A DNA stretch of 64,000 nt. Source: an uncultured Victivallales bacterium. GTDB lineage: Bacteria; Verrucomicrobiota; Lentisphaeria; Oligosphaerales; JAFGRS01. Below are positions 1-64,000 of this stretch, in pieces; positions within the stretch are counted from its first letter, which is position 1, and the number at the start of each line of letters is the position of its first letter. Location of the stretch: contig CAILUI010000097.1 of NCBI GenBank assembly GCA_903837355.1, positions 1 to 64,000 of the forward strand, read 5' to 3'. Below the pieces are notes generated by a model, which saw only the letters and a program-made list of their open reading frames with translations, was not told where the DNA came from and did not search any database. The translations under genes were made by a program, and so were the position numbers.

Positions 1-14
1 GAGCGCGTGAGAAC

Positions 15-90
15 GTGAAAGCGTGGATTCGTGGCAGACGGCCGGCACACGCGCCGTAACCCTCACGCAATCACGCTCTCACGCTTTCAC
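15..90. repeat. Inverted repeat at the window edge
   Basis: An 11-bp sequence at 15-25 recurs as its exact reverse complement at 80-90, and both arms lie in a stretch of loosely repeated GTGARARCGT-like words. The rest of 1-262 has no gene I can support. It could be a terminator of a gene outside the window or a fragment of a dispersed repeat. Confidence 0.4.
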
Positions 91-262
91 CGTGCCGGTG
101 ACCAACACCGATGGTCGTTGGGAAAACGGAACAGCCCTGGGCGGGCGCTGTCGGGGGCGCCGGCTGGGGGAAACGGGTGTACAGTGGGGCGCGCGCCGTC
201 GGCGTGCGGTTGCGGCGAGCCCGCCGCAGGCCGCCGTCGGCGGGCTGACGCGAGAGGTCCCT

Positions 263-640
263 ATGTCACGCATTGCTGCCCTCAGAGAGTGGGCTCGTCG
301 CGTCGAGCGCGATGTTGTCGCCGTCTACTTCGCAGCGCGCGATCCGGCGACGCCGCTGCCCGTGCGGGTTCTGGCCATTGCGGTTGCCGCCTATGCGCTC
401 AGTCCGCTGGACCTGATTCCTGATTTCATTCCGGTCGTGGGCTATCTGGACGATGTGCTCATCGTTCCTTTGGGGCTGTTGCTGGTGATCAGGCTGTTGC
501 CGCCGCCGGTTCTGGCGGCGGCGCGTCGTCGTGCCGAGGTGGCGCTGGAGCGTCCGCGCAGTGCGGGGGCGGCCGTAGCGGTGGCTGTGATCTGGGTCAT
601 CGGCGCTGGAGTTCTGCTGTATGGCGTGCTGCACAGGTGA
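263..640 (+). CDS. DUF1232 (YkvA-like) membrane protein
   Basis: Small protein of 125 residues whose centre carries the DUF1232 signature: [23 protein letters not shown] at roughly residues 40-62, with the typical [11 protein letters not shown] loop joining two hydrophobic stretches. A second hydrophobic segment sits at the C-terminus (about 103-122). The family is widespread, membrane-associated and of unknown function. I start at the ATG at 263 because GAGAGG lies just upstream; a longer reading frame extends to 23 but has no family similarity. The 3' end overlaps the next gene by 20 bp, so the two are probably translated as a pair. Confidence 0.8.
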
Positions 641-1136
641 ACGCCTTCTGGTCGATGCCGACGCCTGTCCCGTCAAGGCGGAGGTGTACCGCGTTGCCGG
701 CCGTTACGGGCTGGAGGTCACGCTGGTAGCCAACGCCCGGATGCGCATCCCGGCGGAGCCGTGGATCAGGCTGGAGGTGGTTGGCAGCGCCAGCGACGCG
801 GCTGATGACTGGATCGCCGAGCAGGTGCGCGCGGGCGACATCGTGGTCACCACGGACATCCCGTTGGCGAGCCGTTGCCTGAAGGCCGGTGCGGCGGTGG
901 TCAGCCCGACCGGGAAGCGCTTCACCGAGGCGAATATCGGTTCGGCGGTCGCGACTCGGGATCTGTTGACGGAGTTGCGTAGTGCGGGGGAGTTGACGGG
1001 TGGCCCGCCGCGGTTGGAGGAGCGCGACCGCTCGCGTTTCCTGCAAGAGCTCGACACCGTGGTTCAGGCCGGGCGTCGCCAGCGGCGGTCCGCCGCCGCC
1101 GCCGTGCCGCCGCCGGACGCCGGCAGCGCGGGATAG
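621..1136 (+). CDS. YaiI/YqxD family (UPF0178, DUF188) protein
   Basis: 171 residues. The N-terminal [18 protein letters not shown] (about residues 9-26) is the family hallmark, with acidic residues in a PIN-like fold. [18 protein letters not shown] (about 73-90) and [12 protein letters not shown] (about 91-102) are the other conserved blocks. The family is predicted to be a PIN-domain nuclease relative with no firmly known substrate. The gene overlaps the DUF1232 gene by 20 bp. The last 25 residues are an Ala/Arg/Pro-rich extension beyond the usual family end. Family assignment is firm; function is not. Confidence 0.85.
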
Positions 1137-1177
1137 CCTGCAGCCCCTTGCGAGTACCTGGTTCGGGAGAATCGCCG

Positions 1178-2275
1178 ATGACCGAGCGCGAGCGTTTTCT
1201 CAACTACATGCAGTTTCGGCCCGTGGACCGCATCCCGCTGATGGAGATGGGGGTCTGGCCTGAGACCCTTGATCGCTGGCACTACGAGGGGCTGCCTACC
1301 TGGGTCACCGGCCTGCGGCACCTCGAGGACTACCTCAGGCTTGACCGCAGTTTCAACTGCAATTGGCTGCCGATCAACGACGGGGTCTATCCACCGTTTG
1401 AGACGAAGGTCATCAGCGAGACCGACGAGGAGCAGATCGTCTCCGACGCCGACGGCGTCATCTGTCGTCAGCGCAAGCACCACCGTACCATTCCGCAGTA
1501 CATCGAGTTCCCAGTCAAGAACGAGGCCGACTACCGCCACCTGTGCTCGCGCCTTTACGGCAACGAGCCTGGACGCTACAGCGCCGACTTTGCCGCCGAC
1601 TTGCACTGGCGGCGGCAGCGCGGGGAGATCATCGGCGTCAACTTCAAGGGGTTCTTTGGCTTCCCGCGCAACCACATGGGGGTGGAGAACTGGTGTCTGG
1701 CCTTCTACGATCAGCCGCAGTTGGTGGAGCGGGTCATCGCGGACCGGCTGCAGTTCGGCAAAGAGCTGCTGCGGCCGCTGCTGGCAGCCCGCGTCCTGGA
1801 TTTCGTGCAGATCTGGGAGGACATGTCATACAAGACGGCCTCCCTGATCTCGCCCCAGTGTGTTCGGCAGACCATGTTGCCCGCCTGCCGCGAGTTGGTC
1901 GCGTGTCTGCGGGAAGGCGGAGTGCAGGTCATCATGGTCGATAGCGATGGCTTGGTGGACGAGCTGATGCCGCTCTTCCTCGAGGCTGGCTGCGACGGGA
2001 TGCACCCCTGCGAGATCGCCGCCGGTTCGGACCCCTTGCTCCTGCGCCGCCGGCATCCGCGCTGTGCCCTAATGGGTGGGATGGACAAGCGTGCCATCGC
2101 CAGCGGTCCGGACGGTGTCGACGCCGAGCTGGAGCGGCTCGCACCCCTGCTCGAGGAGGGCGCCTTCATACCCATGCTGGACCACTTCGTGCCGCCGGAC
2201 GTCTCCTATCCCACCTACTGCTACTACGTTGAGCGGCGGCGCGAACTGCTTTCACGTCCCCACCCTGGCCGTTGA
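1178..2275 (+). CDS. Uroporphyrinogen decarboxylase-fold methyltransferase-like protein
   Basis: 365 residues with the UroD (PF01208) fold: the N-terminal TERERFLNYMQFRPVDRIPLMEMG and later VIMVDSDGLVDELMPLFLEAGCDGMHPCE (about residues 256-284) are typical. The RQAGR motif of true uroporphyrinogen decarboxylase is not seen, and no other heme gene is nearby. It therefore more likely belongs to the UroD-related methyltransferases (MtaA/CmuA-like) that are strongly expanded in PVC and related anaerobes. The substrate is unknown. I start at the ATG at 1178 (GGGAGA upstream) rather than 1148. The stop lies 10 bp from the convergent gene on the other strand. Confidence 0.75.
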   Translation: MTERERFLNYMQFRPVDRIPLMEMGVWPETLDRWHYEGLPTWVTGLRHLEDYLRLDRSFNCNWLPINDGVYPPFETKVISETDEEQIVSDADGVICRQRKHHRTIPQYIEFPVKNEADYRHLCSRLYGNEPGRYSADFAADLHWRRQRGEIIGVNFKGFFGFPRNHMGVENWCLAFYDQPQLVERVIADRLQFGKELLRPLLAARVLDFVQIWEDMSYKTASLISPQCVRQTMLPACRELVACLREGGVQVIMVDSDGLVDELMPLFLEAGCDGMHPCEIAAGSDPLLLRRRHPRCALMGGMDKRAIASGPDGVDAELERLAPLLEEGAFIPMLDHFVPPDVSYPTYCYYVERRRELLSRPHPGR

Positions 2276-2285
2276 GGCGCGCTTG

Positions 2286-3100
2286 TCATTCGCTGATCTT
2301 GATCGACGCGCGGTCGACATGCGGGCCGAAGACGACGGGCTGGCGGGTGCCGGCGGGGCCGCTGGTCGTGAGGTTGCCCGTCAGCCGGAGGTTGCGCACG
2401 GACGCCAGATAGACGCCCCCGCGCACCTCTTCCCCGACGACGTCTCTCCCGTTACCCAGGGACGGAAAGAACTGCGGGTCGGTGATGACGTTGCCGCGTA
2501 CGTCGCAGTCCCAGGCGGTGCCGCTGAAGACGCCGCCGCTGGCGGGGGTCAACGGCGAGCGTTCCTGCCCGCCCTGGATGGTGCCGGTGCTGAACTGGCT
2601 GACCTCGGCCAAGCGGATCAGGAGTTTGACGGCAGGGTCCAGGAGCGGGTCCGGGCTGTCCGGCGCCGGCCGACCCTCGACGATGGCGACGTCCCCCCAG
2701 GCCCCCCAGTCGGAGACGGTGGTCTGGCCGGGATCTGCCAGCAGGCGGATGTCACCTGGCGGTCGCGGAAGGTGCTGATATCGGCCATGCAGAGTTGCCA
2801 GCGCTGCTCCTGGTGGTGCGTCGAGGCCAGGAGCGTGCGGGGTTTGCCGGCCTCGCCGACCTCGACGTTGGAGGTGATGCCGTCGGAACCGTCCGCCCCG
2901 TCGCGCAGGCCGATCCAGCAGACGAGCGTCAGGGGTTCCTTCTCGAGGTCGGCTGCCGTCGCTGGCACGGCGACGGCTTGGCCCCAACCGAGGGTGGCGA
3001 AGAGCACCACCAGGGCCACGGCAAGGCGGGATAGGGCTGGCAGGAGGGCGTCGGGGGAGTGAATGGCTGACCCGCGGCGGCGGTCAGGCGTGGTGACCAT
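2286..3100 (-). pseudogene. Secreted hypothetical protein, broken by one frameshift
   Basis: The minus-strand start at 3100 (AAGGGA upstream) encodes an N-terminus with a signal-like segment (ALSRLAVALVVLFATLGWG), followed by a domain with LTLVCWIGLRDGADG and WQLCMADISTFRDRQV. At about 2751-2758 the frame moves by one base. The shifted frame continues DIRLLADPGQTTVSDWGAWGDV and runs to the stop at 2286 with sensible protein (right-handed beta-helix-like or NPCBM-like beta structure). Adding one base in CAGGTGAC would restore a single protein of about 272 residues. It is either a real frameshift mutation or a sequencing error. I do not recognise a specific function. Confidence 0.7.
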
Positions 3101-3253
3101 GGCGGTCCCTTCCTGCGTGCGCCCGCGAGGGAGCGGAAGGTTATCAGGCTGGTGGTTCCCGATGCGAGCGCCACTATACTTTGGGGTACGCGGGAAGGAC
3201 AGGCCGGTGTTCGGCGGGCGTGTGGACAGCATCAGGTGGAGGAACCCGAGCCC

Positions 3254-5203
3254 ATGCAGCGTCTGGCCCAGGTTGGGAATGTCATTGCACTCTGCCTGGC
3301 GGCGCCCCTTGGCGGCGTCGGCGCGGCGGCTGAGCCGCCGCCCAGCATCGACCGTCCCTTTCGCAATGGCGGCTTCGAGGAGTGGTCCGCGGACGCACCC
3401 AGCTCCTGGCAGGTGCGGAAGACCACCGCCGGCGGCGCGCAGGTCACCTGCGGGAGTTCGGCCGTGGCGCACGGCGCCGGGCAGAGCGCCCTGGTCGAGG
3501 TCGCTCCGGGCGTCGAGGTCTCCTGGTATGGCTACTCACAGGTCGTGAGCCCAGTGTGCTACGGGCAGACCTACAGGCTCTCCTACTGGATCAAGACGGA
3601 GGCCGCGCTGGACGGGGTCGGCGCCTATGGCGGTATCGAGTTCCTGGACGATGGCGACGAGCGCCTGTGCTTCATCGACTCGGACCGCTTTACCGGCACC
3701 AACGACTGGACCCTGGTCACCCTCCACGCCTTCGTCCCGAAGGGGGTCCGGGCAATCCGGGCCAACCTGAGTCTCCACGGCCACGGCCGCGCTTACTTCG
3801 ACGACACCCAGATCACGCTGGTTCGTACTGCCGGGCCGCTGCCGGACGGCCGGGTCGCGCTGACCTTGGCGGAGCGGCCGGCTCAAGGTGTATTCATGGG
3901 GTTTGGCGTCGAGGATGACCCCTTCCTGCTGGCCGGTAAGAACCTGGAGTTCGCCATCGGTGACGCGGACTTGGCCCTGCGCGAGCGCCGCATCCGGGCC
4001 ATCCGCCCCGCCCTGGTCCGCTCCTTTCTCTGGTGGGATGCCTTCAATCCCAGCCGGGACATGGTGACCTTCGTCTATGACAGCGTGGGGATGCAGTCCC
4101 TCTATCGGCTGCTGGCGGTGTATCAGGCGCTGGCGATCCCGGTGGTGATCACGGACACCCACTGGTCGTGGTCCCGAGAGCAGTACCCCTACAACGAGCA
4201 GAACGTCGAGCGCGGGGTGGCGATTTATCTGAAGCTGCTCGAGTACCTGGTCAAGGAGCGCGGGCTGACCTGCATCCGCTACGCCACGATCACGAACGAA
4301 CCCAACTTCTTCTGGGAAGCGGCCGGCGGGACCCGCGCCTCGTTTGCCCAGGCGAACCGGCTCTTCCACGAGCGGCTCCAGCAGTCTGCCCTCAAGGGGC
4401 ACCTGCAACTGATCGGCGGCGACGTCGCCATGGACCTGAACTGGCTGCAGCGAACGATCCGGGAGTCGGATGCCTGTTTCAGTGCCTACTCGATGCATTT
4501 CTACCTGCCCACCAAGCAGTACTACCTGTTCAGGGACTACGTCGAGAGGTTGGTTGAGACGGTTCGCCAGGACTCCAAACCCCTGGGCGGCCCAGGCGTC
4601 TCGTCGGGCTACAAGCCGGCCCTGATCCTGGAGTTTGGCCATCTCCCCGACAAGCATGACAACGGGAACCTGGCCGACACTCTGCGCACCTACGAGGCAG
4701 CCTTGTGGACGGCCAACGCCAATCTGGCCGTGCTCAATCAGGGCGCTTCCGGCTCGTTGCTGTGGTGTCTTCACTCCCTCTACTACGGCGAGGGCTTCAT
4801 GGCTCCCGGTCTGTGGGAGTTCAAGGATCGGCAATGGGCCCTGCGGCCGGTCTACTACTCCCAGGGCCTGTGCATGAGTCTGGCTCGTCCCGGGATGGTG
4901 CCGCTGCAGGTGACCGCAAGCACTGAGAGCTGTGAGTTCAACGCGGCCGCACTCAGGGATGCCGGGGGCCGGGTGACCCTCTTCCTGCTGAACCTCGCCA
5001 CGGGCGCCGTGTCCGTCGGACTGGCCGCGCTGCCAGCGGGCGAGTACCAGGTCTATGTCCTGTCGCGAGACGCATTCGCCGCGGCCCAGTCCAGGCCCGA
5101 CTCCGAGCAGTTGGACTGCCTCGCCAGCACGCCGCTGACGATCACGGCGACGCATGATCTGACCGTGCCGCCGGAGAGCTTCGTCGTCCTGCGGCAGCGC
5201 TGA
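3254..5203 (+). CDS. Secreted clan GH-A glycoside hydrolase with N-terminal carbohydrate-binding module
   Basis: 649 residues with a signal peptide (about 1-26). Residues about 35-195 form a beta-sandwich module (FRNGGFEEW start, YRLSYWIKTE), as in carbohydrate-binding modules. Residues about 210-540 look like a TIM barrel: ATITNEPNFFWEAAGG places a candidate acid/base Glu at 349 after Asn-348, and ALILEFGHLP places a candidate nucleophile at Glu-460, the spacing expected of clan GH-A (GH5/30/39-like). A C-terminal beta domain follows. The start at ATG 3254 has GGAGGAACC upstream. It is followed 87 bp later by a second GH-A-like gene, and the two likely act on the same glycan. The substrate is not deducible. 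Confidence 0.75.
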   Translation: MQRLAQVGNVIALCLAAPLGGVGAAAEPPPSIDRPFRNGGFEEWSADAPSSWQVRKTTAGGAQVTCGSSAVAHGAGQSALVEVAPGVEVSWYGYSQVVSPVCYGQTYRLSYWIKTEAALDGVGAYGGIEFLDDGDERLCFIDSDRFTGTNDWTLVTLHAFVPKGVRAIRANLSLHGHGRAYFDDTQITLVRTAGPLPDGRVALTLAERPAQGVFMGFGVEDDPFLLAGKNLEFAIGDADLALRERRIRAIRPALVRSFLWWDAFNPSRDMVTFVYDSVGMQSLYRLLAVYQALAIPVVITDTHWSWSREQYPYNEQNVERGVAIYLKLLEYLVKERGLTCIRYATITNEPNFFWEAAGGTRASFAQANRLFHERLQQSALKGHLQLIGGDVAMDLNWLQRTIRESDACFSAYSMHFYLPTKQYYLFRDYVERLVETVRQDSKPLGGPGVSSGYKPALILEFGHLPDKHDNGNLADTLRTYEAALWTANANLAVLNQGASGSLLWCLHSLYYGEGFMAPGLWEFKDRQWALRPVYYSQGLCMSLARPGMVPLQVTASTESCEFNAAALRDAGGRVTLFLLNLATGAVSVGLAALPAGEYQVYVLSRDAFAAAQSRPDSEQLDCLASTPLTITATHDLTVPPESFVVLRQR

Positions 5204-5290
5204 CGCGCGCCGGGGGTCTATAGCGTTCGGAACGCGGGCCTGGTGCGGTGCGTGCCGGGGCCGGCAGTGTCTGCCAAGGGGAGTTCAGCG

Positions 5291-6964
5291 ATGCAGCGAC
5301 TGCTGAGGGTGTTGTTCTGCACGGGGGCGATGACGATGGCGCAGGGAGCGACGGAGATGGCGCTGCGGCCGGGCCAGGCCGCCGTGGACCTCGGCAAGGT
5401 GCCGCGACTGTGGGACGCGGTGGCCGATGCGGACCGGGTGCAGCCACTGCTGACGCTGGATGCCGAGGCCGCTTGCCGGTGGGTGCTGGCGCCGGGTGAA
5501 ACGATGCGGGTGCACCTCCAGGCGCCGGCGGCGGTCGGGGGCACGCGCGCGGTGCTGACCGTCTGGGACTGGCAGCGTAGCCCGGTAAGCCAGGCCGGGT
5601 GGGCGTTGCCCGTGGACGAGTGGGTGGCGCTGACCGTGACCGGGCGCGGCGTCTACCTGCTAACCCTGGACCTCTTCGACGGCGATACCTGCCTGGCACG
5701 ACTGCCGCGCAGTTTCGCGGTGCTGCCATCCAACGAGGACAAGCGGGAGACGTGGCGGCAGGGCGAGTTCTGGGTGGGGGTCTGCTGCTTCCCAGGCCGA
5801 CAGCACTGGCGCAACGACTTCGGTCCGGGGCATCCCCCCCAGCTCACGGAAGAACAGACCCGGGAGATGGATGCCGAGCTCTCGCGGCGGCTGGGGGTCA
5901 CGGTGGCGCGGCCGGACATCGCGGCCGTGTGGCCGGCAGCCGACCAGCCCATCGACTTCGCGCGCGCCGATGCCGCCATCGCGGCCTGGACGTCGCGCGG
6001 CTTCGCGTTGGATCTGCAGTTGTGGAACCCGGGCGCGGACTGGTCCGTCCTGCCGAAGTATGCCGCGGTGACCGATCCCAAGTGGCGCTATCCGGCCCGC
6101 GAAGAGGCCCTGCGGGCCTTCGTCGGTGCCTGTCTGGACCGTTGGGGCAGCTACGCCAAGCTGGTTGAGCTGGGCAACGAGACCGATAACCCGGACTTCT
6201 GGCGTGGCACCCCGGAAGAGTACCTGCGCTGGTGCGAGGTGGTGACCGAGGAGGTGCGCCGCCGCTTGCCGGATATCCCGATCGCCAACGGTGGCTACAC
6301 CTTCATGCTGCCCGAGTGGTCCGGTCAGTACATCCGCGCCCTGCGCGAGGCCACCCAGATCCAGGCCTACCATGCCCACGGTGGCGTGGACCTGACGAAG
6401 CAGCTGCTGACGACACTACGGACCGGACTGGCAGCCGCCGCCGTGGCGCGACCGCGGGTGGTGAACACGGAGATGGGCTTCTGCGCCTGGCGCCTGGACA
6501 TGGAGCGACACATGGCCGCAACCGCCGTGCAGAAGCTGCTGTACTGCTGGGCCCATGGCAACGAGGGGGCGCTGCTCTATTGTAGCCGCGAGTACACCGG
6601 CCCGCGCCTGACGGCCAACGACTGGGGCTACCTCGACTACTTCCTGTGCCCGCGCTTCATGTACGGCGCGGTGGGGGCGTTCATCGACCACCTGGCGGGG
6701 GCGCGGTTCGAGCGCATCGCCGCGGAGACCGATGGCCTCCACGCCTATGTTTTCGCGACGCCTGATGCCCGCGTGCTGGCTCTCTTCGCCCCCAATGACC
6801 AGGAACGCGAGGTCACCGTGGAGAGCGACGGTAAGGCCGCCCTGAGCGTCGACCCGATGGGCAATGAGACCCCGGCCGAGAACCCGGCTCTGGTGCGGGT
6901 CAAGGCGGGGCTTTACCCGACCCTGGTGCGCTGCGCGGGCGCCACGACGATCAGCGTAAAGTAG
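5291..6964 (+). CDS. Secreted glycoside hydrolase-like protein (GH39/clan A type)
   Basis: 557 residues with a short signal-like N-terminus (RLLRVLFCTGAMTMAQG). Residues about 25-150 are a beta-rich module. About 155-450 is a TIM-barrel-like domain with VELGNETDNPDFW (candidate acid/base Glu-297 following Gly-Asn) and RVVNTEMGFCAW (candidate nucleophile Glu-394). YHAHGG lies between them. The C-terminal 100 residues are a beta domain with HAYVFATPDARVLALFAPND, as in proteins with a Glyco_hydro_39-like tail. A good RBS (AAGGGGA) precedes ATG 5291. It lies downstream of and parallel to the other GH-A gene, and is followed by repeat array A. Confidence 0.7.
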   Translation: MQRLLRVLFCTGAMTMAQGATEMALRPGQAAVDLGKVPRLWDAVADADRVQPLLTLDAEAACRWVLAPGETMRVHLQAPAAVGGTRAVLTVWDWQRSPVSQAGWALPVDEWVALTVTGRGVYLLTLDLFDGDTCLARLPRSFAVLPSNEDKRETWRQGEFWVGVCCFPGRQHWRNDFGPGHPPQLTEEQTREMDAELSRRLGVTVARPDIAAVWPAADQPIDFARADAAIAAWTSRGFALDLQLWNPGADWSVLPKYAAVTDPKWRYPAREEALRAFVGACLDRWGSYAKLVELGNETDNPDFWRGTPEEYLRWCEVVTEEVRRRLPDIPIANGGYTFMLPEWSGQYIRALREATQIQAYHAHGGVDLTKQLLTTLRTGLAAAAVARPRVVNTEMGFCAWRLDMERHMAATAVQKLLYCWAHGNEGALLYCSREYTGPRLTANDWGYLDYFLCPRFMYGAVGAFIDHLAGARFERIAAETDGLHAYVFATPDARVLALFAPNDQEREVTVESDGKAALSVDPMGNETPAENPALVRVKAGLYPTLVRCAGATTISVK

Positions 6965-6965
6965 G

Positions 6966-7280
6966 CGGTGGCGGCGCACCGCATCCCCGGCAGTCCCTTG
7001 GAGGGGCGTCCGGCTCGGGCGCGGCGGCTCAGCGGGGCATGCGCCCCTGGGGAGCTTCGCCCTCCAGTCCCTTGGAGAGGCGCCCGGCTCGGGCGCGGCG
7101 GTGGCGGCCCACCGCATCCCCAGCGGTCCTTTGGAGAGGCGCCCGGCTCGGGCGCGGCGGTGGCGGCCCACCGCATCTCCAGCGGTCTTCTGGAGAGGCG
7201 CCCGGCTCGGGCGCGGCGGTGGCGGCCCACCGCCTCTCCAGGTGTTCTATGCATGGAGAGGCGCCCGGCCGCGGGCGTTC
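6966..7280. repeat. GC-rich direct-repeat array A (59-bp period)
   Basis: Near-identical units beginning GGAGAGGCGCCCGGCTCGGG occur at 7074, 7133 and 7192 (59-bp spacing) and again in altered form at 7255. Degenerate copies fill 6966-7070. Positions 7050-7068 contain GGGGAGCTTCGCCCTCCAG, the reverse complement of the core of arrays B and C. The array fills the gap between two convergent genes, and I see no gene in it. Confidence 0.9.
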
Positions 7281-7285
7281 CTTGC

Positions 7286-8641
7286 TCAGTTGCTGTGAGC
7301 CGCGCGCAGGGCCTGCAGCGCGCACGTTTCGAGCGCCTGCGCCATGCCCTTGGCGGCACCGCCGCCGACGACGGGCAGGGGTTCGTAGCCGCCGTGTTCG
7401 AAGCACTCGTCCATGGCGATGTACCCGGCAGCGCCGTTGGCGAGCGAGGCCAGGAGCGTGCGCGGGAATGGCGACCGCAGGCGGATGCTCTGGCCGATCT
7501 CGGTGAAGGGCTCGCCGGGCAGCGCCGCGATGGCGGTGTCCGCGCCCAGGCGCAGGGCCATGACCGGGAAGTCCACGGTCGTTCCGGCCTCGTTCTGGGC
7601 GAAGGACAGCAGTTGCTCCGCGAAGAAGCGCAGGACCGCCGGGGCGCCACGCGCCAGGTCTTCGCTGGTGAACACGCCCTTCGCGGCCTTCTCCTTGGCG
7701 AGCAGCGCTTTGGCGCGCCGCAGGTCGGCATCGGGGATCGCGCGTTTCTGCAACGTGAAGGTCTGCCGGCAGCACGCCAGCGGCGCCGGCGGGACCAATT
7801 CGGCCTCGTCCAGAGCGCGCAGGATGATGCCCGCATAGCCCTCGCCGATGCGGCGCGCCTCATCGTAGCAGGTCTGGCCCTGGGCGCTGGTCACGTCGAA
7901 GTGGTTGATGTTGCCGGAGGGGGCCACCAGCGTCAGCACCGGAAGCTGGGAACCGAGCGCCGCCTGCAGCGCACGCTCCAGGAACCCTGGCCAGTCGGCG
8001 CTGACGCGGTCCTCGCCGATGGTGTCGGTGTGGTTGGCGAGGTTGACGATCATCCCGGCCGGGTAGCCGTCGGCCAGCATGAGCAGGGCATGGACCTGGC
8101 GGTCCACCGGGCCCTCCGGCCGCACGATGGCGGGGTTCAGTTTGCCGGGGTTGGTGACGACCCGCTCGTCATTCATCCAGTAACGGCGGTTGTAGGCCAG
8201 TGGGTTGTTGACGACGCTCAGAGCGCGCAACTCCACCGGCACGAAACGCCAGAGCGCCGTGCGCACCGCCGCCTCGGCCTGGTCGGCGATGAAGGCGAGG
8301 GCATGCTCGTGGACCGCATCGCGCGCCGCCCGCATCTCGGGGCCGGTGTGCGTATGCGTCGCGGTGATGAGCAGGTGGTCGCCCAGCCCAGCGCTGAGCG
8401 CGTTGAAGCGGGTGCGCAGAAGCTGGTACAGCGGCAGGGGCACCTCGATCACGTCGAGTTGCACGATACCCGCCGTGATGGCGCCCTGCCGGAACAGGCA
8501 GACGCGCACCAACAGGTCGTCCAGGACACCCCGGTTGAAGCGCGGACTGAAGTAGCCCGCCAGGGCAACGCCCGGCGGCGGCGTGATGATGGCCCGCGCC
8601 AGGGCCACCGTGAGTTCTGCGGACGATTTCGAGCGGCCCAT
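7286..8641 (-). CDS. Neutral/alkaline ceramidase-like hydrolase
   Basis: 451 residues resembling the N-terminal domain of neutral/alkaline non-lysosomal ceramidases (PF04734): an early ITPPPGVALAGYF motif (about residues 18-30), a metal-site-like TATHTHTGPEM (about 92-102), LANHTDTIG and a late LPGEPFTEIG block. No signal peptide is evident. These truncated homologues are common in PVC and Planctomycetes genomes next to carbohydrate genes; their substrate is unproven and need not be ceramide. Start: a strong AAGGAGGTCCT precedes ATG 8641. It lies 25 bp downstream of the heparinase-like gene, so the two form an operon. Confidence 0.75.
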   Translation of the reverse strand: MGRSKSSAELTVALARAIITPPPGVALAGYFSPRFNRGVLDDLLVRVCLFRQGAITAGIVQLDVIEVPLPLYQLLRTRFNALSAGLGDHLLITATHTHTGPEMRAARDAVHEHALAFIADQAEAAVRTALWRFVPVELRALSVVNNPLAYNRRYWMNDERVVTNPGKLNPAIVRPEGPVDRQVHALLMLADGYPAGMIVNLANHTDTIGEDRVSADWPGFLERALQAALGSQLPVLTLVAPSGNINHFDVTSAQGQTCYDEARRIGEGYAGIILRALDEAELVPPAPLACCRQTFTLQKRAIPDADLRRAKALLAKEKAAKGVFTSEDLARGAPAVLRFFAEQLLSFAQNEAGTTVDFPVMALRLGADTAIAALPGEPFTEIGQSIRLRSPFPRTLLASLANGAAGYIAMDECFEHGGYEPLPVVGGGAAKGMAQALETCALQALRAAHSN

Positions 8642-8666
8642 AGGACCTCCTTGATGAGGGTGCGAA

Positions 8667-10628
8667 TCAGCGTTCGGCGGCCTCAGGACTCCACTCCAGG
8701 GGCGCCTTGGTCAGTTCGGCGTCGTCCGGCACCGCTGTCTCCAGACGGCTGCCGGGAGTACAGAGGACCGCCAGGTCGAGGACACCTGACGCCGGGGCGA
8801 CGGCCGTGAAGCCGACCATCACCGTTCCTGGATTGCGCGAGTCCCACTCGTTGGGCGGTTTGGCGGTCTCGTAGGTCTGCCAGCGCGGCGCCACGGGCAG
8901 GCGCGCCTCGAGGCGCAGGCGGCCCGTTCCCTTGGCAAGGTCGAGGATCGGGCCGTCGCCAAGGGTCGGCGTTCCGCCCGTGATCATACCCCAGCGCACG
9001 TTGCTGCCGGCGACCAGGCCTGCGAGGTGGTCGCGGATCAGGACTCGCCCCGAGGGTAGCAGCGCCACGCCGCGCAGCACGGCCTTGGCCTGACCGGCGT
9101 AGAGGCTCGAGAGATCGACGACCGAGTGCGGCCAGGCTGGGGCCGTTGAGAAGCGCACGATAGTGCCGTTGCCTCCGACCTGCTGAGACTGGCCGTCGAT
9201 GACCAGGGTGTTGTGGCCGCGGTTACTCTGCCGGAAGATGGTCCAGCGGTCCGAGCCCGGCTCGGAGGACCACAGCTTCATGCCGCGTGACTCGATGCCA
9301 AAGTAGTCTTCGGCGCCGAGATCCAGGGCCCAGCGCGCGCCGTCCGCATCGAGCACGAAGCTGCCCGTATCCATCTGCCCGTGCGGCGCCTTGGGCGAGC
9401 CCCCCTTGAGGCCGACGAAGACCGCCTGCGGGTCGGTCCAGGAACTGCGGTGCAGACTGATCGGGACATGGCCGCCGCTGCTCCAGTGCAGGGGCATTCG
9501 CACCGGCGCGTCGGCAGATGTGTGGTCGAGCCAAAGCAGCAGGAGAGGCAGGAAGCGGTCACCGCCGCCGGCCGCATCCTTCGCTGACAGGCGCGCGCTG
9601 TGTGAGGTCAGCAGCGCGTTGTCCTGCAGTAGCCAGTCCGGGCGGGCAAAGCGCCGGGCGAGCCAGAACAGGGCGGGTTCGACTCCCCGTCCGGCGCCGC
9701 CATCGGCGTAGTTGAAGGTCTGGCCGGAGGGCCCGGTTGCGAGGGGCAGATACTCGCCGGTCTGGCTGAAGCCGGGGGCCAGGCTCAGGCCGAAGTCCGT
9801 ACCCAGCACGCTCTCGAGAGCCGCGATGAGCAGGACGTTGTACGTCGTCCCGTAGGACCAGTAGCCAGGGCCTTCCGGGTAACTGCCATTGGGGGCGAAC
9901 GCGGCCATGGCGCGCGGGACGTTCTGGAGGGCGCGGTGGACGGTGGTTGCGGCCAGCTCGGGCTCGTCCTCGAGCACGGCCAGCGCCCCGGCCACCAGGC
10001 CGCCGTGGCAGACCTGCCCCCAGTTGTTCGAGGCATTGACCCAAGCCTTGTGCTGAGTCGTCTCGGGCAGGATCACACCCTTCTTGACGATGGCGTCACG
10101 GATCGTCTGCCGCGCTTCGGCGTCGAGTCCGTCGTAGAGCCAGTCATAGCCGATGGCCAGGGCGAAGGTCATCTCGCCGACATCGAGGAAATGTGCTGGG
10201 TTCCAGTCCGGGAACGCCGCCGCGGCCAGCATCTCCTGACGGCCACGCGCCAGGTGCAGGGCCTCGCCGCTGAGGCGATAGGCGGTGGCCAGAAGCACGA
10301 TGCGCTTGACGGCGGTGCGTGACTGGCTCAGCAGGCGCCGGCCCTGCTTCGTGTAGGTGACCGGCGGTACCGTCGTCAGGGCCTCCGCCTGCCGCAGGAG
10401 CGCGTCCGCCAAGGCGCGCTGTAGCGGCTCGGTTGCCAGGCGCTGCCGGAGGGCGGCGAAGGCCGCCGCGTCGGCCAGCAGCCGCGGATGGCTTGCCGGC
10501 GCCCGGCTGATCGCCAGCCGGACCTGCTCGAGTGCGGCCGTCGGCGGGTAGGTAGATGCGTCCGCGGCCGCGAGCGTCGCAACGCTGCTGAGTACTAGGC
10601 CGATCATCGCGGGGGTTCCCCTGTGCAT
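8667..10628 (-). CDS. Secreted heparinase II/III-like polysaccharide lyase
   Basis: 653 residues with a signal peptide (MIGLVLSSVATLAAADA near the N-terminus). The first half is an alpha/alpha toroid as in alginate lyase/heparinase II-III families (HPRLLADAAAFAALRQRL; NNWGQVCHGGLVAGALAVLED; NGSYPEGPGYWSYGTTYNVLLIAALESV, holding the usual EGPGYWSYG). The second half is the beta-sandwich domain with APHGQMDTGSFVLDADGARWALDLGAEDY, which carries the conserved His after Pro. It likely cleaves uronate-containing polysaccharide by beta-elimination. I start at ATG 10628 because the signal peptide begins there; an upstream ATG at 10655 adds nine residues. It is the first gene of a two-gene operon with the ceramidase-like protein. 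Confidence 0.85.
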   Translation of the reverse strand: MHRGTPAMIGLVLSSVATLAAADASTYPPTAALEQVRLAISRAPASHPRLLADAAAFAALRQRLATEPLQRALADALLRQAEALTTVPPVTYTKQGRRLLSQSRTAVKRIVLLATAYRLSGEALHLARGRQEMLAAAAFPDWNPAHFLDVGEMTFALAIGYDWLYDGLDAEARQTIRDAIVKKGVILPETTQHKAWVNASNNWGQVCHGGLVAGALAVLEDEPELAATTVHRALQNVPRAMAAFAPNGSYPEGPGYWSYGTTYNVLLIAALESVLGTDFGLSLAPGFSQTGEYLPLATGPSGQTFNYADGGAGRGVEPALFWLARRFARPDWLLQDNALLTSHSARLSAKDAAGGGDRFLPLLLLWLDHTSADAPVRMPLHWSSGGHVPISLHRSSWTDPQAVFVGLKGGSPKAPHGQMDTGSFVLDADGARWALDLGAEDYFGIESRGMKLWSSEPGSDRWTIFRQSNRGHNTLVIDGQSQQVGGNGTIVRFSTAPAWPHSVVDLSSLYAGQAKAVLRGVALLPSGRVLIRDHLAGLVAGSNVRWGMITGGTPTLGDGPILDLAKGTGRLRLEARLPVAPRWQTYETAKPPNEWDSRNPGTVMVGFTAVAPASGVLDLAVLCTPGSRLETAVPDDAELTKAPLEWSPEAAER

Positions 10629-10739
10629 GTCTCGCTCCGCCTGCTGTACCGCCACACACTGTCACCGGATCGCCGCAGGTCAAGGGCGGCTGGCCAACCG
10701 GCGGTGCTGCCGCCCCAAAGTTTCGCCCCGCGCTGCCGA

Positions 10740-11714
10740 TCACCAGACCCGCGCCGGGAGCTCGGCTTCCAGTCGCGTTTCCACGGCGTCATCCAGCTCG
10801 GTGAAGAAATCAAGGCCGGAGAGGCGCTCAATCTCGTCCACCGTGGTCAGGAACACCCCAAGCTTCTCGCCGGCGCCGGTATCCTGCTTCAGGATGAACG
10901 CCTGCAGGCGCAGGCCGCCTTCGTGCTCGTCCACCTGGATCTTGAAGAAGGCATCGGGGATGCGGACCCCGGCGTCCAGCCAGCGTTCCCCGTCGAGAAA
11001 CAGCGGCCCGGTGACGACCCAAAGCTCGCGGAAACGGGCCGTGTAGTTCAGCGCCTCGCGCTGCTCCAGATCCCGCCAGGGCCCGGAGTTCAGCGCGGCC
11101 CGCTGCGGGACCGTGTTGCTCATCAGAAAGGTCTGCGTCTGCGCGGCGGCTCCGTAGCAGTGCGCAATCGCGAAATTCGGGGCGAGGTGGCCGCGGTCAA
11201 AGCCGCTGCCCGTGTAGTCCTCCGGCCGGATGCGGGCCGCGGTCCGTGCGTCCACGGCGAAGTGCGCCGGACGTTCAGCGTTCTGGCCTGCCGTGGGGAC
11301 GTCGAAGAGCCGGTAGGCTGCCCACAGGGGGCAACTCCAGGCCTCGCAGTAGCCCAGCACGAAGCCGGTGTTGGGCAGGACGCGGACGCTGTGCGGCACG
11401 CCATCCGCACGCGGCACCCCGGCATAGACGGGCTGCTTGCCGCCGGAGAATGAGCTTGGGACAAAGGCGTGTCCATAGTAGAGGGTATAGAGGTCCCAGG
11501 CCACTTCCCAGAGGCGCACCTGCTTGTGGCGTTGCAGAGCGTTCCCGAGGAGGATGCGGACCTCCTCCTGCCGGGCGGGTGGTTGTACAGCGTACCACGC
11601 GCCGCCGAGGCCGAGGATGACGAGGTTGGCCAACAGTACTGCCCGCGTCCGCCAGCCCCAGCCTCGCAGCCCCGGCCGGGATCGCCCTGGGCGTGGTGTG
11701 CGTCGGCGTGCCAT
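10740..11714 (-). CDS. DNA/RNA non-specific endonuclease (NUC1 family), membrane-anchored
   Basis: 324 residues. After a basic N-terminus comes one hydrophobic segment (about residues 24-43, AVLLANLVILGLGGAWYAV), an uncleaved anchor or signal. The nuclease domain carries GFDRGHLAPN (DRGH box, catalytic His-176), then AIAHCYG and TFLMSNTVPQ with the metal-binding Asn region, and WVVTGPLFLDGE. This matches Endonuclease_NS (PF01223), a Mg-dependent nuclease without base specificity. The location would be periplasmic or extracellular, suited to nucleic-acid scavenging. The His, Asn and Arg motif residues all look intact. It is probably monocistronic, 111 bp upstream of the lyase operon on the same strand. 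Confidence 0.85.
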   Translation of the reverse strand: MARRRTPRPGRSRPGLRGWGWRTRAVLLANLVILGLGGAWYAVQPPARQEEVRILLGNALQRHKQVRLWEVAWDLYTLYYGHAFVPSSFSGGKQPVYAGVPRADGVPHSVRVLPNTGFVLGYCEAWSCPLWAAYRLFDVPTAGQNAERPAHFAVDARTAARIRPEDYTGSGFDRGHLAPNFAIAHCYGAAAQTQTFLMSNTVPQRAALNSGPWRDLEQREALNYTARFRELWVVTGPLFLDGERWLDAGVRIPDAFFKIQVDEHEGGLRLQAFILKQDTGAGEKLGVFLTTVDEIERLSGLDFFTELDDAVETRLEAELPARVW

Positions 11715-11849
11715 GCGCGGGTGAGCTCGCTGGGGTTCGGGTCATTGTGGATAGGGGTTTCCAAAGCATAAGCGGGAGCGCGGTCGAGTCAAGCCGTCCG
11801 GGCTCGCCTGAGATCGGCTTGAGGAGGTGGCGTCGCAGCCTGCATCTAC

Positions 11850-11878
11850 TTGCGGGAATGGAGCTTCGGTGCTATAGT
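11850..11878 (+). promoter_or_regulatory. Sigma70-type promoter of the zinc-ribbon/EIIA pair
   Basis: TTGCGG at 11850-11855 and TATAGT at 11873-11878 are separated by exactly 17 bp, and TG lies one base before the -10 (extended -10). The start codon of the zinc-ribbon gene is at 11926, giving a leader of about 40 nt. Recognised by eye only. Confidence 0.5.
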
Positions 11879-11925
11879 CCGAGCATGGCCAGGATGTTTG
11901 CCCTGGCGTTCTTCGGGGAGCTGCG

Positions 11926-12252
11926 ATGCAGGAGTTGCTGACCGCGCTGCTGGAACTGCAGGAACTCGAGATCGTGCTCGAGGAATCGCGTATCGTGCAC
12001 GGGGACGCCGCCCTGCCCTCAGCCGTTCGCGTCGAGGTGCGGGTGAAAGCCCTCCGCCAGGCCGTGCCGCCTGGGGAACTGCGGCGCTACGATGGGCTGC
12101 GGCGCGGGGGACCGGCAGTCGTGAAGGAACACGACGGCAGTTGCGGCGGGTGCCACCTGAACGTCAACCGTGGCGACCTGAACCGGATGTTGCGTCTGGA
12201 AATGGACTGGCTTTGCCCAAACTGCGGGCGTTACCTGCTGGTGACCCTTTGA
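11926..12252 (+). CDS. Coiled-coil/C4 zinc-ribbon protein (CdsZ-like, short)
   Basis: 108 residues. The first 55 are helical and charged (ALLELQELEIVLEESRIV, RVKALRQAVPPGELRRYDGL). Then come GSCGGCHLNVN and LCPNCGRYLL, a CxxC-(about 21)-CxxC zinc ribbon as in PF02591 proteins. Full-length family members have a longer N-terminal coiled coil (about 240 residues), so this is a short version. Its role is unknown; family members bind nucleic acid or act as scaffolds. GGGGAG precedes ATG 11926. Its stop overlaps the TTG start of the EIIA gene in TTTGA, which suggests translational coupling. Confidence 0.7.
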   Translation: MQELLTALLELQELEIVLEESRIVHGDAALPSAVRVEVRVKALRQAVPPGELRRYDGLRRGGPAVVKEHDGSCGGCHLNVNRGDLNRMLRLEMDWLCPNCGRYLLVTL

Positions 12253-12740
12253 CGCGCCGACCGGCCAGCGCCGTTCCCACCTTGGAGATCAAGTTGCTCC
12301 TGCCCAAGGAGCACGTCGTCTGCGCGGTCCGCGGCGCCGACCGCCGCACTATCCTGCGGGCGCTGTCCGCGCCCCTGGTCGAGGACCTGACGGTGACCGA
12401 CGCAGAGGCCTTCCTGGACGAACTCGCGGTTCGGGAAGAGCAAGTCACCACCCAGATTTTCGGGGGGGTCGCCTTCCCGCATGCCCGTAGTCAGTCAGTA
12501 CGTCGACTGGCTCTGACCGTCGGCGTGGCCGCGGCGCCAGGGCTGGTGTTTAGCCCGGCCGCCCCGGAGCCGTGCCGGCTCTTCTTCCTGATCGCGGTGC
12601 CGGCGGCGGCGCCGACCGTCCATCTGCCCCTGCTGCGGTACTTGGCGGCGTTCACCCGCCAGAGCGGTCTGCTCAGCCGTCTGCTCGAGGCGCAGACACC
12701 GGCTCAGATCGTTCGCCTGCTGTGTACCCTTAAGCCCTGA
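12249..12740 (+). CDS. PTS EIIA (fructose/nitrogen type) domain protein
   Basis: 163 residues of the PTS_EIIA_2 fold (PF00359). ILRALSAPLVEDLTVTDAEAFLDELAVREEQVTTQIFGGVAFPHARS (about residues 35-80) ends in the FPHAR phospho-acceptor histidine, and a FFLIAVPAAAPTVHLPLLRYLAAF block follows as in PtsN/FruA IIA domains. No EIIB, EIIC, HPr or EI gene is visible. A stand-alone EIIA therefore more likely has a regulatory (PtsN-like) role. I start at TTG 12249, overlapping the upstream stop. The reading frame is open further upstream, but that part overlaps the zinc-ribbon gene. Confidence 0.75.
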   Translation: MTRRPASAVPTLEIKLLLPKEHVVCAVRGADRRTILRALSAPLVEDLTVTDAEAFLDELAVREEQVTTQIFGGVAFPHARSQSVRRLALTVGVAAAPGLVFSPAAPEPCRLFFLIAVPAAAPTVHLPLLRYLAAFTRQSGLLSRLLEAQTPAQIVRLLCTLKP

Positions 12741-12751
12741 GGATGAGCCCA

Positions 12752-12868
12752 GCAGGGGACGGCTCAAGAGAGTCGCCCCTAGCGAGCTGCACTCGTGCGG
12801 CGGCGAGGGTAACGGCAGCCCGCCGTACGGCAGGCTGCCGCAGGGGACAACTCGGAAGAGTTGCCCGT
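12752..12868. terminator. Three-hairpin intergenic region between convergent genes
   Basis: Between the EIIA gene and the convergent superoxide reductase lie three inverted repeats. Two are copies of one module, at 12752-12780 (CGGCTC/GAGTCG around AAGA) and 12840-12868 (CAACTC/GAGTTG around GGAA). Between them, 12814-12839 pairs GGCAGCC with GGCTGCC around the palindrome GCCGTACGGC. No long T-run is present. A bidirectional terminator role is inferred from position. Confidence 0.55.
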
Positions 12869-12872
12869 ACCA

Positions 12873-13250
12873 TCACGCCTTCCAGAGGCCGTGCTTGTTG
12901 CAGTATTCGCGGGCGCACACTGTGGTGGCGTCGGTGCAGAACACGGCCTCGGCCGCCGCGCCTGGCTTCAGGTACTGGCGGCAAAGCTTGCCGTCTGCCA
13001 GCAGTTCGATCCATTCGATGTAGTGATCGTCGGCCATCGGGTGTGGGACGCTGCCGACGGTCACCTTGTAGCCGCCGGCCACCTTGGTGATCACCGGGAC
13101 GTGCTTCTCCTTCGACGCGTCCACCGTGTTCTCCACCACCGGGATCATCGCCGCGCCACAGCACTCGGGTGTGCAGTCGCAGTTCTCACCCTTGATCACT
13201 TCCACGAACGCCACGCAACAGGCGCACTTGTAGACGTTTCCCTGCTTCAT
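12873..13250 (-). CDS. dfx: Desulfoferrodoxin / superoxide reductase
   Basis: 125 residues. The N-terminal desulforedoxin-like domain has CACC (residues 9-12) and ECCGAAM (about 29-35) as rubredoxin-type Fe ligands. The C-terminal superoxide-reductase domain shows EKHVP (Glu and His of the active iron site), [19 protein letters not shown] with two His, and [12 protein letters not shown] with the Cys and His ligands. It reduces superoxide to H2O2 without making O2, as suits an anaerobe. Length and all visible ligands match two-iron desulfoferrodoxins. GGAGG lies 10 bases before ATG 13250. It is separate from the hydrogenase operon but adjacent to it. Confidence 0.93.
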
Positions 13251-13751
13251 CGTTGCCTTGCCTCCAGGTTACGTTGCTCAGACCAGGCTACTTGGCCACA
13301 GCGCTCCTGAGATCACGCTCGCGGCCGGTTCTGCAGACGCTCACTGCCATGACGAATCACACCCACCCAGAGCGGGCAGGCTTCCCAACACTCGCTGTAG
13401 ACCGCGCTGGTCTCCCGAAGGTTCCCGTCACCCCGCATCTGCCCGCTATCCCGAGGCCGCAGCGCTCCTTGTTTTCCCTCTGTTTCGCCTTGTAAGAGTC
13501 TCTATGGCCACTACATTCCTGACTTGATTTTGCCTGTTTGCCGACGTGCCATTGGACTCTGATCCTGGCCGTTTGGTGGTCGCGGCGCCGTGGAGGATGC
13601 CGCTACCGGCAGGAGTGGGGTCGGTCCTTCCTGATGTTTGCGAATACAGATGACCAGCCGGTGATCATTATACCCCATAAAGAGAAAAGTTTCGCGATTA
13701 GGTACCGGGGTCCCACAGTGGGACGCATGGGCCAGAAGAAGGAGACGGTGC
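13251..13751. other. 501-bp divergent intergenic region upstream of the hydrogenase operon
   Basis: No convincing gene; short frames here do not look like protein. Around 13630-13700 the DNA is clearly more AT-rich than its surroundings (TGATCATTATACCCCATAAAGAGAAAAG), which is where I would place promoters for the hydrogenase genes. I could not align a clean -35/-10 pair. Confidence 0.5.
13710..13724 (+). promoter_or_regulatory. Inverted repeat in hydrogenase leader
   Basis: GTCCCAC-A-GTGGGAC is a perfect 7-bp inverted repeat centred on one base, 27 bp upstream of the first hydrogenase start codon. It could be a dimeric operator or, with so short a loop, not a useful RNA hairpin. It does not match the Rex consensus (TTGTGAA-N4-TTCACAA). 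Confidence 0.35.
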
Positions 13752-14273
13752 ATGTCGTGCGCGACCTGTAGCGGCAGAGTGAATCTGATCGAGAAATTTC
13801 CCGAGAAGCGCGCCGAGTTGGAGGCGTACATCGCGACCTTGCCGATCGGCGCCGATCGCGAGCGGAATCGCGGTCTGCTGATCCAGTGCTTGCACAAGGC
13901 GCAGGAGGTTTTTGGCTACCTTCCCGAGGAGGTGCAGATGTTCGTGGCGAAGCCTCTGAACCTGCACCTCTCCGAAGTCTATGGAGTGGTCAGCTTCTAC
14001 TCTTTCTTCACCGACAAGCCGGTGGGCCGGTACCGCATCAGCGTGTGCATGGGTACGGCCTGTTTTGTCCGCGGTGCGACCAAGGTGCTGGACGAGTTCA
14101 AGCGCTACCTGACGGTCAGTGAGGGGGAGACGACGCCGGACGGCAAGTTCACGCTGGGGGCCCTGCGCTGCGTGGGGGCGTGCAGCCTAGCGCCGGTGGT
14201 TTCCGTCAACGGCCGCGTCTACGGCAACGTTGCGCCCAAGAAGGTTGCCGACATTCTGGAAGATTGCGAATAA
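13752..14273 (+). CDS. hydC: [FeFe]-hydrogenase NuoE-like subunit (HydC/HndA)
   Basis: 173 residues of the 24-kDa/NuoE thioredoxin-like [2Fe-2S] family. VYGVVSFYSFFTDKPVGRYRISVCMGTACFVRGA (about residues 77-110) and LRCVGACSLAPVVSVNGRVYGNV supply the four Cys ligands (CxxxxC ... CxxxC). It is a small electron-transfer subunit of NAD-linked hydrogenases and passes electrons between the flavin subunit and the catalytic subunit. A strong AGAAGGAG precedes ATG 13752. It is the first gene of a three-gene operon; the stop lies 25 bp before the next start. The short N-terminal CATC is not a typical family feature. Confidence 0.92.
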   Translation: MSCATCSGRVNLIEKFPEKRAELEAYIATLPIGADRERNRGLLIQCLHKAQEVFGYLPEEVQMFVAKPLNLHLSEVYGVVSFYSFFTDKPVGRYRISVCMGTACFVRGATKVLDEFKRYLTVSEGETTPDGKFTLGALRCVGACSLAPVVSVNGRVYGNVAPKKVADILEDCE

Positions 14274-14298
14274 CCCTAAGCCAGAGAGACCCTTAACG

Positions 14299-16143
14299 AT
14301 GATCGACACGGTCGAACAACTCAAACGGTATGCCGCTGCCGTGAAAGAAACGCGGGCAGGCGCGGCCCGGAGCCGCATTCTGGTATCGATGGGCACCTGT
14401 GGTGTGGCGGCCGGCACGACGCCCGTGCTGGACGCGATTCGGGAGGAGCTCCGCCGCCGGGATCTGGCGGACTCGGTAGACGTCGTTGAGACCGGCTGCA
14501 TGGGGCTGTGCCACAGCGAGCCCACCGTCGAGGTGGTCAATACGCGCACGGGCAGTCGCATTATTCTGGGCAAACTCGACGCGGCGCAGGCGCGTGCCGT
14601 TGTGGACGCGCTGACGGGGCCGGTGCCCGACGTCTGCGAGATTAAGCGGGACTGGTATTACCCTGAGTACGAGCAGAACACGGCCAACCTGCCGCAGGCG
14701 CGGATTGTGCTGCGGAACACGGGCCAAATCAACCCAGAAGCGATCGATGACTACATCGCCTGCGACGGCTATCAGGCGCTGGCGACGGCCCTGAGCACGA
14801 TGGCGCCGGCGGCGGTGATCCAGGTGGTCAAGGATTCCGGGCTGCGCGGGCGCGGGGGCGGCGGCTTTCCGACGGGCTCGAAGTGGGCCTTTGCGGCGGC
14901 GCAGCAGAACCCCGAGAAGTACGTCATCTGCAACGCTGACGAGGGTGATCCCGGGGCCTTCATGGACCGCGCCGTGCTCGAGGGCGACCCGCACGCCGTG
15001 CTCGAGGCGATGGCGATCGCCGGCTACGCGATCGGCTCGCACTTTGGCCTGGTTTACGTTCGTGCCGAGTACCCGATGGCCGTCAAGCGGCTGCTGATTG
15101 CCATCGGGCAGGCCCGCGAGATGGGGCTGCTGGGGCGCAACATCCTGGGCTCGGGTTTCGACTTCGACATCGAGTTGAAGTATGGCGCTGGCGCCTTCGT
15201 ATGCGGCGAGGAGACGGCCCTGATCCACTCCATCGAAGGCAAGCGCGGTGAGCCGACCTTCAAGCCGCCGTTTCCGGCAGTGGCCGGGCTCTGGGGCAAG
15301 CCGACGATCGTCAACAACGTCGAGACCTTTGCGAACGTCTGCGCCATCCTGCGGCAGGGTGCGGCCTGGTTCCGCCAGATCGGCACTCCGAAGAGTCCCG
15401 GGACGAAAGTCTTCGCGCTGGCCGGTAAGGTCAGCCGGGTGGGGCTGACCGAGGTGCCCATGGGGACCTCGTTGCGCGACATCATCTTCACCATCGGCGG
15501 CGGCTGCCGGGATGGCCGGGCCTTCAAGGCCGTGCAGACCGGCGGGCCCTCGGGGGGTTGCATCCGCGCCAACAAGCTCGACACCCCGATCGACTACGAC
15601 ACCCTGATCGCCCTGGGCTCGATGATGGGTTCGGGCGGTATGATTGTCATGGACGAGGACGATTGCATGGTCAATGTGGCCAAGTTCTTCCTCGAGTTCA
15701 CCTTGGACGAATCCTGTGGCAAGTGCACGCCCTGCCGCATCGGCAACAAGCGGCTGCACGAGATGCTGAATGTGATCTGCCAGGGCAAGGGCACGCCGGA
15801 GACCCTGACCAAGTTGCGGACCCTGGGCAACACCATCAAGGACACGGCCCTCTGCGGTCTGGGGCAGACGTCCCCCAACCCGGTGCTCAGCACCATGATC
15901 CAGTTCCCCGAGGAGTACAAAGCGCATGTCGAGGAGAAGCGTTGTCCGGCCGGCGTCTGTGCGCGGCTGATCACCTACACGATCACCGACAAGTGCGTCG
16001 GCTGCACGCTCTGTGCCCGCAATTGCCCGGTCGGCTGCATCACGGGCGAGCGCAAGCAGCAGCACGTGATTGACCAGGAGGCCTGCATCAAGTGCGGCGT
16101 CTGCTTCGAGACCTGTAAGTTCCACGCCATCGACAAGCGCTGA
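14299..16143 (+). CDS. hydB: [FeFe]-hydrogenase NuoF-like flavin subunit (HydB/HndC)
   Basis: 614 residues. Residues about 20-100 are a thioredoxin-like [2Fe-2S] domain (SMGTCGVAAG ... ETGCMGLCHSEP). About 135-500 is the NuoF core: GLRGRGGGGFPTGSKW (FMN/NADH site), CNADEGDPGAFMDR, GAGAFVCGEETALIHSIEG and ESCGKCTPCRIGNKRL ([4Fe-4S]). The C-terminal 65 residues add a two-cluster ferredoxin (CVGCTLCARNCPVGC and CIKCGVCFETCKFHA). This is the architecture of HydB in trimeric electron-bifurcating hydrogenases, where NADH and ferredoxin are oxidised together. The start at ATG 14299 follows AGAGAGAC. Confidence 0.93.
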   Translation: MIDTVEQLKRYAAAVKETRAGAARSRILVSMGTCGVAAGTTPVLDAIREELRRRDLADSVDVVETGCMGLCHSEPTVEVVNTRTGSRIILGKLDAAQARAVVDALTGPVPDVCEIKRDWYYPEYEQNTANLPQARIVLRNTGQINPEAIDDYIACDGYQALATALSTMAPAAVIQVVKDSGLRGRGGGGFPTGSKWAFAAAQQNPEKYVICNADEGDPGAFMDRAVLEGDPHAVLEAMAIAGYAIGSHFGLVYVRAEYPMAVKRLLIAIGQAREMGLLGRNILGSGFDFDIELKYGAGAFVCGEETALIHSIEGKRGEPTFKPPFPAVAGLWGKPTIVNNVETFANVCAILRQGAAWFRQIGTPKSPGTKVFALAGKVSRVGLTEVPMGTSLRDIIFTIGGGCRDGRAFKAVQTGGPSGGCIRANKLDTPIDYDTLIALGSMMGSGGMIVMDEDDCMVNVAKFFLEFTLDESCGKCTPCRIGNKRLHEMLNVICQGKGTPETLTKLRTLGNTIKDTALCGLGQTSPNPVLSTMIQFPEEYKAHVEEKRCPAGVCARLITYTITDKCVGCTLCARNCPVGCITGERKQQHVIDQEACIKCGVCFETCKFHAIDKR

Positions 16144-16204
16144 GGCGCTCGGGCGGGACCAGTAGCAACACGAACAGGGTTCAAACCCATTGAGGCGTAT
16201 ATAG

Positions 16205-17941
16205 ATGGTTACTCTCACGATCAACGGACTGCCGGTGACCGTCGAGGACAGTGCCACCATCCTGCAGGCGGCCAGGAAACTCGGCATCAAGATCCCGACG
16301 CTCTGTCATTTTGAGTTGGATTGTTTTGCGGTGGAACACCGTTTGGGTTCGTGCCGCGTGTGTGTCGTGGAGGTGGAAGGGCGGCGCAATCTGGCGCCGG
16401 CCTGCTGCACGCCGGTCGTCGAAGGCATGGTGGTCCAGAGCAACAGCATCCGGGCCACGAACGCGCGCCGCACCATCCTTGACCTGATCCTTTCGGACCA
16501 CCCCAAGGATTGTCTCATCTGCCCCGTCAACGGCAGTTGCGAGCTGCAGGCCCTGGCGGCCGATATGAAGCTGACCAAGATCACCTACGACGGCGAGATG
16601 GCGCGCTACCCCATCGATGTGTCCAGCAATAGCATCGTGCGCAATCTCGACAAGTGCATCATGTGCCGGCGCTGCGAAACGGCCTGCAACGACATGCAGA
16701 CCGTCGGCATCCTCTCCGGGGTTGGCCGCGGCTTCGAGGTCGTCGTTGCCCCCACCCTCGAGAAGCCGCTGTCGGAGACCAAGTGTGTGTTCTGCGGCCA
16801 GTGCGTCCAGGCCTGCCCGGTTGGGGCGCTGACCACCTGCATCGGCGTGGACGACGTCTGGAAGGTCCTCAACGACCCGACCAAGACGGTGATCGTCCAG
16901 ACCGCTCCGGCAGTGCGCGTGGCGCTGGGCGAGGGCTTCGGCATGGAGCCGGGCACCATCAGCACCGGGAAGATGGTGGCGGCCCTGCGTCGGCTCGGCT
17001 TCCACGCCGTGTTCGATACCGACTTCGCCGCCGACCTGACCATCATGGAGGAGACGACGGAGTTCATCAAGCGGGTGAAGGCCAATGCGAACCTGCCCAT
17101 GCTGACCAGTTGCTGTCCGGCCTGGGTGAAGTTCTTCGAACACCAGTTCCCGGACCTGATCTACATGCCGTCCACCGCCAAGAGCCCGCAGCAGATGTTC
17201 GGTGCGATCGCCAAGACCTACTACGCGCAGAAGATCGGGGTCGACCCGAAGGATCTGGTGGTGGTCTCCATCATGCCCTGTCTGTGCAAGAAGTACGAGG
17301 CGGATCGGGCGGAGTTCGGCCGCGATGGCTACCGCGATGTTGACATCGTGCTGAGCACCCGCGAGCTGGGCTACATGCTGCACGAGGCCGGCATCCTCTT
17401 CGACCAGCTCGAAGAGGGGCAATTCGACAACCCGCTCGGCGAATCCACCGGTGCGGCGGTCATCTTTGGCGCCAGCGGCGGCGTCCTTGAGGCGGCCCTC
17501 CGTACGGCCGCAGACTGGTTGACCGGCGAGGACCTGAAGAAGATCGAGTTCACGGCGGTGCGCGGTCTGCAGGGGATCAAGGAAGCTACGATCAAGGTGG
17601 GCGATCTGGAAGTGCGCGCGGCGGTCTCCAGCGGTCTGGGCAATGCCCGGCGGCTGCTGGAGTCCATCCGGGCCGGCCACACCTCGTACCACATCATCGA
17701 GATCATGGCCTGCCCCGGCGGCTGCATCAACGGCGGCGGGCAGCCCTTCATCGGCGGGGATACCCGGATCGTCGAGAAGCGCATGGAAGCGATCTACGCT
17801 GCCGACTGCGGCCTGCCCTTGCGCAAGTCGCACCTCAACCCCTCGATCCAGAAGCTCTACAAGGAGTTCCTGGGCGAGCCGGGCAGCCACCGTGCCCATG
17901 AGCTGCTGCACACCTCGTACACGAAGCGCGAGAACAACTAA
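16205..17941 (+). CDS. hydA: [FeFe]-hydrogenase catalytic subunit (HydA/HndD, group A)
   Basis: 578 residues. Order: [2Fe-2S] ferredoxin domain (about 1-78), His-Cys3 cluster (HPKDCLICPVNGSCELQ, about 98-115), two [4Fe-4S] clusters (CIMCRRCETACND; CVFCGQCVQACPVGAL, about 150-215), then the H-cluster domain. L1 is TSCCPAW (residues 301-307), L2 is MPCLCKKYEADR (357-368), L3 is MACPGGCINGGGQP (501-514). All four cluster cysteines (303, 359, 503, 507) are present. The L2 motif has Leu-Cys where Thr-Ala is usual. It makes or consumes H2, probably confurcating NADH and reduced ferredoxin with HydB and HydC. The maturases HydE, HydF and HydG are not in the window. A perfect terminator hairpin follows. 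Confidence 0.94.
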   Translation: MVTLTINGLPVTVEDSATILQAARKLGIKIPTLCHFELDCFAVEHRLGSCRVCVVEVEGRRNLAPACCTPVVEGMVVQSNSIRATNARRTILDLILSDHPKDCLICPVNGSCELQALAADMKLTKITYDGEMARYPIDVSSNSIVRNLDKCIMCRRCETACNDMQTVGILSGVGRGFEVVVAPTLEKPLSETKCVFCGQCVQACPVGALTTCIGVDDVWKVLNDPTKTVIVQTAPAVRVALGEGFGMEPGTISTGKMVAALRRLGFHAVFDTDFAADLTIMEETTEFIKRVKANANLPMLTSCCPAWVKFFEHQFPDLIYMPSTAKSPQQMFGAIAKTYYAQKIGVDPKDLVVVSIMPCLCKKYEADRAEFGRDGYRDVDIVLSTRELGYMLHEAGILFDQLEEGQFDNPLGESTGAAVIFGASGGVLEAALRTAADWLTGEDLKKIEFTAVRGLQGIKEATIKVGDLEVRAAVSSGLGNARRLLESIRAGHTSYHIIEIMACPGGCINGGGQPFIGGDTRIVEKRMEAIYAADCGLPLRKSHLNPSIQKLYKEFLGEPGSHRAHELLHTSYTKRENN

Positions 17942-17984
17942 GGCGGACGCGGGCGGACGCTGCGAACTCAGGTCCGGAAAACAA

Positions 17985-18022
17985 CCAGGCCCCGGTGGCG
18001 AGCCGTCGCCACCGGGGCCTGG
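17985..18022. terminator. Bidirectional terminator, perfect 17-bp stem
   Basis: CCAGGCCCCGGTGGCGA pairs perfectly with TCGCCACCGGGGCCTGG around a GCCG loop, between the convergent hydA and the minus-strand envelope operon. The side facing hydA has an A-run (GGAAAACAA), which is a T-run for minus-strand transcripts; the other side has only TCTTAA. It most likely ends both operons. Confidence 0.85.
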
Positions 18023-18031
18023 TCTTAACCG

Positions 18032-18535
18032 TCAGAACTCCCAGTTGAGGATTGGCAGGACTGGCACCCGCGCCTCGCGGATGACGTTGACCAGGCCGAT
18101 CTGCAGGCCGACCATGGTCTCGGTGACGTTGATGACGCCGATCTGCAGGCCCTTGGCGTCTTCGGCGACATTCATGACGCCGACCTGCAGGCCCGTCATC
18201 GTCGTACTCACCCGGTTGCCGACGCCGACGGACAGGCCGTCCATGGCGCCGTCGTTGTTGGCCACACCGACCTGGATGCCACTGGCCAGATCACGCACCC
18301 AGTTGACCACGTTGACCTGAACCCCCTCGAAGCACTCTGCCCCCGAGATCAGGCCGAGGTCGATGCCCTGCACGAGCTCGTTATCCCCGTACGGCAGGTT
18401 CAGCTTGAGCCCCTGCACCGTGCTGTCTTTGCAGACCACCTGGATCGGCGGCCACAGCGCAAGCTGTAAGGGCAGGCTTTCGACAGCCTGCGTCGTCACC
18501 GCCAGCAGAACCATTCCTGTACACCAGCGCCACAT
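18032..18535 (-). CDS. Secreted solenoid protein, LA_2272-type surface repeats
   Basis: About 167 residues with a signal peptide (CTGMVLLAVTTQAVESLP). The mature part is a run of imperfect repeats of about 15-20 residues: GLKLNLPYG, GIDLGLISG, GVQVNVVNW, GIQVGVANN, GLSVGVGNR, GLQVGVMNV, GLQIGVINV, GLQIGLVNV. This is the pattern of LA_2272-family surface repeat proteins, predicted to form a beta-solenoid. Function is unknown. I prefer the second ATG (18535): GGGAGGG lies 7 bases before it but only 1 base before the first ATG. It is the last gene of the envelope operon and ends at the shared terminator. Confidence 0.7.
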   Translation of the reverse strand: MWRWCTGMVLLAVTTQAVESLPLQLALWPPIQVVCKDSTVQGLKLNLPYGDNELVQGIDLGLISGAECFEGVQVNVVNWVRDLASGIQVGVANNDGAMDGLSVGVGNRVSTTMTGLQVGVMNVAEDAKGLQIGVINVTETMVGLQIGLVNVIREARVPVLPILNWEF

Positions 18536-18558
18536 CGTCATGCCCTCCCGTTAGGGGT

Positions 18559-19173
18559 TTAGAAGCCCATCCGTTTGCGTGTGCTGACCTTGCGCAGTTC
18601 CTTTTCCTCGGCCCACTCGAGCAGGCCGGTACGCAGGTTCTTCAGGTTCATGGTGAACTTGTAGAACACGTCCTTGGTGCGGCCGTTGGTGTTGGCGATC
18701 TCCGAGAGGTTGGCAGTCAGCAGATACTCCGCGCCGGACTGCTGGCCGAGGGGGACCGCCTGCTGCGGGTCCACCATACCGCTGCCTTGCTGGAACTTCA
18801 GTTCCTCGGCGACCTGATCGTCCGTGGTGCGGTCTACGAACTGGAACTTGCCCGAGCGCAGCAGGCGTGTCCGAATGGTGTCGGTCAGCGACTCGGTGTC
18901 AATGTGCTGCATCGTCTTGTTCTTCACCTTGCCCACGCTGACCACGGGGGCGCGCTGAGTGGTGACCTGGACCACGGCCGGTGTGGTCAGCATCGAGTCC
19001 ACCATCGTTTCGGCGATCTGGTGCAGATCGCCGGCCTCCCAGTCGGACGTGATCGGCGTTGCCGATTGGGGATCGGCGTAGCCGACGCGCGTGCTGGCGC
19101 AGCCCGTGGTGACGGCGAGCGCGAGCGCCGCGAGGCAGGGAACGAGGGTCAGGGAACGGCCGTCGAGACTCAT
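18559..19173 (-). CDS. lpoB: LpoB-like penicillin-binding protein activator lipoprotein
   Basis: 204 residues. The lipobox VTTGC puts the lipidated Cys at 25. The LpoB domain (PF13036) follows: HQIAETMVDSMLTTPAVVQ, RAPVVSVGKVKNKTMQHIDTESLTDTIRTRLLRSGKFQFVDR, and LLTANLSEIANTNGRTKDVFYKFTMNLKNLRTG. In Enterobacteria LpoB spans the periplasm from the outer membrane to activate PBP1b. Here the link to a PBP is inferred from family only; no PBP gene is in the window. AAGGAG precedes ATG 19173. It is third in the operon after the COG3014 and YcfL genes. Confidence 0.87.
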   Translation of the reverse strand: MSLDGRSLTLVPCLAALALAVTTGCASTRVGYADPQSATPITSDWEAGDLHQIAETMVDSMLTTPAVVQVTTQRAPVVSVGKVKNKTMQHIDTESLTDTIRTRLLRSGKFQFVDRTTDDQVAEELKFQQGSGMVDPQQAVPLGQQSGAEYLLTANLSEIANTNGRTKDVFYKFTMNLKNLRTGLLEWAEEKELRKVSTRKRMGF

Positions 19174-19219
19174 GTTCAGGTACTCCTTGGGTTTGTACGT
19201 AGGGTCGCGGGCCGCCAGG

Positions 19220-19666
19220 TCAGCGGGCCCGGATCATCATCTTGAACTCTTGTACGGCCGCGGTCGGGGCGACGCCAGGGAAGGTCTTGGACTCGCCCTT
19301 CCGCAGGGTCACCGGCTTCCACGAGTTGGTGTCGGCGCCGATCTCGTAGCCAGCTCCGTCGAACCAACTGAAGCGGTACTCGAACTTCAGGGTGCCGCCG
19401 GCCATCGAGGCCGCGGTGACGCTGGGGTTGAGCAGGCCGTGCTCGGTGCGCTGGCGCGCGATGTCCGTGATCCGCAGACTACGGGCGAGACGGCTGTTGG
19501 CGAACTCGATTTCGTGGCTGATGTCAGTGCCACCGTCGGCTCGCCAGACGGTGACCGCGGGCGCCACACGGAGCGCTGGCGTAGTCCGGCAACCGCTGCT
19601 CAGCAGCAGGGCCAACCCCGTCGCGGTGACACCGAGGGTGCGGGCGATGATCATGCGTTTTTCCAT
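19220..19666 (-). CDS. YcfL-family (DUF1425) lipoprotein
   Basis: 148 residues. The lipobox LLSSGC puts the acylated Cys at 26. The body matches the DUF1425/YcfL beta-sandwich: NSRLARSLRITDIARQRTEHGLL, LKFEYRFSWFDGAGYEIG and WKPVTLRKGESKTFPGVAPTAAV. In gammaproteobacteria ycfL is next to lpoB, as here. Function is unknown, but conserved adjacency suggests a role with LpoB. AAGGAGATAGCC precedes ATG 19666, which decides the start against the ATG 18 bases upstream. Confidence 0.85.
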   Translation of the reverse strand: MEKRMIIARTLGVTATGLALLLSSGCRTTPALRVAPAVTVWRADGGTDISHEIEFANSRLARSLRITDIARQRTEHGLLNPSVTAASMAGGTLKFEYRFSWFDGAGYEIGADTNSWKPVTLRKGESKTFPGVAPTAAVQEFKMMIRAR

Positions 19667-19680
19667 GGCTATCTCCTTGG

Positions 19681-21168
19681 TCACTTCAGCGTTTGCGGCA
19701 GGGGTTTCCCGCCCGGTCCAAACGCCGCCTGTTGCCAGTAGAGCGTGGCGCCGGCCCGCTTGACGTAGAGCACGGTGACCCCGCCCGCGGCGATGGGGAC
19801 CGCCACCGTCGTAGCCGGCCCCGACGTTCCTTGGCGTACGCTGACTTGGGCCGGTCCTGCCGGCAGCGCGAAGCGGCCGATCTGGGTGTTATCCGGCAAC
19901 GAGCACCAACTGCGCAGGTCGGCCTGCTCGCTGACGTAGTTCACCACACTGCTGGCGACGACCGCCGCCAGGCCGAAGCTGTCGGTCAACTGCTTGGTGG
20001 CCACGCCCTTTGCCGTGGCGCGCAGGGCCTGGCGGACGATCATAGCGGTCAGACGCTCTTTGAGGGCCTTGACGGCCAGCGCCCGCATGGAGCAGACCAT
20101 CTGCGTGGTGCCCAGCGGCGTCCCCTGAACCTCGACGCTGAAGGGGGCTTGCTCGCGCCAGGCGGACTCGTAGTAGGGGAAGGCCAGCGCGATCAGCCCG
20201 TAGAACTGGTTCATGCTCATGATCGGGATGGGGATCTTGATCTGCTGTTTCTGCGGGATGAACTCATCGTCGATCAGCACCACCAGACTGCCGGCGTCGC
20301 GCGGCTGGGGCGCCTCCGTCGCCGTCGCAAAGCGTGCCTTGAACTGATCATAGTCCTCGCTCATGCCCAACCCGCGCGCCAGGCGCAGCACGTCCTTCTG
20401 CAGAACGGCGTTGGCGGGCATGATCTCGAGCGCCTTCTTGTAGTCGATATAGGCGTCGTTGGGTTGGCCAGCCAGTTCGTAGACCAGGCCGGAAAGGTAG
20501 AACGTGGCGGCGTTCTGGAACGAGTTCTTGACCGTGCCGGCCACTTCGTCCAGGCCGGCGTAGGCCTGTGACACGCGTTGGTCGGCGTCCCCCAGATTGA
20601 GCTTGCCAGCGCCCGCCTCGCCCGTCGCTTTCGCGATGTCCTTCTCATGCCGCTGCAGGGCCAGGCGCTGCTCCAGTTCGGCGCGGCGCACCTCGACGGC
20701 GGCACCCTGTACATCGCCACCCAGGAGGTAGTTGAGCGCCTGGAAGTGGTACATCATCACGGTCTCGTAGCCGGCAACGCGGTAGGGGAGCACGTTGTCG
20801 TTGACGACGACTGCACTCGCCTGCGCCAGGCCGCCGCGGACGGTGACATCGGCCTCGTCGGCCTGCGCCTGGGCGCCCTCGGTGGCGGCACGGAAGTCTG
20901 CCATGCTGGCGTCGCGGTTGCCCTGAATCTGCGCCAGGCGTCCGCGTTCCAACAGGTACAGCACGCGGTCGTTACCCTCGACTTTGCGCCCCAGGCGGAC
21001 TTCCGCCGCCGCCGGCCGCCCGGCGCGCAGGTCCTGCAGCAGCGGGTTGATCTGCTTGGGGTAGGCCTTAAAGAGGCTCGAGGTCGAGCAGCCCGTGCAA
21101 ACCAGCAGCAAGCCCAGTGCCCCGACCCCTGGCCATACCGTCCGGTGTTTGCGGTGCATACGTGTCAA
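19681..21168 (-). CDS. COG3014-type lipoprotein with TPR-like helical domain
   Basis: About 495 residues. A signal peptide ends in LLLVCTGCS (acylated Cys about 27). The N-terminal half is helical and TPR-like (VLYLLERGRLAQIQGNRDASMADFRAA; YLSGLVYELAGQPNDAYIDYKKALEIMP). The second half has LVVLIDDEFIPQKQQIKIPIPI and a C-terminal beta domain. It belongs to the uncharacterised COG3014 family that travels with LpoB and YcfL. I chose TTG 21168 because TGGAG sits 7 bases upstream; ATG 21159 and ATG 21189 are alternatives without a well-placed RBS. It is the first gene of the four-gene operon. Confidence 0.78.
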   Translation of the reverse strand: MTRMHRKHRTVWPGVGALGLLLVCTGCSTSSLFKAYPKQINPLLQDLRAGRPAAAEVRLGRKVEGNDRVLYLLERGRLAQIQGNRDASMADFRAATEGAQAQADEADVTVRGGLAQASAVVVNDNVLPYRVAGYETVMMYHFQALNYLLGGDVQGAAVEVRRAELEQRLALQRHEKDIAKATGEAGAGKLNLGDADQRVSQAYAGLDEVAGTVKNSFQNAATFYLSGLVYELAGQPNDAYIDYKKALEIMPANAVLQKDVLRLARGLGMSEDYDQFKARFATATEAPQPRDAGSLVVLIDDEFIPQKQQIKIPIPIMSMNQFYGLIALAFPYYESAWREQAPFSVEVQGTPLGTTQMVCSMRALAVKALKERLTAMIVRQALRATAKGVATKQLTDSFGLAAVVASSVVNYVSEQADLRSWCSLPDNTQIGRFALPAGPAQVSVRQGTSGPATTVAVPIAAGGVTVLYVKRAGATLYWQQAAFGPGGKPLPQTLK

Positions 21169-21282
21169 CGGTTTTCTCCACGTGCTCATGTGTCTAAGAC
21201 GAATGGGGGCTCGGGGTTATTCACGTCGTCCACGGGAAAAGCACGGGCTCACCCTGGCGCGGCGGGGGTGTCGCGGTAGGGG

Positions 21283-22188
21283 TCAGCCCTTGACCGCCCC
21301 GAGCTGAATGCCCTTGACCAGGTAGCGCTGCAGGAAGACGAAGAGGATGACCATCGGGATCACGCTCATGGTTACGGCCGCCATCAGCAGGTGGGTGGTC
21401 TGGCCGCGGGTGGAGTCGAAGAACAGCAGTCCGACCGGCAGGGTGTACTTGTCGACGCTCTTGAGCATGACCAGCGGCCAGAAGAAGCTGTGGTAGTTGC
21501 CGATGAAGGTGAAGATGGTGAGGGTGATCAGGCCGGGCCGGCAAAGGGGCAGGATGACGTCCCAGTAGACCTGCCACTTGCTGGCTCCGTCGATCTCGGC
21601 GGCCTCGTCGAGGCTGGTGGGGATGGTCAGCATGAACTGGCGCAGGAGGAAGGTGCCGAAGGCGCTGAAGGCGGCCGGGATGATCAGGCCGGCATAGGAG
21701 TCGACCAGCCCCAGACGGATCATCGCCTGGTAGTTCGGGATCATCATCACCAGGCCCGGCAGCATCATCGTCGACAGGTAGAGCAGAAAGACGCGGTCCC
21801 GACCGCGCCAGGCGATGCGGGCGAAGCTGAAGGCGGCCAGGCTGCTGGTGAAGACCTGCAGGAAGGTCACCCAGGCGGCCACGAAGAGGCTGTTCCAATA
21901 GAAGCGCGCGAAGGGGATGACCCGGAAGACCTCGCCGTAGTTGCCCCAGCGGAAGCGGAGTTGCTCGGGCAGCCAGTTCGGCAGGCCGACTTCGTCCAGC
22001 GGTTTGAGGCTGGTCAGCACCATCCACAGGAACGGCAGGATGAAGGTGAACCCGGCGAGCACCAGGATCCCGTGCAGCCCGGCCGTGCGCAGGAAGCGGG
22101 AGAGGGGGCTGCCGATCACCGTACCCCCGGTCTGGCGTCGCGCCGTGGCTGGGCCGGCGTGGGCGCTGACAGTGTCAATCGTTGACAT
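21283..22188 (-). CDS. Sugar ABC transporter permease (MalG/UgpE type)
   Basis: 301 residues with six predicted membrane helices (for example GILVLAGFTFILPFLWMVLTS and MAAVTMSVIPMVILFVFLQ). The EAA loop reads EAAEIDGASKWQVYWDVILPLCRPG (about residues 190-214), the site that contacts the ATPase. It is the second permease of a carbohydrate uptake-1 importer. I start at ATG 22188, which overlaps the end of the first permease by 14 bp; a frame continuing to 22227 overlaps it further. No ATPase gene is nearby, so a shared MsmK-type ATPase elsewhere is likely. Confidence 0.9.
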   Translation of the reverse strand: MSTIDTVSAHAGPATARRQTGGTVIGSPLSRFLRTAGLHGILVLAGFTFILPFLWMVLTSLKPLDEVGLPNWLPEQLRFRWGNYGEVFRVIPFARFYWNSLFVAAWVTFLQVFTSSLAAFSFARIAWRGRDRVFLLYLSTMMLPGLVMMIPNYQAMIRLGLVDSYAGLIIPAAFSAFGTFLLRQFMLTIPTSLDEAAEIDGASKWQVYWDVILPLCRPGLITLTIFTFIGNYHSFFWPLVMLKSVDKYTLPVGLLFFDSTRGQTTHLLMAAVTMSVIPMVILFVFLQRYLVKGIQLGAVKG

Positions 22189-23662
22189 AGCGGCTGCCAA
22201 ACTTCCAGTTGAACAGGGTGACGGCAAAGACCATGGCGAAGAGGGTCCAGGCGATGCCGGAAGCGTAGCCGAGGCGGCCGGTGTTGAAGCCCTGGTTATA
22301 GATGAAGTAGCTGAGGGTGGTCGTCGAGCCCGCCGGGCCGCCGTTGGTCATGGTGCGGGCCATCTCGAAGCCGCCCTGGAGGCCGCCGATGACGCTCATG
22401 ATGAAGATGAAGAAGGTCACCGGCGCGAGCTGGGGCCAGGTCACGTGCCAGAAGCGCTGGAAGGGGCTGGCGCCATCGATGTCGGCCGCCTCGTAGAGTT
22501 CGCCGGGGACGTTGCTCAGTCCGGCCAGGTACAGCAGCATGTTGTTGCTGCCGATGGCGCCCCAGAGGCCCATGATCATGATCGCCGGCTTGGCCCAGGC
22601 GTACACCGAGAGCCAGGCGGGCGGTTCCAGGCCATCCTGCGCCCAGGCGGGCAGGCGGAAGGCGGCGCTGCCCAGCCCCAGCAGCACCAGCTCGGCGACC
22701 ATCAGCAGGAAGGCCAGCATGAAGGCGTCGCCGAAGCCCAGCGCCGGCGCGGCCTTGAAGTCGATCCCGTGGCGGCGATGGCGGACGAAGAGCAGCGTGG
22801 CCGCGGCCAGGGTCACCACCGCGGCGCCGATCCCAGCGGCACGCCAGGGACTCCAGCAGGCCGCCAGCAGCACCGGCAGCAGCAGCAGGGCGTACGGCAG
22901 CAGCGCCGCCGCCGCGCCCAAGGCCCCATCGCGCCGCAACTCCAGCAGTTTGCTGATCCCCCAGAGCGCCAGCAGGCAGAGTCCCGCCAGCCCCAACAGC
23001 AGCCCGGCCTGCACCACGGTCTCCGGCGTCCGGTTGACGGTCCGGCCCAGTGCTGCCAAGGGTCCGGCCAGGGCGTTGTTGATCGGCCCGGTGCTGGGGT
23101 TGTAGAGTTTCTTCCAGAGGATGAAGACGGCGACGCCGCTGGTGAAGTGCGGCACGAAGAAGACGGTGCGGTAGACGGCAGAGCCGCCGGCGACGCCCCC
23201 CACCAGCAGCAGTGCCGCGAGGCCGCCCAGCAGGATGGCAAAGGCGCTGGCGTGCAGTCCGGTCAGGCTCAGGGCCACGACGCTGGCACAGAGGACGGCG
23301 CCGGCCGCCAGAGCGCCATGGACGCGGCGCGAACCGCCGCTCAGATCCCGCGATAGCAGCAAGGCCGCCCCCAGGCTGCCGGCGATGGCCAGCGGAATGC
23401 CCAGCATCAGAAACAGGGTGTTGCCGAGGTACTGGTAGAACTCCTTCTCACGCACCAGCCGCAAGACGTTGTCCAGGAAGACGAAGCGGATGTGCTCTTC
23501 CTTGAACATGTTGTGCAGTTTGAGGTCCCAATTGCTGAAGGCCAGGGCGAGGCTGAAGACCAGGGGGATGACGGTGAAAGCCAGGAAGCCGAGGATGTTC
23601 GGGGTGAGGAAGGCCAGGCCCAGCAGTTGGTTGCGGCGTTCGCGTGAAAGAGGACGGCCCAT
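22175..23662 (-). CDS. Sugar ABC transporter permease with large membrane insert
   Basis: 495 residues, against about 290-320 for normal MalF/UgpA-type permeases. The N-terminus (LLGLAFLTPNILGFLAFTVIPLVFSLALAFSNW) and the C-terminal EAA region (YEAADIDGASPFQRFWHVTWPQLAP, FMGGLQ-like IGGLQGGFEM) are normal. Residues about 130-345 include two blocks of extra hydrophobic helices rich in Ala/Leu, separated by the standard VFFVPHFTSGVAVFILWKKLYNP segment. They could be extra membrane helices or expansions of periplasmic loops. A good RBS (GGAG, 7-base spacing) precedes ATG 23662, 4 bp after the binding-protein stop. Confidence 0.88.
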   Translation of the reverse strand: MGRPLSRERRNQLLGLAFLTPNILGFLAFTVIPLVFSLALAFSNWDLKLHNMFKEEHIRFVFLDNVLRLVREKEFYQYLGNTLFLMLGIPLAIAGSLGAALLLSRDLSGGSRRVHGALAAGAVLCASVVALSLTGLHASAFAILLGGLAALLLVGGVAGGSAVYRTVFFVPHFTSGVAVFILWKKLYNPSTGPINNALAGPLAALGRTVNRTPETVVQAGLLLGLAGLCLLALWGISKLLELRRDGALGAAAALLPYALLLLPVLLAACWSPWRAAGIGAAVVTLAAATLLFVRHRRHGIDFKAAPALGFGDAFMLAFLLMVAELVLLGLGSAAFRLPAWAQDGLEPPAWLSVYAWAKPAIMIMGLWGAIGSNNMLLYLAGLSNVPGELYEAADIDGASPFQRFWHVTWPQLAPVTFFIFIMSVIGGLQGGFEMARTMTNGGPAGSTTTLSYFIYNQGFNTGRLGYASGIAWTLFAMVFAVTLFNWKFGSRYVND

Positions 23663-23666
23663 AGCT

Positions 23667-25382
23667 CTACTCCGTCCAGCCCATGGCCTGGTAATAGCGG
23701 CGGTGGAAAGGATCCTGCAGCCAGTCCGCGGGCACCTTCCGGCCCGCGGCGCGGGCGGCGGTGATCTGGCGTTGCACCTCGCACTGCTGCTCGTACTGTG
23801 GCCGCAGCTTCGGGTTCTCCTGCAGGTTTCGTTCGATCTCGGCGTTGACGTCGGCCTGCATGGTGCGGGCGGCGTCCTCCGCCGAGCAGCGGTCCGAGGT
23901 GAACTCCTCCATGGCCTTGGTGATGATTCGGGAGGCCTCGGCGGTGAGGATGAACGGCGAGGTGCTGTAGGGGATGGCGATGGTCCCGGCGGATTCTGCC
24001 GAGACCTCATGGCAGCCCCATTCCGTGCGCACATCGGCCAGCAGTTCCACGTACTCGGCGCGGAAGGCGGCCAGCGCCCGCTCGTAGTCGGCCGGGTTCA
24101 TCGCGGCTGGCTTGGGCGGGGCGGGCAGGGCGTTGACGTCGAGGGGACGGTCGCGGTCGACGACGTCGGTGACGGCGTAGAAGGCGCGGCTGAACCCCGG
24201 CAGCAGGTCGCGCTGTTCCGCCGCCGAGTAGGGGAAGTAGGGCAGTAGATCGGGCAGCATCGCCAGCGGCCGCCGGTAGGCCTCGGTGCGCGTGTACTTC
24301 GGATTGGGCGGCAGCGCATCGGCGTCGCGCACGATGTTCATGTTGTAGTCCTCGCTGGCCAGGTAGGCGAGGAAATACGTGGCCAGCTCCTGGTGTTTGC
24401 CGCCGCGGTAGATGGCCGAGGCGCGCGTGCCCGTCGAAGCATTCGGGAAGCCGCCATGCGGGGGTTCGACCACCGCCAGTTCGAGCCGCGGCTGCCCCTT
24501 CTCACGGCGGTTCTTCTGAAAGGTCCGCAGTTGGATCAGGCCGTAGCGGCAGCAGGGGAAGAAGGCGTAGTTGCCGCTGTTGAAGAGCTGGATGGTGCTG
24601 CCGCCGTAACCGGCATCGGTGGCGAAGGAATCGCGCTCGGCCAGGGTCGGGATGATGTGATCCTCGTAGGTCCACTTGTAGATCAGTTTGAGGACGCGCA
24701 CCGTGCGCGGATCATCGAGGGTGCAGGCGGTCAACGTCTCGTTGTACTGGGACAGCCCGAGCGAACGCCACATCACCGGGGCGTCCACGTAGGGAGCGAG
24801 GAAGTAGCGCCGGGGCTCGCCCGGCCGGTTGGCGGCCGCCGAGAAGCGTTTGCCCAGCGCCTCGAACTCGGCGAAGGTCCAGCGCCGCGGCGGCTCTTCG
24901 ATGCCGAACTGCTTGAAGATGTTGCGGTTCACCCAGAGCAGGTGGACATAGACGTTGCAGGGGAAGGCGTACTGCCGCCCGTCGGTGGTGATCTCCGGCC
25001 GCATCGCTTCCCAGGTCTGGCTGGGGTCGAAGCCCAGCGTCAGCCCCGGCTCGGTGACATCGGTCAGCATGCCCACCGCCTGCCGGAAGAACATGTTGGT
25101 GCCGCCGGTGTGGTCGACGATGTCGCCGCAGACGCCGCTCACCCCCTGGATGACCACCTTCTCGGTGTCGATGTTGACCATGTCCAGGCGCAGTTCATAG
25201 GGTGGGTAGTGGTTCTTCTTGAGCCACTCCTGGAAGGTGCTGACCTGGACTTCGCGGGCCGGGTTCTGGTCGGTGACCCAGTAGAGGAGGGGCAAGGTGC
25301 TGTGGAGGGCGGGGTTGAGCCAGCGGGTGAAGGCGCTGGCGGCGATGAGCAGTGCCAGGATGCCGATGAAGAGGTATTTCAT
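23667..25382 (-). CDS. ABC transporter extracellular sugar-binding protein
   Basis: 571 residues with an N-terminal membrane/signal segment (MKYLFIGILALLIAASAF). The solute-binding fold is recognisable: FPCNVYVHLLWVNRNIFKQFGIEEPPRRWTFAEFEALGKRF (about residues 143-183), then GGSTIQLFNSGNYAFFPC and GTRASAIYRGGKHQELATYFLAYLAS (family-1 solute-binding type). No lipobox is visible, so it may be anchored by the signal segment. It is longer than typical (about 420 residues), with an extended helical C-terminus (AARTMQADVNAEIERNL) often seen in PVC homologues. It is the first gene of the importer operon; repeat array B lies upstream. Confidence 0.85.
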   Translation of the reverse strand: MKYLFIGILALLIAASAFTRWLNPALHSTLPLLYWVTDQNPAREVQVSTFQEWLKKNHYPPYELRLDMVNIDTEKVVIQGVSGVCGDIVDHTGGTNMFFRQAVGMLTDVTEPGLTLGFDPSQTWEAMRPEITTDGRQYAFPCNVYVHLLWVNRNIFKQFGIEEPPRRWTFAEFEALGKRFSAAANRPGEPRRYFLAPYVDAPVMWRSLGLSQYNETLTACTLDDPRTVRVLKLIYKWTYEDHIIPTLAERDSFATDAGYGGSTIQLFNSGNYAFFPCCRYGLIQLRTFQKNRREKGQPRLELAVVEPPHGGFPNASTGTRASAIYRGGKHQELATYFLAYLASEDYNMNIVRDADALPPNPKYTRTEAYRRPLAMLPDLLPYFPYSAAEQRDLLPGFSRAFYAVTDVVDRDRPLDVNALPAPPKPAAMNPADYERALAAFRAEYVELLADVRTEWGCHEVSAESAGTIAIPYSTSPFILTAEASRIITKAMEEFTSDRCSAEDAARTMQADVNAEIERNLQENPKLRPQYEQQCEVQRQITAARAAGRKVPADWLQDPFHRRYYQAMGWTE

Positions 25383-26189
25383 ACGCTGACCGCCCATCCA
25401 CTCGTCGCCGGCAGAGTCCTGCGCCCAAGGCCAGCCTGGAGGCCCGCGCGGGCAACACTGTAAGCCTTGGGCCGGGCGGGTCAACCGGGGGCGGGTCCTG
25501 CGGCCGTGATCCCGCTTGGCGGGCGAAGCGACCCGGGTCCTGCGGACGGCGGGCTGCTGTCCCGCTGACTCGCATCTCGCTGGAGGGCGAAGCTCCCCAG
25601 GCGCGCCAGCGCCGCTGAGCCGCATCCCCGTGGCGGGCGAAGCTCCCCGGGCGCGCAGGCGCCGCTGAGCCGCCGGCCGGAAACCGGGACAAGGGCACGG
25701 CTCACCGCCTGCAAGGCAGGCCGTGGAGGTTCGCCCTCCAAGGGAACCCCGTGACCAAGCTGCCTTGTGCAGCAACCGTGGAGGTTCGCCCTCCAAGGGA
25801 TACCCGTGACCAAGCTGCCTTGTGCAGCAACCGTGGAGGTTCGCCCTCCAAGGGATGGCCGTGAGACGGCGCCGGGCGCAGTCCCCCGTGGAGGTTCGTC
25901 CAGCCGGTCCGCCGGGCCGGTGGAACGCGGGATCTCCGTATCCCGCGGCCGGGTTGCGGAGATCCCGGCGTCCAGGGGCGGGCCAGACAGATCGACACGC
26001 GAGCCGCGGCTCCTGCAGATCGTCATGGGTCATTCAGCGGTTCACCTACGAGGTCGCCCGCGCGGGCGGGCGCCGCGAGGCCGACCGGGAGTTCGGCGTT
26101 CCCAGGAGCGCCAGGCCCCGCGCGCGGCCTGCAGGCGTCGGCACTATGTTGTCAGCCAGATGTGGTTGCATTCGCGAGGAGCCATCGCC
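25383..26189. repeat. Repeat array B and flanks (50-65 bp and 55-bp units)
   Basis: No gene is visible in this 807-bp divergent gap. Units with core GGCGGGCGAAGC or GGAGGGCGAAGCTCCCC occur near 25516, 25581 and 25631. From 25721 a second motif, CCGTGGAGGTTCGCCCTCCA, repeats at 25721, 25776 and 25831 (55-bp period, with GTGACCAAGCTGCCTTGTGC in the spacer at 25751 and 25806), plus a degenerate copy near 25885. Both the GGCTCACCGCCTGCAAG junction (about 25699) and the motif order match array C. Confidence 0.9.
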
Positions 26190-29100
26190 ATGGCCGATGC
26201 CGCAAAGGGGTATGTCCTGGCCGCCGTGGCCGGGTGGTTCACGTGCCTGGTTGCCGGAGGCGCTGAGATGGTGGTCTACAGGCCGGATGTGGTGGGGGTG
26301 GAGCGGCTGTTCATGGTGGCGCTCAAGGTGCCGCGGGAGACGCCGGACATCGAGGTGACGGTGCCGCCTTGCGTCGTGCTTCTGGACCGGACCCGGCTGC
26401 CGGCCCAGAGCGAACTCCGCAAGTTCTACTTCCGCAGCACCGCGCCGGCGGTGCAGGCCGAGATCCGCTTTGCTGGCCCTATCGAAGCGCAGACGGTCGT
26501 CATCGACATCTGGTCGTTCGCGCAACTGCGCGCACCCCGCACACTGAAGGGTGTCGACCTGCCGCGGCGCTGGCCCCTGGGCGAGGCGCTGCCGGAGTTG
26601 AAGGCAGGCCAGACGCTCACCGACGCGCGGAGCCAGGAAGCAGCCCGGCAGGCGGGGGCGCCGGCCACTGCCTACCTCGAACTCGGCGACGACGCGATCT
26701 GGGCGTTGCAGCCGGACTCGACCCTCCCACGCTGGCACTGGACCAACGTCAAGGAAGGCTGCCCGGTGCACGGGGCCGCGATCTACGAGAAGGGGGCCTA
26801 CTACCCCTGGCTCAACGACCGCGGCCTGGCGTTGCGCAGTTACACGGCCACGGTCCCCTACCCTTGGAAGATCGTCTGCCCGGTGGGGAAGGAGAGCTAT
26901 CCCTCGAACGATATCGGTAAGGACGACTTCACCAGCGGCGAGTTCCCCGACGACGGCATGGGCGGCGGTTTCGAGCGCGGCGGCATCCATTACGGCTTTC
27001 TGGCGGAGATCGCGCAGGCCTACTGCCACCAGATGTTGAAGGTGGCCCCCGACTGCGCCCGGAGCTACCTCGTCACAGGCGATGCCCGCTACGTCCACAA
27101 GGCCTTGGTGGCGCTGTCGCGGTTAGCGGTCGAGTACGCCTACCTGGCGACCATGACCCAGCACCGGCACCGCAACAGCCAGAGCCAGGTGGAGCGCTTG
27201 GGGCAGGCGCCGTTCAGCGAGGGTCCCTTCCTGTACGACACGGGCTTGACGGTGTACGCCATCGACCAGCCCGGTTACCAGATGGCGCTGGCCGAAGCCT
27301 ACGACCGCATCTGGCCGGCGATCGATCAGGATGCCGAGATCCTGCCCTACCTGCGTGGCAAGGGCTTCGCGCTGGCGGACCACGAGCAGTTGCGGCGCTT
27401 CCTCGAGGAGAACCTGCTGGCGGTCTGGATGCAGGCGGCCCTCGACGGTTCCACCGCCTCCAACCCGCCCTACGCGCAGTGGGGCCTGGCCCGCATGGCC
27501 GAGATGCTCAACTACCGCCGGGGCACGGACTTCATGGACTGGCTCTTCGACGGTGCAGGCAACATGCGGGCCTTCGTCGCCAACGGCTTCTTCCGCGATG
27601 GTGCTCCCTACGAGTCCAGTGGCGGCTACAACGGCATGCACGTCACGGCGCTGGGGCCGATCGTCGAGTCGGTCGAGCACCTGCGGGCCTTGCGGCCGGA
27701 CGTCTATCCCGAGGCGCGCTACCCGAACCTCACCCGTAGTCGGCGCTACCACAACGTCTTTGACTTCTCCATGAACACGGTCACCATTGATCGCACCTAC
27801 CCGCGGGTGGGCGATGATGGCGTTCCGCCGCACTACGGCAAGCGCGCTCGCATCACCGCTCAGAATGGCGGTACCGAGGCCTTCGAGCACGCCGTGAAGG
27901 TCTTCGGCGACCCCAAGTTCGCCTGGGCGCTGGCACGCTGGCCCGACTGGCAACCGGCGCCGGGGTCGGCCCTGACCCGTGCGCAGGTCGAGGCGGCGGC
28001 CGCGGCCTGGCCCGACGACTGGAATGACCGCAGCCGGCTCTCCGATGGCTACGGACTCGCGATCCTGCGCAGCGGCAGCGGTGAGGCGAAGCGGGCGCTG
28101 TGGATGATGTACGGGCGCTACCGCAGCCACTGCCACGACGACATCATGCACATCGGCCTGGATGCCTTCCAGAGCGAGATCCTCGGTCACCTGGGCTACC
28201 CGCGCAACTGGAATTCGTGGTACGGCAACTGGATGACGCAACTCGTGGCTCGGCAGGTGCCGTTCGTCAGTATGACCGCGACCGCCCAGCTCTTTGCGGA
28301 CGCCGGTCCGCTGCAGGTTGCCGAGGCCCTGGCGAGCGCCTTCACGGACCGGGTGGCCGAGGGCGTCGGCTACGCGGTCGACTCGGGCAACGGCCAGCGG
28401 CGCTGTCTGGCGCTGATCGACGTCGACGCGGAGCGCTTCTACGCGGTCGACCTCTACAGCGTCTTCGGCGGGCGCGAGGCCTGGTGGAGTTTCCACGGCC
28501 AGGAGGATGACGGGTTCCAGGTGGCGGGTCTGAACTTGACGCCCCAGACGGGCGGGACCCTGGCGGGTGCCGACGTCCCCTATGGCGACGAAGCCTGGCT
28601 CAAGGCCAATGGGTGCACGCGCAGCAACTATGGCTACAGCGGCCCGATGTTCGGCTTTGCGCACCTCGACCACGTCCAGCGGGCCAGCAGCGCCGACGCC
28701 TGGTCAGCGGACTGGACCCTGCGCGCCGCCGAGGGGCTGCACTTTCGCCTGAGCGTGCCGCCCGGCGACGCCGCGCAGGAGGTGGCCGTGTGTGACGGGC
28801 GCTCCCCGGCGGGCGCTTCGCCCTATGCGATGAAGTGGCTGCTGCGCCATGACCAGGGCTCGGCGCCGTTGCGCAGCCGTTTCGTGTCCTTCATGGAGCT
28901 GTATCGCGGCGCGCCTCTGATCGTCGCTCTCCGCCGCGTGGAGCTGACCGGCGCCGGCCAGGATGCCGCTGAGGCGCAGGCCTACGAAGTCATCCTCGAG
29001 CACCGTCGTGACCTGATCTTCTACAGCACCGCCGCCGACCGCGTCTTCGCCGCCGCCGGCGGTTTCGAGTTCGCCGGGCGCTTTGGCCTGTATTCCGAGA

Positions 29101-29681
29101 CTCGCGACGGCCAGCCGCTCCGGGCCGCCCTGGTCGGCGGCACGCGCCTGACCCGCAACGGGGTCGGCATCACCCAGGCCAGTGCCGGCGGTCGCGCCCG
29201 TATTGTCGCGGTGGACCGCGTGGCCGGGACGGTGACTGTCGAACAGCCCGTCAGTGTGGCCCGTGCCTGGGTGGGACGGGTGGTCCATGTGGTTAACCCG
29301 GTGCGCCGGGTCAGCCTGCAGGTGCTCGCGGTCAGTGGCGACGAGCAGACGGCGACGTTGCAGGTGGAGTATGATCCCTGCATCGGTGTCGGGCGCAGCC
29401 GCGGCGCGGCGGATGAGCGTGTGCTGACCGACACGACCTTCTACCTGCGCGGTTGCCGCTACTATCACGGTGCGCGCTTGGTGGCTGCCGACGGCACCAC
29501 GGAGTACCCCGTCAAGGGCGTCCACAGCGGCGCCTTCGTGCTGGTTGGCGCCGAGGGCACCCCGCCGGTTCCAGGTGCCGAGCTGGAGCGGGCCTTCCCG
29601 GCCGGGAGCTGGTTCTCGATCTACGACTACGGCGTTGGCGACGGGCTGGAGTGGACGAACTCCGTCAGCCGTGAGTTCTAA
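26190..29681 (+). CDS. Very large secreted heparinase II/III-like lyase
   Basis: 1163 residues with a signal peptide (GYVLAAVAGWFTCLVAGGAEM). Residues about 25-200 are a beta domain. About 230-620 is an alpha/alpha toroid with FRDGAPYESSGGYNGMHV (about 469-486; the Tyr is a plausible catalytic residue) and FDFSMNTVTIDRTYPRVGDDG. From about 640 comes the beta-sandwich domain opening YGRYRSHCHDDIMHIGLDAFQSEIL, where a conserved His of the family sits. Most family members have 600-750 residues, so 400 extra C-terminal beta-rich residues are unusual. GAGGAG precedes ATG 26190. The stop overlaps the convergent giant gene's stop by 4 bp. Confidence 0.82.
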   Translation: MADAAKGYVLAAVAGWFTCLVAGGAEMVVYRPDVVGVERLFMVALKVPRETPDIEVTVPPCVVLLDRTRLPAQSELRKFYFRSTAPAVQAEIRFAGPIEAQTVVIDIWSFAQLRAPRTLKGVDLPRRWPLGEALPELKAGQTLTDARSQEAARQAGAPATAYLELGDDAIWALQPDSTLPRWHWTNVKEGCPVHGAAIYEKGAYYPWLNDRGLALRSYTATVPYPWKIVCPVGKESYPSNDIGKDDFTSGEFPDDGMGGGFERGGIHYGFLAEIAQAYCHQMLKVAPDCARSYLVTGDARYVHKALVALSRLAVEYAYLATMTQHRHRNSQSQVERLGQAPFSEGPFLYDTGLTVYAIDQPGYQMALAEAYDRIWPAIDQDAEILPYLRGKGFALADHEQLRRFLEENLLAVWMQAALDGSTASNPPYAQWGLARMAEMLNYRRGTDFMDWLFDGAGNMRAFVANGFFRDGAPYESSGGYNGMHVTALGPIVESVEHLRALRPDVYPEARYPNLTRSRRYHNVFDFSMNTVTIDRTYPRVGDDGVPPHYGKRARITAQNGGTEAFEHAVKVFGDPKFAWALARWPDWQPAPGSALTRAQVEAAAAAWPDDWNDRSRLSDGYGLAILRSGSGEAKRALWMMYGRYRSHCHDDIMHIGLDAFQSEILGHLGYPRNWNSWYGNWMTQLVARQVPFVSMTATAQLFADAGPLQVAEALASAFTDRVAEGVGYAVDSGNGQRRCLALIDVDAERFYAVDLYSVFGGREAWWSFHGQEDDGFQVAGLNLTPQTGGTLAGADVPYGDEAWLKANGCTRSNYGYSGPMFGFAHLDHVQRASSADAWSADWTLRAAEGLHFRLSVPPGDAAQEVAVCDGRSPAGASPYAMKWLLRHDQGSAPLRSRFVSFMELYRGAPLIVALRRVELTGAGQDAAEAQAYEVILEHRRDLIFYSTAADRVFAAAGGFEFAGRFGLYSETRDGQPLRAALVGGTRLTRNGVGITQASAGGRARIVAVDRVAGTVTVEQPVSVARAWVGRVVHVVNPVRRVSLQVLAVSGDEQTATLQVEYDPCIGVGRSRGAADERVLTDTTFYLRGCRYYHGARLVAADGTTEYPVKGVHSGAFVLVGAEGTPPVPGAELERAFPAGSWFSIYDYGVGDGLEWTNSVSREF

Positions 29682-32600
29682 GGCCAGAGCAGCGACTGCC
29701 CGTAGGCGGTTGCCGAGAGGCTCTCCAGCCGGGCCCAGCCGTCGGCCAGAGGGGTGATCGTGGTCCGCATGCGGAGTGCGCGGGCGGTGGGGTCGGTCGG
29801 GGCACCGCTCAGGGTGAGGATCACGCCCTGGCCGGTCGTCCGGCCGTGGGTGACGAGGGTGTGCTCAACGCCATTTGCGAGCGTCAGCAGGGCCGTACCG
29901 TCGACGGCTCTCCCGGCCTGAGTGAGCTGGAAGCGCAGGTTCCAGGTGCCGTCCATGGGTGCCGGCAGGGCGAGCGTCACCCGCTCCTGTAGTGCGACCG
30001 TGTCCAGGCCGCGGCTGAGGCTGCCGCTCAGGGGGCCGACGAGGCGCAGCCCGACAGGGTCCAGCGTCAGGGTCAGGGCCATGCCGACGGCGACGGTACG
30101 GTTGGCCGCGCTGCCGGCCAGCGTCAGCCTGGCCAGGAGGCCATCGGCCGTGCCCGTCACAGTCCCGCGGACGGGCAGGCTGACCAGTGTCTCGGGCGAC
30201 ACCGGGTAGGTCGCGGCTCCCGTGAGCTTGCCGTCAGCACTATGTATTATATTCATAGATAATAGGTTATGATCTACAATCAGGGTGTATGAACCGGTCA
30301 GATCCCAGAGGCCTCGGCCAGCGCTTGCCGCGGCTGCATCGACGCCGCCGCGGAACTCGCCGGTGGGCGCCACCGGCGCTGGCGGCGCGAAGGCTGTCTT
30401 TGGGAGGTCAACCAGGATTTCGCCGCCGGCCTGGCGGAAGCCAACCTGGCCGCCGAGGCTCTGTTCGTCTTTGGCCAAGGCGACGCGGGCCAGGCGGTAG
30501 GTCAGGGTGACCGGCCAGGTGGCGGGCAGGGCGATCCAGGCGAACGCGAGCGTGCCGGCGGCCCCGGGCTGCGGGCTGAGGGCGGGCGCCTGGGAACCGC
30601 CCAACTCCACGAACTGCCAGCCCGGGGGCACACTCTCCTGTACGAGCAGGCTGGTCAAGGCTCCGGGCTGGCTGTGCTGCAGGGTCAGCGACACCTCGAC
30701 GAGGCGGTCGCTGGCACCGGGGTAGGCGAGGGTTCGGGAGGCGGTCAAGGTGCCGGGTTTATCGGCGCCTTTGGCGCCGCCGAGGTCAGGGGCGTAGCCG
30801 TCCTCGGTATCGTCGGCGCAATGGTAGCCGCCGCTGTTGTAGAACTGGATCAGGCGGGTCAGTTCGGGCGAGAGCTGGATCTGCCAGTCGCCGTTCTGGT
30901 CGGCCTGGTGCGGCGTGCAGGTGCGGTTGCCCGTACCGGGGGCGTAGCCGTCCTCGGTGCCGGCCTGGCAGCGATAGCCACTCAGGTTGTAGAACTGAAT
31001 GAGCCGGGTGAGTTCGGGGCTCAGGTCGATGACCCAGTCGCCGTCCTGATCGGCCTGATGGGGGACGCAGCAGCCGCCGACCTCCACACAGGTCTCGCCA
31101 CGGACGGTTGCGGTCAGTTCCGGGCCGTCGGTGCGGTAGGCGCTGGTGCCGGTCACGCAGTGCAGGCCCGCGCTGGCCAGTGCCGGGACCGCCACGTGGT
31201 AGGTCAGTGTCAAGGGGAAGTCCGGGATCACGATCCACGAGAACTCGAGCGTCCCGGTGTCCCCCAGGGCAGGCTGGAGATCGGGCGCCTGGTCGCTCTC
31301 GACACTCAGGAACTGCCAGGCGGCCGGCAAGACCTCGGTCAGCGCCAGGCTGGTCACGCCGCTCGTGGTGCTGAGATCGATGGTGACGGTGACCGCCAGT
31401 GGGCTCCCCGCCGTGGCACAGCCCGCGGGGAACTCCCGCACCGCGATGTCGGCGCTGACCGTGAGGCTGAAGCTACCACTTGCCGACATGCCGTTGCTGC
31501 CGGTGACCTGCACGGTGAAGGCCGCGGTGATCGTCTCGTCCGGGGTGCCGCCGATGGCCCCGTCGCCACCGAGGCTCAGGCCGTGAGGGAGGCTGCCGGT
31601 AATGATCTCCCAGGTGTAGGGCTCGCTGCCGCCGCCCGCGGCCAGGAGCAGGTCGTAGGGGGTGCCGACCTGGCCCGGCGGCAGGGGGCTCGGGGTGGTG
31701 ATGGTCGGCGCCGTGTCGACCGCCAGGCGGTAGTTGTCAAAGGTCATGAAGTTGTCGCCGGGGTTCCCCACTGTGCCCACCTGCCAGCCGGCGGCCACTT
31801 CGCCCAAGCTCAGGGCCGAGGTGCCGGCGTGCAGGATCCGGTCAGTGAACAGAACGCTGCCATCGAGGCTGGCCGACCAGCGGTTGCTGGCGAAGTCCAT
31901 CTTGGCGTCGAGGTGCAGCGGCGTATTGCTGGTGAAGCTGCCCACCTCGGTGAGGCCGCCCCCACTGCCGACCCAGACGGAGAAGTCCCAGGTATCGAAG
32001 AGGATCTGAGCCAGGTAGTCGCCGTTGGCGTTGAACAGGAAGAAGCCGAAGAGGTCGTAGGCCGGCAGGCTGGAGTCGTAAATCGCCAGATCAACGCTGA
32101 ACGTGACCACCGGCGTATCCGCCACCAGGGGGTTGTAGTTCACCGGACGGTACACGTAGACGCCCTCCGCCGCCGTGTAGTTGAAGCCGACCCAGGCCTC
32201 CTGGCTGCCCGCGGCATAGACTCCGTAGGTGCCCAGCGTCGGGTCGTCCGTACCCAACCAGCCGTCAAAGCCATCCAGGGCGCCGAGGCCGGTCGGGAAA
32301 GCCTCGAAGTCGGTGCTGTAAAGCACGCTCGACGGGTTCTGGCCAAGGCCAAGCTCGATGCTGCCCTCAGCACCGCCGTAGCCATCGACGGCGATCTGGT
32401 AGACGGCGCCGGTGGCGGCGAAGAACAGCACCTGACTGCTGAGGTCGAGGGCGGCGTCATCGTTGGCCACTACCGGGATCAGGCTGGCCAGGCTGCTGCC
32501 TTGGTAGACCGCCAGCACGGTGTCGAAGCTGCTGCCGGCCGTGGAGAGGGTCACCATGCCGTTCGCCGGCGCCGTCCAGGTCCACCAGACGGACTTGGCC

Positions 32601-35600
32601 GGGCTGTAGGTGCTGTGGTCGGGCTCCCCGGCCTCGGCCGTGGCGCTGACGTTGCCGCCGCTGTCGGCGCTGTGGCTGCCGGTGAGGGCGATACGGTTGG
32701 CGAAGTGGTCATTGCTGGAGCCGGTGCTGAGGGCGCCCAGCAGGGCGATGCTGCCGCTGGCGCCAGCGTAGCCATCGACGGCGATCTGGTAGGTTGCGCC
32801 GGCGCTGGCGTAGAAGGTCAGGCTGCTGGTGGTGCCAGCGCCACCGTCGTCATCCGCGGCCACCTGCACCAGCCCGGCCAAGGCCGTGCCGGTGTAGACT
32901 GCCAGCAGGGTGTCAAAGGCGCTGCCCTCGGTGTTGAAGCGTGCGACGCCGGTGCCGGGGGCCGTCCACGTCCACCAGACCGAGCGCCGGGCGGCGTAGC
33001 CGGCGTGCGCGGGCTCGTTGGCCTCGGCGGTGGCGTTGAGGTTACTGCCGGCCGCGGTCACGGTGGCTCCGGTGACGGTGATGCGGTTGGCGAAGTGATC
33101 GTTGGCGGCGGCCGCGCCCTGCAGTTCCAGGTGGAGCTGCACGCCGCCGGTTTGGCCGTGCCAGCCGTCGACGGCGATCTGGTAGGTGACGCCCGCTGTC
33201 GCCGGGAAGCTGGCGAGGCTGGTGTTGCCGCCGCCGCTCTGGTCGTCGGCGGCCACCGCCGTGAGCGCGGTGAGTGCGCTCCCCGTGTAGACGGCGAGCA
33301 GGGTATCGAAGTCACTCCCGATGGTGTCGACGGTGACCCGGCCGGCAGCGGGCGCCGTCCAGGTCCACCAGACCGAACAGGTGGCCGGGTCACCGGCGTG
33401 GGCGGGTTCCCCGACTTCCGCCGTGGCCGAGAGGTTGGCGCCACTGCCCACCGCCAGCGCGCCGCTGAGGGCGATGCGGTTGGCGAAGGCGTCATTGGCG
33501 GGGCCGGCGCCGGCGCTCTGCCGCAGTGCCAGGGCAATCTGGCCCTCGGCGCTGTCGCGGCCGTCGACGGCGATCTGGTAGATGGTCCCGGCGACGGCGC
33601 TGAAGCTGACCTGGCTGGTGGTGCCGCCGCCGCTGTCATCATCGCTGGCGGTCAGGCTCAGGCCATCGACCGTGGTGCCGGTATAGACGGCCAGCAGCGT
33701 ATCGACGTCGCTGCCGATCGTATCGAGGGTCGCCAGGCCGCTGGTGGGCGCGGTCCAGGTCCACCACACCGAACGGCTGGCGGGCATGCCGGCGCCGTGG
33801 TCGGGCTCGCCGGTTTCAGCACTGGCGCTGACGTTGGTGCCGGTGGTGTTGGCGGCGCTGCCGCTCAGCGGGATGCGATTGGCGAAGGCATCGTTGGGGG
33901 GGCCGTAGATACTGCTTCCGGTCACCGTCAACTGCAGGACCTGGTAGCCCGTCCCCGCGGCGTTGCTGGCACTGAGCGTGATCGGATAGCTGCCCGTGGC
34001 CGGCAAGGTACCCGTGATGTAGCCCGTGACGTCGTCGAGGGTCAGGCTGCTGGGCAGTCCCAAGGCGGCGAAGCTGGCCGGGCTGTTGCTGGCCTCGATG
34101 CGGTAGATGAAAGCGCTGCTGCGGACGCCGGTGGCGGTGGTACTGCTGGTGATCACCGGCGCCAGGCCGGAGGCCGAGTCGATGGTGATCGTCAGCGCGC
34201 CGGTGCCGGCACCGCCGGCGTTCGCCGCGCTGAGGGCGGCGGTGTAGCTGCCGGCCAGGGTCGGGGTGCCGCTGATCGCCCCGCTGCTGGGGTTCAGTGC
34301 CAGGCCCGGCGGCAGGCCGCTGGCGCCGAAACTGGTCGGCGAATTGCTGGCCGTGACCGTGAAGCTGAAGGACCGGCCCACCGTGCCGGCGGCGGTGCTG
34401 GCGCTGGTCAGGCGCGGGGTCGCGATCAGCGGGGTGGTGATCGTGAGCGTCAGTGTCCCGGTACCGACGCCGCCGGCATTGGCGGCGCTGATGCCAACGA
34501 TGTAGCTGGGGCCGGCCACGGTGGGGGTGCCGGTGATGGCGCCACTGGTCGGGTTCACCACCAGCCCGGGCGGCAGGCTGTTTGCCCCAAAGCTGGTCGG
34601 GCTGTTGCTGGCGGTGATGGTGTAGCTGAAGGTCTGGCCCACGGTCGCGGTCGCCGTGCCGGCGCTGCTGATGACGGGTGCGCCGGTCGTCGCGAAGTCC
34701 GCGTAGGCCCGAACCGTCGAGTTGTCGGCGGTCCCCGGCAGGCCGGCGGTGGCCGTGGCCAGCACCGTTCCCCCGGCGGTCATCAGGCGGAAATCGCTGA
34801 GCGTCGCCGCCGTCCCCGGGCGGTTGTCCTGCACCGCCACGTAGTAGCGCCGCGGGCCAGCCTGGGCCAGATCGGTGAGGTCCAGCACAAAAGTCCCGCC
34901 CACGGCCGCGCTGGTGCCGGCGAAGCCATAGGCGCCGCCGAGGCTATCCAGCGCCTGCGGCCAGGTGTCCGAGTCATTGGCCCAGCCGAATACCGTGGTG
35001 CTGGGGAAGGTGCTTTGCGGGGTGGTGGTGCTGGTGGCAGAGGCCCCGACCTTCAGCCCCAGTTGGTTGCGTATCGCGGTGCTGACGGTGAACTGTCCCA
35101 GCAGCGTGGGTGTGTAGCTGGCGCGCGCTGTGATCCAGTAGATCTCTGAGTTCCAGAAAGCACGTTGGCGGTCGGCGCTGCTGACGCCGCCGACCGCAGA
35201 GCTCGCCTTCAACGCATCGTAGGCAATCCAGCCGTAGCCATCCGTACCCGCCTCCCACCAACTGCTGGTGCCCCACGAGTTGACGACCTTGAGGGCCCCC
35301 TTCTCGCCGGCGTCGACCGTCCCGTTCTTATTGAGGTCCATCCAGAGGTCGTCGTTGTAGCCGACCAGGGTCATGGCGTGGCCGCTGTTGGCCAGGGCCG
35401 AGACTTTCCAGCAGCCCGGGCGCCCGGCCAAGCTGTTGTCCGCGGTCGTGGCGGGATCGTCCGAGATCGGCATGAACTGCCAGGAGGACACGTGGGTGGC
35501 GTAGAGCAGCGCATAGCCATTCGCCAGCAGGGCCTTAGCGTTGGCCAGGCCGGCCGCGGTGTCGACCGCCTGTACCCGCCCGATCTGCTGGAAGCGGTTC

Positions 35601-36361
35601 GCGGCCGCGCTGCGCCAGACCGCGGCATCGCGACTCCATTCCAGGTAGTTGCTGGCCGTCGTACCCACGCCCACGTAAGGGAACTCGGACCAGGCCGGGC
35701 ACCCCAGTTTCAGCAGCACATCCATGATCGTGCTGAACCAGGCCCCTGCATCCGCCCCGTCATTGGCGAAGTTGTAGGTCCACTTGGGGGAGAGCTTGCG
35801 CCCGTTGTCGTCGTCGTCTTTGTTGTTCCAGCCGCGGGCCAGGCCCAGCATATGCGTGCCGGCGTAGTAGGTCGTGGAAAACGCGGCGCAGGAACCGAGC
35901 GAGCCCTGGCTGCGTACCGGCGGGAAGGACGGTAAGGTGCTGTTGTCCACGGCTGCGGGCAGGGTGGCCGCTACCGGGACACCCTTCGCGTCGGCGGTGC
36001 CGGGGATATCCATGCCGCCGGGGAGGGCGGCCGGGTTGGTCGACTGGGATTCCGCCCCCACGGGCACCGCCTCCGCCTTGAGCTCAGCCAGGCCCTTGGT
36101 CCGACGCTGGCGGTTGATGCGCTCCAGGCCGAGGGCATTGGGCAGGACCCGCTGCGTGCTGGCCAGGTTCAGATCCATCCAGGCCCGGTCCTCGACCGTC
36201 GGCGGCCGCAGGCCGGTCGCCCGCACCGCGTCGGCCGCCTGGGCTGACGCCAGGCCGGTCATACCGACCAGCAGCAGGGCGAGGGCTCCGGACGCGGACC
36301 GCAGCCAGCACCCGTAGGCGCCGGCGATGTGGCTGGTCTGAAACAGTATCATTTTGCGCAT
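29678..36361 (-). CDS. Giant secreted papain-like (C1) peptidase with Ig-like, PPC-like and dockerin-like modules
   Basis: 2227 residues. Signal peptide (ALALLLVGMTGLASAQA). Residues about 130-400 are a C1A peptidase: QGSLGSCAAFS (Cys-158), SGHAMTLVGYN (His-328), VVNSWGTSSWW (Asn-361). About 558-817: three putative-Ig (He_PIG) repeats with SNSPTSF and LPPGL...SGAITGTP. About 820-1345: four 131-residue PPC-like repeats (NDAFANRI...SVWWTWTAP...YQIAVDG). About 1345-1545: a concanavalin-like domain. About 1555-1760: another Ig-like and a DUF11-like domain. About 1765-1861: two dockerin-like repeats. Then further beta domains. It is probably exported and surface-attached. A GGAG lies upstream of ATG 36361. 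Confidence 0.85.
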   Translation of the reverse strand: MRKMILFQTSHIAGAYGCWLRSASGALALLLVGMTGLASAQAADAVRATGLRPPTVEDRAWMDLNLASTQRVLPNALGLERINRQRRTKGLAELKAEAVPVGAESQSTNPAALPGGMDIPGTADAKGVPVAATLPAAVDNSTLPSFPPVRSQGSLGSCAAFSTTYYAGTHMLGLARGWNNKDDDDNGRKLSPKWTYNFANDGADAGAWFSTIMDVLLKLGCPAWSEFPYVGVGTTASNYLEWSRDAAVWRSAAANRFQQIGRVQAVDTAAGLANAKALLANGYALLYATHVSSWQFMPISDDPATTADNSLAGRPGCWKVSALANSGHAMTLVGYNDDLWMDLNKNGTVDAGEKGALKVVNSWGTSSWWEAGTDGYGWIAYDALKASSAVGGVSSADRQRAFWNSEIYWITARASYTPTLLGQFTVSTAIRNQLGLKVGASATSTTTPQSTFPSTTVFGWANDSDTWPQALDSLGGAYGFAGTSAAVGGTFVLDLTDLAQAGPRRYYVAVQDNRPGTAATLSDFRLMTAGGTVLATATAGLPGTADNSTVRAYADFATTGAPVISSAGTATATVGQTFSYTITASNSPTSFGANSLPPGLVVNPTSGAITGTPTVAGPSYIVGISAANAGGVGTGTLTLTITTPLIATPRLTSASTAAGTVGRSFSFTVTASNSPTSFGASGLPPGLALNPSSGAISGTPTLAGSYTAALSAANAGGAGTGALTITIDSASGLAPVITSSTTATGVRSSAFIYRIEASNSPASFAALGLPSSLTLDDVTGYITGTLPATGSYPITLSASNAAGTGYQVLQLTVTGSSIYGPPNDAFANRIPLSGSAANTTGTNVSASAETGEPDHGAGMPASRSVWWTWTAPTSGLATLDTIGSDVDTLLAVYTGTTVDGLSLTASDDDSGGGTTSQVSFSAVAGTIYQIAVDGRDSAEGQIALALRQSAGAGPANDAFANRIALSGALAVGSGANLSATAEVGEPAHAGDPATCSVWWTWTAPAAGRVTVDTIGSDFDTLLAVYTGSALTALTAVAADDQSGGGNTSLASFPATAGVTYQIAVDGWHGQTGGVQLHLELQGAAAANDHFANRITVTGATVTAAGSNLNATAEANEPAHAGYAARRSVWWTWTAPGTGVARFNTEGSAFDTLLAVYTGTALAGLVQVAADDDGGAGTTSSLTFYASAGATYQIAVDGYAGASGSIALLGALSTGSSNDHFANRIALTGSHSADSGGNVSATAEAGEPDHSTYSPAKSVWWTWTAPANGMVTLSTAGSSFDTVLAVYQGSSLASLIPVVANDDAALDLSSQVLFFAATGAVYQIAVDGYGGAEGSIELGLGQNPSSVLYSTDFEAFPTGLGALDGFDGWLGTDDPTLGTYGVYAAGSQEAWVGFNYTAAEGVYVYRPVNYNPLVADTPVVTFSVDLAIYDSSLPAYDLFGFFLFNANGDYLAQILFDTWDFSVWVGSGGGLTEVGSFTSNTPLHLDAKMDFASNRWSASLDGSVLFTDRILHAGTSALSLGEVAAGWQVGTVGNPGDNFMTFDNYRLAVDTAPTITTPSPLPPGQVGTPYDLLLAAGGGSEPYTWEIITGSLPHGLSLGGDGAIGGTPDETITAAFTVQVTGSNGMSASGSFSLTVSADIAVREFPAGCATAGSPLAVTVTIDLSTTSGVTSLALTEVLPAAWQFLSVESDQAPDLQPALGDTGTLEFSWIVIPDFPLTLTYHVAVPALASAGLHCVTGTSAYRTDGPELTATVRGETCVEVGGCCVPHQADQDGDWVIDLSPELTRLIQFYNLSGYRCQAGTEDGYAPGTGNRTCTPHQADQNGDWQIQLSPELTRLIQFYNSGGYHCADDTEDGYAPDLGGAKGADKPGTLTASRTLAYPGASDRLVEVSLTLQHSQPGALTSLLVQESVPPGWQFVELGGSQAPALSPQPGAAGTLAFAWIALPATWPVTLTYRLARVALAKDEQSLGGQVGFRQAGGEILVDLPKTAFAPPAPVAPTGEFRGGVDAAAASAGRGLWDLTGSYTLIVDHNLLSMNIIHSADGKLTGAATYPVSPETLVSLPVRGTVTGTADGLLARLTLAGSAANRTVAVGMALTLTLDPVGLRLVGPLSGSLSRGLDTVALQERVTLALPAPMDGTWNLRFQLTQAGRAVDGTALLTLANGVEHTLVTHGRTTGQGVILTLSGAPTDPTARALRMRTTITPLADGWARLESLSATAYGQSLLWP

Positions 36362-36402
36362 GGTCTTCTCCGTGACGGCTGCGTTGCGCTCTGCAGATGA
36401 AC

Positions 36403-36430
36403 ATAGTATCCGCTGGTCGCCGTCGTGCAA
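36403..36430 (-). promoter_or_regulatory. Possible sigma70 promoter of the giant peptidase gene
   Basis: On the minus strand TTGCAC (36430-36425) and TACTAT (36408-36403) are 16 bp apart, giving a leader of about 35 nt before the start at 36361. Recognised by eye. Confidence 0.4.
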
Positions 36431-36577
36431 GGCGGCTGACGGCGGTTCACGTGGCGGCCGCGAGATCGGACGGATCGGACGGATCCAGTCGGCCGCGCCC
36501 GCCCGCGGCCCATGGGATGGCGGCTGGACGGGTGTAGGTTAGAGCCTGGGCGGAGTGGTGGCCAAAGGAGTCACGCA

Positions 36578-37786
36578 ATGAGGCGCTGGTGGCGGATGGG
36601 CCGGGTGGCGGGGCTCTGGGTCGCGGCGCTGGCGGGGGCGCAGGAGGCGCCGCCGGTCGACGCGCCGCCGTCCGGGCCTCGGCCAGGCGAGGAGTTCCAG
36701 ATGCGCTGGCCGCCGGTGGGGCGCGACCTCCCTGTGTACGTCCCGAGCGACTACAGTGCCGCGCGGCGTTGGCCCGTCGTCGTGCTCTACCACGGGCTGA
36801 ACGGCGAGCCCTCGACCGCACTGATCCGCGATCTGACCGGCGGCAAGGGCGTGCTGGTGGTTGGCATGACCTACATCGAACCGGGCCAGGTTCGCCGTAG
36901 CCCCGAGCAACAGCAGGCCTACCAGGCCGAGGAGCTAGCCCAGCTCGAAGGCCTGCTGGACGAGCTGCCCCAGCGTGTGCGCATGGACCGGGGCCGCGTC
37001 TTCCTGGCCGGCATCAGCCGCGGCGGGTGGCAGGTCAGCGTCTTTGCCGAGTGCGCCGAGCCGCGCGTGGCGGGGTACATCATCCTCCTGGGGGGCCGTT
37101 TTCCGTTCGTGCGCGAGCGTCGACCGGATCTCTCCGACCGTGCGGTCTACGTGGGCACAGGGGAGAACGAGGAGGCCAATGCCTATGCGCGTATGGCGGC
37201 CCAGTACTTCGACCGCAGCGGGGCGGAGGTGACCTGGGAGGAGTACCCCGGCCGCGGACATGAGGTCGACACCACGGCCGCGCGGCTGCGGAACTGGGTG
37301 ACGCTGCGCCTGCTCCTCGATGGCGAAGCGCGGCGCAGTGCCGCCCGCGAGTGGGTGTCCACGCATCTGGCGAAGGCCCGCGACGAGGCCGACGCCCTGG
37401 CCGCCTTCAGGGTTCTGGAGGAGGTGGCCGAGAGTCCGCAGGTACGTTTCTGCGGCAATGAGTTGCGCACTCAGCTTGAGGCCTTTACCGACCGCGTTAG
37501 CATGGCGGCGGCGGTGCAGCCCGAGGTGCAGGCCCGGCGCGTCTACGAACGGGCGCTCTGGCAGGAGCAGACGGCCGCCAGCCTGGATGACTTGGAGGGC
37601 GCTCTGGACCTCTACCGGCAGGCCCAGAAGCGCTACGCCGGAACCCCCTATGGTCGCTTGGCGGACCGTGAGGTGAAGCGCGTGCGGCCGATGGTCGAGA
37701 AGGCCCGCAGCAAACCGGCCGCGAGCGTTTCCGAACGCCGCGCTCCGCCGCTCATGCCGCCGCGGCTCAAGTTGCGGACACCGTAG
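36578..37786 (+). CDS. Secreted alpha/beta-hydrolase (esterase-like) with helical C-terminal region
   Basis: 402 residues with a short signal peptide (VAGLWVAALAGAQ). Residues about 45-250 form an alpha/beta-hydrolase: WPVVVLYHGLNGEP (oxyanion region), VFLAGISRGGW with nucleophile Ser-147, and YPGRGHEVD with catalytic His-228. The acid is not obvious. It resembles feruloyl-esterase or PHB-depolymerase-like enzymes. The C-terminal 130 residues are helical and TPR-like (RVYERALWQEQTAASLDDLEGALDLYRQAQKRY). AAAGGAG precedes ATG 36578. It is divergent from the giant peptidase gene and ends 13 bp from the convergent Fe-S gene. Confidence 0.72.
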   Translation: MRRWWRMGRVAGLWVAALAGAQEAPPVDAPPSGPRPGEEFQMRWPPVGRDLPVYVPSDYSAARRWPVVVLYHGLNGEPSTALIRDLTGGKGVLVVGMTYIEPGQVRRSPEQQQAYQAEELAQLEGLLDELPQRVRMDRGRVFLAGISRGGWQVSVFAECAEPRVAGYIILLGGRFPFVRERRPDLSDRAVYVGTGENEEANAYARMAAQYFDRSGAEVTWEEYPGRGHEVDTTAARLRNWVTLRLLLDGEARRSAAREWVSTHLAKARDEADALAAFRVLEEVAESPQVRFCGNELRTQLEAFTDRVSMAAAVQPEVQARRVYERALWQEQTAASLDDLEGALDLYRQAQKRYAGTPYGRLADREVKRVRPMVEKARSKPAASVSERRAPPLMPPRLKLRTP

Positions 37787-37799
37787 GAGACCGCCGACG

Positions 37800-38519
37800 T
37801 CAGGAACTCTCGCCGGTCTCGGTGGGGACGGTGAGGCCGCTGTTGATGAGGTAGACGGTGGTGAAGGGGCAGACGCTCATGCAGTGGCGGCAGTCGCGCC
37901 CCTGGGCCGCGAGTTGCTGCCGGTGTTCCTTGCAGGCGCTCTCGTTGAAGAACGTGCTCTTCTGCACTCCCGGGGCCCAGACGGTGCCCGAAGGGGCCCG
38001 CGCCGGACAGGCTTCCGTGCAGGCGAGGCAAGCGCCGCAGAACGAGCGGCTTACCGGTTTGTCGGCCGGCAGGTCCGCATCCGTCAAGACCGTGGTCAGG
38101 CGGATGGCGGTGCCGAAGTCCCAGGTGACGGGCCGCCCGGACTTGCCGACCCAGGCGATCCCGGCCTGCACGGCCACCTCCTCATGCGTCAAGGCCTCCG
38201 GCAGTTCCAGTTGCACCAGCACCTCGCCCTTGGCTCCGAACTGCTGCAGGTAGCGGATGGCGATGCCGGCGAGTTCGGCCAGCGCCGCGTACACCGGGCG
38301 GTCGGCCTCGGCCGGTCGGTCGCGGCGGGTGCGCAACTGCAGGATGGGGTCAGCGCGCAGGGCAACGCCCAGACTGAGGGCGCGCGGGTAACCTCTGGTC
38401 CTGGTCTCGGGCCAGGAGGTCAGATCGGCCACCCCGACGACGCAGGCGCCGCAGTCCAACAGGTGATCGCGCACACGGGTCAGTGTTCGCGGGGGCTGGT
38501 CAGTCGACGTCATGTCCAT
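37800..38519 (-). CDS. QueG-like [4Fe-4S] protein
   Basis: 239 residues. The C-terminal part has two clusters' worth of Cys: FCGACLACTEACPARA and, later, CKEHR and CRHCMSVCPF, like the ferredoxin module of epoxyqueuosine reductase (QueG). The N-terminal half keeps a reductase-like core (QAGIAWVGKSGRPVTWDFGTAIRLTTVLTD). QueG is about 310-380 residues with a clear cobalamin region, so this is a shorter relative, and a role in queuosine synthesis is not secure. Two in-frame ATGs lie at 38519 and 38513; AAGGG favours the first. Confidence 0.7.
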   Translation of the reverse strand: MDMTSTDQPPRTLTRVRDHLLDCGACVVGVADLTSWPETRTRGYPRALSLGVALRADPILQLRTRRDRPAEADRPVYAALAELAGIAIRYLQQFGAKGEVLVQLELPEALTHEEVAVQAGIAWVGKSGRPVTWDFGTAIRLTTVLTDADLPADKPVSRSFCGACLACTEACPARAPSGTVWAPGVQKSTFFNESACKEHRQQLAAQGRDCRHCMSVCPFTTVYLINSGLTVPTETGESS

Positions 38520-38737
38520 GCGCTAACCCTTGGTCCGAGGCGCTGCGGAGATGGCCCAACCTGCCCACACAGTAGAGGCAAACCCGGCGAAGTGCAAGCC
38601 GCCGCCGGACAGTCCACCACGCGACTACCCTCCTCCTTGCGGTCGCGCGATCGCGGACCGCCACGAGGCTGAGGCGGAAGCCCTGCGGGCCGGCCGTGGC
38701 GGCCAATATGAGCTTCACCTTCTACGTCGAGAAGGAT

Positions 38738-41700
38738 ATGCATACGCGGATTACTGCGGTCTTCCGCCGCCGCCGGCGCCCGGCGTGGGGGTGGCAGGTG
38801 GGGGTGCCGTTGCGGCGCCGTGTCTGGGCCCTGTTCATGGCAGTCGGCGTGCTCGGCGCCGGCCTCCATACCCGGGCGGCCGACGCGGTGGTGCGCCTGC
38901 CGTTCACGGTGGCGGACGCCGCTGGCAAGCGCGCGCTGGCGGTCCTGGAGCTGACCGCGGGGGGCACCCCGGTGTTGCGCGCTGAGATCGGCACCCGGCG
39001 GACGGTGGTGACCGTGCCGGGCCAGGCGGACCGCGGGTTGACGCTGGCCCGCCGGCTGCTGGCCGGACCCCACGAGCTGGTGCTGAAGCTGCGTGCGGGG
39101 CGCGTCGGGGTGTGTCTCGACCGCGAACAGGTTGGGGACCTGGCCGGCCCCGAATCGGCCGAGCGTCTGGAGGCCGTCTTCACCCCTGGCGAGGGGATCC
39201 TGGCGGCGGACAAGGTGCGCATTCAGAAGACGGACCCCGTCCTCTTCGGCGACGACTTTGCCCGCGAGGGAGACGCCGCCTCGCAATGGGAGCCCAGCGG
39301 CGGGCGCTTCGTGCTCTGTACCAGCCTCAACCCCGGCAGCAGTCAGAGCGCCTTCCAGATGTGGGCCTCGGCACCCCGCGGGCGGGCGGTGGCGCTGGCC
39401 GCGGCCTCGCGCTGGTTCTGGGACGACCTCGTGACCAGCGTCTCCGGCATGGCGCCGGCCCTGCCGGCGACGTGGGGGGTGGTGCTGCACGCGGCGTCAC
39501 CGGGCACCTATCACGCCGCGGTCTGGCGGCAGGGCGCTGATGGCCAGGCGGGCACGCTGGTCCTGCTGCGGCGCCGCTCCGGCAAGGAGACGGTTCTGGC
39601 CGCGGCACCCTTGGCCATGGCGCCGGGGCAGTGGTACCGCCTGACGGTCGTCACTCACGGCGCGCGGGCGCGGGTGTTCATCGGCGGGGTGGAGGTCCTC
39701 CATGCCGATGATCCCACCCTGGTCGGCGGTCGGGTTGGGCTCCTTGCTGAGGACAGCGCCGATGTCTACTTCGACGACGCCGACATCGTCAGCGCCGGTC
39801 CGGAGACGGTCGCGGCCGACTGGCAGCCGGCGCAGCCCTTCGGGCCCTGCGAACAAGCCTGGTCGGATTTCTCGAAGAAGAGCTTCTACACCGACCCCTA
39901 CATGGTCCAATGGGCGCACCCGCGCAGTTCCTGGGATCTGGACGCAAAGGCGGGGCTGCACTGGTTTCGCACACGTTTCTTCCACGACCTCAACATCACC
40001 TGGACCCGGGCCGCGGGGCAACCGCTGGAGTGGCCGCAGAGGGAGCTGGCGGTGGTCGTCTTTGCCGATCGGGAGCAGGGCGGCGACAGCGGCTACCGGG
40101 TCGTGCTTGGCGCCGACCGCATCGCCCTGACGCGACGGGGCGTGGCGGCCAGCACGGCGCCGCTGGCGGTGGCGGAGTTAAGTACGGTCGCCGTCGCGGT
40201 TGCGGCCGGACGGGTGACCGTGGCCGTCAACGGCCAGGAGACGCTGGTCTGGCAGGACCCGGAACCCCTGGACAAAGGCGAGGTGGCGGCGCAGTTTGGC
40301 CCGACGGCAGAGATGACCCTCGGCACGCCGGACTGGCGCGACACGACCCGCATTCAGTCCAGCCACCGCCTGGACTACGGCTTCGATGCGGCGCCGGCGG
40401 CTTGGTCCGTGGGGGCAGGGCGCTGGCAAGGTGACCACCGCTGGGCCTGTGTCCCCAAGTGGTCGTTTTTCGGTGGGCGGGGCGAAGCGGGGCCGCCCGA
40501 GTGCAGCAGCGGGGCGGCGTTGCTGTGGAATCTGCGGCGTTTCGCGGGGGACTTCGACCTGGATGTCTTTGCTGCGCCGATGGAGGGCACGCCGCAGCGC
40601 ATGCATTTCGCCAACCCGGTGACCGTCGATCTGGCGTTTATGGCCGACGGTCAGAACCTGGACTCGGGCTACCTGCTGATCTTCGGCACCTATGACATCC
40701 CCAGCCAGTTGTTTCGCGAAGGCAAGCTCGTGGCCGAGTGGTCTGGGCGGGTGGCTCCCGGCTTGCGCCGCCACGAACTGGAGTGGTACCAGCGGGTGAC
40801 GCGTGTCTGGCAGCACCTGCGCATCTGCCGGCGCGGGGAGCGCCTCACTGTGGACGCCGCTCGCCACGATGCCGAGGCCAACTACCTGGGGCTGGAGCGC
40901 ATCTTCGACATCCAGGAAGCCAGCTTCCCTGCCGGTGATCGTATCGGGCTGTGGACCTGGGGGCCGAATGGCCTGTCGGTCGCCCGCGCGGCCATCTCGT
41001 TCGAGCGCAGTCCGGGTACGGCGCCGGCGGTACTGCCAGAGGCGCGCACGAGCCTCCGCAACGGCGGTAAGGGCGAGCCGCGGGAGATCGTCCGAGTGCG
41101 GAATCCGCAACCCGGCGGCTTCTTCGAGCACGACCTCGGCCCCGGCCCGGCCAGCCTCGATGAGCGCGGCGTGCTGAGCTTCAGTGCACGCTTCCCCGAG
41201 ACGGCCGTGCTCAGTCTGATGGCCCGCGTGCGTGGCCAGACGGCGGAAGTCATCCTGACCGGCCCGGACGCCTACCGGCCGTTCACGATCCCGCTGGGGC
41301 GGGCGACGGTGACGCCGGCCGCGGACTACGCGGGCTGGAACCGTTACCAGGCCGACCTCGGTGCGGCCCTGCGCGGCGTCTGTCCGCAGGGGGCGCTGGT
41401 CCTCGAGCGGCTGGCGATCAGCAGTCCTTACGACGGGGTCGAGCAGATCGCCGGGCTGGGGCGCCATCGGCAGGGCGATGTCTATGAACTGGCCGAGGTC
41501 GCCTGGTCGGCGGCCACAGCCGCGCCGACGGTAGTACCGGCGGCCCTGGCCGTGACTGTCTACGGACGGCGGCCTCTCGATGATTTCGAGGCCGATACGG
41601 CGGCCTGGCGACGCCTGGGCGGTCCGGATGGTGCGGCGCTGTACCGGGACGCCCACGAGCCGGCCTCCGGCCACGCCAGCCTGCGGCTGCTCAACCAGAC

Positions 41701-43189
41701 GGTGGGTGGCCCCGCCGGGGCCTGGATCACCCGTGACCCCTACCCGCTGGCGGCCTTTCCCCGCCTGCGCTTCGAGTACCGCCTCGGCGCTGACATTGAG
41801 CTGAACCTGCTGGTGCGCGCCAATGGCCGCGATCTCGAGATCGGCTTTACCGGTACAGACAGCGCCTGGCCCCTGGCGGGGACGATTCCGGAGATCAAGG
41901 CCGATGGGCAGTGGCAGACGGCCGAGTTCGATTTGGCCGGGGCGCTGCAGCCGCAGTTCGCGGGGGCCGCGGTGACCATCGAAAGCCTGGCGTTGGCCGA
42001 TTCGCTACGCATGTCGACGTCGCAGCGGACGGCGTACTGGATCGACTCGTTCTGTCGGGTCCCGGCCCTGGACCCCGAAGCCCGTACGGAACTGACGCTG
42101 CAGCTCAGCGACGGCACGCTGCCGACCGCTTTCAGCCTCACTGCCGACGCCCAGCCCGGCACCGACCCGGGTACGACCCCGACGGCCGAGGGGGCGCTGG
42201 CGCCGCTGGGTCCTGGGGTCGCCGGATCGTGGATCCACCTGCGCGCCCGGCGTGCCGACGGGAGCTGGACCGAGCCCGTACACCTGCCGGTGGTGCTGCA
42301 GAAGCCTGGCCCGACGGCCGTTGAGCCGGCGCCGGCGGCCGCGCTCGCTGAGGCTGTCCCCGCGGCGCCGCGGATCCTCTATCTGCCCTCGGATCGGCTC
42401 TGCCTGGACCGCTTCGATTGGCAGGACGCTCCCGAGTACCCGGACGGACAGTTCGGTGAGGTGTCGATCCGGCGCGAGGCCTGGGCGCTGCAGGGCGAGG
42501 GTGACGGCGTGGTGGGTGCGGGCTGCGTCATCCTGCAGAACCTCGATCCGCAGGGCTTCTACTCGGTCTATCTGCGCCGCTCTGCCTGGGATCCTCTGCG
42601 CTGGCCCATGGTGTCTTTCGATTACCGCTTTGAGCAGCCTGGGTGTGCGCTGAATCTGGAGATGCTGGTGAACGGCGCCATGACGGTCGTGGAATGGACC
42701 GGGCCGAACCCGCCGGGTAGCTACTTCAGTCCAGCCGTGGTTGGGCAGACAGAGCCAGCGCTGCAGGATGGCGCCTGGCACCATACCGAGTTCAATCTGG
42801 CGGCGATGCTGCTGGCGGCGCGCTTCCCCACTCCCGAGACGCGCGCCCGGATTGCGGTCACCGAACTGGCCACCTGGGCGACCGCCCATGCCGGCTTCAG
42901 TGGGAATACGGCGGAGACGCGCGTCCGCCTGGACAACCTCTGCCTGTACTCCAACCGCGGCACCGCGCCGGCCTTTGCCTGGGAGCAACCGCCTGGCACG
43001 CCCGCGGCGGAAGGCTACGCCGTCGCCTTCGACGGCAGCGCCGACACCGTGCCGCCGGAGACCGTCACCACGACGGCGGCCCAGGCCGAGTTCAGCGGGG
43101 TCAAGCCGGGGGTGTGGTACCTGCACGTGCGGGCCAAGACGGCGCCAGGCTGGGGGCCAACCGCGCACCGCGTCATCACTATCGACTAG
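38738..43189 (+). CDS. Giant secreted beta-sandwich protein (LamG/DUF1080-like and CBM-like modules)
   Basis: About 1483 residues. An Arg-rich N-terminus and a hydrophobic signal (VWALFMAVGVLGAGLHTRAADA) direct export. Residues about 150-360 and about 360-720 hold LamG/DUF1080-like sandwiches (LFGDDFAREGDAASQWEPSGGRFVL; VRLGLL-type VGGRVGLLAEDSADVYFDDADI). Two related CBM-like modules follow at about 945-1110 (LDDFEADTAAWRR; LRFEYRLGADIELNLLVRANG) and about 1215-1400 (LDRFDWQDAPEY; VSFDYRFEQPGCALNLEMLVNG). It ends in a fibronectin-like module (VKPGVWYLHVRAKTAPGWGP). No catalytic motif is seen, so a glycan-binding or adhesin role is inferred. The start is uncertain: ATGs occur at 38696, 38708 and 38738. 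Confidence 0.7.
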   Translation: MHTRITAVFRRRRRPAWGWQVGVPLRRRVWALFMAVGVLGAGLHTRAADAVVRLPFTVADAAGKRALAVLELTAGGTPVLRAEIGTRRTVVTVPGQADRGLTLARRLLAGPHELVLKLRAGRVGVCLDREQVGDLAGPESAERLEAVFTPGEGILAADKVRIQKTDPVLFGDDFAREGDAASQWEPSGGRFVLCTSLNPGSSQSAFQMWASAPRGRAVALAAASRWFWDDLVTSVSGMAPALPATWGVVLHAASPGTYHAAVWRQGADGQAGTLVLLRRRSGKETVLAAAPLAMAPGQWYRLTVVTHGARARVFIGGVEVLHADDPTLVGGRVGLLAEDSADVYFDDADIVSAGPETVAADWQPAQPFGPCEQAWSDFSKKSFYTDPYMVQWAHPRSSWDLDAKAGLHWFRTRFFHDLNITWTRAAGQPLEWPQRELAVVVFADREQGGDSGYRVVLGADRIALTRRGVAASTAPLAVAELSTVAVAVAAGRVTVAVNGQETLVWQDPEPLDKGEVAAQFGPTAEMTLGTPDWRDTTRIQSSHRLDYGFDAAPAAWSVGAGRWQGDHRWACVPKWSFFGGRGEAGPPECSSGAALLWNLRRFAGDFDLDVFAAPMEGTPQRMHFANPVTVDLAFMADGQNLDSGYLLIFGTYDIPSQLFREGKLVAEWSGRVAPGLRRHELEWYQRVTRVWQHLRICRRGERLTVDAARHDAEANYLGLERIFDIQEASFPAGDRIGLWTWGPNGLSVARAAISFERSPGTAPAVLPEARTSLRNGGKGEPREIVRVRNPQPGGFFEHDLGPGPASLDERGVLSFSARFPETAVLSLMARVRGQTAEVILTGPDAYRPFTIPLGRATVTPAADYAGWNRYQADLGAALRGVCPQGALVLERLAISSPYDGVEQIAGLGRHRQGDVYELAEVAWSAATAAPTVVPAALAVTVYGRRPLDDFEADTAAWRRLGGPDGAALYRDAHEPASGHASLRLLNQTVGGPAGAWITRDPYPLAAFPRLRFEYRLGADIELNLLVRANGRDLEIGFTGTDSAWPLAGTIPEIKADGQWQTAEFDLAGALQPQFAGAAVTIESLALADSLRMSTSQRTAYWIDSFCRVPALDPEARTELTLQLSDGTLPTAFSLTADAQPGTDPGTTPTAEGALAPLGPGVAGSWIHLRARRADGSWTEPVHLPVVLQKPGPTAVEPAPAAALAEAVPAAPRILYLPSDRLCLDRFDWQDAPEYPDGQFGEVSIRREAWALQGEGDGVVGAGCVILQNLDPQGFYSVYLRRSAWDPLRWPMVSFDYRFEQPGCALNLEMLVNGAMTVVEWTGPNPPGSYFSPAVVGQTEPALQDGAWHHTEFNLAAMLLAARFPTPETRARIAVTELATWATAHAGFSGNTAETRVRLDNLCLYSNRGTAPAFAWEQPPGTPAAEGYAVAFDGSADTVPPETVTTTAAQAEFSGVKPGVWYLHVRAKTAPGWGPTAHRVITID

Positions 43190-44277
43190 TGTCGCGGCGC
43201 CAGGCGCACGCAGACGGGCTTCGGCACCTCGACGGCATGGCCGCTGTCGGCCAGACGGCCGCTGTCCGCATCCACGGCAAAGACCTTGATGACATCCGAG
43301 TCCTGGCTGGCGGCCAGCAGCCAGCGGCCGCTGTGATCCAGGGCGAAGTTGCGCGGCGTCTTGCCGAGGACGGGGTCGACGCCGAGCGCCCGCAGGGTCC
43401 CGTTCGCTGGATCGATGGCGAACACCGCAATGCTGTCATGCCCACGGTTGGAGGCGTAGACGAAACGCCCGTTCGGATGGACGTGGATGTCGGCGCAGTG
43501 CGAGGTCACGGCGGTGCCTGCCGGCAGGGTGGAGAGGCCCTGGACCTCGGCGGTACCGAAGCTGTCCTTGGCGTCGTTGCGGGTAAAGACGGAAACCGTC
43601 GAGTCCAGTTCGTTGACCACGTACAACCAGCGCCCGCCGGGATGGAAGGCGAGGTGTCGCGGTCCGGCGCCGGCGCGGGTGGCCAGGGCCGTGGGTGCGG
43701 CGGGGACGAGCGCGCCCGCCACGGCGCGGTAGACCAGGATCCGGTCGAGTCCCAGGTCGCAGGCATAGAGGAGCCCGCTGGCCGGGTCGGGCGTGATCGA
43801 GTGTGCGTGTGGCCCTTCCTGACGCTGCGCGTTCGGACCCTTGCCGCGGTGCTGGAGGGTGCTGCAGGGCTCGCCCAGGCGGCCGTCCGCCAGCACGGGC
43901 AGCATGGTCACCGTGCCTGACGAGTAGTTGGCGGTGAACAGCGCCTTGCCATCCAGACCCAGGCTCAGGTGGCAGGGGCTGGTGCCCTGGGACAACTGCT
44001 GGTTCAGGAAGCGCAGCGCGCCGGTCGCGGGGTCGACCGCAAAGGCGCTGAGTGCTCCCGATTTCGCGGTTCCCGTGGACGAGGTCTCGTTGACCGAATA
44101 GAGGACGTCGCCCGCGGTGTTGAGCGTGAGGAAGGCCGGGTTCACCGACTCGGCCCGGTTACCGGTGTCCGTCAGTTCGCCGGTCTCCAGATTGAGCCGC
44201 AGGACGTAGATGCCCTGGCTGCGAGTGTCGGTATAGGTACCGACGAACACTAGGATGCTGCCAACGATCTGCGCCAT
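43186..44277 (-). CDS. pgl: Lactonase family seven-bladed propeller (6-phosphogluconolactonase-like)
   Basis: 363 residues with the PF10282 seven-bladed propeller: FVGTYTDTRSQGIYVLRLNLETGEL at the N-terminus, then blades with LSLGLDGKALFTANYSSGTVTML, GPHAHSITPDPASGLLYACDLGLDRILVY, GAGPRHLAFHPGGRWLYVVNELDSTVSVF, CADIHVHPNGRFVYASNRGHDSIAVF and TPRNFALDHSGRWLLAASQDSDVIKVF. These His, Arg and Asn positions match YbhE-type lactonases. No signal peptide, so cytosolic hydrolysis of sugar lactones is likely. TAGGAG precedes ATG 44277. Its stop shares CTAG with the convergent stop of the giant binding protein. Confidence 0.9.
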   Translation of the reverse strand: MAQIVGSILVFVGTYTDTRSQGIYVLRLNLETGELTDTGNRAESVNPAFLTLNTAGDVLYSVNETSSTGTAKSGALSAFAVDPATGALRFLNQQLSQGTSPCHLSLGLDGKALFTANYSSGTVTMLPVLADGRLGEPCSTLQHRGKGPNAQRQEGPHAHSITPDPASGLLYACDLGLDRILVYRAVAGALVPAAPTALATRAGAGPRHLAFHPGGRWLYVVNELDSTVSVFTRNDAKDSFGTAEVQGLSTLPAGTAVTSHCADIHVHPNGRFVYASNRGHDSIAVFAIDPANGTLRALGVDPVLGKTPRNFALDHSGRWLLAASQDSDVIKVFAVDADSGRLADSGHAVEVPKPVCVRLAPRH

Positions 44278-44958
44278 GATCCACGCTCCTACCTAGTGCG
44301 GTCGCTCGTCGCCGTTGCCGTCGCGCCGGTCGGCACACCCGCCAGGCGCACCGCCAATGTGCCTCTCCCCGCCGCGCTTTCCAGCCGGCGCCGCCGCCTT
44401 TCGTAACCCCCAGTGAAGTCTGCCGGGGGCCGCTGGAGGGCGAAGCTCCCCAGGCGCGAACGCGCCGCTGAGCCGTGGCCCCCCGGGACGCCGCCGCTGG
44501 AGGGCGAAGCTCCCCAGGCGCGCCGGCGCCGCTGAGCCGTGGCCGCCCGGGATGCCGCCGCTGGAGGGCGAAGCTCCCCAGGCGCGCCGGCGCCGCTGAG
44601 CCGTGGCCCCCCGGGACGCCGCCGCTGGAGGGCGAAGCTCCCCAGGCGCGAACGCGCCGCTGAGCCGTGGCCGCGCCTCGCGGCCAGCCGGGAAGGACCG
44701 GCTCACCGCCTGCAAGCAGGTCCTGCTGGACAGCAGGATTCGCCCTCCAGCCCAGCCCCCGGCTGGCGCCGGACGTGCCGAGACGCGCACCGCGATTCCC
44801 ACAGCCCGTCAAGACCCATGGGTCGTTCGGCGGTTACACCTACAAGCCTGCCCGGAGAGCCGGCTGCCAGAACTTCACTGGCACTGCCGCTTTCCGGCCG
44901 GCGGCCGGCAGGCTTGCGGAAGGCGGCGCGGGGGGCGTGGCACGCACTCGAGCGGAGT
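44278..44958. repeat. Repeat array C (four 64-bp units) and flank
   Basis: No gene. Units starting CTGGAGGGCGAAGCTCCCCA lie at 44433, 44497, 44561 and 44625, exactly 64 bp apart; each continues AGGCGCG-variable-CGCCGCTGAGCCGTGGCC. The variable part is itself a short palindrome (GCGCGAACGCGC or GCGCGCCGGCGC). The array ends at a GGCTCACCGCCTGCAAGCAGG junction (about 44700), the same as in array B. The remaining 250 bp has no repeats that I recognise. Confidence 0.93.
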
Positions 44959-46311
44959 TCAGTCAGCCTTCGCCGAAGGTCCCCAGACGTCCTTGAGCAC
45001 CTGCACGTAGGCCCGGAAGAGGGTCAGGGCGGGATTCTCGTCGTTGGCGGTGCTGTCCGGGTTGCCGTAGTGCCAGTAGAGCGCTCCCGCCAGGCCCGCG
45101 GCGGCGAGGGCCTGCTGGTGTTCGCGATGGCAGGCCAGACCGAGGGTGTGATCGATGGCCCAGGCGGGCGGGGAGCGGAGGTAGTTGGCGAAGAGCCCTG
45201 ACTCGCCGCAGAGGATGGGCTTGCCGGCCGCGTGGGCGGCGGCCCGCAGCGGCTCCCACTCGACCGACCGCAGGTTGCGTTCCAGGTGCGCCGCGACGCC
45301 AACGTCGGCCGCTCGCCAGGCGTAGAGGTGGAGGTCGATGTAGTCCAGTTTCGAGCGCAGCAACGCCAACGGCCGCGCCGGGATCCGCTCGTCTTTCGTC
45401 TGGTCAGTGGCGAGGGTTCCCGGGCCGTTGCGGCCGACGGCGGCGAAGGTGAAGACCCCCGTGCTGACTAGGGCTTCCGGGTCGGCACGGTGGATGGCCT
45501 CGGCGCCCAGATCGGCCCACTGCACGATGGCGTCGTCCATCAGCGCCTGCGTGTCGGCGTCTGCGGCCAGGTCGTAGTCGCGGTCGCGGAAACGGAAGGT
45601 CCCTTTTCGGGAGTTGAACGGCGCCCGGTCGCTGGCGAAGAAGACCTCGTTCTCCAGTTCCCAGGAGAGGACCGTCGAGAGCAGGGCGGGGTCCTGTCGG
45701 CGCAGGGCGTCGATGAGGGCCACGATGGCGTTGGCGCGGGTGCGCACGGACTCCAGGCCGAAACGGAAGTTGTTGACGCCCTGCGCTTCATCCCACTCCG
45801 TGCGGAGATCGCGGCCCGCCTCGCCGGGCAGGGCCTGGGTGGCCCACCACACGGAGGTCGGCATCCAGACATCCCAGGAGAAGATCACGTGCAGGCGGTG
45901 CTGCTGGGCCTGGCGCAGGAAATGCACCACGTTGGCCAGGTAGGCGGGCGCAATCTGGCGCGCCTCCGGCGACGTCAGGATGCCCTCCTCGCCGACGTGG
46001 TAGGACTGGAAGGTGCGTACGGTGTTGAACCCCCAGGCGGCCGCGTCGGCCATCATCTTCTCGACATACGGGCGCTCGTAGAAGCCGGGGCAGAAGGTGG
46101 CATGGACAACCTTGCCGCTCTTCACTTTACCGGTGCGGAAGTAGTTGACGCCGAGCGGCGTGAACCGCCGTCCCGAGTCCTTCTCCACAAAGCGTCCTGA
46201 CTGCACCGCGAGGCGGGGCAGGGCGGGGCTGGCGGGCTGCTCCTGGGCCCCGGCGGCGCCGGCGGCGGCCATGAGCAGCAGACCCAGAGACATGGTTGAG
46301 CGTGCCGGCAT
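44959..46311 (-). CDS. Secreted GH5-like glycoside hydrolase (mannanase/cellulase type)
   Basis: 450 residues with a signal peptide (MSLGLLLMAAAGAAGAQEQ). The barrel begins FVEKDSGRRFTPLGVNYF (typical of GH5_7/GH-A mannanase-like enzymes). TVLSWELENEVFF gives a candidate acid/base Glu about 211-213, LDYIDLHLYAW is the conserved His/Tyr strand, and KPILCGESGLF gives a candidate nucleophile Glu near residue 372. AAGGA precedes ATG 46311. It lies 28 bp downstream of the HEAT-repeat lipoprotein on the same strand, probably the same operon. The substrate is not deducible; beta-mannan or a related hexosan is plausible. Confidence 0.85.
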   Translation of the reverse strand: MPARSTMSLGLLLMAAAGAAGAQEQPASPALPRLAVQSGRFVEKDSGRRFTPLGVNYFRTGKVKSGKVVHATFCPGFYERPYVEKMMADAAAWGFNTVRTFQSYHVGEEGILTSPEARQIAPAYLANVVHFLRQAQQHRLHVIFSWDVWMPTSVWWATQALPGEAGRDLRTEWDEAQGVNNFRFGLESVRTRANAIVALIDALRRQDPALLSTVLSWELENEVFFASDRAPFNSRKGTFRFRDRDYDLAADADTQALMDDAIVQWADLGAEAIHRADPEALVSTGVFTFAAVGRNGPGTLATDQTKDERIPARPLALLRSKLDYIDLHLYAWRAADVGVAAHLERNLRSVEWEPLRAAAHAAGKPILCGESGLFANYLRSPPAWAIDHTLGLACHREHQQALAAAGLAGALYWHYGNPDSTANDENPALTLFRAYVQVLKDVWGPSAKAD

Positions 46312-46339
46312 GATGACGTCCTTGGTTCAGCCACACCGG

Positions 46340-49300
46340 TCAGGGCGTGGCCGCGGCGACCCCGTCGAGGTGTTTGCCGTCGGGGGTCCGGAAGCGCACT
46401 GCGGCGCCCCAGCCGCCCTGGCCTTGGGTGACTTTCAGCAGGATGGTGTTCTCGCCCTGGATGAGCTCGGCGGCGACCTTGTCCTCCCCGGGGCGCAGCG
46501 GCCGGCTGGCGTTGTTGGCATGGACCAGGCGCCCGTTCAGCCACAGTTTGACGCCGTCGTCGCTGCCGAGTTCAAGTTGCACCGACTGGGCCTTGGGCGA
46601 GGTGACGCGAGCGCGCAGGAAGGCGGCGCGGTGACTACCACCCAGCAGCTTGACCAAGTCCACGACGGGGATGCCGTCGGCGTCGGCGCTCACCGGCGCC
46701 GGCTGCCAGAGGACGCCCTTGGCCTCGGGCTGTTCCGGCGGCAGGACCAGATCAAAGAGGCCCGCACCCTCGACGCCGGCCTGTTCATAGGGACCGGCCA
46801 TCTGCCACACGGTCAGATAGTCCTCACCCGCCTCCAGCTTCTGGAGCAGGGCCTGGGCGTCCTTCGCGACGGCGTCGTTGCTGACCGCGGCCAACCGTGC
46901 CAGGATGGCGCGGCGCTGGGCCGGCGTGCCGGCATTGCTGGCCACCCAATCCGCCGCGGCGGCGTGGGTGGCAGGGTTGGCTGGATCCTGTTGGAGATCG
47001 GTCGCGATTCGCTCGGGCGCGGTCGGGCTGGACAGGGTTACGACGTCGGCCAGTGCCTGGTCGTCGGGGGTTCTGAAACGTGCCGCCGCCGACCAGAAGC
47101 CGCCGCCCTGAGCGACTTTCAGCAGCAGGCAGTTCCAGCCGGGTTTGAGAGCGACCTCCGGGGTATCCTGGGCCGGGGCCAGGGCGCGGTCGACATCCTG
47201 GTCGACGACCAGGGCGCCGTTGAGCCAGGCTTTGGCGCCGTCGTCCGTCCCCACCTCGAGCCGCGCGGTTTGGGCCGCGGCCACCCGCACCCACGTACGC
47301 AGATAGGCCACGCACTGGTTGCCGCCGAGGACCTCGTCCAGGGGCACGTACCACGACTTCTCTGGGGCCGTGGCCGTACGCACCGGCCTCCAGGCGACGG
47401 CTGCGCTCGGTGGCGTCTGCTCCGGCGGGAAGGCGATGGCGTGGAGGTCGGCCCGGTTCTTCTTGTCTTGCGCGTAGGGTCCGGCCAGGAGCCAGAGGGT
47501 CAGGTAGCCCTCGTACTTACGGATCTCGGCCTGAAGCTCGGCGGCACGCTGGCGCTCGGCGGGGGATGGGGCCTTGTCAGCCACCGCCCGCAGGGCCGCC
47601 TGACACTCCTGCGGATATTGCCAGCGCAAGTGGTCCACGAGCCCGTTGAGTGCTGCCGCGGCCTCGGCGGCGACGTCCGGCTGTTCCAGGCAGGCCAGGG
47701 CGACCGGCAGGGCGCCGGGGTCCGCGATGTCGCCCAGGCCGGCGAGCACGAGCTTGCGGTCCTCCGGGCGGGGCACTGCTGCCATGGCGTCATTCAGACG
47801 CGCGAGCTTCGCGGCCGGGCTGAGGGTTGCCGCCTCGCGGACGACGCGGACATAGCCGCGCAGGGCCAGCACGCGGTGCACCGTGTCCGGCGCGGTCTTG
47901 ACGACGTTCAGCAGATCATCGGCGGCGTTGGCATCCGGCCAGTCAGCCAGGGCGCGTACGGCGGCATCGCGCAGCTCCGGCGCCGGGTCTTTGAGGGCGG
48001 CTTGCACGGCCGCCAGCGCCTGGGTGCCGCCGATGCGGCCGAGGGCGCGCAGCAGCAGCCCGCGGTTGGTGGGGGTCGCGCCGGGCAGCGCCTCAACCAG
48101 GGTTCTTGCTGTACGTTCCGGATCGTTGGCGCGCCGCGCCACGGCGGCAATGGTCTTGGCGGCCTCGTCGCGTTCGTCGTCGCGACGGGCGTTGAGTAGC
48201 AGGGGCAAGAGGCTGGGGATGTCCGCTTCGCCGGCCAGGCGGGACAGTCCGCGCAGGGCCTCGGTGCGGACCGTCGCCTCGCCGTCCGTGGCGGCAACCT
48301 GGCGGAGGAAGGCGACGGTGGCTTCGCCGCGCCGCGTGGTCAACGTGACCAGGAGGGCGCGGCGACCCGTCGGGGGCGCCGCTGGGAAGGCGGCGATCAG
48401 GGCGCTGGCGACCGCCTCGCCCGGGATCAGTGCCAGGGCGTTGCGGGCGGCTTCCAAGGTGGCGCCGCGGCCCGTGGCAACGACCTGCGCCAGGGCCGGG
48501 GCCGATTGGGGATCGCCCAGCAGTCCGAGGCCGGCGATGGCGATCAGGCGCAGTTCCTCGCTCTCCTCCGCCAGGGCGGCGGTCAGGGCGGGGCGCACGC
48601 CGGCAACGCGGCTCTCGGCGAGGGCTTGGAGCAGCGCCTGGCGCAACTGGCTGGAGGCGGTCTGCAGGGCCGCGGTGACCGCGGGCACGACCTCGGCGGC
48701 CGGTAGCAGCGCCAGGGCGGCGCGGGCAGCGCCGCGCGTTTCGGCATCGGCCGCGCCGAGGGCCGCGATGAGGAGCGGGAGGTCGGCGGCACTGCCGGCG
48801 CGGCCGATGCCGATGAGCGCGGCGTGCCGAGCCGGGGGTGGTGCAGCGAGGAGGTCATGGTAGAGGGTGAGGGCGGCGGCGCGGTCGCCCCGCTCGCAGA
48901 GCCGGTCCGCGAGGCGCAGGCAGGCGTCGGCAGCCGGTGCGCGCAGGGGCTCCGGACCGCCCTTCAGGGTCTCCAGCAGGAGCGCCGCATCCGTGGCCTC
49001 CCCGACGGCCGCCAGGCCGTCGAACGCCAGGGCCCGGGTGGCAACCGGTCCCGCGGCGGCAGCGGCGCGGAAAACCGGCATGGCCGCCGGTTCGCCGCGG
49101 TACACGAGCGCTTGCAGCAGGGCCAGCCGCTCGGGCTCGTCAGTGGACTGTTCGAACCGCGTGCGCAGAGCGGCGCCCGCAGCGGTGGCCGGGTTGGCGG
49201 CGAGGGCACGGCGGGCCGCATCACGGAGTTCCGCATCCGGCTGCTCCAGGAGTGCGGCCAGGGGTGCCACAGACTCGTCGCGGCCGACCAGGGCGAGTTG

Positions 49301-49648
49301 CCGCAGCAGGAACAGGGGTTTCGGCGCCGGCCGCTCGCCCGTGAGGGCGGCGCCGATGGCCGTACAGAGCGCCTGGCGCTCCGCCTCGGCGCCGGGCCGG
49401 GCGGCCAGCCAGCAGCTTGCCTGGAAGGACTGCTCTGCCTGCTGGCGGGCGCCGACATCGTCGCCCGTCAGCGCCGGCAGGGCAGCGCTGAGTCGCGCCG
49501 CAAAGAAGGCCTGGCGTTGGGCCGCAGTCGTGACCTCTGCTGGCACCTCCGAGGTTGGCATGGGCGGCGGTGGGGCCGGCTCCGTACGCACGCAAGCAGC
49601 GCTGAGAACCGCCACGAGGATCGTCGCCAAACGTATGGAACGGCGCAT
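46340..49648 (-). CDS. HEAT-repeat lipoprotein with two PA14-like C-terminal domains
   Basis: 1102 residues. The signal peptide LATILVAVLSAAC puts the acylated Cys at 19. Residues about 90-700 are HEAT/PBS-lyase-type helical repeats (LRDAARRALAANPATAAG, TRGAARAALALLPA, LRDAAVRALADWPDANAADDLLNVV). Two similar beta modules follow at about 713-869 (YLTLWLLAGPYAQ; VGTDDGAKAWLNGALV) and about 942-1098 (YLTVWQMAGPYEQ; LGSDDGVKLWLNGRLV), reminiscent of PA14/CBM-like ligand binding. A surface scaffold is inferred. The start at ATG 49648 gives the lipoprotein signal; RBS GGAG. It is first in a probable operon with the GH5-like gene. MITE DNA lies just upstream. Confidence 0.78.
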   Translation of the reverse strand: MRRSIRLATILVAVLSAACVRTEPAPPPPMPTSEVPAEVTTAAQRQAFFAARLSAALPALTGDDVGARQQAEQSFQASCWLAARPGAEAERQALCTAIGAALTGERPAPKPLFLLRQLALVGRDESVAPLAALLEQPDAELRDAARRALAANPATAAGAALRTRFEQSTDEPERLALLQALVYRGEPAAMPVFRAAAAAGPVATRALAFDGLAAVGEATDAALLLETLKGGPEPLRAPAADACLRLADRLCERGDRAAALTLYHDLLAAPPPARHAALIGIGRAGSAADLPLLIAALGAADAETRGAARAALALLPAAEVVPAVTAALQTASSQLRQALLQALAESRVAGVRPALTAALAEESEELRLIAIAGLGLLGDPQSAPALAQVVATGRGATLEAARNALALIPGEAVASALIAAFPAAPPTGRRALLVTLTTRRGEATVAFLRQVAATDGEATVRTEALRGLSRLAGEADIPSLLPLLLNARRDDERDEAAKTIAAVARRANDPERTARTLVEALPGATPTNRGLLLRALGRIGGTQALAAVQAALKDPAPELRDAAVRALADWPDANAADDLLNVVKTAPDTVHRVLALRGYVRVVREAATLSPAAKLARLNDAMAAVPRPEDRKLVLAGLGDIADPGALPVALACLEQPDVAAEAAAALNGLVDHLRWQYPQECQAALRAVADKAPSPAERQRAAELQAEIRKYEGYLTLWLLAGPYAQDKKNRADLHAIAFPPEQTPPSAAVAWRPVRTATAPEKSWYVPLDEVLGGNQCVAYLRTWVRVAAAQTARLEVGTDDGAKAWLNGALVVDQDVDRALAPAQDTPEVALKPGWNCLLLKVAQGGGFWSAAARFRTPDDQALADVVTLSSPTAPERIATDLQQDPANPATHAAAADWVASNAGTPAQRRAILARLAAVSNDAVAKDAQALLQKLEAGEDYLTVWQMAGPYEQAGVEGAGLFDLVLPPEQPEAKGVLWQPAPVSADADGIPVVDLVKLLGGSHRAAFLRARVTSPKAQSVQLELGSDDGVKLWLNGRLVHANNASRPLRPGEDKVAAELIQGENTILLKVTQGQGGWGAAVRFRTPDGKHLDGVAAATP

Positions 49649-49675
49649 GAATCGGGGTCTCCAAGGGGTCAAACG

Positions 49676-49803
49676 TAATGCCCACCAACTTAGGACGAAG
49701 GGGCTCATAGGACCGCGTAAACGCGGGACTACGAACCGGCCCCCCGTCAGACGCCTCTGGGTTTGTAGTCCCGCCTTCAGGCGGTCTAAGTTGGGGGGCA
49801 TTA
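49676..49803. mobile_element. 128-bp MITE with 18-bp inverted ends and 10-bp target duplication
   Basis: TAATGCCCACCAACTTAG (49676-49693) and CTAAGTTGGGGGGCATTA (49786-49803) are inverted repeats matching 17 of 18. The element is flanked on both sides by GGGTCAAACG (49666-49675 and 49804-49813), a target-site duplication. Inside are REP-like hairpins of the type GTAGTCCCGC-loop-GCGGTC in each arm. No transposase is encoded. It sits between the HEAT-lipoprotein start and the oxidoreductase stop, where it may influence expression of the downstream operon. Confidence 0.88.
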
Positions 49804-49847
49804 GGGTCAAACGCACCGCCTGGTGGCACACTTGGGAGGGTCGGCGT

Positions 49848-51125
49848 TCAGGCCAGGCACCACGGGGCCCGGCGGGGGCGGTCGAGCCAACGGCTGGCCT
49901 CGGCATCACCGATCAGTTCCTCCTTGACGGGATCCCAGCGCAGCGGCCGTTTGAGCCAGTAGGCGAGGTTGCCGAGGTGACAGACCGTCACCGAGCGGCA
50001 GCCGATCTCGACGTCGCAGACCGGCCGCTGGCGGGAGCGGATGCAATCGAGGAAGTTGCCGCGGTGGTCGCGGCTGTTGTAGAGGTGGACCTCGCCGGGC
50101 TGGGTCGGCGTCTTCATGAGGTCATCGGGCCAGGTCTTCAGGTGGCCACGGTTGACCTCGATCTTGCCATCGCTGCCGGTAAAGAGCACGCCGTCGCTAC
50201 CGCCGCCGTGGGTGAGCGTGACGCCGTTGGCATAGACATAGGTGAGCTTGGGGCGGTCTTTGCCATCGGGCGGCAGGATTTCCAGCGGGCCGCTCTCGTC
50301 CATGTTCAGGCCCCACTGCGCGATATCGAAGTGGTGCGCGCCCCAGTCGGTCATGCCGCCACCGGAGTAGTCGCGGAAGGCACGCCAGTTGAACGGGTGG
50401 ATGGAGGAGTGGAAGGGGCGGTAGGGCGCCGGTCCCAGCCACAGATCCCAGTCCATGCCGGCGGGCACGGCTTCGGCGGGCAGATAGCAGTCGCCCGACG
50501 GGCCGCCGACGTTGGCGTTGATGGTGATGAGCTTGCCGATGCGGCCGCTGCGCACCATCTCGCAGGCGAAGCGGAACTCCGGCGAGGAGCGCTGCTGGCT
50601 GCCAGTCTGGAAAACGCGGCCGTAACGGCGCACGGCGGTGGCCATGGCGCGGGCTTCGCGGATGGTCAGCGACATCGGCTTTTCGCAGTAGACGTCCTTG
50701 CCGCTCTTGGCCGCGGCGATGGCGATGAGGGCATGCCAGTGGTCGGGAGTCGCGACGCAGACCGCGTCGATGTCGTCGCGCGCCAGCAGTTCGCGGAAAT
50801 CGCCGTAGGCCGCGCAGCCTTTCCATTCGCCGCTGGCCTTTGCCGCCGCGTAGTGTTTCTCGACGTCCTCGCGCGCCGCCGCCGCGCTCTTGGCGTCGAC
50901 ATCGCAGACGGCGACGACCTGGACCTCGTTGAAGCCCATGAAAGCGCCGAGGTTGCCGCGCCCCATGCCGCCGACCCCGATAAAGCCCATGGTGATGCGG
51001 GCGCTGGCGGCGGGCGTGGCCTCCTGGGCCAACGCCGCGGCCGGGATGAGCCAGGGCGCGGCCGCCAGCGTCGCGCCGGTGCCACGCAGGAAACCGCGGC
51101 GACTGAGATGCGTCATCTGTGTCAT
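49848..51125 (-). CDS. Tat-exported Gfo/Idh/MocA family oxidoreductase
   Basis: 425 residues. A twin-arginine signal (SRRGFLRGTGATLAAAPWLIPAAALA, residues about 8-33) exports it folded. The Rossmann domain follows: ITMGFIGVGGMGRGNLGAF, VVAVCDVDA, VCVATPDHWHALIAIAAAKSGKDVYCEKPMSLTIREAR (EKP motif). The C-terminal domain has MTDWGAHHFDIAQWGL, with the His pair typical of the family. These periplasmic enzymes, often with bound NAD(P), are abundant in PVC bacteria and are thought to act on sugars; the substrate is unknown. AAAGGAG precedes ATG 51125. Confidence 0.9.
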   Translation of the reverse strand: MTQMTHLSRRGFLRGTGATLAAAPWLIPAAALAQEATPAASARITMGFIGVGGMGRGNLGAFMGFNEVQVVAVCDVDAKSAAAAREDVEKHYAAAKASGEWKGCAAYGDFRELLARDDIDAVCVATPDHWHALIAIAAAKSGKDVYCEKPMSLTIREARAMATAVRRYGRVFQTGSQQRSSPEFRFACEMVRSGRIGKLITINANVGGPSGDCYLPAEAVPAGMDWDLWLGPAPYRPFHSSIHPFNWRAFRDYSGGGMTDWGAHHFDIAQWGLNMDESGPLEILPPDGKDRPKLTYVYANGVTLTHGGGSDGVLFTGSDGKIEVNRGHLKTWPDDLMKTPTQPGEVHLYNSRDHRGNFLDCIRSRQRPVCDVEIGCRSVTVCHLGNLAYWLKRPLRWDPVKEELIGDAEASRWLDRPRRAPWCLA

Positions 51126-51325
51126 CAGGGGCTGCTCCTTTACCACCTCTCCGGTTGTGGGCGGCTGATTCCGATAAGGATAGCCCACGCCGGGCGCGGG
51201 TCAAACCGCTTTGTGAAAGCGCGGAAGCGCCCACCGCTGACGGCCGGGGCGCCGCCTGCTGCCGGGCAGCCCCAGGGCCGATCGTCAGACCGGCCCCGGG
51301 GCCCGTCAGGCCGCCACGCGAGGCG

Positions 51326-52282
51326 TCAGGGGGCGCGCTCGCCGGGGGGTGGCGGCGGCTGGAACTCGGCGCCGCGACCGGGTTGCGGTTGCGGTTCGCG
51401 GCCGCCGCCGGGGCGGCGGCCTTCGCCGGGGCGCATCATCGGGCCCGGCCCCATCATGGGACGCTCGGGGCGGACCTCGTTCATGAAAGCGAATGCGGCC
51501 TTCGCCACGGGCAACTCGGTGGCGCTGAGTTTGCCGTCCTTGTCGGCATCGAAGTATTTGAGGACGACGGCATTGCGTTTCTGCAGATCGGCCATGATCC
51601 GCTCCACGGCCGTCTGTGCTTCGGCGTCGCTGACATCGTAGTTGCGGTCGGTGTCGAGTTCGGCGAGCATCGGCGGGACGGGGCCATCGGGGTTCTCTTT
51701 GGCGCGTTCGCGCAGGCGGTCGATCATCTTCCGGCCCTGGTCCACGCGTTTCTCCGCTTCGAGGCGGGCCTCGGTGTCGTCGATGACGCAGTCGCCATTG
51801 GTATCGGGGTCGGGTGCCGGTTGGCCCCGCTGCGTGTCACCGCGCCCGCCGTCGCCTTGCAGGACGCGCTGCGCGATCAGGTCGAGGGCCGCCTTCTCCT
51901 CCACCGGGCTGAGCGTCCAGTCGCCGTCCTTATCGACGAGGCCGACCATGGCCGCCCCGCGGCCGCCGCCGGCCGCCGTGCCGCGTTCGGCCATCTTGCT
52001 CTTGAGGGCGGCGAGTTCCTGGGCGTTGAGGGTTCCGTCGCCATCCGCATCGAACTGCTGGCGGGCCTGCTGCAGTTGGGTCTTGATCAGTTCGAGGCGT
52101 TGTTGGGCGGCCTGCTGGGCCTCGACCTCATCGACTTTGCCGTCGCCGTTGGCATCGGCGTTGCCGGCGCCGGCGCCGCGCCGTGGGCCGTCGCCGCCAG
52201 GGGCCGGCGGTTGCGGTTGCGGTTGGGCCCAGAGGGCCGTGCTGGCGGCCACGAAGGCCACGGCGATGATCCGGCGTACCAT
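51326..52282 (-). CDS. Secreted EF-hand protein with proline/glycine-rich tail
   Basis: 318 residues with a signal peptide (IIAVAFVAASTALWAQ). Several calcium loops of the DxDxDG form occur: ADANGDGKVDEVEAQ, FDADGDGTLNAQELA, VDKDGDWTLSPVEE, DPDTNGDCVIDDTEAR, LDTDRNYDVSDAEAQ and FDADKDGKLSATELPVAK, so at least six EF-hand motifs. The last 50 residues are a low-complexity Pro/Gly/Arg/Met tail (MMGPGPMMRPGEGRRPGGG). Related proteins are common in Planctomycetes and Lentisphaerota; a Ca-dependent envelope or secreted role is likely but unproven. AGGAG precedes ATG 52282. It is divergent from the radical SAM gene. Confidence 0.8.
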   Translation of the reverse strand: MVRRIIAVAFVAASTALWAQPQPQPPAPGGDGPRRGAGAGNADANGDGKVDEVEAQQAAQQRLELIKTQLQQARQQFDADGDGTLNAQELAALKSKMAERGTAAGGGRGAAMVGLVDKDGDWTLSPVEEKAALDLIAQRVLQGDGGRGDTQRGQPAPDPDTNGDCVIDDTEARLEAEKRVDQGRKMIDRLRERAKENPDGPVPPMLAELDTDRNYDVSDAEAQTAVERIMADLQKRNAVVLKYFDADKDGKLSATELPVAKAAFAFMNEVRPERPMMGPGPMMRPGEGRRPGGGREPQPQPGRGAEFQPPPPPGERAP

Positions 52283-52557
52283 AGGTAACTCCTGCTGGCT
52301 CTGTGCGGTTCTGGACTGCAGGCGCGCGGCGTCCGCGCTGGCTTCCTGGCACTCGTCTGTCTGCACGACAAACGGGGATGCAGGCCGCCTATTGTGCGGG
52401 CGTCGCGAAAAAGCAGTGCCGGCGGTGGCGCTAGTCCTTGCCACGGCTTGGCGGGCGGGGTATATAGCGAGTGCTCGCCACCGAGACACACGGGGGTTCT
52501 CCGGGGCAGCCGGGCACGAACGTGGTGCAGAGCGGGCCGGCTGTTCGCGACGCACCT
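52283..52557. other. 275-bp divergent intergenic region
   Basis: It separates the minus-strand EF-hand gene and the plus-strand radical SAM gene. A TATATA stretch lies near 52461-52466, a possible -10 region for the maturase gene; a matching -35 was not found. No gene is evident. Confidence 0.3.
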
Positions 52558-53781
52558 ATGCCGCAGCCCTTCTCACTGCTGATCAAGCCAGCCTCCGCGG
52601 ACTGCAATCTGCGTTGTTCGTACTGCTTTTATCTGGACCGTGCCCGGCTGTATCCGGAGACGTCGCGCCACCGGATGTCCGATCTGGTCCTGGCGGCCAT
52701 GATCCGCGGCTACATGGGCACCGCGCAGCCCACCTACCAGTTCGGCTGGCAGGGCGGGGAGCCGACGTTGCTGGGGGCGGAGTTCTTCCGGCGCGTCGTG
52801 CAGTACCAGCAGCGCTTTGGGCGCGACGGTGTGAGCGTCGCCAACGGACTGCAGACCAACGCGACATTGATCACGGACGACCTGGCGGCCGTGCTCGCCG
52901 AGTACCACTTCCTGACCGGCGTCAGTCTGGATGGTCCGCGCTGGCTGCACGACCGCTACCGGCAGACGGCCGACGGGCGCGGGTCGCACGCCGAGGTGCT
53001 GGCCGGGATCGGGCGTCTGGAGACGCGGCGGGCCGAGTTCAACATTCTGACCCTGGTCAGCGCGGCGAATGTGGGCGAACCCGCGGCGGTCTACCACTAC
53101 CTTTGCGAGCACGGTTGGCTCTACCATCAGTACATCCCCTGCGTCGAGTCGGACGAGCGGCGTCGGCTGTTGCCGTTCTCGGTCTCGGCAGAGGCGTGGG
53201 GTGAGTTTCTGTGTCGGGTTTTCGACATGTGGTACGCCGCTGACACGCGGCGGGTTTCGATCCGCCTGTTCGATTCGGTGCTGGCCCTGTTGGTGGACGG
53301 CGTGCGCAACATCTGTCCCTTCGGCACGAACTGCTGTCAGTACTTCGTGGTCGAATACAATGGGGATGTGTATCCCTGCGACTTTTTCGTGGAGCCGCGA
53401 CTGTGCCTGGGTAATGTGCAGACCGCGGCCTGGGAGGTCCTGCAGCAGTCGCCGCAGTATCGCAGCTTCGGGGAGCAGAAGTCCTGTTGGCATGCGGACT
53501 GTGAGCGTTGCGCCTGGCAATGGATCTGCCAGGGCGACTGCCTGAAGCACCGTCTGTGCGTGGGGGGTGGCGAGGCGCGGCAGCTCAGCCGTCTCTGTGC
53601 CGGCTGGCGCCTTTTCTTTGAGCACACCATGCCGCGGTTCCGCAGCCTGGCGGCGGGGGTGACGGCGGAGCGGCGGCAGGCCGCGGTCAGCCGGGCACCG
53701 TCCTCGGGGTGCAGTCCCGGACGCAATGAGTCCTGTCCGTGCGGCAGTGGTCGTAAGTACAAACGCTGTTGCGGTTCGTAG
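52558..53781 (+). CDS. Radical SAM/SPASM sulfatase-maturase-like protein with SEC-C tail
   Basis: 407 residues of the anaerobic sulfatase maturase (anSME) type. Radical SAM motif CNLRCSYC at Cys-16, 20 and 23; GWQGGEPTLLG next; then the SPASM auxiliary-cluster cysteines (CPFGTNCCQYFVVEYNGDVYPCDFF, CWHADCERC, CQGDC). Residues 386-407 add a SEC-C zinc-binding motif (CPCGSGRKYKRCC), the tail also seen in SecA, which suggests contact with export machinery or translating substrate. It converts a Cys/Ser of sulfatases to formylglycine in the family; no sulfatase gene is in the window, so the substrate may be elsewhere. The start at ATG 52558 is supported by the standard N-terminus. Confidence 0.85.
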   Translation: MPQPFSLLIKPASADCNLRCSYCFYLDRARLYPETSRHRMSDLVLAAMIRGYMGTAQPTYQFGWQGGEPTLLGAEFFRRVVQYQQRFGRDGVSVANGLQTNATLITDDLAAVLAEYHFLTGVSLDGPRWLHDRYRQTADGRGSHAEVLAGIGRLETRRAEFNILTLVSAANVGEPAAVYHYLCEHGWLYHQYIPCVESDERRRLLPFSVSAEAWGEFLCRVFDMWYAADTRRVSIRLFDSVLALLVDGVRNICPFGTNCCQYFVVEYNGDVYPCDFFVEPRLCLGNVQTAAWEVLQQSPQYRSFGEQKSCWHADCERCAWQWICQGDCLKHRLCVGGGEARQLSRLCAGWRLFFEHTMPRFRSLAAGVTAERRQAAVSRAPSSGCSPGRNESCPCGSGRKYKRCCGS

Positions 53782-53810
53782 ACGTCGGGGTAGATGACTT
53801 TCCGGAGACG

Positions 53811-54380
53811 ATGCGGGTGAGACAACGAAGGCGCCAGCGGGTGATGTGGGCGGTCGGTGGGGCGCTGCTCCTGGGCCTGCTCGCGGCGCTGCTGGCGCAG
53901 GCTGGTCGCACCTGGCGGTGGCGCGCGCGCAGCGGCGCCTACGACCGGCTGATTCGCGAAGCGGCCCTGCGCCACGGCCTGGCGCCTGGCCTGGTCAAGG
54001 CGGTGGTCTGGAAAGAGAGCCGTTTCCGGCCGTACACGGTGGGCCGGGCTAAGGAAGTGGGGCTGATGCAGATCACCGCCGGGGCGGTGACAGACTGGCG
54101 CGTGTGGTCGGGCGCGGCTCGGCCGAGCCGCCACCAGTGCTTTGACCCCGGGCTGAACATCGAGATCGGCACCTGGTACCTGGCGCGGGCCATGCGCGCC
54201 TGGCAGGCGTACCGCAGCGCCGATATCCTGGCGCTTGCCGAGTACAACGCCGGTGGGAGCCGGGCCCGCCGTTGGGCGCCCACCCAGCCGCAGGTGGAAC
54301 TCCCGGTCACCGCCGTTAGTCTTTCAAGTACGCGTGACTATATTAGCCAGGTAAGGCGCAGGTGGCATGACTTTGAGTAA
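53811..54380 (+). CDS. Membrane-anchored lytic transglycosylase (SLT/GH23)
   Basis: 189 residues. One N-terminal membrane helix (WAVGGALLLGLLAALLAQA, about residues 12-30) then the SLT domain: HGLAPGLVKAVVWKESRF gives catalytic Glu-69, followed by EVGLMQITAGAV and LALAEYNAGGSRA, the three SLT motifs. It cleaves peptidoglycan glycan strands to 1,6-anhydro products. Only a short domain (about 130 residues) is present, as in stand-alone periplasmic enzymes. An upstream TTG at 53769 would overlap the maturase gene by 13 bp; I prefer ATG 53811, though its RBS spacing is tight. The 3' end overlaps the next gene by 14 bp. Confidence 0.88.
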   Translation: MRVRQRRRQRVMWAVGGALLLGLLAALLAQAGRTWRWRARSGAYDRLIREAALRHGLAPGLVKAVVWKESRFRPYTVGRAKEVGLMQITAGAVTDWRVWSGAARPSRHQCFDPGLNIEIGTWYLARAMRAWQAYRSADILALAEYNAGGSRARRWAPTQPQVELPVTAVSLSSTRDYISQVRRRWHDFE

Positions 54381-55194
54381 AAACGACAGTCCTTCAGGCA
54401 GCCGTCAACTCTCGGCACTGCTGACTTTGCTGCAGGACGAGAACCAGCAGATTGCCTCGTTGGCGATGGAGCACCTTCTGAGCCTCGGCCAGGTGGCGGA
54501 CGAGACCATCGCCGAGCACCAGGAGTCGCACGATCCGCAGCTTCGGCAGCGCGTCCATCAGTTGGGCGCCATCCTGTCGCGTCGGCGGGCGCGGGAGTCG
54601 TTCATTGCGGCCCTCGGCCAGGAGAACCTGTCGCTGTGGGACGGTATCGTGCAGATCCACAGCCTGTACGAGTCCATTCCCCCCCGCGAGTCCCTTGAAG
54701 CCCGTGTCGACGAGCTGGCCGCAGACCTGCAGCCCGGCGAAACCATGACGCACCAGATCGCCGATCTGATGCGCGAACGCGAGTTCACCGTCCCCTCCGA
54801 CGACATCCTCGACGTGGACCTTTTCCTGGTTGACCGCGTGCTCGAAACGCGCTATGGGCACGCCGCCATCCTCTGCGTCCTGGCCAAGCGCCTGGCCGAG
54901 GGCGCGGGCTGGAATGCGACCATCTGTCTGCACGGCGGACGCTTCTGCCTGATCGACCGCGACCACATCCTCCTGAAGCCTGCCGAAGGCTGGCAGTATG
55001 GTAAGATCGGCACCGAGGAACGCATTCACCCCTGCTCGCGCAAGGATGTGCTGATGGCGATCCTGGCGCAGCTCTTCATGGTGGCGCTGATCGACGGGCA
55101 GTTGAAGGATCTGCACCACTTCGGCACGATCCTCACCGCCCTCAACGCCGGGACGCTGGAGGCGCTGCCCTTCCCACTGGGCTCGACGCGCTGA
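54367..55194 (+). CDS. SirB1-family transglutaminase-like/TPR protein
   Basis: 275 residues. The helical N-terminal half has HEAT-like segments (QQIASLAMEHLLSLGQVADETI, PQLRQRVHQLGAILSRRRARESF). The middle has the SirB1/Transglut_core2 pattern: DDILDVDLFLVDRVLETRYGHAAILCVLAKRLAEGAGWN followed by GRFCLIDRDHILLKPAEGW, where the His lies in the conserved position. The SirB1 family is of unknown function; whether Cys-His-Asp activity is retained is unclear. It overlaps the transglycosylase by 14 bp, so the two are likely cotranslated. The stop lies about 110 bp before the convergent PHP gene. Confidence 0.72.
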   Translation: MTLSKNDSPSGSRQLSALLTLLQDENQQIASLAMEHLLSLGQVADETIAEHQESHDPQLRQRVHQLGAILSRRRARESFIAALGQENLSLWDGIVQIHSLYESIPPRESLEARVDELAADLQPGETMTHQIADLMREREFTVPSDDILDVDLFLVDRVLETRYGHAAILCVLAKRLAEGAGWNATICLHGGRFCLIDRDHILLKPAEGWQYGKIGTEERIHPCSRKDVLMAILAQLFMVALIDGQLKDLHHFGTILTALNAGTLEALPFPLGSTR

Positions 55195-55276
55195 GGCTGT
55201 CTGGGGACAGGCGCGAGCTGAACTCTGCCCCCGCAAACCCTGCCGTTTCGCCTCGATATGTCCGGCCGCAGCCGGG

Positions 55277-55300
55277 GGCGGCTCTTGAGGGCGAGCCGTC
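55277..55300. terminator. Hairpin between convergent genes
   Basis: GGCGGCTC (55277-55284) pairs with GAGCCGTC (55293-55300) around TTGAGGGC. It lies between two convergent stops. The stem core CGGCTC/GAG is the same as in the hairpin pair near 12760, so it may be another copy of that module. Confidence 0.5.
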
Positions 55301-55305
55301 GCGAC

Positions 55306-56196
55306 CTACCTGCAGGCGGTGGGCCGTTCCCCGGAACCCGCCCGTGCGGCCTTCTCCCGGGCCCGCTGCTCCAAGGGCGGCAGCAGCGCGTCCGGCGTGT
55401 TCAGTTTGCCGCGCCCGACGCCGATGGCGATGCCGGGGACGTTGGTCCCGTGGAAGTCCGTGCCGCCGCTCTGCAGCAGTCCCAGGGCTTCGGTGTGCAC
55501 CATGGCATTGCGGGTCTCGGTGGGCCCGTAGTCGGCGTAGTACACCTCGATGCCATCGAGTCCCAGCGGGCGCAGACGCTCGACCACGCGGCGCAGGTAG
55601 GCGCCGGTGACGCTGTTGCCCATCAGCGGGTGGGCCCAGATGCAGACCCCGCCGGCGCTGGAGAGCACGGTCAGCACCTCCTCGACGGGGGTGATCTCAC
55701 GCTGCACATAGCCGGGTTTGCCGCGGCCGAGAAAGCGGTCGAAGGCGTCGCGATGGTTGCGGCAGAAGCCCCCGTTGATCAAGGCCTTGGCGAAGTGTGG
55801 GCGGCCGACGACAGCGCCGCCAGCCAGGGCTTCGACCGCCTTCAGGTCGAGGGCGCAGCCGAGTTGGCGCAAGCGGTCTGCCATGCAGATGTTGCGGCGC
55901 CGCCGGCCTTCGCGGATGGTCTCCAGCAGGCGCAGCAGGGCCGGGTCCCGGTGGTCCATCCAGAGCCCGACCACGTGCATGATGTTACTGCCCTCGCCCT
56001 GACAGGCGATCTCGACCCCAGGCACGGTGCGCAGGGGGCGCCCCTGTCCGGCGGCGAGGAAGGCATCGATGCCGCTGACCGTATCATGGTCGGTGAGCGC
56101 GAGGGCCGACAGGCCGCAGTCAACGGCCAGGTCGACCAGGCCGGCGGGGGTTACCGCGCCATCCGACTCCGTACTGTGACAGTGCAGATCGATCAT
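55306..56196 (-). CDS. PHP-domain phosphoesterase (RNase AM/YciV-like)
   Basis: 296 residues. The start MIDLHCHSTESDG gives the first metal-binding HxH; LALTDHDTVSGI, VPGVEIACQGEG, VVGRPHFAKALI, CIWAHPLMG and LQSGGTDFHG complete the PHP metal-site motifs in order. YciV-type enzymes remove 5' nucleotides from RNA or dephosphorylate 3',5'-bisphosphate nucleotides; the exact activity here is inferred. I start at ATG 56196 because family members begin there; a GTG at 56253 would add 19 unrelated residues. It is divergent from the FHA/PEGA gene. Confidence 0.87.
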   Translation of the reverse strand: MIDLHCHSTESDGAVTPAGLVDLAVDCGLSALALTDHDTVSGIDAFLAAGQGRPLRTVPGVEIACQGEGSNIMHVVGLWMDHRDPALLRLLETIREGRRRRNICMADRLRQLGCALDLKAVEALAGGAVVGRPHFAKALINGGFCRNHRDAFDRFLGRGKPGYVQREITPVEEVLTVLSSAGGVCIWAHPLMGNSVTGAYLRRVVERLRPLGLDGIEVYYADYGPTETRNAMVHTEALGLLQSGGTDFHGTNVPGIAIGVGRGKLNTPDALLPPLEQRAREKAARAGSGERPTACR

Positions 56197-56315
56197 CCAA
56201 AAACCCGGTTCATTCTTGCATTCAGCGCCACGCCAGCGCATGTTGACGAGCACAGGGGCTGCACGTCCTGACGATATTGCGGGATTGCCGGGAATCCAGG
56301 CGGAGCGCGAAGACC

Positions 56316-58076
56316 ATGAGATTGCGGATCGCTGAAGGCCAGGAGAGCGGCCGGATCCTCACTCTGAAGCCCGAGGGGTTCGGGATTGGCCGCGGCCACG
56401 ATAGCGACCTGATGATCAGCGAGGAGGGCGTCTCGCGGCACCATTGCCGTGTCTGCCAGGCCGGCGGGGCCTGGCTCGTCGAGGACCTCAACAGCACCAA
56501 TGGGGTCAGCGTCAACGGCCGGCGTGTCGAGGGCACGCGCCTCCTGGCCGTGGGGGATCGCATCGCCATCGGCAAACACGTCCTGGTCCTCGAGGAGGGC
56601 GACGCGAGCGTGACGTCGGAGGTCCTGGCGGCGCCCGCGCTTGCCGCGGTCCTGGCGGCGCCGGCGATCACCCAGGTCGAACCCGAGCCCGCGGTGACCC
56701 CCGCGGGCCGGGCCGAGCCGCTCTGGGACGAGGCTGACCTGCCGCTCCGGCGGCGTTTCCCCTGGGTACGTCTGGCTCTGCTGGTGGTGTTGCTCGGAGT
56801 CATCGGTACGCTTGCCTTCCTGGTGTTCAGTCGCGGCGGCAGTCCCGCCGCCCCGGCGACGACCGGGACGGCGGACGCTGGGGCTGAACCTGCGAGCGCC
56901 CCGACGGAAGTCAGCGATGCCGAACTGGCGAAACTCATTGCTGACGAGGAGAAGGCGCCGTCGCCGCGCGCTGACCAGGGGCCGACGCTGACCAGCGCCG
57001 CAGCGCAGCCGGCGGCGGTGGCCACTGACGACGCTCCCGCGGCGGGCGGCGGGGAGCCCGCACCCGCGGAGGCGGGGCGCGCCGTGGTCTCCGACCTGGT
57101 GTTCGTCGCCAGCGACCCGCCCGGTGCGCTGGTGAGCGTGGATGCCAAAGAACAGGGCGTGACACCACTGCTGGTGCGGGGATTGGAGAAGGGCAGGCAC
57201 CGCATCGTGCTGAGCCTGGATGGCTACGAGGAGTTTGACCGTCAGATTCATGTGCCGGACCTGCTGCCGGCGCGGCCCTACGCGTTGCGCGCCAAGGCGG
57301 GCACGGTGGGGGTTGTCAGCAGTGCTCCGGGCACGGCTGTCTGGCGCGGTCCGCAGTTCCTGGGGGTCGCCCCGACCTTGATCCAGGGGCTGCCTCCGGG
57401 CGAGTACGACCTGGCTTTCGCCGCCCCCGGTTGCGAGCCCCTGCGCAAGGCGGTCACCGTCAGTGAGGTGAGCAGCACGCGGGTTGAGGTTGACCCCAAG
57501 CCGCTGCTGGGTGCTCTGGAAATCGCGACACAACCGGCGGGCTGCGCGGTCTCCATCGAGGGCGCCCTGAAAGGCGTGACGCAGCCGGCGGGGGACCTGG
57601 GCACGGCGTCTGCGCTGCTGCGTTTTGCCGGCCTGCGCGCGGGCACCTACACCGTCCTGGTCGAGCATCCCGCGGGCGTCAGTCGCAGCGGCAAACTGGC
57701 CGTCAAGCCGGGAGAAACCGTCAGCCAGGCGGTCCGCCTTTGGATACCCGATACACGTGTCGTGTTCAGCGACGGCACCATGAAGACGGGGATGATCGTG
57801 GAGCGCAACGAACAGGGCGATATCGTGCTCGCAGAGACGGCCCGGCAATTGGAGCGCTACCTGAAACCGCAGGTCGCCAACGTGGTCGCGCTGAGCAAGG
57901 AGGAGACCGCTGAGATCCTGAAGAAGCAGGGCGCCATCGTGGCGCCCCGGGGGCCGGACGGGAAGTCTGACGAAAAGGAGAAGGCGGAGGGTAAGGACAA
58001 GCCGCGCGACGCCGGCGACCGGCGCGGTGCGGACGCCAAGGCCGAAGGCGAGGGGACCATCGCCTGGGGCGATTAG
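56316..58076 (+). CDS. FHA-PEGA membrane protein, ended early by an amber codon
   Basis: 586 residues. FHA domain (about 1-95): GIGRGHDSDLMI, VSRHHCRV, NSTNGVSVNGRRV, all phosphothreonine-site residues visible. One membrane helix (WVRLALLVVLLGVIGTLAFLVF, about 150-171). Ala/Pro-rich linker. PEGA-like repeats from about 262 (DPPGALVSVDAKEQGVTPLLVRGLEKGRHRIVLSLDGYEEFDRQI; later APGTAVWRGPQFLGVAPTLIQGLPPGEYDLAFAAPGCEPL and others). A conserved DTRVVFSDGTMKTGMI module lies near the end. The frame stops at TAG 58074-58076, but the same frame continues openly into an OB-fold domain. It senses cytosolic phosphoproteins and reaches into the periplasm, by family logic. Confidence 0.8.
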   Translation: MRLRIAEGQESGRILTLKPEGFGIGRGHDSDLMISEEGVSRHHCRVCQAGGAWLVEDLNSTNGVSVNGRRVEGTRLLAVGDRIAIGKHVLVLEEGDASVTSEVLAAPALAAVLAAPAITQVEPEPAVTPAGRAEPLWDEADLPLRRRFPWVRLALLVVLLGVIGTLAFLVFSRGGSPAAPATTGTADAGAEPASAPTEVSDAELAKLIADEEKAPSPRADQGPTLTSAAAQPAAVATDDAPAAGGGEPAPAEAGRAVVSDLVFVASDPPGALVSVDAKEQGVTPLLVRGLEKGRHRIVLSLDGYEEFDRQIHVPDLLPARPYALRAKAGTVGVVSSAPGTAVWRGPQFLGVAPTLIQGLPPGEYDLAFAAPGCEPLRKAVTVSEVSSTRVEVDPKPLLGALEIATQPAGCAVSIEGALKGVTQPAGDLGTASALLRFAGLRAGTYTVLVEHPAGVSRSGKLAVKPGETVSQAVRLWIPDTRVVFSDGTMKTGMIVERNEQGDIVLAETARQLERYLKPQVANVVALSKEETAEILKKQGAIVAPRGPDGKSDEKEKAEGKDKPRDAGDRRGADAKAEGEGTIAWGD

Positions 58077-58457
58077 CCCGCCCTGCCCGCCCGTACGGAC
58101 CGGCCCGCCGCCGCCGCTGACACCACCGACTTCACCATTGACGACCTGGCCAAGCTGCTGCGCGAGCAGTCGAGCACTGAGCTCACCCATCGCTTCAAGG
58201 ACCGCCGGGTCACGGTGCGCGGCAAAGCCTCCGGGATCGGCAAGGACAGCACCGACAGCTACATCTCCTTCGGCCGGCGTGTGCGCTGCTATGTCGACCG
58301 CGAAGCCTATGGCGACGGTGAGAAGGAGAGCCTGCGCACGGCGGTGGCCGCGGCCGAGACGCTGTCGGTCACGGGTGGCTCGGCGGGCTTTCGCGGCGAT
58401 GTGCTGATCCTCAAGGACTGCAAGGCCAAAGTGGTGGCTGCCGACGAGAAGAAGTGA
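58077..58457 (+). CDS. OB-fold (tRNA_anti-like) domain, cut off from the preceding gene
   Basis: 127 codons in the same frame as the FHA/PEGA gene and directly after its TAG. From about 58131 the peptide reads TDFTIDDLAKLLREQSS, RFKDRRVTVRGKASGIG, SYISFGRRVRCYVDRE, and FRGDVLILKDCKAKVVA, resembling the tRNA_anti-like OB fold (PF12869). No ATG, GTG or TTG occurs in this frame before GTG 58215, which lies inside the domain, and no RBS is visible. It is therefore unlikely to be a separate gene. It may be reached by readthrough, or represent a gene recently split by mutation. Confidence 0.55.
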   Translation, partial: PALPARTDRPAAAADTTDFTIDDLAKLLREQSSTELTHRFKDRRVTVRGKASGIGKDSTDSYISFGRRVRCYVDREAYGDGEKESLRTAVAAAETLSVTGGSAGFRGDVLILKDCKAKVVAADEKK

Positions 58458-58514
58458 CCCGGGTGGCGGTCGGGGCCGCGGTAGCGGGGATGCGAGCGGG
58501 GAGGTGGGCCTCAC

Positions 58515-60758
58515 GTGCGCCGGCCGGCACTACGCCAAGTCTGGGGGGGTTGGCGCATACCCTGTGCGGTGTGTCCCGCCGTACCGACCGCCCTGGTGCT
58601 GGCGGCCGGCATTCTGGCCGGGCTGGCCTGGGCGGGGCCGCCGGGGCAGCGCGGGTGGGCCATCGCCTGGCTGAGCCTCGGCCTCCTCGTCGCCGCGGTC
58701 TCGGTGCCGTGGCGGACGTGGCGGCTGGCCTGTCTGCCCCTGGGTGTCCTCCTCTTGCTCCTGCATGACGCGGCCCCCTGGGATACGCTGGCGCCGCGCC
58801 TGCCCAGGCCGGCCTGCCGGATCGCGCTGCGGGCCGTCGTCTGCGATGCGCAGTGCTACAGCGAGAGTCTCGAACTCCTGCCGCCGAGCCCCGCGGCGGC
58901 GGTGTCGGTGCAGAGCGTTCGCCTGCCGGGCGACGGCGGGTGGTCGGCGGCGCGAGGGCGGGTGTTGGTCCTGCTGCCGGAGACCTGCCGCGTCAGCTAC
59001 GGCGAGCGCCTCGAGATCGAGGGGGTCGTGCTGCCGTCCTCACCCGTGCCCTTTACCGGGGCCTTCGATTACCGTGAGTATTTGCTCCAGAATGGGATCC
59101 GGCATCTCGTCGAGGCCAGCGCCGTGCGCCCGACTGGCCTGGCCGGTGGGGTGACCGGAGCGCTGCGTCGGCTCCTGGTCTTCCGGGATGTCATTGCCCA
59201 GCGTCTGGTGGCGCACATCCCGTCCGAGGACCACGCCGGGATCGTGCTGGCCATGACCTTCGGCTTTCGCCAGACGCTGCGGCCAGAGACCCGGGCTGCC
59301 TTCCTGCGCAGCGGCACCATCCACGTGTTCTCAGTGTCCGGGTTGCACGTCGGCATGGTGGGCATCGTCTTCGGGGCCATCCTGCAACTGCTGGGCGTGC
59401 CCTACCGCGGGCGCTATGCGCTGGTGCCGCTGCTGCTCGGCGCTTATGTTCTGATGACCGGCTCGGCGCCCTCGGCGGTGCGCTCCTGGCTGATGGTCTG
59501 CGCCATCTGCTGGGGGCGGGTCCGCTTCCTGACCCTGTCGCCCCTGAACGGCGTGGCGCTGGCCGCGGTCGCCATCATGCTGTGGAACCCACTGGCTCTG
59601 TTGCAGGCCGGCTTCCGGTACTCCTTCACCACCGTTTCGGCGCTGGTGCTGGGCTGGCCGCTGCTGGCGGCGCTGGTCCGCGATCTGCGCGAGCGCGACG
59701 ACTGGCTGCCGCGACTGCTGCGACCCCGGTTTCAGGCGCGCGCCGTAACCACCACCGTGCAGACGCTTGGGGCCAGCCTGGTCGCCTGGTTCGGCGGCGC
59801 GGGGTTGATGCTGTACCTCAGCGCCATGGTCGTGCCTGCCGCGCTGCCGGTGAACGTGCTGCTGATTCCCCTGGCGTATGTCCTGCTGGTGCTGGCGATC
59901 CCCAAGATGCTGCTGGCTTGCCTGCCGCTGGTGCTGCCGGATGTTATCGCCGGGAAGATCATGAGCGCGCTGGTCGAGGCGATCCAGGCCTTGGCGGGCG
60001 CCGGCAGCGCTCCGGGCGGCAGTTGGGCTGTGCCGACGCCTTCCTGCACCTTGGTGGTGGCCTACTACGTGGCTCTCTTTGCGGCCCTGGCGTCGCCCCT
60101 GCCAGCGCGCCTGCGCGGGGTCGCCGCCACGGTTGCCGTCGCCCTGCTCGCCGCCGCCACCTGGATCCCCTGGCAGCCGCCGCGCCTGGCCCTGATCTGG
60201 GGCGGCGACGGTGACGTCCCCGTGGTCGCCCTCGAACGTCGTGACGGCTTGCCGCCGATCATCCTGCACAGCGGTACCCTGGAGGCGCAGCGCACTCTGA
60301 CGAACTGGCTGCAGCGCCGTGGCCATCGCCGCGTGGACGCTCTCGTCTACGGCTGGGACTTCCGGCGTACGGCTGAACGGGCCGCCACCGCCGTGCGTTT
60401 GCTGCAGGCCGATACCCTGATCATCCCCGCGGCGCCGCGCCCCGGCAGTCCGCTGCTGCAGGCGGTCGGCGAGCAGCAGGCCCGTGGGGGCAGGGTCCGC
60501 TTCCTGGCCGAGACCGCGGCGGCCGACGGGACGAGTGCCGCCACCTGGCCCGGCGGTGAGATCAGCGCCCGCGCTGACGGGGACGTCCGGCACCTGCGCC
60601 TCGTCACCCGGGGGGTCGGCACCGCGCAGACCCTCGACATCCGCCGTGACCCCTCCGGACGGCACCGCCTGACCCTCAGCCAGGGCCCCGGCACGGCGAC
60701 GGTTACCGAGGTCATTCCCACCTTCCAGCGTCGCCTCATCGAGATCATACCGAAGTAG
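58515..60758 (+). CDS. comEC: ComEC/Rec2 family DNA-uptake membrane protein
   Basis: 747 residues, GTG start. Three membrane segments at the N-terminus, a DUF4131-like beta region (about 90-190), then the Competence domain: YREYLLQNGIRHLVEAS, LVAHIPSEDHAGIVLAMTFGFRQTL and the signature SGTIHVFSVSGLHVGMVGIVFGAIL (about 273-297), followed by many helices. The C-terminal 180 residues occupy the place of the metallo-beta-lactamase domain, but I see no HxHxDH motif; only strand-like blocks remain (LIWGGDGDVPVVALERRDG, LVYGWDFRR). Catalytic nuclease function is therefore doubtful, though DNA transport may persist. The next gene begins 7 bp downstream. Confidence 0.85.
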   Translation: MRRPALRQVWGGWRIPCAVCPAVPTALVLAAGILAGLAWAGPPGQRGWAIAWLSLGLLVAAVSVPWRTWRLACLPLGVLLLLLHDAAPWDTLAPRLPRPACRIALRAVVCDAQCYSESLELLPPSPAAAVSVQSVRLPGDGGWSAARGRVLVLLPETCRVSYGERLEIEGVVLPSSPVPFTGAFDYREYLLQNGIRHLVEASAVRPTGLAGGVTGALRRLLVFRDVIAQRLVAHIPSEDHAGIVLAMTFGFRQTLRPETRAAFLRSGTIHVFSVSGLHVGMVGIVFGAILQLLGVPYRGRYALVPLLLGAYVLMTGSAPSAVRSWLMVCAICWGRVRFLTLSPLNGVALAAVAIMLWNPLALLQAGFRYSFTTVSALVLGWPLLAALVRDLRERDDWLPRLLRPRFQARAVTTTVQTLGASLVAWFGGAGLMLYLSAMVVPAALPVNVLLIPLAYVLLVLAIPKMLLACLPLVLPDVIAGKIMSALVEAIQALAGAGSAPGGSWAVPTPSCTLVVAYYVALFAALASPLPARLRGVAATVAVALLAAATWIPWQPPRLALIWGGDGDVPVVALERRDGLPPIILHSGTLEAQRTLTNWLQRRGHRRVDALVYGWDFRRTAERAATAVRLLQADTLIIPAAPRPGSPLLQAVGEQQARGGRVRFLAETAAADGTSAATWPGGEISARADGDVRHLRLVTRGVGTAQTLDIRRDPSGRHRLTLSQGPGTATVTEVIPTFQRRLIEIIPK

Positions 60759-60765
60759 GAGACTG

Positions 60766-62718
60766 ATGATGCCGCCGAGACCGTTTCCGCGCCGGGCGAT
60801 CCACCTCGATTTCCACACCATGCCCGGCATCTATGACGTCGGGCGCGATTTCGACGGCGAGGTCTTCGCCCGCACCCTCGCCGCCGCGCACGTTGACTAC
60901 ATCACTGTCTTTGCACGCTGCAACCTCGGCTTTGCCTACTATCCGACCCGGGTCGGAGTCATGCATCCGGGGCTGAAATTCGACCTGCTCGGGGGGATCA
61001 TCGGCGCCTGTCATCGGCACGACATCCGCGTGGCCACGTACCTCAGCGCGGGACTCGATCACGAGCAGGCGCTGCGCCATCGGGAATGGTGCAAGGTCAA
61101 CAAGCTGGGCCAGGTCTACGAGTTCGATAAGATGGGTAACTTCTTCCGCAACATGTGCTTCAACTCTGGCTATCGGGCACATCTGCTGGCCGAGGTCGAG
61201 GAGGTGCTCCGGGGTTACCCGGTCGACGGCATCTTCCTCGACTCGATCTGCGACTACTATCCGTGCTACGGCAGCGAGTGCGTCGAAGGTATGGCCCAGG
61301 CGGGTCTGGAGGTCAGCGACGACGCGGCGGTCGCGGCCTTCCAGAAGCAGACCAACGAGTCCTTCCGAGCCGACGTGGAGGATCTGGTAACGTCCCTCGG
61401 TGTGGGCCACATCTACCGCTACTACAATGCCCTTCCTTACCGCTCCGAACCCACGCACATCGAACTGGAGATTCTGCCCACAGGCGGCTGGGGGTACGAC
61501 TTCATGCCGGCCGCCATCCGTTACGCGCGCACCCTCGGCAAGCCCTACTTCACCATGACTGGCCGCTTCCACCGCAGTTGGGGTGACTTCGGGGGCATCC
61601 GCACCGAGCCCGGCATCCTCTTCGACCTCTACAACTCGGTCGCCAATGGCGGCACCGTCAGCATCGGCGACCACATGCATCCGCGCGGCGTGCTCGACCC
61701 CGCCGTCTACCGTCTCATCGGCAGTGCCTACAGCAAGATCCGGCAACTGGAGCCGTGGACCGACGGCGCCCGTCCGGTCACCGACATCGCCGTCTACTGC
61801 GCTACCCCGTACCGCGGCGGCAACATCATGGGCGCAGCGCGGTTACTCATGGAACTCAAGTACCAGTTCGATGTCGTCGACGAGCACAGCGACCTGGCCG
61901 GCTACCGCTTGCTGGTGCTGCCCGATGAGGTGACCGTTGACGCCCCCCTCAGAGCCAAACTCAAACGCCACCTGCGCGGCGGCGGCAGCATCCTGAGTTC
62001 CGCGCGCTCCGGCCTCGGTCCGTCCGGCAAGACCTTCGCCTGCAAAGAGTACGGGTTCGCCTTCGCCGGCGATGACCCGCACCACTACAGCTTCTACCAG
62101 GCCGGGCCCGCGGTCGCCAGGGACATGCCCGAGATGCTGACCACCATCTACAGCCACGGCACGATCCTCACCCCCGGCCCCCAGGCGACTGTCCTGGCGC
62201 AGCTTCACAAACCCTACTTCAACTGGAAGTCGTGGGACTGGCGTCACGAGAACTTCTACATCCCGCCCGAGGCCGCCGCCGGCCACCCGGCCGTGCTCCA
62301 GTCCGGCCCCGTCATTCACTTCAGCTTCCCCGTCTTCTCGGAGTATTACGAGTTCGCCGTCGTGGCGCATAAGACGCTGGTGCGGAACTGCCTCGAACGG
62401 CTCTTGCCGGACCCCACGCTACGGGTGCATGGCCTGCCGTCCTTCGGCCAGGCCAGCGTCACCCGGACCCGCCGGCAGACCCTTGTGCACCTGCTCACCT
62501 ACCTGCCCGAGACGCGCGGCAAGCAGATGCAGGTGATCGAGGAGCCCATCCACGTCCCCGCGGTCGAGTTGAGCGTGCGCGCTGACGGCCGCACCATCAC
62601 CGCCGCGTACCGCGCCCCCGAGCGCACCCCGCTCGACGTCCGCCTGGACGACGGCTATGTCCACTGTGCCGCCGGCGCCGTCGACGGCTACGCGCTGGTG
62701 GTCTTTGAGCACGACTGA
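60766..62718 (+). CDS. GHL6/alpha-amylase-fold family hydrolase with GH42-like trimerisation domain
   Basis: 650 residues. TIM-barrel half (about 10-350): IHLDFHTMPGIYDVGRDFD, VDYITVFARCNLGFAYYPT, HRHDIRVATYLSAGLDHEQA and GYPVDGIFLDSICDYY (about 153-166; Asp at the end of strand 4 is a candidate nucleophile), as in the hypothetical glycosyl hydrolase 6 (GHL6) group. Residues about 360-520 resemble the beta-galactosidase trimerisation fold (YRLLVLPDEVTVDAPLRAKLKRHLRGGGSIL). A small beta domain ends the protein. Family members act on alpha-linked fucose or galactose or are uncharacterised. AGGAG precedes ATG 60766, 7 bp after comEC. No signal peptide, so probably cytosolic. Confidence 0.75.
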   Translation: MMPPRPFPRRAIHLDFHTMPGIYDVGRDFDGEVFARTLAAAHVDYITVFARCNLGFAYYPTRVGVMHPGLKFDLLGGIIGACHRHDIRVATYLSAGLDHEQALRHREWCKVNKLGQVYEFDKMGNFFRNMCFNSGYRAHLLAEVEEVLRGYPVDGIFLDSICDYYPCYGSECVEGMAQAGLEVSDDAAVAAFQKQTNESFRADVEDLVTSLGVGHIYRYYNALPYRSEPTHIELEILPTGGWGYDFMPAAIRYARTLGKPYFTMTGRFHRSWGDFGGIRTEPGILFDLYNSVANGGTVSIGDHMHPRGVLDPAVYRLIGSAYSKIRQLEPWTDGARPVTDIAVYCATPYRGGNIMGAARLLMELKYQFDVVDEHSDLAGYRLLVLPDEVTVDAPLRAKLKRHLRGGGSILSSARSGLGPSGKTFACKEYGFAFAGDDPHHYSFYQAGPAVARDMPEMLTTIYSHGTILTPGPQATVLAQLHKPYFNWKSWDWRHENFYIPPEAAAGHPAVLQSGPVIHFSFPVFSEYYEFAVVAHKTLVRNCLERLLPDPTLRVHGLPSFGQASVTRTRRQTLVHLLTYLPETRGKQMQVIEEPIHVPAVELSVRADGRTITAAYRAPERTPLDVRLDDGYVHCAAGAVDGYALVVFEHD

Positions 62719-62804
62719 CCGGGTCCCTTCCCAAACTTGATTTGAGGCCCCCGTCGGCCATATTGCCAAACCACCCTCCGCGGCCTGCGGCCGCAGCCAG
62801 CAGA

Positions 62805-62881
62805 GGGCCCGTAGCTCAGTTGGTTAGAGCAGACGACTCATAATCGTCGGGTCGCTGGTTCGAGCCCAGCCGGGCCCACCA
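62805..62881 (+). tRNA. ileX: tRNA with CAU anticodon, probably tRNA-Ile2
   Basis: 77 nt with complete cloverleaf and encoded CCA. Acceptor GGGCCCG pairs with CGGGCCC; D arm GCTCAGTTGGTTAGAGC; anticodon stem GACGA/TCGTC with loop CTCATAA; variable GGGTC; T arm GCTGG-TTCGAGC-CCAGC. C4-G69 and C5-G68, recognised by TilS in tRNA-Ile2, are present, and the loop and T-arm region resembles E. coli ileX. Elongator tRNA-Met remains possible. Confidence 0.9.
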
Positions 62882-62886
62882 TCTTA

Positions 62887-62922
62887 AACCACTACATTGC
62901 AAGCATTTGCAGCGTAGTGGTT
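62887..62922. terminator. Near-palindromic hairpin after the tRNA
   Basis: AACCACTAC (62887-62895) pairs with GTAGTGGTT (62914-62922); between them TTGCAA-GCA-TTTGCA extends the symmetry. It lies six bases after the tRNA end. It has no T-run, so it may be a terminator or an integration-site element. Confidence 0.5.
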
Positions 62923-62988
62923 CCGTCGTCAGGAAACGCCAGCCCCTGGCGAAAACTGGGCATTTTAGGCGAAATAACAGCCTTGAAA

Positions 62989-63138
62989 CGTCACTTTGGC
63001 GTCACTTTGCCTCTGAGGCTAAACGGGTGACGGGGGCAGTAGGCGGGCGGGGGCAGGGGGGGCAATTCCGCAAGGTTGCGGATTTGACCTTGCGCCAGAT
63101 GGCGTAAGGTGGCGGGCGTCACTTTGGCGTCACTTTGG
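62989..63138. repeat. Two tandem pairs of CGTCACTTTGG
   Basis: CGTCACTTTGG occurs head to tail at 62989-62999 and 63000-63010 (last base C) and again at 63117-63127 and 63128-63138. Short direct repeats near a tRNA resemble the arm-type sites of tyrosine integrases. No integrase gene is in view. Confidence 0.7.
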
Positions 63139-63199
63139 CCCCCGGCCAGGGGGGCGCTACGTCTGACCCTACGTCCGCGGGTGGCCCCTTTTGCGCATT

Positions 63200-63226
63200 A
63201 TAGGGTTGCCCTATTGGTACCAATAG
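63200..63226. promoter_or_regulatory. Two overlapping perfect palindromes
   Basis: ATAGGG-TTG-CCCTAT (63200-63214) and CTATTGGTACCAATAG (63211-63226) share four bases. The second is a perfect 16-bp palindrome. The DNA could be an operator, a recombination site or alternative hairpins. Confidence 0.5.
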
Positions 63227-63671
63227 TGGCGCCACAGCATGCAATCCGTAGCTAAAGCGTCTGCCTGGCAGGCAGCAGGCCAGTACTCTCGCTGCCCGAA
63301 CTGGCACCAATCCACGGCGGTACCGGTGTTCGTCCCCACGCCCCGCCAGCGCCCGCCTTTCACGTCCGCCGTCGCCGGTCAGTTCTTTGCCCGGTCGCGG
63401 CAGATACCCGCCCAGGATCGCCTCCTACGCGGTCGCCATCTGCGTCCGCCCCGGCGCCCCTAACCCGCATATCTGGTTCACCTGGATATGCGCCGCGTCG
63501 TAGAACACCGGAAATGCCGAGCAATTGCGAACGCCGGCCCTCGCCTCGCCCCTGCCCCTCCAGCCTCGCGGTGGTCTTGACATCCCACCGGTCTGCACCC
63601 ACTGTAGTGTCCTAACGGGGGTGTTTTCCGGCAAATGGGAGCCGGGGTAGAATAAGAAGTCGGCATGACCC

Positions 63672-63857
63672 ATGAGCCACTGCGCCTACATCTACACACC
63701 GAAACTCTCCGAGTCCTCCGTTCGGTCACTTGTAGCCGGGCTGGCACATGGCGGCGTGGCCATCACGCACCTTGGAAAGAGTGACCCACCGAAGAAATGG
63801 TCCGGTGATGAGGAATCGGCGGTGCATGAGATCCTGACGTCGCAGTTATTGGGCTAA
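63672..63857 (+). CDS. Small hypothetical protein near the window end
   Basis: 61 residues of normal-looking composition (SESSVRSLVAGLAHGGVAITHLGKSDPPKKW). The codons have noticeably lower G+C than the rest of the window, which suggests foreign origin. I do not recognise a family. The N-terminal CAYIYTPKLS hints at an intact start, but no strong RBS precedes ATG 63672 and another ATG lies 6 bases upstream in a different frame. It could be a truncated remnant. Confidence 0.4.
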   Translation: MSHCAYIYTPKLSESSVRSLVAGLAHGGVAITHLGKSDPPKKWSGDEESAVHEILTSQLLG

Positions 63858-64000
63858 TGGGCGGAGGCAAGACCCAGGCGTGGGAGGTCGTTTCCTTGGC
63901 TCAGCATTGTCCCGCAACACTTCGGAGGCAGTTCACCAATGCCGAACAAGGCGCCTGCACCTAACCGCCGCCATCGCTTTCCGCTCGGCACTCTCCGCGA
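63858..64000. other. Last 143 bp, nothing recognised
   Basis: No repeats or clear reading frame with a start; any gene here would continue past the window. Confidence 0.3.

Follow-up and report, generated by a model that had tools for sequence, protein, structure and literature searches.

The window, meaning here the whole 64-kb stretch of DNA that was analysed, contains the repeat arrays A, B and C. Array A occupies nearly all of the 321-bp intergenic space (6965-7285) between two convergent genes. The preliminary description had placed units of 59 bp between two convergent stops, which agrees with what we found: Tandem Repeats Finder gave a period of 59 with 3.0 copies and 95% match at 7067-7241, and TGGAG unit starts lie at 6999, 7073, 7132 and 7191, along with a truncated unit starting at 7254. 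The features of the gap and its neighbours are listed below.

5336..6964, plus strand: left gene, ending at 6964 (gene caller; Pfam, 0 matches at E 0.001)
6965..7285, no strand: intergenic gap with convergent neighbours (predicted gene ends and repeat finding)
6999..7067, no strand: chimeric dimer of an A-type half (TGGAGGGGCGTCCGGCTCGGGCGC) and a C-type unit (sequence, folding)
7026..7067, minus strand: C-type unit TGGAG-GGC-GA-AGC..hairpin..GCT-GA-GCC, holding the core at 7051-7065
7073..7122, plus strand: A-type element 1 (A-type copy set)
7132..7181, plus strand: A-type element 2 (A-type copy set, folding)
7191..7240, plus strand: A-type element 3 (A-type copy set)
7254..7277, plus strand: truncated A-type half (sequence)
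7286..8608, minus strand: right gene, its stop at the low end 7286 (gene caller; Pfam, 0 matches at E 0.001)

As had been stated beforehand, the sequence at 7051-7065 (GGAGCTTCGCCCTCC) matches the reverse complement of the array C core without a single difference. Within the window this core gave 10 matches with at most 2 mismatches against 0.46 expected, and a 26-mer was found at 4 places with at most 3 mismatches against 0 expected. The earlier view of array A as an inverted relative of array C held for one part and failed for the other: the minus-strand unit at 7026-7067 is a true C-type unit, while the 59-bp units belong to a separate two-hairpin family (A-type) with the TGGAG end in common. 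Apart from that minus-strand unit, the 59-bp unit matches the array C unit over 9 bases at best (E 0.020), with little shared beyond that end, so array A in its entirety does not represent array C in inverted form. The junction between an A-type half and an inverted C-type unit seen here also occurs at another host locus (C85:31249-31314, L001). Array A is made up of two hairpin families spread through the intergenic gaps of the host, and the C-type recurs in distant relatives.

Structure of the two unit families

The C-type unit is about 42 nt long, reads TGGAG-GGC-GA-AGC-bulge-hairpin-GCT-GA-GCC and was seen in arrays B and C and in one unit of array A. Its general form is TGGAG followed by GGC-GA-NNN-loop-N'N'N'-GA-GCC, a GC-rich imperfect hairpin. 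In the window it is found outside array A as follows.

25562..25673, plus strand: first part of array B, two C-type units, period 50
25699..25864, minus strand: second part of array B, period 55, with three C-type cores, all inverted and of the GAACC subtype
25699-25741, minus strand: full C-type unit within the second part of array B, ending GGTGAGCC
44429..44672, plus strand: array C, four C-type units, period 64

Among 46 distinct host copies, 99.4% of the cells of the C-type stem were paired compared to 84.0% after shuffling, and pairing dropped to 25-55% when the stem was slid. Cells with double-sided changes numbered 50 against 10.8 in shuffled data (0/500 shuffles as high), a count inflated by related copies. 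The number of pairs with a double-sided change (5/11 against 4.6 shuffled, 314/500 shuffles as high) and the number of pair types (20/500 as high) are weak measures. After GCGAA, the next position is G-C in 38 copies, C-G in 7 and T-A in 1. DNA folding returned the proposed structure for two C-type units with z about 0, and the unit at 25699 favoured a rival GGAG/CTCC pairing; this simple hairpin, the best DNA fold of that unit though it is, showed no covariation and was rejected as the C-type structure.

The A-type has the form TGGAGA-hairpin-hairpin-TCTCCA and spans 48-52 nt. In array A, positions 7130-7181 fold into an outer stem with two hairpins at -22.8 kcal/mol (z -4.74). Over 19 copies we counted 13 double-sided changes against 4.3 shuffled (0/500 as high), coming from 3/20 pairs; by number of pairs 22/500 shuffles were as high, and by pair types 500/500. 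An A-type 26-mer with at most 3 mismatches was found at 15 host places against 0 in controls, and the fetched host DNA held 12 A-type clusters, one of them within a called gene. A-type units were not found in 0.57 Mb of non-host loci, which had been picked for C-type motifs.

Some variant forms were also observed. Units at L182 (~16843), L226 (~590), L185 (~6379) and L179 (~131) continue as GCGCTAACTT where other units have the common tail GCTGAGCC, which suggests a second partner element. At the starts of two contigs (C153:12-144, which is L216, and C174:20-224) there are arrays with a 36-bp period of the minimal unit TGGAGGGCGAAGCGCCGGCTGAGCC. In our own reading the reverse strand of this unit gives GSAGASPS; a literature search on GSAGASP found no paper.

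Copy number and placement in the host

The host assembly comprises 9.6 Mb in 466 contigs. C-type cores with at most 1 mismatch occur 367 times in it compared to 4 times for reversed controls, and in 1.69 Mb there were 79 profile matches of at least 15 bits, with 0 in the reversed sequence. A systematic sample, made up of the initial 20 kb of each sixth contig between C3 and C465 (77 regions; C99 was left out as already sampled), contained 16 clusters in 0.854 Mb, corresponding to about 180 per genome. The initial expectation of hundreds per genome is borne out by both counts, and the possibility that no further copies exist in the genome, named at the outset as fatal to the idea, is contradicted by hundreds of them.

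Placement was studied in 161 host regions of 2.03 Mb, holding 88 clusters; 84 of these regions, the window included, had been selected because of an element, a Y1 gene or a match to the A-type pattern. Some elements stand alone and others form inverted dimers or arrays; 19 of the 88 clusters are of mixed orientation. It should be noted that gene edges are approximate, as the genes were predicted with a home-made Markov caller. We found 33 clusters in tandem gaps, 15 in convergent gaps, 15 in divergent gaps and 1 in a gene, along with 24 at region edges that were set aside, among which one C149 cluster split by a region border is counted twice. At 22 of the 24 edges the cluster sits at a true contig end, so the elements may explain assembly breaks; some of these stretches had been chosen for carrying a core.

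The clusters are thus extragenic, 1 of the 64 with the edges set aside lying within a called gene. Chance or low-complexity repetition of GC-rich DNA, or repetition within coding sequence, would fit the high G+C content (67%) and the period of 36, a multiple of three, in some arrays, but not the near-zero reversed controls, the covarying stems and the scarcity of clusters in genes, nor the window periods of 50, 55, 59 and 64, which are not multiples of three. This explanation is already refuted for the C-type, and we give it practically no weight.

Counting strand relative to neighbouring genes and testing enrichment at gene ends had both been proposed beforehand, and the clusters do lean towards gene ends. 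Convergent gaps held 15 clusters where 8.5 were expected by length, and divergent gaps 15 where 18.0 were expected; a specificity for convergent genes was rejected, the preference being only mild. In tandem gaps, 24 of 33 clusters were closer to the upstream stop, and among the clusters of one orientation 18 of 22 were opposed to the direction of the genes (p 0.004; the 11 mixed clusters were left out). This pattern, along with the mostly downstream position of REPs relative to genes in the cited parts of PMC3733652, is what one would see if the hairpins were RNA elements at gene 3' ends, kept for transcription termination or mRNA protection, their mobility being incidental. Such a role does not account for the clusters in divergent gaps, where no gene ends, and it needs neither tandem arrays, target duplications nor genome-specific stems. 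Further, Rfam at gathering score found nothing but a tRNA across the window. We consider the RNA role unlikely.

Recurrence and dimer geometry in relatives

In a draw of 148 genomes of the class, a 16-mer was found in 3: the host (234 copies), G047 (251) and G098 (8). G047 belongs to JAFGRS01 and G098 probably to JAGLDW01, both being labelled Lentisphaeria. Draws over the phylum, which we take to be Verrucomicrobiota in GTDB, comprised 288 genomes, of which 6 matched the covariance model and 6 a 25-mer, the host in both. As so few of them match, the C-type family is patchy; the covariance-model counts are floors, since 21 candidates per genome were scored under strict filters.

Seven relatives within the phylum, chosen for matching the covariance model or the 25-mer, contained the pattern GGAGGGCGA-N(8-12)-GAGCC 37, 30, 138, 18, 43, 4 and 1 times, with reversed controls of 0-2 each. 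The outer motif is constant in these genomes, and the middle stem varies and covaries (AGC/GCT, ACC/GGT, ATC/GAT, ACG/CGT, GTG/CAC, GCG/CGC and others). The foot is GGGAG in G319 and G172 and TGGAG otherwise. A loose triplet test found complementarity in 56/92 sister-genus cases against 27.5 shuffled and in 16/24 SLKG01 cases against 5.8, compared to 0/63 in loci of unrelated genomes. The 145 matches listed for four genomes give 355 paired positions out of 435, where the within-genome shuffle had a mean of 259 and a maximum of 280; with 8 G-T against 5 A-C cells, either strand may be the one that folds. The third stem pair fails in 50 of the 145 listed matches, mostly in G330 and G229, hence some subtypes have a shorter stem.

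Dimer spacing was measured in G330, G229, G286 and G284, picked for having matches. Head-to-head spacing was 57-60 in 9/10 pairs of G330, 59 in 5/6 of G229, 42-46 in 8/9 of G286 (among the matches listed, 35 of 138) and 43-46 in 7/8 of G284, which in addition showed tail-to-tail spacing of 41 in 4/4, some of these pairs coming from two alternating arrays. Close pairs of other kinds were fewer: G330 had three in tail-to-tail arrangement, at 105-107, and one on the same strand, and the 35 listed matches of G286 included one tail-to-tail and two same-strand pairs. This dimer geometry is BIME/REPIN-like. G286, of the same phylum, carries 138 generic-unit matches in 5.2 Mb, and by eye its dimers often join two different stem types, among the matches listed.

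Transposon ends, candidate mobilisers and known repeat systems

Several host copies are bounded by inverted ends similar to GTAATGCCTCAGTGAAGTCTGC with direct duplications of 8-9 bp outside, such as GGTCGCCCG in L173, GCCTGGGTG in L320, GGGCTGCC in L304 and CTCAGTTC in L314. These miniature transposons are about 100-190 bp long with one or two REP-like units inside. At least one GTAA-type end scoring at least 17/22 was present in 16 of 64 clusters against 0/505 in the null, which is not independent as the end consensus was derived from such copies. Both ends were present in 7 clusters, 5 of which have a duplication of at least 7/8 and the other two 6/8 and 5/8, with a mispaired-end null of 0.0012; this measure does not depend on the end consensus. 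Inverted ends along with a target duplication, as in a MITE, were thus found in 5 of 64 host clusters. Array A is among the 48 of 64 clusters with no end at 17/22 when scored against the end consensus. At array C, where 681 bp were scanned, one partial end was detected and nothing comparable on the right side.

44402..44423, plus strand: partial GTAA-type inverted end, 16/22, left of array C

This score equals the best in 300 random stretches of 440 bp, where 2 attained it.

It is possible that the units are only passengers. What moves would then be the GTAA-ended miniature transposon (about 100-190 bp), mobilised by a DDE transposase that would be IS66-like judging by end and duplication length, and all other units would be decayed or locally amplified remnants. 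IS66 insertion sequences start with GTAA and produce target duplications of 8 bp. Both ends with duplications of 7/8 to 9/9 in L167, L173, L304, L314, L320 and the sister-genus copy L083 (8/8) are in accordance with such a scheme. The nearly fixed spacing of the relatives' dimers is not, nor are the 48 host clusters with no recognisable end and the Kiritimatiellae SLKG01 copies, none of which had a GTAA-type end by eye among those inspected. The IS66 domain PF03050, present in 14 of 47 genomes of the order, had 0 matches in the host and was found in 0/4 genomes of the family, the host and the other 3, and IS66 was rejected as the source of the ends, with the reservation for the host that its assembly may lack collapsed insertion sequences. 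We regard the passenger scheme as possible but rather improbable.

IS256 was likewise rejected, with no domain match in the host. The fetched host DNA gave 865 loosely matching pairs of ends separated by 700-4500 bp; those with at least 6 matching duplication bases were inspected, and among the pairs listed no full-length insertion sequence with GTAA-type ends was convincing by eye. Genes sandwiched between clusters were rejected as mobilisers; 8 of 22 listed were tested by Pfam, of which 6 were ordinary and 2 had no match. No pair of an insertion and its empty site was seen.

REPs are common repeats across bacteria, and how they spread is clearest in cases with an adjoining gene for a Y1 transposase. 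For the REP-linked Y1 subclasses, the cited section of PMC6006769 reports REPs no more than 1 kb away from the large majority of the genes. Classical REPs moved by a flanking RAYT would have the architecture found here (foot, imperfect palindrome, inverted dimers, extragenic placement), and the host does have 13 matches to Y1 transposase domains. But no unit was found at any of these 13 loci within flanks of up to 1.5 kb, several of them cut by contig ends; all that turned up were lone core-like hits in 2 loci, at 3 mismatches, and lone tail-like hits. Nor was any of 30 Y1 matches in G229, G330, G284 and G172 within 1 kb of a listed unit, by an exact pattern that would miss diverged units and with G286 and G319 left out. 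With 0/13 and 0/30 near a unit, and a foot of TGGAG rather than GTAG or GTGG, the RAYT link was rejected, and we find this explanation quite unlikely. Just past the window, L155:2125-2469 (C97:66125-66469) carries a Y1-transposase domain with a different, GGCAGAAGGGCGAAGCCCTGGCAG-like repeat upstream, not of the TGGAG family.

The units resemble REP/BIME/REPIN elements (GTAG; also GTAG-20 of O. terrae, Verrucomicrobia) in being short imperfect palindromes with a one-foot motif and complementary stem changes, in many, mostly intergenic copies and in inverted dimers, as far as the cited parts of PMC3733652 and PMC3116915 go. They differ in the foot, [TG]GGAG here and GTAG/GTGG there, in a lower stem, GGCGA/GAGCC, that hardly varies and sets GA opposite GA, and in that no flanking RAYT was found and some host copies lie within an inverted-repeat transposon with target duplications. 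The CGTC-tagged REPs, which include Neisseria dRS3, are families apparently without a dedicated transposase and mostly in inverted (HH) dimers, a likeness to the present case; by the same excerpts of PMC3733652 they have a terminal CGTC and stems almost always starting with A-T pairs, whereas we find a TGGAG foot and G-C rich stems. Class 3 TnpA-Y1 hairpins of Planctomycetes, Acidobacteria and Proteobacteria are likewise atypical and can become numerous, with about 600 in Solibacter usitatus, but they flank the Y1 gene and have the foot CnGA in the portion of PMC6006769 that treats them, neither of which was seen here. MITEs, which the relevant part of PMC3116915 defines as being about 100-400 bp long and having terminal inverted repeats, share the length of about 100-190 bp, the inverted ends and the 8-9 bp target duplications; here there are REP-like units inside, a parent insertion sequence was not found, and the packaging concerns a minority of clusters. 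A search for extragenic palindromic repeats of Lentisphaerae found no paper, and the titles and abstract openings of related literature among the matches listed named no such repeat.

The elements are structured, repeated, extragenic, dimeric and partly carried by transposons. The imperfect palindrome with compensatory changes, the high-copy extragenic placement and, in relatives, the inverted dimers of fixed spacing are those of REPs. A GTAG/GTGG or CGTC terminal motif was tested for and the foot was TGGAG, hence we do not assign them to the GTAG or CGTC superfamily; the REPtron arrangement, REPs flanking a RAYT/Y1 gene, was not found either. We consider it probable that array A arose where short, mobile hairpin elements working like REP/BIME/REPIN expanded locally in tandem. 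In such a system a transposase acting in trans would move the transposon-packaged copies, a hairpin in single-stranded DNA may be the signal for a second, putative nuclease, and tandem arrays would form later by slippage or recombination. Copies would persist near gene ends because insertion there presumably does little harm. More tentatively, we suggest that the elements may represent a third REP superfamily, marked by the TGGAG foot and the GGC-GA/GA-GCC stem, occurring in Lentisphaeria and Kiritimatiellae as well as further lineages of their phylum, spread by a mobiliser other than a neighbouring RAYT and hitchhiking on DDE-type MITEs in the host lineage. If true, such a superfamily in another phylum would, after the CGTC REPs, be the second large group of REPs for which no enzyme is known, and the elements are ready substrates for finding the mobilising enzyme.

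The window holds some other repeats. A 261-bp repeat at 34181-34667 (1.9 copies, 75% match) lies inside the long minus-strand gene 29678-36361 and perhaps represents repeated domains. Downstream of the tRNA-Met at 62805-62881 lie two short arrays, at 62989-63009 and 63115-63139, whose 11-bp repeats have the consensus CGTCACTTTGG and GGCGTCACTTT.

Follow-up and report, generated by a model that had tools for sequence, protein, structure and literature searches.

Our analysis identifies a 128-bp repeat in the 64,000-nucleotide stretch of DNA studied here (the window) as a non-autonomous MITE with IS4-type ends, a REPIN nested between them and a preference for GGGTCA targets, a known kind of mobile repeat. 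We consider it highly likely that this element has been moved in trans by an IS4-family transposase, with the REPIN as its cargo. The explanation is founded on the ends, the duplications, the target preference, the family of copies and the independent occurrence of both modules.

The element (Table 1) is short, carries terminal inverted repeats and lacks both a transposase gene and any other coding capacity of its own. Its ends, TAATGCCCACCAACTTAG and TAATGCCCCCCAACTTAG, are identical at 17 of 18 positions; 0.02 matches to the 18-bp end are expected by chance, and two were found in none of 100 shuffles. The 10-mer GGGTCAAACG abuts both ends and is otherwise absent from the window, where 0.08 occurrences are expected and where none of 100 shuffles contained two. 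As DNA, the strand folds far better than its shuffled counterparts (z -5.45). The sequence-only reading had described a 128-bp element whose inverted ends match at 17/18 and whose 10-bp duplication is exact, and its coordinates proved right to the base.

Table 1. The MITE, its component parts and the genes on either side of it, in window coordinates.
Feature	Position	Strand	Remarks
Predicted lipoprotein with HEAT-like repeats, MRRSIRLATILVAVLSAACVRTE...	46340..49649	-	Translation read; start picked by eye inside ORF 46340-49909
Left target-site duplication (TSD) copy, GGGTCAAACG, 10 bp	49666..49675	+	Other copies have different 10-mers, matching within each copy
MITE, 128 bp, non-coding	49676..49803	.	
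Left terminal inverted repeat, TAATGCCCACCAACTTAG	49676..49693	+	First 19 bases 14/19 against one E. coli IS4 end
GTAG-type REP hairpin, GTAGTCCCGCGTTTACGCGG, first REPIN half	49713..49732	-	
Spacer between inverted REPs, GAACCGG...GGGTTT	49733..49764	.	Also identifiable in REP pairs away from the MITE
GTAG-type REP hairpin, GTAGTCCCGCCTTCAGGCGG, second REPIN half	49765..49784	+	
Right terminal inverted repeat, TAATGCCCCCCAACTTAG, read on the minus strand	49786..49803	-	
Right TSD copy, GGGTCAAACG	49804..49813	+	
TAT-signal oxidoreductase, Gfo/Idh/MocA type, flanking gene	49848..51188	-	Translation read; stop codon 34 bp from the duplication

The host genome (9.6 Mb in 466 contigs) contains about a dozen related copies that span at least half of the MITE at 89% identity or more, most sharing 89-97% identity with the window copy along the greater part of its length, together with truncated and older copies. 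Each well-preserved copy has a 10-bp repeat of its own on either side: some of these flanks agree exactly (GAGGTCACTC, GGGTCACAGC, GGGTTGACCC and GGGTCAGTCC), and others match at 9 of 10 positions. Among 40 end pairs from all the loci analysed, in this genome and others, which include some alternative registers and decayed ends, the flanking 10-mers agreed at 8 or more positions in 24, as against 56 of 1560 comparisons across copies (3.6%). Since these 10-mers agree within a copy and differ between copies, and keep a constant length of 10 bp, the repeats are target-site duplications rather than part of the element; the same comparison of flanks rejected the assignment of GGGTC to the element itself. 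When each site was oriented towards the consensus, the duplicated targets read GGGTCAnnCC (G20 G18 G21 T21 C20 A14 n n C18 C20 out of 24). These data bear out the proposal, made from the letters of the window, of a transposed MITE with a target-site duplication. That proposal also held the insertion to be fairly recent; the exact duplication and the 17/18 ends agree with this, but the copies have diverged by roughly 3-10%, which leaves the claim weakly supported. Because the copies differ by several percent, the burst was not very recent.

The MITE fills most of a gap of about 200 bp between two minus-strand genes. It lies 16 bp from the start of the lipoprotein gene, whose putative ribosome-binding site is intact, and most of the copies with a clear gene neighbourhood likewise sit in tight intergenic gaps. 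This placement, a strong fold of the RNA relative to shuffles (z -4.67) and the discussion of REP sequences as terminators and mRNA stabilisers in PMC3733652 are consistent with an alternative in which the MITE is kept as a regulatory hairpin, a terminator or mRNA stabiliser between co-directional genes, so that its spread would reflect selection and not mere transposition. However, intergenic placement is equally expected if insertions in genes are lost, and the interiors of the MITEs differ between species without conservation. We regard selection for a regulatory role as an improbable account of the spread. The insertion may nonetheless affect the two flanking genes, and it is possible that the MITE hairpin acts on the flanking operon.

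The ends point to a particular family of transposases. IS4-subgroup elements have ends of the form -AATR--------WTW with a relaxed first base and 10-13 bp repeats, and IS231-subgroup elements have ends of the form CAT-------AA--TAA, 10-12 bp repeats and insertion specificity (PMC2266710). The MITE ends read NAATGCC...AACTTARG, in which N-AATG matches the -AATR of the IS4 subgroup, and the sole misfit to that signature is a C at position 14 where W is published. Counted from the second base, the end also fits the IS231 signature, save that A replaces C and that the final defined position is G or A. The left end shares 14 of 19 positions with one end of E. coli IS4, TAATGCCGATCAGTTAAGG; by our own arithmetic, about one random pair in 100,000 would score as well. 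The 10-bp duplication falls within the published 10-13 bp. In end sequence, duplication length and target preference the ends fit the IS4 family of DDE transposases and its IS4 and IS231 subgroups. The MITE encodes no DDE/YREK transposase and, being non-coding, is not itself an IS4-family insertion sequence.

Intact IS4-family elements with NAATG ends do occur in the same order. Two loci from the same order encode IS4-family transposases between ends CAATGTCATTAACTTAAGG (L194) and CAATGGCATTCGTTT (L195), each with a 10-bp duplication matching at 9 of 10 positions; both were found by looser criteria (NAATG ends and a 10-12 bp duplication). A third, L199, found by its ends, lies in the window's own GTDB family and has an IS4-family transposase with ends CAATGCCRTTAAGT, cut at the contig end. 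All three transposases score above the cut-off of model NF033592 and contain the YREK motif. The suggested check, a full-length insertion sequence or transposase with matching ends, was therefore answered in part: the order holds IS4-family elements with related but not identical ends and 10-bp duplications, whereas this assembly holds none. Here, every strong match to the end either belongs to a pair spanning about 108-130 bp or stands alone as a truncated end, no IS4-family transposase (NF033592) was detected, and the four weak DDE_Tnp_1 matches lie without such ends or REP. Searches with NF033592 over 48 genomes of the order recovered no element with the exact ends, a scan with PF01609 of nine genomes that carry matching ends linked no transposase to them, and nowhere that we searched did an intact transposase lie between two NAATGCCCCCCAACTTARG ends; the ends in several relatives run into contig breaks. 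Such ends lie about 60-240 bp from the breaks in two genomes (L228, L232, L235, L237 and L239 in G407; L230, L233, L236 and L241 in G170). Stopping at contig breaks is usual for multi-copy elements in metagenome assemblies, and its recurrence in several class members suggests that assembly or binning has dropped the body of a multi-copy element.

One locus raises the possibility that the same MITE is instead mobilised by a transposase of the IS256/Mutator type. At L242 (G347:C495:5500-11500), a lone GAATGCCCCCCAACTTAAG end adjoins GGGTCACACC, and about 0.9-1.3 kb inward from it is a frameshifted remnant of Transposase_mut (PF00872, E 1.1e-13), but the would-be second end matches at only 13 of 19 positions and has no matching duplication. 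Moreover, duplications of IS256 elements are usually 8-9 bp, as against the 10 bp that this MITE shares with the order's IS4-family elements. Mobilisation by this type of enzyme is, in our judgement, quite unlikely. A REP-like pair is also present inside the lone end at L242.

Inside the MITE lie two GTAG-type REPs, each with a GTAG head and a G+C-rich hairpin, that together form a complete inverted pair (a REPIN or BIME). The same REP pairs occur outside MITE ends both in this genome and across the order, as single pairs or in arrays, so the REP exists independently of the element that encloses it. Tandem-like GTAG REP arrays with a period of about 82 bp and without MITE ends are found at two sites (G000:C130:1-240 and G000:C249:143053-143991; L029, L030). 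Conversely, the same ends enclose six unrelated classes of interior, most with 10-bp duplications, in the nearest named relative that we found, Lentisphaerae bacterium RIFOXYA12_64_32 of the same order, and in class members less closely related. None of these six contains the window's REP pair; counting the window's own, seven classes of interior share the ends. Among 84,980 public genomes the exact end gave ten matches, and a pair of ends was found only in RIFOXYA12_64_32; the AACTTAA variant of the end had no match in viral contigs. As the ends occur with other interiors and the REP pair occurs without the ends, the element is a composite of two independently mobile modules, and the suspicion that a REP-type unit lies within DDE-type ends is now well supported. 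It is very improbable that the whole 148-bp unit, GGGTC direct repeats included, is a single REP-type BIME spread by a RAYT with no DDE transposition: the MITE does enclose a true GTAG REP pair, of a kind common in the genome and order, and the genome has 13 Y1 transposase (Y1_Tnp, PF01797) genes, but the flanking 10-mers agree within copies and differ between them, and six interiors that lack this REP pair have the same ends and duplications around them, so that flanks and interior classes alike contradict it.

In the loci that we read, none of the 13 Y1_Tnp genes of the assembly had MITE ends or an exact GTAGTCCCGC REP beside it. One such RAYT-like gene is on the same contig as the MITE, 2.1 kb past the end of the window (G000:C97:66125-66469; L063), and a matching REP was not found beside it. 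The loci tested against Rfam matched no family.

One copy of the MITE (L022 from about position 1103; G000:C131:4334 onwards) is interrupted by a different repeat, GCACCAAGCGGGCGCAGTGCCGCCCGATCATGTCAGG...GAGTTTCACAGG, which is about 145 bp long, has at least 40 matches and is also present in L113, L120, L121, L124, L125 and L130. This repeat sits in hairpin loops, that of the REP included (CCGCC-TTCA-GGCGG, CAGCC-TTAA-GGCTG), with a duplication of at most 2 bp, and many contigs break inside it; it had no match in Rfam. We tentatively speculate that IS4-type DDE ends and a RAYT-moved REPIN, which are unrelated mobility systems, have fused into a single stable compound that spreads as a unit, that the third repeat, by targeting the loop of the REP hairpin, would make this a three-layer nest of mobile, non-coding repeats, and that the REPIN might help the element that hosts it, for example by preventing its transcription.

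For the IS4-type MITE that we favor, we picture the following sequence of events. The REPIN would have entered an IS4-ended element first, probably by a separate single-strand REP/RAYT route, and would since have been copied with that element as one unit. An IS4-family DDE transposase would move the MITE in trans, presumably by cut and paste, making a staggered cut at a 10-bp target with the consensus GGGTCAnnCC that is left duplicated. These findings connect the repeats of a phylum that has received little study (Lentisphaerae-type bacteria) with known transposon families and offer a clear case in which a DDE-type element carries a REP doublet along as it spreads, so the copy number and position of REPs are not in every case attributable to RAYTs. 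The GGGTCA target, conserved across the class, provides a simple test of IS4-type target choice.

Comparison with known systems places both modules. Like IS4 of E. coli, in the IS4 subgroup, the element has ends of the form NAATGCC.....A..T.A with a relaxed first base and a duplication of about one helix turn; unlike IS4, it is a MITE without a transposase, its duplication is 10 bp instead of about 12, and it strongly prefers GGGTCAnnCC inside the duplication. The resemblance extends to IS231 and MIC231 of the Bacillus cereus group, whose signature CAT-------AA--TAA agrees with the MITE end, read from its second base, at most of the defined positions, and which share 10-12 bp duplications, insertion specificity and, in the mobile insertion cassettes, movement in trans. 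The cargo of MIC231 is protein-coding, however, whereas the REP pair carried by the MITE is non-coding, and the MITE's host belongs to another phylum. As in REPINs and BIMEs built from GTAG-type REP doublets, hairpins with GTAG heads stand in inverted pairs around a conserved spacer and occur in many intergenic copies; in contrast to other REPINs and BIMEs, the doublet here is enclosed in transposon ends and copied with them. The combination of a REP and an enclosing element has precedent, since PMC3733652 reports that the GTAG-15 dimers of Anabaena variabilis lie regularly inside larger palindromic repeats. According to the same report, the enclosing palindromes of A. variabilis were not found without REPs, whereas the ends described here surround other interiors as well and are flanked by target duplications.
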